Shown: piece after piece, positions 1 to 64,000 of the stretch | Layout: each line of letters opens with the position of its first letter | Position numbering within the stretch: the first letter of the stretch is position 1 | Assembly (NCBI RefSeq): GCF_052324685.1 | Contig: NC_135223.1 | Location: 21,381,869-21,445,868, forward strand | From: Brachyhypopomus gauderio | Taxonomy: Eukaryota > Chordata > Actinopteri > Gymnotiformes > Hypopomidae | Length of the DNA: 64,000 bases | Direction of reading: 5' to 3' | Notes under the pieces: model-generated | Database searches by the model: none | What the model was told of the DNA's origin: nothing | The model's input: only the letters and a program-made list of their open reading frames with translations | Position numbers and translations under genes: made by a program

Positions 1-759
1 CTATGCATCAGCCACTGTTGTCACCAGACGAGCCTTTGGTGGTGTGTTACTATGTGGGCAGGTGTGCCTAGTCAATATACTACTTGAATAACAACCAGAA
101 TCCTCCAGGGTGAGTCTGTATTCTCCACTCATTTATAGCCAAGACTAGCCTGCAACCAAACTAGTGCTACTTGTCAATTTATTGACACAGACACCAACAT
201 ACCTGGCACAAAAGGATCATCCTTTGTCATCACCCTTTCACCTTCATGCATTATTGCAGGAGTTTATTTCATTATCTTCAAGATATGTAAGCTTTATTTT
301 GTAGAAACAAAGAATGTCTGCTGATCAGTTTGTTGAACACTATCAGACCATCAGAATTAAGGATTTGTTACCAATGAGTACTGTATTAATTACATATCTG
401 TTTGCATCGCCAATTGTTGCTGTCACATCATTGCAATTAGAAAACCACAGACAAATTTCTACATTCTGGGAACATTATAACCTACTGGAATTAATTTTAT
501 GATTTTAAACATCTACTTTTGCATATACCAACTGTTTCCTCCTCCATCAAATTCAGAAGTTTTTTGCAAGCACAGCCATTGAAGGACCTCTGTCTGAAAC
601 CTGTCCTGTTTCTCTGGAAGGTACTCTGCGGTTACTCACCTGCTGAAGTGAAGCAACATCATACCAACACTTCCTCTTCTCTCATTTATCTTAGACATTT
701 AAGAACGAATCCATTATTAAGTCAAAATCCACAAATAAGTAGACTTTTACTTTGAAGGT
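1..759. other. Upstream flank, no gene recognised
   Basis: This stretch is AT-rich and holds only short open frames (for example around 314-502 and 519-755). None resembles a known protein, none has splice-site-flanked exon structure that I can support, and neither strand shows the end of a neighbouring gene. It is probably intergenic DNA upstream of gpn2. Confidence 0.6.
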
Positions 760-1022
760 CGAGTAATATGACCCGGAAGTCATTATTATTGCGAGTGTTC
801 ATGTTGTATCTGTTGAGAGTGATGTTGGTTAGCTAGCTCATGTCTTGGTTTACTGAGATTAAATGTTGCTTTTTTATTTTTCGTTAATTTCACTGTGAAG
901 TTTCATTGCCTTTCTTTGCGCCTGATAATTGCTGTTGTTATGTTTCACAAATCCTGCGTAGATTCGCCTCGTTCGTGTTTTTGTTAGCCCTCTTCTGTGT
1001 GGCTGTGAATCTAGGGTTGAAC
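760..1022 (+). promoter_or_regulatory. gpn2: Putative gpn2 promoter and 5' UTR
   Basis: A consensus ETS/GABP site, CCGGAAGT, lies at 773-780, about 245 bases before the chosen ATG. No TATA box is obvious. An ETS-driven, TATA-less promoter fits a housekeeping GTPase. The transcription start is not defined by the sequence. The frame stays open upstream of the ATG (back to 906 from a TTG), but that extension is poorly conserved-looking leader sequence, so I treat it as UTR. Confidence 0.45.
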
Positions 1023-2820
1023 ATGTCCTCCCAACATCAGGAGATATCTCCATGTTTTGGTCAGGTTCTTATTGGGCCACCCGGCTCGGGTAAAACAACC
1101 TACTGCCGTGGCATGCAAGAGTTCTTGAACCATCTTGGACGCAAAGTCGTAGTGATAAACCTCGACCCTGCAAACGAAAGACTTCCATATCAGTGTGCAG
1201 TGGACATATCGGAGCTTGTTACCCTTGATGATGTGATGGAGGGTTTGAAGCTAGGCCCTAATGGTGGCCTTATCTATTGTATGGAGTACTTAACCACCAA
1301 TTTGGACTGGTTAGAGGGTAAACTGAAGGAACATCGTGACTGCTACTTCCTCTTCGACTGCCCTGGCCAGGTGGAACTCTACACCCACCACAGTTCAATC
1401 AGAAGTATATTTGCCAAGCTGGCAAAATGGAATTTCAGGGTGAGTAAAAAAAATGACATTTAAACTGCTCAGGTAAATCTCCTAATGTCTTAAATCACTG
1501 ATGCTTCAACACTGGCTCTCATTCGTGACTCTAGCTGACTGCAGTGCATCTGGTGGACTCTCATTATTGTGCTGACCCAGCCAAGTTCATATCTGTTCTC
1601 TGCACCTCCTTATCCACCATGCTTCATGTAGAACTGCCTCATGTCAACGTTCTGTCTAAAATGGACCTTATTGAGCAGTATGGGAAGCTGGGTGAGTATT
1701 TAATATGGTTTTGCAATTTGTGTGCCAGAATGGGAATACACATTCTGATTTGTTAAATACATTTTATAGAGAGAGAGAAAGAGAGAGAGAGGTTAGACCA
1801 TCACACTTTGAGGGACAGTGTTGATCTGTACATGCTAATTATATAAGGTGATTAAAAATCAAAGACATGATTCTTCTGTTAAATTCTGCTGCCTCCCTTA
1901 AACATATCATCTATGAATGTGACATGATTAGTGTAACTGCACTTGCTAGTTTCAGCCTATATCAAAGCAAGCAGAGATTGTCCTAAGAAATTCACTGTTT
2001 TCAAAGTGATTTATTAGTATACATTTAGCAGCAATCTCAACACCATGTTCTTACTAAAATGTCTTGTTGTGAGCCAGCATAATAAAATGTCTATATTTCC
2101 TGCTTTGTTGTATTTCAAAGCCTTCAATCTCGATTTCTACACGGAGGTTATGGACCTGTCATACTTGGTGGAACATCTGGCATCTGACCCATTCTTCAAG
2201 AAGTTCCACCACCTGAATGAGAAGTTGGCGGAGGTCATTCAAGACTACGGCCTGGTGTCCTTTGTTCCTTTAAATGTCCAGGCAAGTTTCCTCCCTCTAT
2301 TTCTCTCTCCCACTGCTTCAGCAACCTGAAGACTGGCAGACAAAGGTTACATGATGACCCTTGACCTATATATATATATTTATTAACAGGACAAGGAAAG
2401 CATGATGCAAGTCCTGCGCACGGTGGACAAGGCAAACGGCTACTGTTTTGGTGACTTGGAGGAAAGGAATCTGCAGGCCATGATGTCTGCTGCAGTTGGT
2501 GCAGATTTTCAGTTTGACTCGTATCCTTATCAGACCAGCCATTGTTTGGCATTGTTGACATTGTATTTGGTGGTGTTCTTCTTTTTCCCTAATTTATTAA
2601 ATGTATATGTACGTAAAGTTAGGGAGGGGGTTAGATGGCAGGACTTTTTTTATTCTTCGCTTTTAAAGTGATACACATTTCCAAAGAGTTGTTAACTTTG
2701 TTTTAGAGCCAAAATGTGTTTACATGTTCCTTAATGATTAATTTCAGAACCCTTGGGGTACAAGAGAGATATTTGGAGCCCAACAAAAAGTCTTTGGAAG
2801 AAGAAGTCATGGAATTGTAA
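1023..2820 (+). CDS. gpn2: GPN-loop GTPase 2 (GPN2/ATPBD1B)
   Basis: Five exons: 1023-1439, 1535-1691, 2121-2281, 2390-2520 and 2748-2820, predicted 312 aa (human about 310). The start ATG begins MSSQHQEIS. The P-loop GPPGSGKT spans residues 18-25, the family-defining Gly-Pro-Asn (GPN) loop is at 78-80, a G3-like FDCPGQ is at 111-116, and the base-recognition motif SKMD is at 180-183. GPN proteins are homodimer/heterodimer-forming GTPases; GPN2 with GPN1 and GPN3 is implicated in cytoplasmic assembly and nuclear import of RNA polymerase II. The phases close exactly and every exon matches the human order of motifs, ending in a short Glu-rich tail. Intron 3 (2282-2389) uses a GC donor (CAG|GCAAGT) because no in-phase GT is available. 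The other introns are GT-AG. In human, GPN2 lies on the far side of ZDHHC18, so this position before arid1a is a rearrangement. Confidence 0.95.
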
Positions 2821-2984
2821 TTTTGTGTGTACTGATAACAAACACTTGTCTTTGTACCACAAAAGGCATTGATGTTTTAAGAAAAGACAATTTGCAGTAG
2901 GTCAGTAAGTCCAAACCATAAAAGAGCACTTACTAATGCAGGATAAAGCATTTTATTTTAATTAACAAAATTTACTTTCACTGA

Positions 2985-2990
2985 AATAAA
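2985..2990 (+). promoter_or_regulatory. gpn2: Candidate gpn2 poly(A) signal
   Basis: AATAAA lies 165 bases after the stop codon and is followed by T-rich sequence. It is the first canonical hexamer downstream of gpn2, so it is the simplest 3' end. No transcript evidence is available. Confidence 0.45.
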
Positions 2991-3129
2991 TGTCCTTATT
3001 ACTCTTTTATTTGATATTTACATTTTTTCTGAAAATCAGCTGTTACTGCCCTGGTGTACATGTACATTGTATTTTCTCATTGTAATTAACAAAGAGTTGA
3101 GCCATTTAATATCTACACACATTTTCTAC

Positions 3130-3340
3130 CTTTCACAGTAAACACTGACATGGTAGCAGCGTGGTTGTGGGTAACTAAGTTCGCTGGGCACAGTGATGTT
3201 GCTCCAAGTGTCACTGCTGGGTTGGAAGTGGTCGACCTGGCAGTGACACTGACCCAGCAACAGTCCTGTGGTCAAACTGACCACTGATTAAATGGAGGCT
3301 GGCTAATGGAATCTGCTGAATGCAGCAAATGAGCTTGTGC
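3130..3340. repeat. Decayed interspersed repeat, DNA-transposon-like
   Basis: The segment has short inverted matches around the words GTCACTGCTGGGT and GCAGTGACACTGAC. It is followed by TCCTGTGGTC and TGACCACTGA, which resemble a non-autonomous repeat common in ostariophysan fish genomes. Divergence is high and I cannot define ends or target-site duplications. Confidence 0.3.
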
Positions 3341-4215
3341 TAGTCTCTTTGTGAACATAAAGTGGGTGTCTACAAGGTACATGTATGTGTAAACATGTTT
3401 AAACGTGTATAGTAATGCATCTAAATTTGGTTTATACAAACAGATGGGTTCGGTAGAGGAACTAGAAATTGAAACAATTCCTATAGATAAAATAGGGTAT
3501 AATTATAAATATATAAAAGACTACATTTTTACCAACTGTAAAATTCTGAAATGGTTACCAACTGTAAACCAACTGTAAACTGTAATAATTTTCGTGCTAA
3601 ATTTTTATTGTCAACAAAGAGTTGATTCCCTCACCAACCCCCATGGAACCCTTTAAAACTGAATTTTTTATGTTTTTTAAGCCATTACAGTAAGTAATCA
3701 ATTTTTTAAAGAACATTGTTATCTCCGTTACATTACATAGTCTCTCTCCTTCTCCCACTGTGTCTGGCATGTTCATTTCAACATTCGTGGGACAGACCAC
3801 CCAACCTACCACATTATATGATTAGTGAGAGCATATTTATAGGGGAGCGCACGCCCCCGTCCCCCATGAATTAATGAGAAGGAGAAGAGCAAAGACGCAC
3901 GAATTTCGCACGTTTTATTCACCGCGAATAAAAGTATTTGCTTGATAATAGCGTAGTTTTGCCCAGAAGGGGGATCACTATCAAATAGCGACTCAGAAGA
4001 CGTTCAGTGACACGTCTTCCAAGTTCAAATAGATACGTTTTATTTGTTTGTTCATGTTTGTTTGTTTACTTATTTATTATATAGCATAATGTATGCTGGT
4101 AAATTTTTAATATGCTCAGATTTCTAAATCGTTAGTAAGAACTATTATTAAAAACACTGTAAAATGAATTTATTTATTTTTTTGTGAGCGCAATGTAGAA
4201 CCTTATAAAGTTTAG

Positions 4216-4230
4216 CCACCAGAGGGCACT
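4216..4230 (+). promoter_or_regulatory. CTCF-like motif, + orientation
   Basis: CCACCAGAGGGCACT fits the CTCF core consensus CCRSYAGRKGGCRS at all or nearly all positions, read on the + strand. This is a motif match only; occupancy is not shown. Confidence 0.45.
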
Positions 4231-4291
4231 GTCACACCAAATACGTTTGTGTAAAGATTGGTTCGAGATGTTCAGAGATGTATAGTTATTT

Positions 4292-4294
<3 letters not shown>

Positions 4295-4362
<68 letters not shown>
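4295..4362. repeat. (AT)34 microsatellite
   Basis: An uninterrupted AT dinucleotide tract of 68 bases, flanked by GG on the left and CC on the right so that the whole is a perfect palindrome. Such tracts can extrude cruciforms and vary in length between individuals. Confidence 0.95.
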
Positions 4363-4364
<2 letters not shown>

Positions 4365-5930
4365 ATGGAAATTCTAAGATAGATGATCTTTATTGTGTTC
4401 TGAATTAAAGATCAATGAACGGCGTTACCTTTGTGCGTTAGAAGCACCAGTTGGTAGTCAAATGTTGCTAGGCTGTAGTTTATTTATGAGTGCAAAATGT
4501 ATACATAAAGCTACTGTCTGTATCTGTGTTATTTCCCCCAGTTAATGCGTGGCCTTGCATGCTTGTAATACGACGTTCATTCGAATTTCTTGCAGACTGC
4601 TGCAACTGGAACACCTTCCCCATCATATGTAGCCTGGACCTTGGAAAGGCCCTATCACCAGCGGAATAACACAGGAATGCATTGTACATGCGAGGGAGAG
4701 ATGACAACTATGTTACATAGTGCCTTGTGGTTTTGGAACTTGCCTTTTCAGTTATTTTTATGTTTAAATGCTCGTGCTTTTTATGTAGTTCTGATTTAGT
4801 CAGTGTAGTCAGTAAACCTGTGTCACGCCGTACACTATTAAAGCTTTCGCACAAATAATCACCTTAACGCATACTTGTGTGATTCGCGGAAGTATTTGTA
4901 GGGCTCGAGTTGTGCTTCGCTTCTTAGCGCACTCTGTGCGTCTGAGTCTTTGGTAAAACACGTAGTGGAGCAGAATGAGAATGGAATACAAACGGTTGTT
5001 ACATTGCTTGAACATAGTACCTTAGTGAAAAAGCAACACGACAGGATTTATGACGAATAAACTTGTTTAGGTGAACTCATTTTGTGTATTAACAAGATAC
5101 GTACGAAAATGTATTAATCGGTTTTGTTGGCCTTTTTAAAGAAATGTCAACAAAACCTGGTGATTTATTCTCAGGATTGCACAAACGTTCTTCCAGACAC
5201 GTGTTTATCATAAGGATTTTAATCCTACGGAGGGAATCGTTATTTAGGGCATTGCTTTTACCACATTTTTGGAGTGATGAAACAAAACAGCACACATTTG
5301 CCAACTATACATCCATATTTATACTTTGGCCTTCATGACTATTCCATTATACACACTAAATCTATACCAGACTTATACTAGACCATACATATACAACATA
5401 GACATTTTGTTCACGATGATCACATAATAATGCTGCTGCAGTATGCAAACCAGACCTCTAAGAATTTAATTAAATTTTAAATCTATCTGTCTGTCTTTCT
5501 ATCTAAACTGTGTACTTCATTACAATGTTCAATATCTATACTTCTCTTTTTCTCTCTCTACACACACACACCTACCGGACTATTGTATCCTGGTTTAAGA
5601 TTGTTGATGTGAACAGCACGTGTTTAGTTTGGGCCTTATGTATTTTTCTTGTTACAGTGTGTTTAGTCCCTAATCTTACTCACAGCTGTAAGCTATCACT
5701 AATGATGATGCTTGTAAAGGTAAAGTACTGCAACGACTGCCTGTTTTTTTATGCAACTATAGCAGCTAGCACGTAAGATAAAATGCTAAATTGCTGTTGA
5801 TACGCACGTCAACTGCGGTCTCAATCCAGAATCCAGTTCACATTTTAGCATGATCTGCACAGTAAAAACCGAGACCAGACAGGCAGGAGTTAGCAATGTA
5901 AAATTTGTTTCTGCTTTCAAAGCTTTTTGA

Positions 5931-6252
5931 ATTCACTAGTCTAAAAGATAGACAGATCTGTTAACAGATTTCCCCTTTTTGATTTAGTTTTACTGTGATT
6001 TTTAAAACAGATTTATTTATATCCAATACATAAATATAGTATACTGTAATAATTCATAGTACATTAAGATAATGTCTGACAGAGAATTAGCATTCACTAG
6101 TCTAAAAGATAGACAGATCTGTTAACAGATTTCCCCTTTTTGATTTAGTTTTACTGTGATTTTTAAAACAGATTTATTTATATCCAATACATAAATATAG
6201 TATACTGTAATAATTCATAGTACATTAAGATAATGTCTGACAGAGAATTAGC
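5931..6252. repeat. Perfect 161-bp tandem duplication
   Basis: Copy 1 is 5931-6091 and copy 2 is 6092-6252. By direct reading the two copies are identical over their full length, starting ATTCACTAGTCT and ending GAGAATTAGC. There is no coding content. The identity implies a very recent duplication or an assembly artefact. Confidence 0.9.
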
Positions 6253-6521
6253 CTGACAATATAGTGTGAAAATAATATCGATAATAATATGTTTGCTTTA
6301 AATAATTGTATGTTGAACTATATATATATATATATATTTATTTATTTATTTATATTTATTTTAGAGACGTAGCTAGGCCCTGTAAAATGATAGTGTTCTC
6401 ATGTTTTTGTTTTCTATAGGTTTGTTGTGTTTTAGGGGTGTGTTCACGCACGCACATGCATCCTTCGCCGCTGTGGCTCCCCAGAGCGCCTCTCCTCTCC
6501 TTAACACACTTCACCCAACGA

Positions 6522-6623
<102 letters not shown>

Positions 6624-8639
6624 CTGCTGCCCAGCAACCTGCTGGCCAGGCCCCAACTTCCCTGCGTCTGCTCTGGTTACTTTGTGGATTCCCATGTGGG
6701 GGTGTGTCTGAAAGCAGGCGATTGAATGAACCACTGATTGAATGGTGCGTGCCACAGAGCAGCCTCTTCCCTTGGCCATGGGTGTAGTTTATGTGTAAAC
6801 TATTGGCAAATTTAGGGTTATGGGAGTGTTTGGGGTATGAGGTTTACATGGTAAACCATATATTTTGAGAGCAGTGACCAATTTTTTTTTGTTTTGTTTT
6901 AGTACCTTTACATATATCTGTGAAAAACCATAATGAATCAACTTGCATGTTTTCTAACCTATGAACTATAACAATTGAGAACAACAACAAAAATTGGATC
7001 CTTTCCAATTCCAAAAAGATCCTTCAATATACTTTTAATTTGAATCAATAATGTCAATGATGTCGATTACAAACATGGCATATTATTACTGTATTGTAAT
7101 TATACTTTGAAAGATAAAATTTCACTCTCGTCTTGGGCATCTAAGTGTTCCAACTGTTAAATACAACAATGCCAGATAGATGTGGTAACAGTTAAAACAG
7201 TACAACAGTAATAATGTTGTATTAGCACTGCATAAATAAGAAAGTCTATCATTTTTGAAAAAGATGAATAAAACAAAGGATTGTATATTGAACTGCATAG
7301 CTGTTTTTACAGTGCAATTAAAACTGCATTTAATAACACTGTAATGTGAGTTTAAGGGAAAATTCAATGAGGATGCAAGTATCAAGACGCAAGAAACAAA
7401 ATATCTATAGCCAGTTTTTTTATGGTAAAGAATAATATTTGTTCACTTTTTAAATCATACCTAGATCCCCACTGCAGTTACAGGTTTTCAGTAATTAAAG
7501 TTAATTATCTATGGCTGAACAAATAGAGGGCAAAATCAGTATATAGAAATGTTGCAGTTGTGTGTTTAAATAGGACTGACTAAATATTAAAATGTAAAAA
7601 ATATATATACTTATATAAAAATATATATTTAAATGTGTTTTATATTGTTGTGCAAAGTGATCAGATATATGAACACACAATTCAATCGCTAAAGTCTATC
7701 CTCAAAATGTAGTTTTAAAAATCACTGTAAAAAAAAAATTCTCTATTGCACAGAGCAGAGCTGGAGCAGGCCAGCACTAGGCTAGCAGCAGCACTGCATT
7801 AGAGCTGCTCCGCCCATCCCCCACGCTCACTAGCAGAGTTGTGCTTCTATTGCAGCCAGCAAGGCTTCAGCTAGAGAGGTAGGCAGAGAGAGGAGAGATG
7901 AGGGGGGTGGGGAGATGTGAGGACATGAGACCGTGTTATTCTTCTAAAGAGGAATATTTTCCTCCTGTGAGATACCTGCTCTATTTCTTTCAGGGTCCAA
8001 ACTGCACCACAGTATAAATAGACAGAGGTTATTTTGTGATGATAATGTATTCTGCCTTTCAACCGCTTGCCATGGTTTATCTGATTTTCTTCTCACCCTC
8101 TACCTCCCTCCCTCTCTCTCACTCTCTCTCTTTTTTTTTCAATTTTCACTTCCTGCTCACAGACTAGCCCAGCCCTACTGTTGCCCTCTTCCTATACCTT
8201 ACTCAACGAGCAAAGCTCTCTCCCTCTCTCTAGTTTTATTACAGTATGTCTGTGGCGCCTCAGTAAATGTTTATAAAATCAGCAACATTTCAGCAACTCT
8301 TATGTGATATTCATGGCATTTTATAATAATACAAATAAGTGAATATGTAGGTTTTTTTTTACTTCCTCTTGCCATATATTAATGGCAAGTGCAATACACT
8401 TAATGCCTTTCAATTGCAATACTTTATTAGACGACAGGGCAACATTCAGCGACCACAAACCCCACCGGAGTGCTGGAGGTAGTCAACAAATTAGTAATGC
8501 GTACTATATATACATATATTTATGTTGGACCCACTGTATTCGTGCTGTATGTCAGTATATTTTATTCCAAAAAAGCTGCTTTACATGCTGTTATGCAACG
8601 GCAAGAACCCCCCACCCCCCTATCCAACACACGCGTACA

Positions 8640-8644
<5 letters not shown>

Positions 8645-8680
<36 letters not shown>
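8645..8680. repeat. (GA)18 tract near arid1a promoter
   Basis: A GA/CT tract about 380-410 bases upstream of the arid1a ATG. GA tracts are frequent in promoter-proximal DNA, but they are also ordinary microsatellites, so a role is only a possibility. Confidence 0.9.
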
Positions 8681-8682
<2 letters not shown>

Positions 8683-8689
8683 CATGCGC

Positions 8690-9058
8690 GCACACCTCCA
8701 GCCCAGTCCGTTCCGTACTGTGTCGGGAGTCCAGTCCGTGTTTGCCGTGCTGCAGTGCGGCTCGGTAAGATGGCTGTGTGAGCCTCGTGCTGGTGTGATC
8801 CGCTCCTCTAGTCTGGTTCTGTAACTGGACCCCCACAAATTCTGTCTCGCTTAAATTCATTCCGGGGAACCGAATTTAAGTTAATAGTTATTCTTAAAAA
8901 AAGCAGTGCTGACGGTGCGGTCCGGATTCGGTCCGGCGTGAGGGGTGGGGATGAGTCGGGACACGGGTAAATTGGTGTAAAACTGCCGTATTTACATTCA
9001 ATGTCGAGCGTTTGATTGTGAGCGAGTCGCCGAGAGAGGGAGAGAGAGAGGGGGGATC
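8690..9058 (+). promoter_or_regulatory. arid1a: Putative arid1a core promoter and 5' UTR
   Basis: The base composition becomes GC- and CpG-rich here, in contrast to the AT-rich spacer, as expected of a CpG-island promoter without TATA. AAGATGGCT at 8767-8775 resembles the YY1/TISU element and contains an ATG that opens a three-codon upstream ORF (ATG GCT GTG TGA). A GA-rich leader runs into the start codon at 9059. The transcription start is not resolved. Confidence 0.5.
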
Positions 9059-29648
<20,590 letters not shown>

Positions 29649-30985
29649 CAGCTGTGGGGAGCGGTGGCTCCACGTTCTCTGATTTTCGTTCTCTCCCCTG
29701 CGCCGGCCTCCCTTGGTGGGCAGGGAATGAAAAGCAGAGAAAAATGACTGTTTCCCTTTTTTAATTTATGCAAGCCCCTTCGGATTCCACCCTTTGATTC
29801 CCCTTTTTTGCTGTGTCTCACTTTGGGGAGGATATCACAAATTAGCTGTGGATCATGAACCAGAGCCTCAAAAAGCCGACACAAACTGTAACCCTGATGC
29901 CAACTAAATGTTCTGGACAGGGACCCCCAAGTTCTATGTGCTGCCCAAGGGGTGGGTGGGTGGTTGGATGGATTACTTTTTTATAGCAAAATAAATAAAT
30001 AAATGAATAAAATAAATAGCATAAACACTCTTGACCAAAGTTGCTGTCTCGTTTACAGTGAGTTTGGGGTAAATTGTGCCCTTGCTGTCCCCTGGAGGGC
30101 ACCGTGAGCACACACATCTGGTTTGTATTTGGAGTCTGATTGAACGAGAGAGCTCTGTGGGGCGGGAGCCGTGTGATACCGCACGTTCGGCCCCACAGGG
30201 GCACCTGTATCGGCCGTGAGCAGGACACCCTAACGGTGGAGACCTGTGCAGCAGATTGTAGACATTTTCTGTACAGCGCTGTGCTCCATTTTCCTTCTGA
30301 CTGTAAACATACTGCAGCACTGTTTCACATGGAGAAATGTTGGCTCAGCAGCTCCGCTAGTTTTTAAAAAAAAGTTTTTAAAAAATTTAGTTTAATGGTA
30401 ACGAGAGAAAGGCTTTCTCCCCAAAGTATCGAGAACCTCGGACACCCTTACCTCCTCTCTCTAACCCCCTGATTGTATGACTTGACCCTTAAAGAAATCA
30501 CTTCCTAGGACTGATTTTCAACTTAAGATACAGCCCAGGCTGTGATGTATATAAGATGTTGTACATTACACTTCTTTTTTCTGTCTCTTTCTTGCCCTCT
30601 GTCTTTCACTCTTATGCTTCACACTTTTTATCTATGAAGAATGAAAGTGGACACTCAACTTTGGTTCATTGCATAAAATCCTTAGGTATATGAAAGGAAC
30701 CACAGGCCTCCCCACAGTTTTTCCATAGTACAGCAAACACAAATATTTTAATTTCATCTCCTGGTACAACAAAAATAAACTCTAGATGAAGAAACACAGT
30801 TGAGATATTTTTTTCCTCCAGTGATATGATTTCTGCATATTTGTATTTCAGACTATGTAGCTAAAACTTAATGTAAATTCCTCCTTTCCCCTTTTGGCTC
30901 AATGAATATCATTTATTCAGTATGAAATCTTTATATGTTCCATGTGGTAAGAATAAATGTACATTAAATCTTCGTAAGATGTTTG
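29649..30985 (+). promoter_or_regulatory. arid1a: arid1a 3' UTR with poly(A) signals
   Basis: About 1.3 kb follow the stop codon. AATAAA hexamers occur at 30774-30779 and 30952-30957. The second is followed by a GT/T-rich element (TGTTTGTGATTGTTTT), the expected downstream signal, so cleavage near 30975-30985 is the best guess. An A/T-rich repeat with AATAAA-like words at about 29990-30018 offers an earlier, weaker site. Confidence 0.65.
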
Positions 30986-31690
30986 TGATTGTTTTATTCA
31001 TTTGAATGGGTGGTCACTGGTGACCAAGCACAATTTCTTAAATTTTAGTAACAATCAATTTATTATGGAAGAAAAGCAAAAGGTTAATAGTGAAAATGTG
31101 TATACTAGTACTAGCTTTTGTATGTAATCCTTTTTAACCTATATCCAGCAAACCAGTTTTGGTCAGCAATGATCAAGTCCAAGTCATTGCATGCAGCGCA
31201 ATCTGTAAGTAAATGGACAAATTGGATCTCTTTTGTTTTGGTTCTGTGCTTAAAATGTAAAATATTTAAGTGTAGATGCCAGCTTTAACTCTGTCATTTA
31301 TATTGAGTCAAATAAGAATTGTAGCCCTATTACACAGTTTCCCAGTAGGGCATACAAAGTAAATTAAACATTTTAAATAAAAGTGCCATGTTGGTACTCT
31401 ATTGTAAATACTTCACAGTTAATGTAAACCTTGCAAGATGTTTTGCTATGCTCCTTGGAGATTCTGTGAAAGCAGCCATTTTCAGTCCATGTTCGTTTTG
31501 GAGCTCGTTGCCTTTGGCTTAGTCAGTCGGTCTGAATACCACTGAAAAAGCCAGTCACCAACATCTCATATTTTGGTCCTAAAAATAAATACATTTGTAG
31601 TATTTAAACAACCTATTTACTTAAAATATAGTAAACGAAAGGCTTTTCAAATCGACGTGTATATTTTAGACTTTTATTTTGACATTTTCG
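30986..31690. other. arid1a-pigv intergenic spacer
   Basis: About 0.7 kb of AT-rich DNA with no supportable ORF, RNA gene or repeat. It separates the arid1a 3' end from the pigv promoter. Confidence 0.6.
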
Positions 31691-31908
31691 TAGTAGATGC
31701 GCCGGAAGCAGAACACTCGAAGCGGACTTGATTTCAAGTGGTTGTTTTACTGTTTGAATTAACGTAAGGTTTCATGGTCATGTGGTGTTTTATACATCTC
31801 TAATGTTTAAGTGGGGCTTGTTTAACCTAAACGTATAAATCCTAAAAGTAGCATGCTAAGTTGGCTAGTTAAGGTCCCTGGAGCAGTTGGTTGATACCTG
31901 CGTCAGTG
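31691..31908 (+). promoter_or_regulatory. pigv: Putative pigv promoter and 5' UTR
   Basis: CGCCGGAAGC at 31700-31709 is an ETS-type site about 200 bases upstream of the inferred ATG, and no TATA box is evident. This parallels the gpn2 promoter and suits a housekeeping enzyme. An upstream untranslated exon cannot be excluded. Confidence 0.4.
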
Positions 31909-34127
31909 ATGCTGACATCAGGACGTACGAAGCTGGACATACAGATACTTGTACGATTTGCTATTTTTACACGAGTGTTATCGCTTGTTTTACAGGTATG
32001 AGTGTTGCGACCACTTTTTGTATCGCTATGGTTAATTTGCTAGTATACTGGCAAGCTATTCTGAACAGACCAATGTACATCCTCTGTTTTCATTTTGGGA
32101 TGTAGATGAATCTGGTCAAGCACTTCGAATAGCATAGTAATAGCAGTAATAATATAGGCCTACTATTATAAATACATTTAGAAGGTAAAAATAATTAGCA
32201 CCCCAACATCTCTTAGCTGTAAGTAGCCTGATTCGCCAGACGATATTGTCTTCATTCATGTTCCTGTTTTTGTGCGCCACCTTGTGTTCAGACTAAGTAC
32301 CGCAGTTATGAGGTGCAGTATGTTGAAATAAGCAAGTTAGAAACCATGTATGTTTGTTTCTTTGTTTCCCATTTAGGCTGTGCTAAATGCAATTATTCCT
32401 GACCATGAAGCAGACGCATTTAATCCTCCCCGGACGGAGAAGCCACTCTTCTTGGATTATACCACTGATGTGCTATTTGGTGGCTTGGGTCGCTGGGATG
32501 CAGAACATTTTCTCTTCATCGCAGAGTATGGTTATGTGTACGAGCACAATTTTGCTTTTTTCCCCCTGTTTCCTCTGGTCCTGTGTTCAACAGCGTCTAC
32601 CTTGCTGTGGCCCCTGAGTCCCTTTCTCACGCTCCATGGACGTTTACTACTCGCAGTGGCCATAGCTAATACCGCACTGTTTGTGCTAAGTGCAGTGTTG
32701 CTGTATGGACTGAGTTGTGTAGTTCTACAGGACCGGAGTCTTGCCCTCCTCTCAAGCCTTATGTACTGCCTCACACCAGCCAATGTTTTTATGTTAGCAG
32801 GCTATTCAGAAACCCTGTTTGCGACCCTCACTTTTGGCGGTCTGTGGTTTTTGGAGAAGGGCTTCACATTTGCAGCATGTCTTTTTCTAGGTTTAGCTAC
32901 TGGTGCACGTGCCAATGGACTTGTGAACGTTGGTTTCCTACTGTACCTTCCCCTGCAGAGGAGTCTTACCCAGGCCCGCGTCCTCCCCACAGGGTCTGCG
33001 TGGCACAGCAGATGCAGTCATTACATTCTGGCCGCGTTGAGGTATTTCCTCACATCGGCCCTCTGCATCACCGTTGTTGTGCTGCCATTTGGACTTTTCC
33101 AGCTTTATGGGTACTACAAATTCTGCAAACCATCCGTGAATCAGGTGCAGGTTCCTAATGAGCTGCTCAACCTTGCTGCCGAGAAAGGGTACCGAGTCCC
33201 AGACGCAGCGGCGCCAACCTTAAGCTGGTGCCTGAGGCCCATCCCAGTTTTGTACTCCTACATCCAAGACGTCTACTGGGACGTGGGGTTTCTCCGCTAT
33301 TTCAAGTTGAAACAGATACCCAACTTTCTCTTGGCACTACCTATTGCTACACTGGGTGTGGTGGCATCATACACGTACGTAAAGGCTAATCCACTAGTTT
33401 GTTTGCATCTTGGTCTGTGGGAGAGGAGAAAGAAAGGAACAGAGGGAAAACCACCAGCAGACTTCTACAGCCCCAAAGTGTTTGTGTACATTGTGCATTG
33501 CTGTGCCTTGCTTATATTTGGCATATTTTGTATGCACGTCCAGGTAAGTTTTTCCTCAAACTGCATGTGATAGTTTAGATTACATTACATAAAAATTAGG
33601 TATCTTACGGTTATTGCACTGTCAACTGAATTTGTAACATTAATATTTGCAGAATGATATTAAAGATCTTTGTGATGGAAAATATATACTCTCCATTTAA
33701 CATATACTGCTAAAGACATTACAGTTAAATAACTATTTGAACAATTCATAGCATAGCGCTATAAATTGTGGATGAATATAGTCCGTGCTTGCTTATAACG
33801 GGTCATGCTAAACTGTGTCGATGTTTCCACCAGGTGCTTACCCGGTTTCTAGCCTCCTCTTCACCTGTGATCTACTGGATCAGTGGCCACTTTCTTCTAT
33901 GCAGTGAACCCTCATTACAAAAAGACAAAACCTTTGCCACAGGCCAGCCACAGGACAACCTTAAACAAGGCTGTATTTGTTTCTTCCTGCACATTAACAA
34001 TCCTGTCACTCAGCTTCTTATGCACTGGAAGACATGCTCCTTTCGCACACAATGCATTCTGGGATACTTTGTTTCATATTGGTTGTTGGGGTTAGCTCTG
34101 CATTGCAACTTTTTGCCTTGGACTTAA
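31909..34127 (+). CDS. pigv: GPI mannosyltransferase 2 (PIG-V)
   Basis: Three coding exons: 31909-31995 (29 codons), 32377-33543 and 33834-34127, giving 515 aa (human 493). The first exon is recognised because it encodes the conserved N-terminal membrane segment (residues about 14-29, VRFAIFTRVLSLVLQ) and ends in phase with a GT donor. Exon 2 then begins AVLNAIIPDH and carries the family signature WDAEHFLFIAEYGY. PIG-V adds the second mannose to the GPI anchor precursor at the luminal face of the ER. It is polytopic, and many hydrophobic segments are visible along exon 2. The C-terminus HCNFLPWT is essentially identical to the human one. The ATG at 31909 is the only in-frame ATG of the exon that I trust; reading of exon 2 alone would wrongly start at a GTG. 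Confidence 0.94.
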
Positions 34128-34258
34128 TGTAAATTATTATTTCAACTCTATTCACCCACAAAACACTCCCATGGCTACAGTGTCTCGTCTCAAACTTGGT
34201 GATTTTTATTGGTCTTTGGCTGCACATGATGTTTATTTATAAGTGGATTTGCATACAA

Positions 34259-34264
34259 ATAAAG
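34259..34264 (+). promoter_or_regulatory. pigv: Candidate pigv poly(A) signal
   Basis: AATAAA 132 bases after the stop, followed by a T-rich run. Further hexamers downstream (for example near 34480 and 34535) could give longer 3' UTRs. Confidence 0.4.
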
Positions 34265-35440
34265 GTATTTTTTTTAAGAATTGCAAAATACAAATCTGTC
34301 AAAACGGTGGGACTATTTCTTTGGATACTTGAACATATGTTTTTAATGTTTAAATTAAAATGTTTGTTGAAAATATATTTAGCATTGGATAGCACAGGTT
34401 TAGGCATGCTAAACCAGTCTCTGTATTAATATTAATTTGATTGAGGAAAACTGATGTAAAAACAAAATTGTTTTATCAAATAAAAAAAATATAGTTGCAT
34501 CATGTTGGTATAAATGTTTGATTTTGTGCTCCTAAATAAAAAATTTGGAGTAATTTTAGCTGCTCTTTGGAATAATCTAGTCCTACCGAATTATCTAACT
34601 AGGCATTATTTTTTTTAATTAAATGTTCACTAAAGACTTAACAAAAATTGCATTAGCCAATTCAAACTCAAAATTAAAACCCTCTTGTCTCAGAGTCTAC
34701 ATTTTGCTGTAGGGCTACTAAACATAAGGCTGGTTAGGAAGCCTGTCATCTTAAAGATAAAGTCCAGTTTATTTAATCTGAATTGTATCACATGGGTTAA
34801 GAGAATACCTCCGAGCTACACTGTCGATTATAACGTTGTTTTGGCGCCATCTAGCGTAACTAAGAAGCTATGCGTATAGTTAACATTTGTGTGTACGTTT
34901 ACCAGACCGATTTACAGAAGTGCTTTGTAATCTTTGTTGAGATTAAATGTGTTGAAACATATCCTCATACGAACATAAATAGGTAAAAAATGCTATCAGG
35001 CCTTGACTATAACGTGGAAAAAAACTGAAACCTGAAATTTTATAAGAAAACCTGCAAGAATTAGAAAGCAACATCCCATCTTGTAGGCACTCCCAAGTCC
35101 TTACACATTTGAAAATCAAGATTTTGTCACTTTGTGACAACATACAATTTCTCACACAGGCTTAGAACACAGGTTTAAACAATTTTCTGCAGTATCTGTC
35201 TAAAACATGCACTCGGATTTAGAGCAAACGTTTGTTATTTGTGTCGCCAACCTGTCAAGACGCCTCCAAAAATACACCGAGGAAGTGATGCAAGGCGACA
35301 CGAACCTCCTCGTCCAGCTCGCTAACTCCCTCCGACAGTGAACCACATCTATATTTCATAGGCGAACGAGTGGCGTATGACCAAAAAAAAACTAACTCAG
35401 ATCAACTCTCGTACGAGACTTTAAAACTTGACTTTTTTGT
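34265..35440. other. pigv-zdhhc18 intergenic spacer
   Basis: AT-rich DNA with no supportable gene. It contains a strong CTCF-like motif (listed separately) and becomes CpG-rich towards 35450. Confidence 0.55.
34843..34857 (-). promoter_or_regulatory. CTCF-like motif, - orientation
   Basis: On the - strand ACGCTAGATGGCGCC matches the CTCF core at all but the first position. It lies in the pigv-zdhhc18 spacer, a plausible boundary position. Confidence 0.45.
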
Positions 35441-35953
35441 CGTTGAGTTAGGCGAGGGATGGTTGAGAGAGGCCCACGGCGCCTCGTAACGCAGCCGGGG
35501 CGGTAGGAGAGACACGGACGCCGGAGCCCAAATGGAGGCGGCGGTCAGATAAACTCCAGCTGCTATGGACTAACGGGTGATGGGCTCAGATAGCTGACCA
35601 GACCGCTAAATGGTCGGGATAAATGGGTTATGGTCGTCCGGGTAGTTGTAGGTAATTAAACACCGCGGTGGACGTCGTGTTGTTTTACTGTGGGCCGTGC
35701 CGTTTATTTTACTAGCGTGTGTGATGTGACACGTTAGCACGTCTGTAGCTCGCTGACTAAATTGTGTGTGAACGTCTTTAGTGAACAATAACTAGATAAC
35801 TGTAGCTATATATTCATCTAAAAGAGTCCAGGGACGTCCTCCAGATGGGTTTCCGTCATGAAAACCACCACAATTTAAGAAAACGACCTTTAATTTAAGT
35901 AGTTTGGGGTGCATGTAGCAGCTCAGATAAAACATCGCGGGTGCTGAAGTACA
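35441..35953 (+). promoter_or_regulatory. zdhhc18: zdhhc18 CpG-rich promoter and 5' UTR
   Basis: GC- and CpG-rich DNA at about 35460-35560 (GCAGCCGGGGCGG at 35491-35503) contrasts with the AT-rich flank and suggests a TATA-less promoter. The leader down to the ATG at 35954 contains no splice signal that I can support. Confidence 0.45.
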
Positions 35954-38900
35954 ATGAAAAACTGTGAATATCAACAAATCGACCCCCTGGCGCTGGGCAC
36001 GCCGGCCTCCACACCAGCAGACACCCGGTGTGTCCGCCACAAATGTCCACGTCCACGGAGGAAATGGGAGGTTTTTCCCGGGAGGAACCGCTTTTACTGT
36101 GACGGGCGAATCGTGGTGGCCCGGCAGTGCGGTGTGCTGCCCCTGACTCTCGGGTTAATAGTGTCCACCAGTGTTTTATTCTTTATTTTTGAGTGAGTAA
36201 TCCACTCCTCGCTCATGTTAAGCATGTTCGTGTTGATTGTGGTATTTCAATGTTTAATGCATAAAAAAGTTGTCTGAACAATGCTAGATTTGATTAACTT
36301 GAGGAATATTTAAAAAAATCCAACATATAATGTCATGTATTTGTCGAGACGGTTATATCACCAAAGACATCAGTCTAGTGACTTTGTGGAGATTGTTGTC
36401 TTTTAAGCTACTTTGTTGAACAGTGATAGTACTGACAATTGAACATCTTTTTTTCCCCCCAACAGTTGCCCCTTTCTGGTTGCTCACCTTACTGTCTGCA
36501 TCCCACTGATTGCTGGAGTGCTGTTTTTATTTGTGGTTATCACCCTTCTTCAGACCAGTTTTACAGATCCAGGGATCTTACCAAGGGCTTTACCCGAAGA
36601 GGTCGCCGACATTGAACGGCAAATTGGTAAGACCTTTGAGAAGTTTGAACTGTTATAATTTTTTTTTTTAAATTAGCAGCTGATTTTATTGCCCCACCTT
36701 TGACTCATATATTTAACTTGTCCTTAGTCTCTAATACCATACCACCTATTTGGAAATCTGCCCAGGTTACTCCTTTGTTTAAAGGAGGTGACCCCACGAT
36801 CTTAAATAATTATAGACCTATTTCCAAGTTGTCTGTTCTGGCTAAAGTTCTTGAGTCTCTTATTAGTGATCAGCTAAAGGATTTTTTAAATGAGAATAGT
36901 ATTTTGTCTGATTTTCAATCTGGTTTTAGGAAAAAACACAGCACAATTACAGCAGCACTTAATGTTTTTAATGATTTTATAGATACTATTGATAACAAAC
37001 AACATTGTGCGGCCCTTTTTATTGACTTGTCTAAGGCTTTTGATACTGTAGACCATTCCATCCTTGCACACAGATTATCTAAAGCAGGATTGTCAGATCA
37101 TGCAGTTGGCTGGTTTAAAAATTACCTAATAGGCAGAACACAGTGTGTACAAGTAGATGGCTGTACTTCCAGCTTACTCACTGTACAAAAGGGTGTTCCA
37201 CAAGGGTCAGTCCTGGGGCCGCTTTTGTTCATACTTTATATTAATAACATTAACTACAATATTTGTAATGCAAAATTTCATTTTTATGCTGATGACACAG
37301 TTATGTATACTTCTGCATCCACACCTATCCAAGCTCTCAGTCAGTTACAAGTTGATTTTAACATTATACAACAAAATTATTATGATTTAAAGCTGGTTTT
37401 AAATGCTGATAAAACAAAAGTTATGATGTTTTCAAATTCAAAATCTAAACTTTCAAACCTGCCTTCAATTATTACTGCTCAAGGAACTCAGATAGAACTT
37501 GTTCCTACGTATAAATATCTAGGCATTTTACTTGATAGTTCTCTTTCTTTTACTGCTCAGATTCAGCAACTTGTTAAAAAATTAAAACTGAAGTTAGGTT
37601 TTTTCTTTCGAATAAAATCATGTCTCTCTTTTGAATCTAGAAAGAGACTGGTTTCTGCTACATTTATATCTGTATTAGATTACGGTGATGTTTTGTATAT
37701 GCACGCCTCTTCTCAAAGCTTACAGTCTCTGGATACTGTCTATCACGGAGCTCTGAGGTTCATCACCAATTTTAAATCTCTTACACATCATTGTATGCTG
37801 TATGCGCGTGTTGGATGGTCTTCGTTGTATGCTCGTAGAAAATATCATTGGTCTATTTTAGTTTATAAGTCTATTTTAGGTCTACTCCCATCCTACCTTC
37901 TGACCTATATCAGTCAAAGGAGTATTGATTCTTACAATCTACGCTCCCAGAATCTTTTTTTATTGTCTGTTCCTAAAGTTAGAACTGAACTGGGAAAAAA
38001 GGCATTTAGGTTTGCAGCTCCATTTACTTGGAATGAGCTACAAAAAGACTTGAAACTTAAAGATCTGGTTTCTTTGGGCTCTTTTAAGAGGATGTTGAGC
38101 AACTTGGAGGTGGATGCTTCTAGTTGCAAATGTTTTGACTGATTAATTGATTTGACTTATTGTCTTGATTCTATGTTCTGATGTATTGAAAACTTGTTAT
38201 TGTCTTTATGTATGATTGTTTTTATTGTAAATTGTGAATGTACTGCTGCCTGTCTTGGCCAGGACACTCTTGAAAAAGAGATTTTTAATCTCAATGAGGT
38301 TTTTCTGGTTAAATAAAGGTTAAATAAAAAAAAATAAAAAAATAAAAATAATTAATTTTCCTTTTCCTTTAAAAATATGTTGTTTACATGTAATTTTAAA
38401 CAGATCGGTATATATTTTCTCTATATATTCTTTGCATTTCTGTATAAGCACAGTGTATTTGTTCCTCTTAGATAACTCTGGGTCAGTTTCATACCGCCCC
38501 CCACCTCGGACGAAGGAAATCATTATAAATGGGCAGGTAGTCAAGCTCAAATATTGTTTTACCTGCAAGATGTTTCGTCCACCCCGTACTTCACACTGTA
38601 GTCTGTGTGACAACTGTGTAGGTAAGACCATACCTTTACATTTTTTTGCCTGCTACCACACCTCTACTCAGAGGACTATTAAAATATTTTTTGTAATTAT
38701 GCAGCGTTCATAAAAGAGGACACACAAACATGAGTAAACCAACAGTCAGGCTAAATAACAACAAGATAGCAAAAAATAGAAGCTCTTAATTTTAACCCTA
38801 GAATTAAAAGTGATGACCCAGACATGTACAGTATTATAATTTTCTGCCCATGGTCAGGTCTTTCTTATTGTTTAATAAATCAATCAAAACTATTAATTGT

Positions 38901-41900
38901 ATTTGTAGCATAGAAAAATTGTAATGCAATGAATTGTGCATGTTTGTTCTCTAAAACAGAGCGTTTTGACCACCACTGCCCATGGGTGGGGAATTGTGTT
39001 GGGAAGCGCAACTATCGCTTTTTCTACACCTTCATAGTCTCATTGTCCTTTCTCACTTCCTTCATTTTGGGCTGTGTGATCACACACCTCACTTTACGTA
39101 AGTCATCTTCAAATACCATGTCACTAACTGTAACACACACACGTGCACTAGGGTTGGAGCATTTTTTAATGTTTTAATGTTAAACAGCTATATTGAAAAT
39201 GTTACTGACCTTGGCCTCAAGGAACTAAGAAAACGTTCAAATGACAGTGTAGTGTACATTGAAACTGCTGCTCTATATTACACACCTAAGCAATGGCTGT
39301 TGTAAGATTACCCAACTCATTTTAAATGTGTCCTATATACTGCACCAGCTCTATATCTACCCTGATCATAAATCTGCAGTTTTGCACTATAAACTTGAAG
39401 GTCACTTCACTGCTTTCTGAATAATAATTTCTACTACCCACCTACAGGATCACAGGGTGGTAAAGGTTTCATACAGGCCTTACAGGAGAGCCCAGCCAGA
39501 TATCCTTTCTGTCCATGCCTACCACCTCATGGTCAGGCATTGACCATCCACCACTACCACACACATTCATCCAGTGACCACACGGAAGAAGCCTTGCTGT
39601 TTCTTTACAGAACTGCAGCCAACCACTGCTTCTAACATTCATCTCTGATTGCTCAGTCGTTCTTCTGGCCTGTAGGCTGCTTCTGCTCAAGACAGGCTGT
39701 CAGGCAGTGTACTCTCGAGGTTTTGTGAAGTCTCCTCAACGATATGTGCGTTTAAATGGCTAAACTTGTCAGCAGCAAAATATTCTGTTGGTCTGCATGG
39801 CTTAGCAGAGGACCCCTAGAGTTATTGGCTCGAGGTCAAAGATAGTCTTCACAGGCTCGGGTGTTTCAGAAACGTTTAGTCATTTTGTTGCTGTGCAGAT
39901 TCATTCAAAGTGTTTGAAATTAGGAGAATCATTCACCTGTAACCATATTTCAGCCTTAACCCCTCCATTAATGTTGTGGAGCTTGTTGTTTGTTTCTTCT
40001 CCATCTGGTCTACTCTGGGCCTTTCTGGCTTTCATACGTACTTGGTTGCCTCCAATCTCACGACTAATGAAGATGTAAGCATTACCATATAATCAAGTGC
40101 TGTATTTGTGAAAAGATTTTTAATGCATTCAAGTAGGAATTGTGATTTATGTAGACTAGAAGTGTAACAGAATTATGAAGCACATAATGTCAGACCTGTC
40201 ATTTAAAATTGGTATTTGTGATTAGAATGCAGATACAATCTTTCTGTTAATAATCCCTTTCAGATTAAAGGTTCTCGGTCAGCTAAAAGAGGAGAAGAAT
40301 CAGGGAACCCTTATAGCTACAACAGCATTTTCCGTAACTGTTGTGCTGTGCTGTGTGGACCCATGCCCCCCAGGTCAGATATCACGGCCAGGTTCTTGGA
40401 TGCACTTTGTTACTGACCTTTCACCAAAAGAGATTTTCAGTGTTGAATAACATCTGCCATTTCACTTTAGGGCTAGATTTAACCATCTGTTAAAAGTTTA
40501 ATTCTGATGGATTATGTGGTAGAAAAACCACACAAATAGAATATTGTTGCAAATACTTTTGGTTTTCTTTCAGTTTAATTGACAGAAGAGGTTTTTTACC
40601 TCCGGATGTGATTCCTCGAAAGGTCACCTCTGAGCCTGAGCTCCATCCTTTCATGGCTAAAAACGACAACAACATGGTAAGAGTGTCTTCTGTCTCTGCC
40701 CCTGTCTGTCTTGCAGCCTAGATCTCCCAAACACGATGTGTCCGGCTTCTCAAAGTCAAATCGTTTATTTGGGATCATTATTTGAATATTAATGATCTAT
40801 TTGGTATAGGTTCCCTTGGCATTTTAAAAATAATTTGTAGGTAATACTGTTAGATTTGTTCTCCAAATCCACTAAAACAACATTTCTGAAACAACTTAAG
40901 AAATTAGGATTTTCACACATGCATCTCAAAGGTTATACGTGAACACTAAAACACCATGAGTGGTTTTTTTTTTTGTGAAAGCTTTTATAGATGTTGTTGT
41001 GGCCATATAGTTGGCCTTGGCAATAATGTTGAAGGCTGTAAAAAAGTAATGAGCCCTCTATATCATATTTTATTGTGTGCTGTGAGATTGATCATTATTC
41101 TCAGAACTTTGACATAGCCGTTAGTGGGTGACCTTAATGTTCTTTAGTTGATGCATTTATCTAAAGAGAATCATGCCTAAATTGAGCAACGGAGTGTTAA
41201 AAGACACAGCTCAGTGGCCCAAAAGTGGCAGTTTCACTGTGGGGGTGGTTTGAACCAGAAGTTTTCTGATTCTGAGCCCTCTGACTCTATTTGTTTTTGT
41301 GCTTGGTTTTTTTTTTTGGAGTCACATGATCCAACAATCTAGAGATTTGAACAGTGCAGTTTGCAGTATGATGTAATGGGCTGATTTTAACAGGAGGACA
41401 ACTGTCAGGACTTTGCTTTCTCCTGCACTGCCTGAACGCTGTGGCAGGTCTCATTATTTTGAAGGGTAAGAGTGTGTTGTTGGATGGTTTGCATGCACTC
41501 TCATCACCATCTTCTCTACTCATGGCATAACTACCATTTCCATCAGCTCAGACTTTATTTCATTTTCTGTGTATTCTCTTTTCTTAACTGTGTGATTTCA
41601 GCTAACATTCTGAATCTGTTTCTAAATTTGTAATGTGTGTATCTATGTATACATCTAAAGTAGTACTTTTTCAGGAAAGTAATGAAATGTTACTAAAATA
41701 TACTACCAATGTTAATCTACATGGTTTAGATCTAATTGGATTTTGATGTAGGGTCATGCAAAAATTACATACATGTTCTTTATTTTCTTTTTTGTTTATA
41801 TAGTCTCACACATTATATTACTTGTTTTGATACTCTTACAGCGTTGACCAGTTTCGTAACCTTTCCAAGTTTCCTCTATGCTCACTTTGAGTCATTCCAA

Positions 41901-42541
41901 AAGGTTCTGTCTGCAGGCACTTTTGAACTTGCTTTTGTGTGCTATTCATTTACTTGAAATTCTTTCCTAAATGTAATGTGGGTCATCTTTTCACCCCTAG
42001 TGATGCCGGGGAAGCCATTTACCATTCAAAGTTCTGCCTCTTCTCTAAAACACTCTCAAGTTCTTTGGAGGGCTTGCTTTGTTATAGTATATTCAGAAGT
42101 GAACCTAACCATATTCTATTGATGAAATGTTTTGGCTCAGCCGTTCCATGTGTTATTTTTGTGGTTGTTTTTGTTCCCATTTTAGTTCACCCTTGTGAAT
42201 TTCAGCCATGCATCGTTGCAGTCTTCACTACTTATTTTCATTTGTCTTCTTTCACTTTTGCTTCTCTTTCCTTCCCTCATGGTGTGCAGTGCACACAGGG
42301 CCCTAAGAAGCTTCTGGAGACAGTTGCTCACTCGTCACTGGTCCACAGCAGCTGTACCCCATCCACACCCAAGACTGCCCTGGTGACCCAGGAATTCCCC
42401 CTCAGTAAAGTCTCGAGCGTGCTGTCACCGTCCAACAGGAGTTCTTCTACCAGCCACTCGGGACAACAGATGGACCAACCCGTGGACAAGGCCTGCTGTC
42501 AGGGAGAGAATAACTCAAAGGGCCACTCTTCATGCCCTTAA
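35954..42541 (+). CDS. zdhhc18: Palmitoyltransferase ZDHHC18
   Basis: Nine exons: 35954-36192, 36466-36626, 38472-38621, 38960-39097, 39448-39499, 39972-40074, 40264-40373, 40574-40676 and 42290-42541, giving 435 aa. The enzyme S-palmitoylates proteins at Golgi membranes; Ras proteins are known ZDHHC18 substrates. Visible parts: conserved N-terminus MKNCEYQQI, basic [17 protein letters not shown]1 about 58-80, TM2 about 84-108 followed by a DPG motif, the Cys-rich zinc domain with D-H-H-C at 187-190 (Cys190 catalytic), TM3, TM4 and a TTNE motif. ZDHHC14 is the nearest alternative, but the genes alongside (pigv, arid1a) favour ZDHHC18. Intron 5 is U12-type. Intron 2 carries a sense-oriented LINE. 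The C-terminal exon encodes a Ser-rich 83-residue tail with a CC pair, different from the human tail I remember, so the last exon is the least certain. Confidence 0.92.
36665..38350 (+). mobile_element. 5'-truncated CR1/L2-type LINE in zdhhc18 intron 2
   Basis: An open frame of about 480 codons (to the stop at 38140-38142) encodes a non-LTR reverse transcriptase with the catalytic YADD box and the conserved block [10 protein letters not shown]. The endonuclease domain is missing, so the copy is 5'-truncated near 36665. The 3' end carries a small hairpin, GAGATTTTTAATCTC (38278-38292), then repeated GGTTAAATAAA and an A-rich tail, which is typical of L2-like elements of fish. It lies in the same orientation as zdhhc18. 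Absence of stops suggests a young insertion. There is no ATG at its truncated 5' end. Confidence 0.9.
39500..39971 (+). other. zdhhc18: U12-type (minor spliceosome) intron 5 of zdhhc18
   Basis: The donor reads CCAG|ATATCCTTTCTG, an exact match to the AT-class U12 5' splice site. The branch-site core CCTTAAC is at 39954-39960, with the likely branch A 12 bases from the acceptor. Phase and homology ([14 protein letters not shown]) force the downstream exon to start with T at 39972, so the intron ends in AA (39970-39971) instead of AC. No GT donor or AG acceptor gives the conserved protein. Confidence 0.85.
41140..41290 (-). repeat. Decayed tRNA-type SINE remnant in zdhhc18 intron 8
   Basis: The stretch reads like the reverse complement of a widespread fish SINE. 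It has a diverged tail at the left (TTAGTTGATGCATTTATCTAAAG), then CTCAGTGGCCC, AGTGGCAG and GGTTTGAACC further right. Divergence is high and the boundaries are approximate. Confidence 0.45.
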
Positions 42542-43500
42542 ACCTCCCATCTGCTGTCTGCCCAGACCACCGTACTCACTTAGCCAACGCCCTCTCATCT
42601 ATAGTGACCCTCCTGACGTGAGCTTTGTCCCGCCGCTGACAGCCTTGGCACAGTACCTGACAGGACACGTGTTTCTCACAATATCCGTATACTTCTAAAA
42701 GTAGCAGAGAAAGTAACTTAAAAAAAACTCAGGATTGTCTCAGGAGACATACCACCTTGGAGTTGTGGAGAACGTCAATTGGACCAATGTTTTTAACGCC
42801 TGTAGTTGTGGTTTTAGGATTAATCTTCGTACTCTTTTGTGGTCTTTCTCAAACTGGATAATGAGAAGCACATAACACATTCCATGATTTGTTTCTTCTT
42901 TTGTCTGCAGTGATCACAAGTGATGTTTGGTTTTGGACCAAGCTTGAGCCATATTTAAGCTTATGCCCATAAGCTTGCAGTCATAGCAATAATTCTTTTT
43001 CAAAAACCTGACTTGTATGAAGAAAATCTCATTTGGCATATCTAAGCATAAACAGGCCCCCATCACACAACCACAGAGAGAAAGAGTGAAACACAAACAT
43101 GAATAAGTAATTTAATCTGTTTTTAATCTGAGTATAACACAGTGTGTTAAAGTATGGTACATGATGGTGTTAATGCCTGTTTATTAGGATTACTTAAAAC
43201 TGTGATGTCCTATATTTCGAACTTTTAAATCTCAGCAGTAATACAAATATGGATCCTCCCAAGTCTCATGGGTGTTAGGGCGTGGACTTCTAAGCCTGAG
43301 GAGTGTGTGTTATTCTAGCGAGGAGAAGGGGTATGGATGAGAAGCTTTGGGGGACATGGTTGTTTTTAAGTAATCCACCACAAAAAAAACAAGGGCCAGA
43401 TTTCTATAGTTAGGAATGGCCACAGTACACAAGTATAATGAAACTGCATCCTTGAACTATTATAAATCTGCATCCTGCAAAATAAATTACACTGGCTTTA
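42542..43500 (+). promoter_or_regulatory. zdhhc18: Probable zdhhc18 3' UTR
   Basis: No ORF is supportable. An AATAAA hexamer at 43481-43486 is the clearest poly(A) signal within 1 kb of the stop. Longer 3' UTRs are possible because the next gene begins 11 kb away. Confidence 0.4.
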
Positions 43501-44819
43501 CAAATTTTCAGTGGCTTTTTACTGGGGATTTACTCAGTTCACCGTTGTGTATTTGTACTTATTAAACATTCTCACCCAAGTTTTAGAATTGCTGTCTAGA
43601 ACACTGATGAACAATCTTCTATATTTATTTTGTATGGTTGTTAATGTTGGGCCTTTTTTGAAGTAATTGAGCAAGAAATGGTAATCCCAGTGTTGGACTG
43701 GTAAATTTAGGAAAGTAATAATCCCAGGAGATGATGAGCTGATGACTTGGTGGGGGGGGAAGGAATAATGCACACACTCTGGATATCAGTAATGGCTTGA
43801 ACTGACTTTTGCCAGCAGTTTGTTTGTTTTGTAAACTCTGTTGGGGAATTTTACTAGAGGAACTTAACAGTGAGCTAGCAAAGTGAAAGCATGCTGGAAA
43901 TTCAGTGCTTCCTTTGTCTTTCACTGAAGTAAACCGTCTTGATTTGTCATATGATTTCTAATGCGTGTTTTGTGCTTATTATATACACGGGGTGCAGTTT
44001 GGATGTTTGGTAATATTAATATTTTGAGAAGGTACTTGCACAATTTTGCTGAGATGGCAACAGGAATTTCCATTTAGTTCTGTGGTGATTTTAGGTCATT
44101 TTGTTTTGTTATAAGGAGTAGCATAAGAGTACCAGAGAAGCTAATGCGGTCATATTTCTGTAACTTTTGGTTTGACCAGTGTGTATGATAAACACCCTGT
44201 ATCCCTATATAAAGGTGTTTCCTTTTGTCCCTCATAAGTAGGTGCTGTAATGAGGTGATTTATTATAGCCAGGGCTATCAATGTCACGTTTGGGTTTCCA
44301 TGTATTCATTTTTAAAGCATAAGCCCATACACCGAGGTGTTTTTGTATATTGATCTACTAAGCTATACCAGCGCAAAATGAATTCAGCACTGCCAACCTT
44401 AAGTAAAAGACTCAAACTAATAAGTGTGTTTTTTATGTTGATAAAAGACTGTTGTTCACATTTTCTAGGTATACATGAAAACTGCATAAGCAAACATGAC
44501 ACATTTTTTCTCTACTGCTAAGTGTTCTCTTCGTCTGTATGACTAAATGTTTGCAAGTAGTTATGAAATCTTAAAGGAAATTTAATCAAAGTATCATGGA
44601 CCAAGGAGAGTGGGCCAGGATTTCTAATAGGTCTAGAATTGTTGTGTAAATTGTTTAATATAAATCCACATTTTGAATGTGAAACTCCAGATACTATGAC
44701 CATGTTCACCAGAAAATAAGGAGCAATCTTTGTTACTCAACATTGTTACTCTGAGAGGCTTTGTGAGTACATCCCTTTGCCACCGTCTAAATGTGAGAGT
44801 GGGAAGATTACGGTCTTCA

Positions 44820-44833
44820 ACACTAGGTGGCAC
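44820..44833 (+). promoter_or_regulatory. CTCF-like motif, + orientation
   Basis: ACACTAGGTGGCAC matches the CTCF core in + orientation at all but the first base. Motif evidence only. Confidence 0.35.
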
Positions 44834-45248
44834 ATGCGTCCTTCTAACAAACATGAAGTGATCCAGTTTGATCCAGAGTAGTGTTGGCCTGGTGTACCCC
44901 TGTGCTACATGGCTAAAGAATAACCTGCTCCTATACACTGAGGCTTTGACAGACATTGTAGAGCAAAAAACTGATCTAATATGTTTTTGCTCAAGCCGAG
45001 TGCTGCTAATTAGCCCTGGCTTGGACCATGATGCACTTGATTTGTTTTTCAGCAAATAGGTTCTGGCATCCACTGTTGGGGAAACTGGAATAAACCGTAA
45101 GCACAAGGCCTGTCGGGTCCCTACCGCGTGCATCTCATTATTACCCGTTTTCATTCGTTTCTCACTTGGTGGAGGAAAATATCAGTTCAACGTGTTTGCA
45201 CAGGTGCTGACAGATTTCCTGCAATTCTTTGTGAATGTAAAGCTTTAG

Positions 45249-45318
45249 ATTGGCTATAGTCTAAACTTTAATTGGCTATAAACTTTAATTGGCTATAGTC
45301 TAAACTTTAATTGGTTGC
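45249..45318. repeat. Short tandem repeat carrying inverted CCAAT boxes
   Basis: Units of 22, 17 and 22 bases (45249-45270, 45271-45287, 45288-45309) plus a partial fourth. Each unit starts ATTGGCTATA; the 17-base unit lacks an internal AGTCT. Every unit contains ATTGG, the reverse of CCAAT. Confidence 0.85.
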
Positions 45319-48300
45319 AAGAAAGTCTAATGTTCTATTGATGTGAAATGACCACATCCGTATCTGTATAGGGCGGCACTAAACATGCTTCATGTTCAAG
45401 CTTATACTCATCACAAATCATACAAATGATCTTCTTCAGGACTCTTGGCTATAAATTATATATGACTACACCTTATTGATGGGGGGAGGGGTAATTATTG
45501 GTATGCTGTACCTTTAAGTAAGCAAAATAACCTAATCTTTAAGAGCTCTGTTTACAGTTCCTCATACACTGATCCTGTTGCTAACATTTTGGACTGGTCT
45601 AGTCTTCCTGTGCAGTGGAGTGACATGAAGAGCACAATTTATCCCCATCCTCTAAGAACCAAACGGTGTTAAAGGAGGTGTGTTGTGAGTCTAAGTCAGC
45701 TGTCAGATATCCCAGAAGACCTAGAGCAATTCATTCGTTCAGAGCATGTGTTATGCATATTTGTTTACATACTTCATTTTTTTTCTCTCAGAATAAAGGA
45801 ACCTTTTATGTTTCCATTTGAAAGCCATGTTACAATGTAAAACAAATGTCTGTTTAATATGATGTTTATGTATTACAACCATTCTAAACCTTCTGAAAAT
45901 AAACGTAGGCTTTCTAAAAGTTCTGCACATCTTAAGGAAAGTCAGTGGCATCTCTAATCTTAACAAGTAGAGTTTCCACATCATTGTGCTTTAACAAGGA
46001 GAGCTTTGGCTGTCTTTGTTACTCCAGCTTGGCCATGTGTCATATATTCTCTGAATCATAGTTGCATATGATCTTACTGAAATCCCATTACTGGAGAGTT
46101 GTTGTTTCCCCTTCCTTTTGTAGTATAAATCACATCTATAAAGGGTTGTCTTTTGCCTGTGTGCACCATCTGTTCATTTGCTGGTTTTCCAAGGTCTCGT
46201 GAGCCTCATCTCCTTTAGTTTGTAGAACAGACATAACACATGACATTTGCAGCCATACTGATGATATTTCATATATCATTGGCATGGCAGCAAAAATCCA
46301 CAAACAATCTTACCTTCTTTCTTTGGTGATATTATTTAAAAAACAGTGTCAAAATCAAATGAAATGCAACCAGAGAGGAATAGGAAGAAAAGAGGAAGTG
46401 GAAGGAAAACATTTATGGCGAGGTACTGGCCCAACACTAGTTAACTTTATACAACACCATGAAATACAACAATTATTTGTTCGTGTTTGTTTAACCACTG
46501 TCAGGACGGAAATGCTTACACGAAAGTATAGTAGTTGTATAATGAATTCCCATACAGATATGTCTTTTTAAAGTGAACATATGCAGTATTTATGTATTTG
46601 CTACTGCTGCAAGCAGCTTTAAAGCCACCTATAGCAAGAAATACATGAATGTCTGCTGTAATCTCCTCAGTCTTTCAACCTGTTGGACACAGCCAATGAA
46701 TGAAGGTATATGTGGGTCAAAGGTAAGCCGCAAAGCAGAAGGCTTTGCACTTAGTCGATTTGTCTCCCCTAACTCTTCATTCACTTGTAATAGGATCTGA
46801 AACCTTGTGTAGGTGATTAGACCAAATGGAAAGTAAAAGTTCTCCTCTGAGTTGCATTTGCTCCTTGTATAGGTCTCCATGTGCTTCACAAAAGAGTGAC
46901 GCATGTAGTGGAGCAGCTCAGCTATGTCAACAAATAAATATGAAATCATATCCAACAAATACCAAAATGGATAGATGGAATTTATATACTGTAGGTATAA
47001 GACCCAGAAACCAAGATGACTTCTGTCTAGAGTATGCTATGAATCACACACTATGAATCCAGGTTAACTGCATTGATGACCTAAACAGATTAGTGTTTCA
47101 ATTATTGTATACCTCAGTGCAACATAGCTTAACACTTTCACCATATCTGATAATGAGAAGTACCATTATGTGTATACATGATGTAGTTCTCAGTCATTTA
47201 TGTACACCATATCCTACGTGTGTCTGGGTCTGATCTTCTGATCAGTAAAGACCACCCACACATTCTACAAAGTGCTGTCCAAAGGTGAAAGTTTCAATCT
47301 TTTTTAAGTCAAATAATTACTCTTTGGATGTAGCTTAGCTGTCAGCAGTTTTTGAAGTTAAAGCCCTGTCTTCACATCCCAGTTTGCCTAATCTTGTCCT
47401 CCAAATTTCATATTAATTTTTGACTTTTACATCTGGAATTTCTTTGACAGTAATGTTTGACAGTAATTGACAAATTGCAAATGCCTGTAAACATTGAATC
47501 TACACATCAAGATAAATATGTAAAGCTGGTTAGAGTAACGTGTGGGCCTTAGATGGCATTAGATGTTCATAGCAGTGAAGGGCACACCATAGAAATATGA
47601 ATGTTTATTATGGTCATGTTTGTTTATAATATCCTCCTAAATCATAGGCCAGTTGATAAAGATGAGCAAAAATGGTGTTGAAAAGATGCTTGGTTATCAG
47701 TTACATACACTTAGATGAAGATCAGTGAATTTATAGAGACAGAACTGACCTTCATAAATAGGCACAGCCGATTAAAAATATTTCAGACATATAAAATGCT
47801 CATCTCCACTATCAGGGTTTACTCCAAAACAACTGGAACTTAGACTGTGTGATTATTGGATCAAGAGATAATATTTCCTCCAATTGGGCAGCAGTTGGAT
47901 AGCCGCAGGAAATGGCTGCATCCCAGGGTGTTTCCAACGCTACAATTAGAATCCATAGTTCAGTGCCTTTGTGTTAAACTTTATCAGGGGTTATAATTCT
48001 TGAGGGCGCTGCATACAGACACACTTTGTAACAGACTGACACTAATGTTTGTTTTTAGCTCAAACTTAGAAGTTATCTTGGATTCCTAAGCATTGTTTCT
48101 GTACTTGTAGCTATGTTCATGTAGTGTTGTATTATTCGCACAGTGTTTGAGCACTGTTGGAATTGGATGTAAATACCTTGTGATGATAAATGATAAAACG
48201 CGAATGATGGATGTGGATTTCAAAACTTTTCACCTGCGGAATCATCAGAGCATATTAAATAAGTAATAAAGATCAAGTTAAAATGTGTCATGTAAACTGT

Positions 48301-48956
48301 AAGTAGCTGTCCATTGCTACGTGTAAGGTCAACTTCCACCGAGGTGATTTATGTGAAGGGCTTTGTGCGTTATGGTATAATTTTGCCTTAAGTCACTACT
48401 TTATGGTTTCAGTTTGCCTTGAGTGTGGATAAACAAGAATCGTTCTAAGGATCTTTACAAGTACATTTAACCAGCAAAAGCTTTTTCAGTTTGTCTAAAA
48501 ACAGTGGGAAAACTATCCAGACTGCTATATAATAAATACGTCAGCACCCATGGAGCAATTCACTTGATTATGCTTTCTTTCTGGAGCAATAACAGTAAAA
48601 ATGAAGGCTGATAAGACTGTGGCCATAAAAGTCGTTGATAATCTGTTCCTTGGGTTTGTTGCTGCATCCCAGATGACTAGAAGAGAAGAGATTGCCATCT
48701 GCTTCTCAGTTATTCATAAACAGCAACAACAACAGAGTTACAGGGTCAAATAAGAAATAGCCACAAAGGCAGGATGCCGGTCACTGATAATAATACAAAA
48801 TACTGATACCTGCAGTCTGTTGATGGAAATACAGTAAATTGTAAAAAATTTTATTTTTAGATATGTCTTGCGCATAGTTTTGATGTAGTATCATATGGCT
48901 CATATGTGAAGACCTTTTTTTATATACTTATATTACTCCAAAATTATTGATCTAGG

Positions 48957-48977
48957 ACACACACACACACACACACA
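48957..48977. repeat. (AC)n microsatellite
   Basis: A short uninterrupted AC tract of about 21 bases in the gene-free interval. Confidence 0.9.
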
Positions 48978-50641
48978 TTTGTCCTTGGCAGCAAAGCTCA
49001 GTCATCTACTAATGTGTCATCATCTACTAATTCTGAGCATCTGATGTTAACTGCCAAAGGCTACAATATGGACTAACATTCACATTCACACTGGTGGATG
49101 TGAGCGAACCAAAAGATGAAAATTATTTTATAAACAAATCATTTATCATTGTTACAGAATAACACATGCCTAACTACACGGCGAGGCACCAGTGAGTGGA
49201 AATTCTACATAATACCTGCAGTACAGGATTCAAGTAGCTCCCAGTGGAAATGAGAAATGACTTTCCAATGTGTTGCGAGCAGCTCCCCCCATCTCTGTGT
49301 AAATATGGGCAGCAGCGGGAAGACCTCAGTGTTGACCCCAGTCTTTCTGTGGAAGTGGCTACTGGCTTTATTCACCTCATTTACTAACATCAGCATGGGC
49401 AGAGTCACTGGGCACTGAAATTAGGATAGGCTACATTCCTGTGGTTTATATTCAAGGAAGTTATTAGCCTCAGGCCATGGTGCAGTGAAAATGGGCCACA
49501 CTGATGACTTTATAACTCTGCCACTAGGCTGGTGAGTAGGAATGTACTACCTGACACCACCACTGTAATTCCCAAGAAACGTCTGTACTCAACCCATACT
49601 CATATCTTCATAGTGAACACGATCAAGACTCTGGCAGTGGAACGCGAAGCTTCATGATTTAGACATGCAGGACAAACAATGTCTCTCTACAAATTCCTTA
49701 CTGCAAGTATTTGTTTAACCCTCGATTAAAAAGCAAAGTTTAAACTTGGAATAACTTTTCAATAGAAATGCATAAGCTGTGCTCACATATGATGTATACT
49801 GGATATGTCAATTGGCAGAACTTTTTGTGAATTGGGAAAGATTTCTTGTGTCCTCTTTTCGTTACCATCTAGATAAGGCAGACAGATGTGGGAGGATTCT
49901 TCAATACTTGTTTGGACAGTGTTAAGTAACACTTCCAAAGGTCCTTTTTAAGGTCTCTCTTCCCTTGAGACACTCCATTTGAAGGGGTGACCTCATTTTT
50001 TCTCATGCTATCTCTGTGGCTTTTCAGATGTGCTGTAAAATGACTTTGTTAGAGTATCAGATGAACTAGTTACTTTGAATGCATGACTGGTCTGGCAGCT
50101 ATATGAGAGCAGCCACCCACTTTTAAATGTTTCAAATAAACTCTGTGGTGTAGCATTGATTTGAACATTCACTCATTTACGTGCTTTTTAAAGAATATAT
50201 GAAATCTTCAACAATATACCGGTACTACTTAAATGAAAATACATTTTAAAAGTACAGAAATGTATCTATATGAAAATACATGAATTGGCAGGATATAAGG
50301 TCACATAATAGAAAAACAAAGTTTTAAGAGCAAATGCTTTGTATTTATCCCATTTTACTTATCATCACTTCATTATCGCTCCTTAAAACAGCTGACTATT
50401 CAAACATTTCCATGTTGCTATGTATTTTTGTTTGCATGGCAATGCCAAGTACTCCTTTTGTAAGTGTCCCAGCCCTGTTATAACACTGTAATCCTTCAGC
50501 CTTTCACAACATGCTGTGCTGCTGGTCTGTATGTGTTAACCGCATGTAATCATATATGAAACTTACATAATAAAGTATTATATCCTCTGCTTGACTCACC
50601 TGGCTGTCTGTGACACAGGCACAGAACAAAACAAATCAACT

Positions 50642-50657
50642 GAGGGAGGGAGGGAGG

Positions 50658-50713
<56 letters not shown>
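50642..50713. repeat. (GGGA)n/(GA)n purine tract
   Basis: A homopurine tract beginning with GAGG/GGAG units and continuing as a pure GA repeat. It is a mirror repeat and so could form intramolecular triplex DNA. Confidence 0.92.
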
Positions 50714-50716
<3 letters not shown>

Positions 50717-52783
50717 TATTGCAGGACCTTTGGAGTGATGGAATGTTTGGTTTTGAACAGGGCTTACAGATGTGCTGTGAATAAGCAACAAGTAGCTGCT
50801 TCTGTTTTATCTTTCCAGTAATGTCAAAAAGAACTTTGCAATGCTTCTCTTTTTTAATTCTTATAAATAGTACTCTGTGCTAGAGGTTCCATGTCATTCT
50901 GTTGGTTTTCTTTGACCATTCACCAAGTATTGCACCCTGGAAATTCGGAAGATCTGAAATTTGCAAGATTCAGTGTTACTATATATATTATGGAACTCTG
51001 TTATCAGTACCAGTTTCCCTTGTTAACTTGCAGATCTAAAGATTTGTAAGCAAGCAATCACTCAAGAGGAGCTCACACTACAGGTGCCACTCAGCTTATA
51101 TAACTTTGCTCGAGAGGTTGAACAGCTATTGTAGGAAAGTAAGGACTCCTGCATCTTATCAAACCCAAACTAGAACAGTAGACTCTATGACCTACAGAAA
51201 GGAAAATCCTGACCTACTATAATCACATAAACACTACTGTTGCCATAACTACCAAATGTCTAAGCCTATTTCTTTTGATATATGAATGCTGTGTTTTTAT
51301 TCTTCCCTAAAACTAAATGGGGGTCTATCCAAATGATATATGACACTACTGTGTGTTTCGTTCAGCAGTGTTTAGAGTGAGTCATTGCACCATTGCACAT
51401 ATGATGGACTAATTTCCTTAGATTTGATAAATAATATATTCTCAGCCAAACTGTGCATGACTAGCAAACCAGCAACTCCAATTGAAAACCTTTTGTGGTT
51501 TTGTGAAACAGAGCACTCAGCGTCATAACATCTACCTCTTATTAGTCATGGCTATTTTCAGCTTTATTTTATGCTGTGATGTCAATCTTGTGACATCCTG
51601 GTCTATTGTCACTCCCATGAAACAGATGTGCCTTCTTACCAGTGACATACATCTCCTTTTTAAGGATAACTCATAGTGCTCCATAAGTAAAATATAAATA
51701 CAAATAAATAATAACTTGGAAAAGGATTTACGATTGCCTAATAGATTAGATGCCTAAAACTATTCTTTTAACTGAATGAATGAGTTCAGTATATCACTCA
51801 TTTTCAGAAAACTATTTCATTATAAGAACACCAGCAACTAAATAGCATCCTTGAGGTGCTTACTGTTTATGTTATAAAAGGTTCTTTGTCTATTTGAGCT
51901 ATGTGGGGTTTGAATAAGTAAGGTGTGATCAAACAGTGAAAATCCAACTCCACCCACTAGACTTACAGCTCCAGTTCATCTAGTACATAAAGATCCAAAA
52001 TTTGCTGAACCAAAAGACACTACTAACAGAGACATAATCAGTAATGTATACATTTAAACGTCTGTTTCTTTTAGGATTCAGGTATGTCTCACTGTTTACT
52101 GGGTGTGGATTCCTACTCCCAAAGTGTTCACAAATGATGTTGCAAATCTTGGAAGTCAACAAGCCAACGATTGTTATTCTTTGATCAGCCAGACTGAATC
52201 TCGTTATATTTCAGTTAGACCATCTAGCTGATTAGATCATTCCACTTGAATCCCACCCAGTTTGCAATGTGCAGTGCTGTAGTAAATACTGAATTGCACA
52301 ATAAAGCTGCATTATACTGCATTGCACATATGCAAACTGCACAAATTTGATGAATTATTCCATAACTGATTGTTTCTAACTTTTACAGTGTAAATAAGCT
52401 AATTCCGTTTCTGAAACGTACAGAGGGCTATCATGAAATCAGTTTCTATGTGTTCTTATTAAACTGGGTCTTGCCACTGTTCAAATCCTTTCTGTCACAA
52501 AGCGACATAGTTAGGGTATTTACAGAGGCCTAATTACCATGAGAGTGATTTACAGTCTCAGTAAGTTCCTTAAGGCTATTAACTTCCATTCAGTCAAACA
52601 AAACAAACCATAAATGCAACTAGAATTCTGAATTTGACTAATTAATATTCAATATTCAAAATATTAGTTGAGGAATTTTATGGCTGCTCTTTCTTAGAGG
52701 GTGATTTCTGTATTTCAGTTTTAGTTTCATAACTGCGCCGGTCGCAGTCTAAGAGGGACACACACACCGTCTTTTTCTCACTC

Positions 52784-52793
52784 GCGCATGCGC
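52784..52793. promoter_or_regulatory. Perfect NRF1 site
   Basis: GCGCATGCGC is the palindromic NRF1 consensus. It sits in a small CpG-containing patch about 700 bases upstream of the tent5b TATA box, in otherwise AT-rich DNA. NRF1 sites usually mark TATA-less promoters, so this may be an alternative tent5b promoter or the start of an unannotated transcript. Confidence 0.4.
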
Positions 52794-53460
52794 ACTAACC
52801 CCGCTCATCATCATTATTACATTATTCTTAATGCTTATTGTCTTCTTTGTCCACAGTGTAAGACCCGCGGGTCCTCGTCCTCCCCGCTCTTTACCGAGGT
52901 AGTAATCGGCACCAATCCCTGAAAACACCAGTTACTGTTATCAGTTCGTTTACACATCAAGGCTACAGTTAAATTTCCAATGGAAATATACATGCGATAA
53001 TTTATCTAGGTGGAAAATACAACTGAATACTTTCCACAGGCTTATCGTTCTCTTATAATCGTAATCAAATCAAATTAACCTCGTTCCATGTTACTGAATG
53101 CTCGTTCAGATTTGTATAATAAACTTTTTGAATTGACAATATACCATAGGTTAAGTAATGTTTATATTATGTATTAATTTTCACAATTATTAAAACACGA
53201 CATGTAAACTGTGTTCGTAAATTGTGGCTTAATTGTGACTCAGGTTATTAATAGATATGTAGAGTTTTTTTTTTGTTTTGTTATTTTTTCTTTCCAATTA
53301 TTCCCATTTTAGCTGCAGATTACACCTAAGTGAAGCTCTTACACTTTAAAATAAGACAAAATCATAACCACGTATTCAACATCATTTCTGCCACACCGAG
53401 TATGGACCCGACCAGAAGTTCTTTAGGACCAGCGGTCCACAAAAAGTGCACGAGCTCCGT

Positions 53461-53530
53461 GTCCAATCAGCACGCGCATGTAAATCCGGGCGGTATATAA
53501 TCTCACAGACGGCCGAACCAGGCAGAAGAG
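53461..53530 (+). promoter_or_regulatory. tent5b: tent5b core promoter (CCAAT and TATA)
   Basis: A CCAAT box at 53463-53467 is followed by TATATAA at 53494-53500 in a GC-rich context. Transcription is expected to start near 53525-53530, leaving a 5' UTR of about 220 bases before the ATG at 53747. A TATA-type promoter suits an inducible or tissue-restricted gene, unlike the ETS/CpG promoters of the other genes here. Confidence 0.7.
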
Positions 53531-53746
53531 AGATGTAGGAGACTGCAGGCAGGTCGTGTAGACTGTGAAGGTAGACTGTAGCGGAAAGTTATCAGGAAGA
53601 CCAGTTCGGAACTGATTAAAAAAACACCAAAACCCATCGACACAAGGACGTGAACCTTAGCTGTAGTTCAGTGTTGAAACCGGAGACGGCGGCGTATCTT
53701 AGAAAGTAGAGCCGTTTTTCTCCGGACCGTTTTTTCTCACACCGCC

Positions 53747-54790
53747 ATGACATCCGGTGATGGGTCGGAACAGAACCGGCGGTTTAGTGTCTTATCTTGG
53801 GAGCAGGTGCAGCGTTTGGACTCTATTCTTGGCGAGACGGTTCCCATTCACGGACGTGGAAACTTCCCGACGCTTTCGGTTCAACCTCGGCAAATCGTGC
53901 AGGTAAAATGCGAGGATTACAGCCGCCAGTCGTTATTCCTAGTCCGATTAGTCGCTTTTACTAATCCGAGAGCTTATTTTGCTGGTTGTAACGTTTAAAT
54001 TAAAATGTAACATTTGTATCAGTCATCTTCTCATCAAAAACATCTTTTATAGTTTTCTAAAACAGGTACCCATGACTTCATCATGTACAGATGCCACATA
54101 CAGATTATGCAGGTTAGGAAATAAGTGGTTGATTATTTAATCTAGGGATATAATCCAGAGTGTCCACTGTCGCCAATCAAAAGCAGAAGCTTGTAAAGGC
54201 TACTTGTCTGTACATGTTACTTGCAGAACGTCTGTGATAAGCAAAACATTTTTAGCCTTTGCCCCTTGAGTCAGTGGACAGAGAATGTGCCATGCTTAGC
54301 TAATTAAACAACTATGTTAATGACGCAGATGTTCTTGCAAATGCTACACTTTTCTTGACCCCTGGGACATTGATCCCTGAACAGACTGCATCACAAATAT
54401 CCACAAGATTTAAATTCCAGTCCTGGTGAATCCAATATAAACACATTTTGTTAACACCTTATTTAAATCATCCATTCTTCCAAATATGTGATTCAAACTT
54501 TATCTACATATTCCCTTAGGTTTGCTCAAAAACGTATGCGATGCTTATTTTGACATGGGCAATGGTGGTTATGTGTAACCTATATTATTTAATCCCTACA
54601 ATAATCATTGTTGGCAGCACAGAACTGTCATGTCCTCTAAGCCCCCATGGATCTGTCCAAAAGATGGAAGGGTCTTCTGGAAGTGCCAGCCATGTGGGAC
54701 TTGTCTATCTTGTTTCATAACTCCCTCTATGATCTTACAGTTTCTGACATATAGCCAGTTGAATAAAAGCACTTTGTACATATAAAATTA

Positions 54791-54847
<57 letters not shown>

Positions 54848-57595
54848 CATTGAAATACAAATAAAAGACAATGTTGACTAATTAGCTGTCTGTTATTTTT
54901 CAGCATGTAAATATGAAGATGCCCTGACAGTGTACCTTCAGTTTAGTGATAAAGCTTGTTTTGATGCAGGGTGTGTAGAGGAGGTGTTTGAGAGGTTTGG
55001 GAAAGGTTGCCGACCTTTGCTTGTTCAAGCTTGCGTAAGATGTCTAGCATATGAAGGATAGGACTCGTTTTGCGGAATAACAATGCACACTGAAAGCTCG
55101 GCTTTACTCATCAGGATGTTGTGAAAAGAAGCTATGCAGTGTTTTCATTTTACAGCAGTAGTTTAGTGCACCATGCATTAGTAGCACCTAAAGGCTGAAC
55201 TCAAAAACCATGTTAAACATCACATATAACTCTGAGGGGGTGGACCTGCTTCAGAAAAAAATGTCTGCTTTTGTCTTGAACCCATACTTAACTAGGGCAC
55301 TGTTAAGACATTATTACTGACAAAATATGTATGTGGGTGTATCGGCTTGCTGGAATACTGTAGACTTTAAAAACTCTAGATAGGTCCTGCAGAAAGCACT
55401 GCACGCTGTTGCACAGCATATGACGTAAAACTGCCAGTAAGCTGTGTAAACTATGGCAAGCTATCCGTAGGCTAATGTATTCAGTGTCGTAATGATTTGT
55501 AGAGAAAAAACACCACTCTTAATTAGAACAGATATCCAACTGAGATGTGCACACATACTTAAATACTTTTGGAAGATAGAATCCAAGCCACAAACAGGTT
55601 GTGACACATGAATATCTAAATAAAGTGTGACTACATTAAGCAATTATGTGTTCTGTATCCTGCAATATTTTAGGGATGCGTGTGACTTTGTGTGTGTTTC
55701 ATTAAGAAACACTGAATGTGGCTTGTTACTCATTTTGTAGATAGTAGAAATAGATGTTTCAGACTGCAGTTTAAGGTCAACACATTTTGTGCAGTTAGAT
55801 GCCGTTTTCTGTATTTGTGGGCTCACTCTCAATTTGATGCTGTTGATTTAGTCTTTGGCTAAATCTTGGTGTATAACTGGCTCACAGTGTTCTACCTGCT
55901 TTGCCTTTCTGTCATGTCTTTCACACTTACACGCTTAGTCTGTCTGGTGAAGGGTCAGTTCCACAGTTGAGAGCACAAACTCTATAGCACCAGTCAGAGT
56001 AGTTACATCACAGCACTGTGCTAATGATCTCTGGTTTTCTTCTGTCCATTGACTGACTGTGACTTAGTAGAAGGAGACAGTGTGCATGGGACAGTCGTGC
56101 TCTTGAGCTCATAGACATAGTTACTTCATATTAACCCATGGATCTCATAGCAGTTCGTATTTCTGTAATAAAACATTTCTGTTTGGTGTCATTTTCCTCT
56201 TGCATTCTCTAATATTATTATTTTATTATGTATAATAATGAACAGGTGTGCAGGCATTATGGAAATGTTTGATCAGTTGAAAAGCAAACTGGGAAATCCT
56301 GATTTAACTTATCTTGGTGTGTGACGGTATTTGCAAGATTACTATGCAATTTACCTCTTAAGCATATGCAGGCTAATCTCTTATTGTAGGATCATGCTCA
56401 TGATAATAAAATTGCCAAATCTGAGTGTTAAAAACCACTTGGTATGCTTGGTTAAGTCCACTGCCAAGTATAAATCGGAGGTGTAAGACCTGTTTTAAAA
56501 GCAAATATCTGTCAAATATTTACTTATTATTATTTACTTTTCCTTTTGTTTGGAAATGTGTCTTTCTAGGTTGTACGAGCACGGCTGGAGGAACAGGGAG
56601 TGACAGTGCGGGACGTCCGGTTGAACGGCTCCGCAGCCAGTCACGTCCTGCACCAGGACACGGGGCTGGGCTACAAGGACTTGGACCTGATCTTTGGAGT
56701 TTCTCTGTCAGACGACCAGGCTTTCCATCTGGTTAAGGGTGTGGTTCTGGACAGCCTGCTGGACTTCCTCCCAGAGGGCGTGAGTAAGGAGCGTATCACG
56801 GCTCTGACGCTGAAGGAGGCGTACGTGCAGAAGCTGGTGAAGGTGTGCAACGACTCCGACCGCTGGAGCCTCATCTCCCTCTCCAACAACACGGGCAAGA
56901 ACGTGGAGCTGAAGTTCGTGGACTCTCTGAGACGGCAGTTTGAGTTCAGCGTGGACTCTTTTCAGATAAGTCTGGACTCCCTGCTGCTCTTCGACCGCTG
57001 CTCAGAGACACCCATGTCTGAGAGCTTCCACCCCTCCGTGTTGGGCGAGAGTGTGTATGGGGACTTCGAGGAGGCGTTCGGTCACCTGCGCCACAAGGTC
57101 ATCGCCACACGCAACCCGGAGGAGATCCGGGGCGGTGGGCTCTTGAAGTACTGCCACCTGCTGGTGCGGGGTTTCCGGCCCAGATCGGAGACGGAGATGA
57201 AATCGCTCCAGCGCTACATGTGCTCGCGGTTTTTCATTGACTTCTCGGACATTGGCGAGCAGCAGAGGAAACTGGAGGCCTACCTGCAGAACCATTTTGT
57301 CGGCATGGAGCACAAGCGCTACGACTGCCTAGCGACACTACACCACGTGGTCAACGAGAGTACGGTGTGCTTGATGGGGCACGAGAGGCGTCAGACGTTA
57401 AACCTAATCGCCACGCTGGCACTGCGGGTGCTGGCTGAGCAGAACGCCCTGCCCACTGTTACCAACGTCACGTGCTACTACCAGCCTGCCCCGTATGTAC
57501 GGGACATTAACTTCAGTAACTACTATGTTGCTCACGTGCAGCCAGTGATCCACACATGCGGTAGCTCCTACCAGACGTGGCTCCCCTGTAACTAA
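53747..57595 (+). CDS. tent5b: Terminal nucleotidyltransferase 5B (TENT5B/FAM46B)
   Basis: Two exons, 53747-53902 and 56570-57595, giving 393 aa (human 425). The ATG lies in a good Kozak context (ACCGCCATGA). The first exon ends [18 protein letters not shown], a FAM46 hallmark. Exon 2 carries the nucleotidyltransferase motif: Gly-Ser at 72-73, then DLDL with acidic residues at 89 and 91 in GLGYKDLDL, and a long conserved C-terminal part ([25 protein letters not shown]) ending WLPCN. FAM46 proteins are cytoplasmic non-canonical poly(A) polymerases that lengthen mRNA tails. The human protein has a longer Ala/Gly-rich N-terminus, which accounts for most of the length difference. Other FAM46 members (A, C, D) are possible, but sequence and synteny favour B. 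Teleosts may hold two copies, so an a/b suffix is not assigned. Confidence 0.93.
54788..54846. repeat. (ATT)n microsatellite in tent5b intron
   Basis: An uninterrupted ATT trinucleotide tract of about 59 bases within the single 2.67-kb tent5b intron. The rest of that intron holds nothing I can identify. Confidence 0.93.
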
Positions 57596-60430
57596 CCCCA
57601 GCGACTCACTGTCCTGTGGGGAGATGCACAAGCACCTGATTGTTGTGATCTCTACAGTGAAAATGAGATTATAAACAAAGGTAAACTGAGATTAGTTCCT
57701 TTATTTTGGTACGACTGCAACGGACTGATCATTTACTGCTGTATGTCTGATATGAGCCCATTCTAATACATATTCTATCGCATTCTCATGTATTGTGTTT
57801 GCCGGCTGCATGTATGACGGTTGATCTTTCACATGCAGCAGTTATTACGGCTCGGATCTGCAGCGTTTTTCTGTCTACATGCTGCGCACCAGGATTTGGG
57901 ATATGGTGATGTAAGACATGGTTGCATTTTTGAGGTGAAAAGTAAAAAAAAAAAAATTATAGTTTTTTTTTTTTTTTCTCTAGCCTGACTGTGGTTTCAA
58001 TCAACCTCTGTTTTTCTCTCTCCATTCTTTAAAGGACCAAAGTCATTTTATTTTTGCTAAGAAGGGAATGTTTATTGTAATTCCAAGTGCCTACAACAAA
58101 AAAAAAAACATGTGCAAAACAGCAAGAATATCATGTTTTTCAAGATCCTCTGTCTCCCACATTAAATGTAAATCTTTATTTTTCATGGATGGAGACGTGT
58201 ATTTTTATGCAATTAAAAAACCTAAACCCATCCTAAAGATATGTTTCATTCTTCAAAGGTAAACATACAGAGAAATGGTTTTAACATATCTTGACAGAGA
58301 CGTTTTGTGTAAACAGTATACAAGCCTGCCTTTACCTCCAACTGTTCACCAAAGATCTGAGATTTATGGTCTAAACGTGTGTCATTCTGTAGCTGAAGCA
58401 CTGGATGCATTGCTGTTGTAGGCAATGAAGCTTAAGAATCCTTTCTAAAGGACAATGGTTTCTCTTTCTGTTGTGACACTAAAGCTACTGACAAAGGTCT
58501 TTTTGTTTACCACCCATGTTGCCAATGAAATCAGAATCCACTTTGCTTAATGCCATATTCACTTTTGTTAGTGTCATATCAACAAGATGACAGGTAAAAA
58601 AAACATGATATTGCAGATGACATTCTTTTGACTGGGCCAACAAATTTATGGTTGTGAAGGTTGGTTAGAGACATTATATTCGATTGTGGTTTGAGGGACA
58701 CAATCTGAAACTTTATTTGAATGAAGCTTAAATACAGCTTGAAAACAAGTGTCCAGCTGTTAGTACAAAATCCTGTAGTATGTTCTTGTGTTATTTATAC
58801 TCATTGCTGAATAAAATGAAACAAAAAGAAAAATAGGCAAACGCATGACTGAAATGTATGTTAAGTTAAAGTAGTATAGAAGTTTATAGGAATGTACTAG
58901 TATATGATACAGTAGTGGAGACTGATAAAGTACCAGACTGTAGTTTAAGAGGTGCAGTTCCACATCAGAGGCAGTGGAGGTGTGCCTGTAAAAGCTGCAT
59001 GTAACATATGGTAAGGACTATGTGAGTTGGCTTTTGTTTTGTACAAGTTAAGCCAAGCCTACGATAAAGGTCTTTCAAAGTCCTAGAAATATTCTCACAC
59101 ATTCATTAGCTTCATGTTGATCATAGTAAGAGTTGAACTGCTTAACAGCTATTAAGCAACAAGTGTTTCTTGTATTCTAAAGTGAATTCCACTTGTTTCT
59201 GAGACTGAAATGAACAGCTGGATGTTCTCTGAATTAATGTATTGTCACATGTATGGAGTATGTACGGTCCCTAACCGCACCCCCACTGATATATTGGGCT
59301 CTACCCAAGTGGGTTAGAATAAGCACCAAGAATGTTCTTTGTCTGTTGTCTTTGTTTTTGCAAGTCACACCTCTGTACATTCTGCTGCTGTTCATTACCT
59401 GTTAAGGGCAGAGTTTGTCCTACTTGCCAGATATAGACTTATGGGAAATGAGATGTGTTCTCTGAGTTAGTGTGATTAGTGTCATTTCTGATGTGTGAAC
59501 CCCAAGTTAGTGCGCACGGTAAAATGAGTGTAGACTTATTTTCATGTACTGGCATATGAATCACTCATACTGCCATTTGTTTCCCAAAAGTGCAAAATGT
59601 TTATTTTTTAAGTATTAGAGGCGATGGAATATTTATTTAACTATGGGACCAGAAACGAAACCTGCGTTCCACAGACATTCAGGGTTGAATAATAAATAAT
59701 ACACTTGCTGGCAACTTGTCAATGTAACCTAACCTTTCTTGTTAGTGCAGATACAATAGATGTTGCGAGATTATCATTTACAGTCATACTGAAAGTAAAT
59801 CACCCTGGATAAGAGCACCCACCAAACACCACCTTTATTTAGCCAAATAAAATCAGGTTTAAATTATGAAATTATTATGAAATTTGATTTAGAAATCTGG
59901 GTCAAGTTTAAGAGGATGCTCTCTGGAAGCTGGTATATGTCTTCACTTTGAACATTGCATTGCCACTTTGAATGTCACATTTTACACAACTCAGCCAACT
60001 GGTTTCAGATGCCTTCACTGTACAAGACCTCTTTAGCTCCTGGGGTTCCGCATTGCTATGAAATTACATAAGGAACTGAAATAAGGAACGCACTGTTCTT
60101 ACAAGGATCAAACATCACTTTCAAAATAAAGCAATTTAAAATTAAATATACATGGATTGCATGGTATTAATTAGTCAGAGGCAAAATATTAATTGCTCAG
60201 AAATCATGTCACTGAATTTAAATAAGGCTGGCAGTGAAGTTCAGAGTCTCTGTTGCTTGTTTAAATTAATTCATTATTGACTGCTATATAGTGTCACTGT
60301 TGTATACCAATAAATCTATATATAACAGTCACAGAATTAGTAATAGCAATTAATAGCTTTATAGATCTTGACCTATCTTAAAGGATACATTTAGATGTGA
60401 AGAATTCATTTAGGTCAAGCATAGAACATA
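57596..60430 (+). other. tent5b 3' UTR and downstream DNA
   Basis: The region after the stop codon is AT-rich with poly-A and poly-T runs near 57944-57977. Several AATAAA words could end the transcript, and I cannot choose one. A word CCTGGATAAGAGCACCC near 59803-59819 looks like a decayed SINE tail. No other gene is evident. Confidence 0.5.
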
Positions 60431-60439
60431 TGGAATGTA

Positions 60440-60620
60440 GTAACTACAACTGTTACTGCCCGCATTATGGACTGTGGTTTAAGCCCCATCTGGGCACGCT
60501 CTATGCCATACCAATAGGAGTCCTTGGGTACAACCCCTAAGACTACATTTACTTTTGTCTGTAGCCTGTTTGAAATTGTAATTCTCTCTGGATAAGAGTG
60601 TCTGCTAAATGTGTAAGATG
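60440..60620 (+). repeat. tRNA-derived SINE
   Basis: The B-box-like word GGTTTAAGCCC near 60476-60486 is followed by GGGCACGCT and AGTCCTTGGG. The conserved fish SINE tail CTGGATAAGAGTGTCTGC begins near 60588 and runs to CTAAATG. The copy is moderately diverged and its 5' edge is approximate. Confidence 0.75.
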
Positions 60621-61526
60621 GAAAGTCTCAGTGGTAACATTACATGCTGGAGGTGTGACCATCACGTCCACAGGGTCACTTGGCTTTACAGTGTTTCTGA
60701 GGGACGAGAGCACCGGGTGTTCTTATATGGCTGTGGTGGAAGGGCTGGACTGCACTTACTGTCTAATGCTTGGTGTTAGACATCTTGTTATTAGGTCTAA
60801 ATATATGTGATCAGCCAGCAGACTGTTCAAGGCCACAGGTTGCTTGAAAACACAACTGCTGCTGTGTCTGATGATCTTGGTATTTTCACTGTTACGTTTG
60901 GTGGGTATTTTGGTTGGACAAATCAACTAGAATTTTGAGACATATTTGGACATGAAAAAACAAAATGGGACACTTTCCAATCAAGCTCCTTTGCTGCTTT
61001 AAATAATATTAATTATTATATTATTATTTAAAAAATTAAATAATTTTACATAATGTAAATTCTATATATTGATTTCTATTGTATAAGAAAGCTTTTCCAG
61101 GAGGAAAATTGTGAGTTTTATAGGTAAGGACGTTTTAGCAGAGCTGGTAAATGGTTCATGTTCACTAATTTCCACATTCTGCTGGAGTTAAATTTGATTA
61201 ATATGCTTTCTGTTGATTAGTTGTACACTGACAAGCTCATAAACCAGACCAGTACAGTCAGAATAAGAATCGATTTTGAGATAAATAACTGTTATCTACA
61301 AACAGGTTGTTACGGTAAGTCATGTTTACTGTAAGTCAACAGGTTTAGGCACATTCTTTTTCCATATAAGCCTTATAAACCTGTTCATCCACTATTTTCT
61401 GTATGGTGGGTACAGACAGAATACTTTGATCTTCCAGTAAAACAAACAAGGAAGTAACTTCTTTACTCCTTACCTCACTTAAGAAAAGTAAAAACCTCTA
61501 CCAGACTGCTTGTAACTGTTCCTAAC
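60621..61526. other. Intergenic DNA before the LTR element
   Basis: AT-rich, with a TTA/TAT-rich patch at about 61007-61050. No gene, RNA or clear repeat can be supported. Confidence 0.5.
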
Positions 61527-61868
61527 TGTTTGAATAATTACAACAAAACACAACAACAAATATTATCATTTCATTACAAATGTTAACTCGTGTAGCTATA
61601 CGGGAGTAGTCAATCCGGTCCAAGGTCATAACGAGGTTGCAGAGTCCAAGAGGCACCAGAGGGCTAGGCAGGAGACGAGGTCTTGGGAACAAGCAGAGGT
61701 CGGTACACAGGAGAAACAACAGGAAGGTAGAACACTCGGTACGCAACATAGTTGGCAATATTTTGCAACCAGGAAGTGAAGCGAAGGTGTATAAGAATGT
61801 CTGGGAAAGAGGGCGTGGTAATGAGAAACAGGTGAGTCCAGTTAGGCTATCAGTTGTCATTCCTGACA
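61527..61868 (-). mobile_element. LTR of a Ty3/gypsy retrotransposon (3' LTR)
   Basis: Read on the - strand the LTR starts TGTCAGGAATG at 61868 and ends CAAACA near 61527, with terminal TGT...ACA. Immediately internal to it is a polypurine tract (GAGGGGGGTAA, 61869-61879), the primer for plus-strand synthesis. That places this as the downstream LTR. The left end is inferred from the TGT/ACA rule because the other LTR lies outside the window. Confidence 0.7.
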
Positions 61869-61879
61869 TTACCCCCCCT

Positions 61880-64000
61880 CAATGGAGCGTCTCTTGACGC
61901 TCCACGACGTGAAGGTGGTGGGCCACGGCGGGCTGGGAATTGCGGATGTGCAGCGTGGAAATCAATTATGAGAGAGGGACAGAGGATGTTTAGTGCCGGT
62001 ACCCAGGCCCTCTCCTCAGGACCAAAGCCCTCCTAATCGACAAGGTATTGGAGACCACCGCGTCAACGTCGAGATTCCAGTAGTTCCCGGACAATGTACG
62101 CCGGTCAACCGTCGATGTCCAACGGCTCCGGGGGACAAGTAGGCACAGAGAAGACTGACATGGGGCTGAAATGTACAGGCTTAATGAGAGAGACGTGAAA
62201 AGTAGGATTGATGCGATACTGTGGGGCCAATAGGAGTTTATAGGTAACAGCATTTACTTTTTTAAGAACCTTGAATGGACCGATGTACCGAGGGCTGTTT
62301 CCATAGCTGAGGGTAACTTGGGGCGAGGAATTAAATGACACATCTTTGAAAATCTGTCTACCACGACACAAATGACAGTGTTATTTTCTGAAACAGGTAG
62401 ATCAGTAACAAAATCGATAGCTAAGTGAGACCATGGTCGACGTGGTACAGGTAACGGGAGGATCTTACCGGTAGGTAAGGTGCGTGGAGTACGTGAACGA
62501 GCACACACCTCACATGCGAGTACATAATCGCGGATATCTTCCTCCCACGATGGCCATCAGTACCTTTGCATGATGAGCTGTTTGGTCTGAGTTATGCCAG
62601 GATGACCTGTCCCAGCCGTGTCTTGGGCGAGTTGAGGCATATGCCCCTTTAATGTTACTGAAACATATTGTTTCCCTTCAGGCAATCTTCGGGACCTGGG
62701 TCAGTATGTAACGCCTCGTCCAAGTTGTCTTGTACATCCCATCGGATAAGGTCAAAGAAGCAAGAGTCCTTTAAGATACGCTCCGGAGCTCTGTCACTCC
62801 ATCACTCCGTCACTTCGTCACTCTGTGTTTTCTTGTGTATTCGAGATAGGGCATCCGCCTGGGTATTCTTTGAACCGGGTCTGTAACATACTGAGAATTG
62901 AAAACGAGAAAAGAATAGAGCCCACCTTGCGTGACGTGGATTTAAACACTTGGCGGATCTTATGTACTCAAGGTTCTTGTGGTCGGTATATACTATGAAA
63001 GGTTGTTCTGCACCCTCCAACCAATGACGCCATTGTTTTAGTGTGAGTTTCATAGCCAGGAGTTCGCGATCTGGATGGGAGATAGGGTGCAGCCGAGGAA
63101 GGAAATCGTGGGAACGTGGATTTCACATTTCTCAGCCTTGACATACAAATTATTCTCAAGTTCGATGTGCTCCGTGATGGAAGGGGAAACTAGGATATCA
63201 TCAATGTAAACAAAGACAAATCGATCAATCATGTCACGGAAGATCTCATCCATAAAAGTTTGAAACACCGATGGACTATTCAACAACCCATATGACATCA
63301 CCTGGTATTCGTAGTGGTACAGTGACGAATGCTGTTTTCCATTCATCACCCTCACGTGTGCGTATTAAGTTATTAGAGCTTCCTAGATCTAATTTAGTGA
63401 AGATAGTAGCGCCCATTAAACACTCCTGTGAGGCTGAAATGAAAGGGAGAGGGTAGGGATACTTGGAAGTGACAGCATTCAGTGCGCGGTAATCAATGTA
63501 CGGCCATAATCCACCTCCTTTCTTCTCCACGAAAAAGAATCCGGCAGCTACTGGAGATGTGGACGGACAGATGAATCCTTTCTGAAGAGCTTTGCTGATA
63601 TACGACTCCATGGCCACATCTTTGGGACGAGAGAGAGGGTACGGTTTGGATCTCTTCAGCAAGGTTGTTCCAGAGAGGAAGTCGATAGCACAATCACAGG
63701 ACCTGTGCGGGGGCAGTAGACTAGCACGGCTCTTATGAAACACGTCTGTATTTTCCTGATATTGTTTAGGAACAGCCTCAGAGAGGGACGTGTCGGGTCT
63801 CTCAACAGCAGTGGAGCGGAGGGGTCCAATGCATGCAATGTTCTAAACAGTGTGGTCGCCACCTTATCAGTGCTCTAGTGTTCCATGAAAACTCTGGGTC
63901 ATGACTCGCCAACCAGGGAAAACCGGGTTATAACAGGATCTCGGGGAGAGGGCACCAGGTAGAATTGTCTCATTTCAGAATGAAATAGACCCACTCTGAG
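61880..64000 (-). pseudogene. Decayed Ty3/gypsy pol, chromodomain lineage, partial
   Basis: On the - strand, from the right edge inward: reverse transcriptase (about 63743-63050, with the catalytic YIDD box near 63205), RNase H (about 63053-62802, with a TDHKNLEY block), the integrase zinc-finger region and first part of the integrase core (to about 62370), a C-terminal segment ending in [13 protein letters not shown], and a degenerate chromodomain-like stretch (about 62120-61990). Adjacent domains lie in different frames, so several frameshifts are present. The integrase core is cut off after its first acidic block and joins directly to the C-terminal region, so later catalytic residues are missing. 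The copy cannot be functional. Gag and protease would lie beyond 64000. Confidence 0.88.

What the first reader, a model, noticed from the sequence alone, without database searches (positions are those of the whole stretch)
39500..39971. Minor-spliceosome intron in zdhhc18 that appears to end in AA
The donor is a textbook AT-class U12 site (ATATCCTTT) and the branch core CCTTAAC sits 12 bases from the junction, at the U12 optimum. The conserved protein (SPA-S-VVELVV) only forms if the next exon starts with T at 39972, so the terminal dinucleotides are AT-AA. Non-canonical ends are known for a minority of U12 introns, but AT-AA is rare. It interrupts the fourth-membrane-segment region of an essential enzyme fold, so expression of zdhhc18 would depend on minor-spliceosome activity.
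Basis: partly seen in the sequence, partly recalled or inferred. Interest (0 to 1): 0.72.

Follow-up and report, generated by a model that had tools for sequence, protein, structure and literature searches.

The report
Minor-spliceosome intron ending in AA
What looks like a fish copy of the palmitoyltransferase gene zdhhc18 carries an intron of the rare U12 class that appears to start with AT and end with AA, an uncommon but already documented variant, so it is a sound but ordinary finding.

Summary
Window 39500-39971 is intron 5 of a complete nine-exon zdhhc18 gene: 472 nt, phase 2, donor ATATCCTTT, branch-like AGCCTTAAC with its A (39959) 12 nt from the end. Human ZDHHC9 (PDB 8hf3) aligns without a gap across the inferred junction. 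Of 7306 in-frame, stop-free donor/acceptor pairs tried, 39499/39972 (AT-AA) matches ZDHHC9 best, by one point. Of 12 introns modelled in two genes of the window, only this one and the last intron of gpn2 have a U12-type donor.

The best reading is a minor (U12-type) intron of the A-type (AT-AN). It is a known kind: a survey names AT-AA the commonest non-canonical terminus of conserved animal minor introns, and 92% of A-type introns, AT-AA included, were affected by CENATAC depletion in HeLa cells. It would give AT-AG ends and six extra residues, but lacks a good U12 branch site before it.

No RNA data and no orthologous intron could be examined: the genome search did not complete in eight tries, and two collection scans confirmed no relative. 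Splicing itself, and the age of the AA, stay untested.

The parts
39448..39499 (+). zdhhc18 exon 5, ending ...GAG AGC CCA GCC AG (phase 2)
   Evidence: open reading frame through nine exons
39500..39971 (+). intron 5, 472 nt, minor (U12-type) class, termini AT-AA
   Evidence: splicing not observed
39500..39508 (+). U12-type 5' splice site ATATCCTTT
   Evidence: exact; 4th of 127,982 scored sites
39952..39960 (+). U12-type branch-point-like site AGCCTTAAC, presumed branch A at 39959, 12 nt before intron end
   Evidence: (21st of 127,982 scored sites)
39970..39971 (+). terminal dinucleotide AA of the intron
   Evidence: junction from donor motif and protein match
39951..39953 (+). in-frame CAG, possible alternative acceptor (would add LNPSIN, giving AT-AG)
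   Evidence: best canonical pair; best branch score before it only 2.5
39972..40074 (+). zdhhc18 exon 6 ([13 protein letters not shown]..., start of the hydrophobic segment taken as the fourth membrane segment)
35954..42541 (+). complete zdhhc18 coding region, 9 exons (35954-36192, 36466-36626, 38472-38621, 38960-39097, 39448-39499, 39972-40074, 40264-40373, 40574-40676, 42290-42541)
   Evidence: one stop, at the end; Pfam DHHC E=3e-36

Best explanation
This is a U12-type (minor spliceosome) intron of the A-type subclass, with AT-AA ends. By the established mechanism (recalled, not observed here), U11/U12 recognise ATATCCTTT and the CCTTAAC branch site, U6atac replaces U11 at the 5' site, and the second step uses the AA 12 nt after the branch A. 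This is plausible because the last-but-one A of minor introns is highly conserved while the last base is known to vary (PMC2831892 and PMC8280824, passages). The spliced product joins 39499 to 39972 and restores ...QESPAS-VVELVV.... Inferred: splicing is relatively slow and CENATAC-dependent like other AT-AN introns, and a retained intron gives a stop at 39633 and a truncated DHHC protein. Shown here: sequence signals, reading frame and homology. Not shown: splicing, kinetics, CENATAC dependence, and age of the AA.
For: Exact donor and good branch site at the usual spacing. Of 12 modelled introns only this one and gpn2 intron 4 have a positive U12 donor score, 13.7 and 13.4; the other ten score -2.9 or less. 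Gap-free alignment with ZDHHC9 across the junction. AT-AA ranks first of 7306 in-frame stop-free pairs. Rest of the gene intact, the other seven introns GT-AG. AT-AA is documented among minor introns.
Against: No RNA evidence. The lead of AT-AA over the next pairs in the ZDHHC9 test is 1-2 points (343 against 342, 342, 342, 341), so protein similarity places the junction only to within a few bases; the donor motif fixes it. An in-frame CAG acceptor lies 18 nt upstream. The branch 9-mer differs from the consensus at its first two positions (AG for TT). A branch-like site of higher score (10.4) also occurs near the end of gpn2 intron 3, whose donor is U2-like, so the branch score alone is not diagnostic. 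Three other sites in the window score as U12 donors at least as well. A sequence error or private variant at 39971 cannot be ruled out.
Confidence: 0.85

Rival explanations
1. The intron is AT-AG: it ends at the CAG at 39951-39953 and exon 6 gains LNPSIN (six residues) before VVELVV, as the only product or as a minor isoform.
For: In frame; best pair with canonical or AT-AG ends in the pair test, score 327 against 343 for AT-AA; CAG preceded by TATTT.
Against: The strong CCTTAAC site lies after this AG; the best U12 branch candidate before it scores 2.5 against 9.5. None of the three alignments shown (ZDHHC9, ZDHHC5, ERF2, of 8 sequences matched) has inserted residues there; ZDHHC5 instead lacks the four residues that end at the junction, and ERF2 lacks six a few residues upstream.
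Confidence: 0.08
2. The AA is a sequencing or assembly error, or a private variant, for AC; the intron is an ordinary AT-AC minor intron.
For: One base change would give AT-AC; orthologues could not be examined.
Against: The nine exons are free of frame errors and the other seven introns have GT-AG ends.
Confidence: 0.05
3. A major-spliceosome intron with some other GT donor, or no functional splicing (intron normally retained).
For: GT sites exist in the exon and intron; the best scores 5.2, at 39532, which is above the gene's own intron-1 donor (4.9) on my approximate matrix.
Against: The only GT-AG pair among the 26 best conventional or AT-AG pairs printed (39598/39954) scores 293 against 343 and carries a long insertion. 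Retention gives a stop at 39633. The exact U12 donor at the junction would be a coincidence.
Confidence: 0.02

Closest known systems
A-type (AT-AN) minor introns, CENATAC-responsive class (PMC8280824; passages, and the Discussion section)
   Same: AT start, variable last base, minor-class signals; AT-AA explicitly listed
   Different: Not assayed here; the published work is in human cells
Non-canonical AT-AA minor introns of the pan-eukaryotic survey (PMC10639083; passages)
   Same: Same termini
   Different: I saw passages of the text, not the intron lists, so I cannot say whether this intron is among them
ZDHHC8 minor intron, U12-type in fly and human (PMC2831892; passages)
   Same: U12-type intron in another member of the DHHC enzyme family
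   Different: GT-AG subtype, U2-type in D. ananassae and Anopheles; whether its position matches was not tested

Membership tests
U12-type (minor) spliceosomal intron | 5' splice site matching RTATCCTT at the exon end | tested here: met
   ATATCCTTT at 39500
U12-type (minor) spliceosomal intron | Branch site like TTCCTTRAY close to the 3' end | tested here: met
   AGCCTTAAC, A39959, 12 nt from end; two of nine positions differ from the consensus
U12-type (minor) spliceosomal intron | Excised by U11/U12/U4atac/U6atac | not testable with these tools
   needs RNA data
A-type AT-AA minor intron | Intron ends AT...AA at the used junction | tested here: inconclusive
   Donor motif and protein homology give AT-AA; use of the junction was not observed
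A-type AT-AA minor intron | Retention on loss of CENATAC | not testable with these tools
   prediction from PMC8280824
DHHC palmitoyltransferase, ZDHHC9/14/18 group | DHHC domain, close match to ZDHHC9 | tested here: met
   Pfam PF01529 3e-36; ZDHHC9 is the best of 8 solved-structure matches, 3.9e-38 for 98 residues
zdhhc18 rather than zdhhc9 or zdhhc14 | Orthology | tested here: inconclusive
   Neighbours with ATP_bind_1 (gpn2), BAF250_C (arid1a), PIG-V (pigv) and NTP_transf_7 (tent5-type) domains fit the human ZDHHC18 neighbourhood, and the N-terminus MKNCEYQQI resembles ZDHHC18, both as I recall them; no tree was made

The most novel reading that the evidence does not exclude
The gene makes two proteins from one minor-class donor: AT-AA splicing gives the standard enzyme, and the CAG 18 nt upstream gives an isoform with LNPSIN inserted at the edge of the fourth membrane segment, with the choice depending on how well the minor spliceosome handles the weak AA end.
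Probability: 0.06. Interest if true: 0.45.

Novelty: new member of a known kind. Interest (0 to 1): 0.22.

Why it matters
It adds a clear AT-AA candidate whose junction is set by its donor motif and protein homology together. It is a useful check on annotation pipelines that force canonical ends: one might choose the AG at 39953 and insert six false residues. It also makes a simple test case for CENATAC dependence of A-type introns outside mammals, beside a GT-AG minor-class intron in gpn2 of the same window as an internal comparison.

Tried and rejected
Relatives: one scan of viral contigs (5 pattern matches, none confirmed) and one of genome contigs (135 pattern matches, none confirmed) with the 98-residue protein gave nothing. 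Both collections are viral or prokaryotic, so this was a long shot. The genome search on the window's own assembly did not complete in eight attempts. So orthologous introns, the zdhhc14/zdhhc9 paralogues and the age of the AA were not tested.

Intron as a repeat or structured RNA: no other copy in the window, no tandem repeat in 38200-40300, no Rfam hit above threshold in the window, RNA fold of 39900-40000 no better than shuffles, z = -0.5. Of the three other sites scoring at least as well as U12 donors, only GTATCCTTG at 13639 was looked at, by eye, and no exon end was recognised; those at 60388 and 28198 on the minus strand were not examined. GTATCCTTA at 2521, ranked fifth, proved to be the gpn2 intron.

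No listing or passage that I saw names ZDHHC18 as a minor-intron gene. Papers listed but not opened: PMC13146384, PMC5963842, PMC8065453, PMC3964219, PMC13108593, PMC11413970. Main-text term searches in PMC7367187, PMC4176328 and PMC6717393 found neither AT-AA nor ZDHHC. The session allowed no look-ups in supplementary files, where intron lists would be. Four papers were asked for by DOI and are not held under it: U12DB and Levine and Durbin, and, by DOIs that I recalled, the 2005 Dietrich paper and Sheth 2006. Absence of a report is therefore weak.

Full report
What is there. The region was read directly. Exon 5 of a DHHC palmitoyltransferase gene ends ...GAG AGC CCA GCC AG at 39499. ATATCCTTT follows at 39500-39508. 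Near the other side stands TTTCAGCCTTAACCCCTCCATTAA, then TGTTGTGGAGCTTGTTG from 39972. Joining 39499 to 39972 gives ...[15 protein letters not shown]....

Gene model. Exon ends were set by eye and checked in scripts. After two exon ends were corrected by one base (to 36626 and 40373), nine exons give one open frame of 435 residues from ATG at 35954 to the stop ending at 42541. Three ends of exon 1 keep the frame (36189, 36192, 36195); I chose 36192 because it gives a GTGAGT donor. Pfam finds the DHHC domain, E = 3e-36. The other seven introns are GT-AG. I call the gene zdhhc18 because of its neighbours, whose Pfam domains fit gpn2, arid1a, pigv and a tent5-type gene (gene names and human gene order recalled), and an N-terminus like the human protein as I recall it; no tree was made. 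A vertebrate, probably fish, origin is inferred and was not tested.

Is the junction right? Human ZDHHC9 (8hf3) aligns with the joined protein without a gap at the junction (8 sequences matched, 3 alignments shown). In the other two alignments shown, ERF2 has no gap at the junction but lacks six residues a little upstream, and ZDHHC5 lacks the four residues that end at the junction; none has inserted residues there. I then tried every exon-5 end from 39449 to 39899 with every exon-6 start from 39800 to 40059, at least 60 nt apart: 7306 pairs are in frame and stop-free. Scored against the ZDHHC9 segment alone, AT-AA at 39499/39972 is first (343), but shifted pairs score 342, 342, 342 and 341. 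Protein similarity thus fixes the place to a few bases, and the exact U12 donor fixes the base. The best pair with conventional or AT-AG ends is 39499/39954, AT-AG, score 327, with six extra residues.

Is it a U12-type intron? With approximate matrices typed from the consensus, the donor is 4th and the branch-like site 21st of 127,982 sites scored on both strands. Among 12 introns modelled (8 zdhhc18, 4 gpn2), only zdhhc18 intron 5 (13.7) and gpn2 intron 4 (13.4) have positive U12 donor scores; the other ten are at -2.9 or below. The best branch score near the end is 9.5 here and 11.7 in gpn2 intron 4, but gpn2 intron 3, with a U2-like GC donor, also has a 10.4 site 25 nt from its end. The branch site alone is therefore not diagnostic.

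The acceptor question. Against its use: the best U12 branch candidate before it (ACCTGTAAC, A 11 nt away) scores 2.5 against 9.5 for AGCCTTAAC, which lies after it, and the three relatives whose alignments I saw lack the insert. It remains the most serious rival.

Function. The junction falls at residue 247, at the edge of the hydrophobic segment 246-267 that follows the DHHC motif at 187; this fits the start of the fourth membrane segment. If the intron is kept, a stop follows at 39633, upstream of three further introns, so nonsense-mediated decay or nuclear retention would be expected (inference).

What is known. [quoted passage not shown] PMC8280824 reports that 92% of A-type introns (AT-AC, AT-AA, AT-AG, AT-AT) were affected by CENATAC depletion against 24% of G-type (Discussion section read). 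PMC2831892 reports a GT-AG minor intron in ZDHHC8 shared by fly and human, with two switches to U2-type among insects, and summarises mutational work on NU-AN ends. PMC10853796 mentions an AT-AA intron in what looks like a human data set. No listing or passage seen links ZDHHC18 with a minor intron, but some listed papers were not opened and supplementary tables could not be read. This is thus a new, or at least not recognised here, member of a known kind.

What could not be done. Orthologous introns could not be compared: the genome search did not complete in eight attempts, and two collection scans found no confirmed relative.

Noticed in passing
2521-2747 (+): A second minor-class intron in the same window: the last intron of gpn2, GTATCCTTA...TTCCTTAAT with its A 13 nt from the terminal AG, joining ...[18 protein letters not shown]. 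One search found no paper in the library that holds both 'GPN2' and 'minor intron'.
   Followed up: partly
2282-2389 (+): gpn2 intron 3 begins GCAAGT: a GC-AG intron, with a U12-like branch site (ACCCTTGAC) 25 nt from its end.
   Followed up: no
36649-38340 (+): zdhhc18 intron 2 holds a reverse-transcriptase frame of 497 codons in the sense direction (Pfam RVT_1, 4.3e-36), followed by an A-rich tail; looks like a LINE fragment of the L2/CR1 kind (recalled). No second copy in the window.
   Followed up: partly
63276-63842 (-): Frame of 188 codons that looks like a piece of a retroelement polymerase (recalled resemblance); no Pfam match at 0.001.
   Followed up: no
6386-6843: Long TG/CA dinucleotide run, open on both strands.
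   Followed up: no
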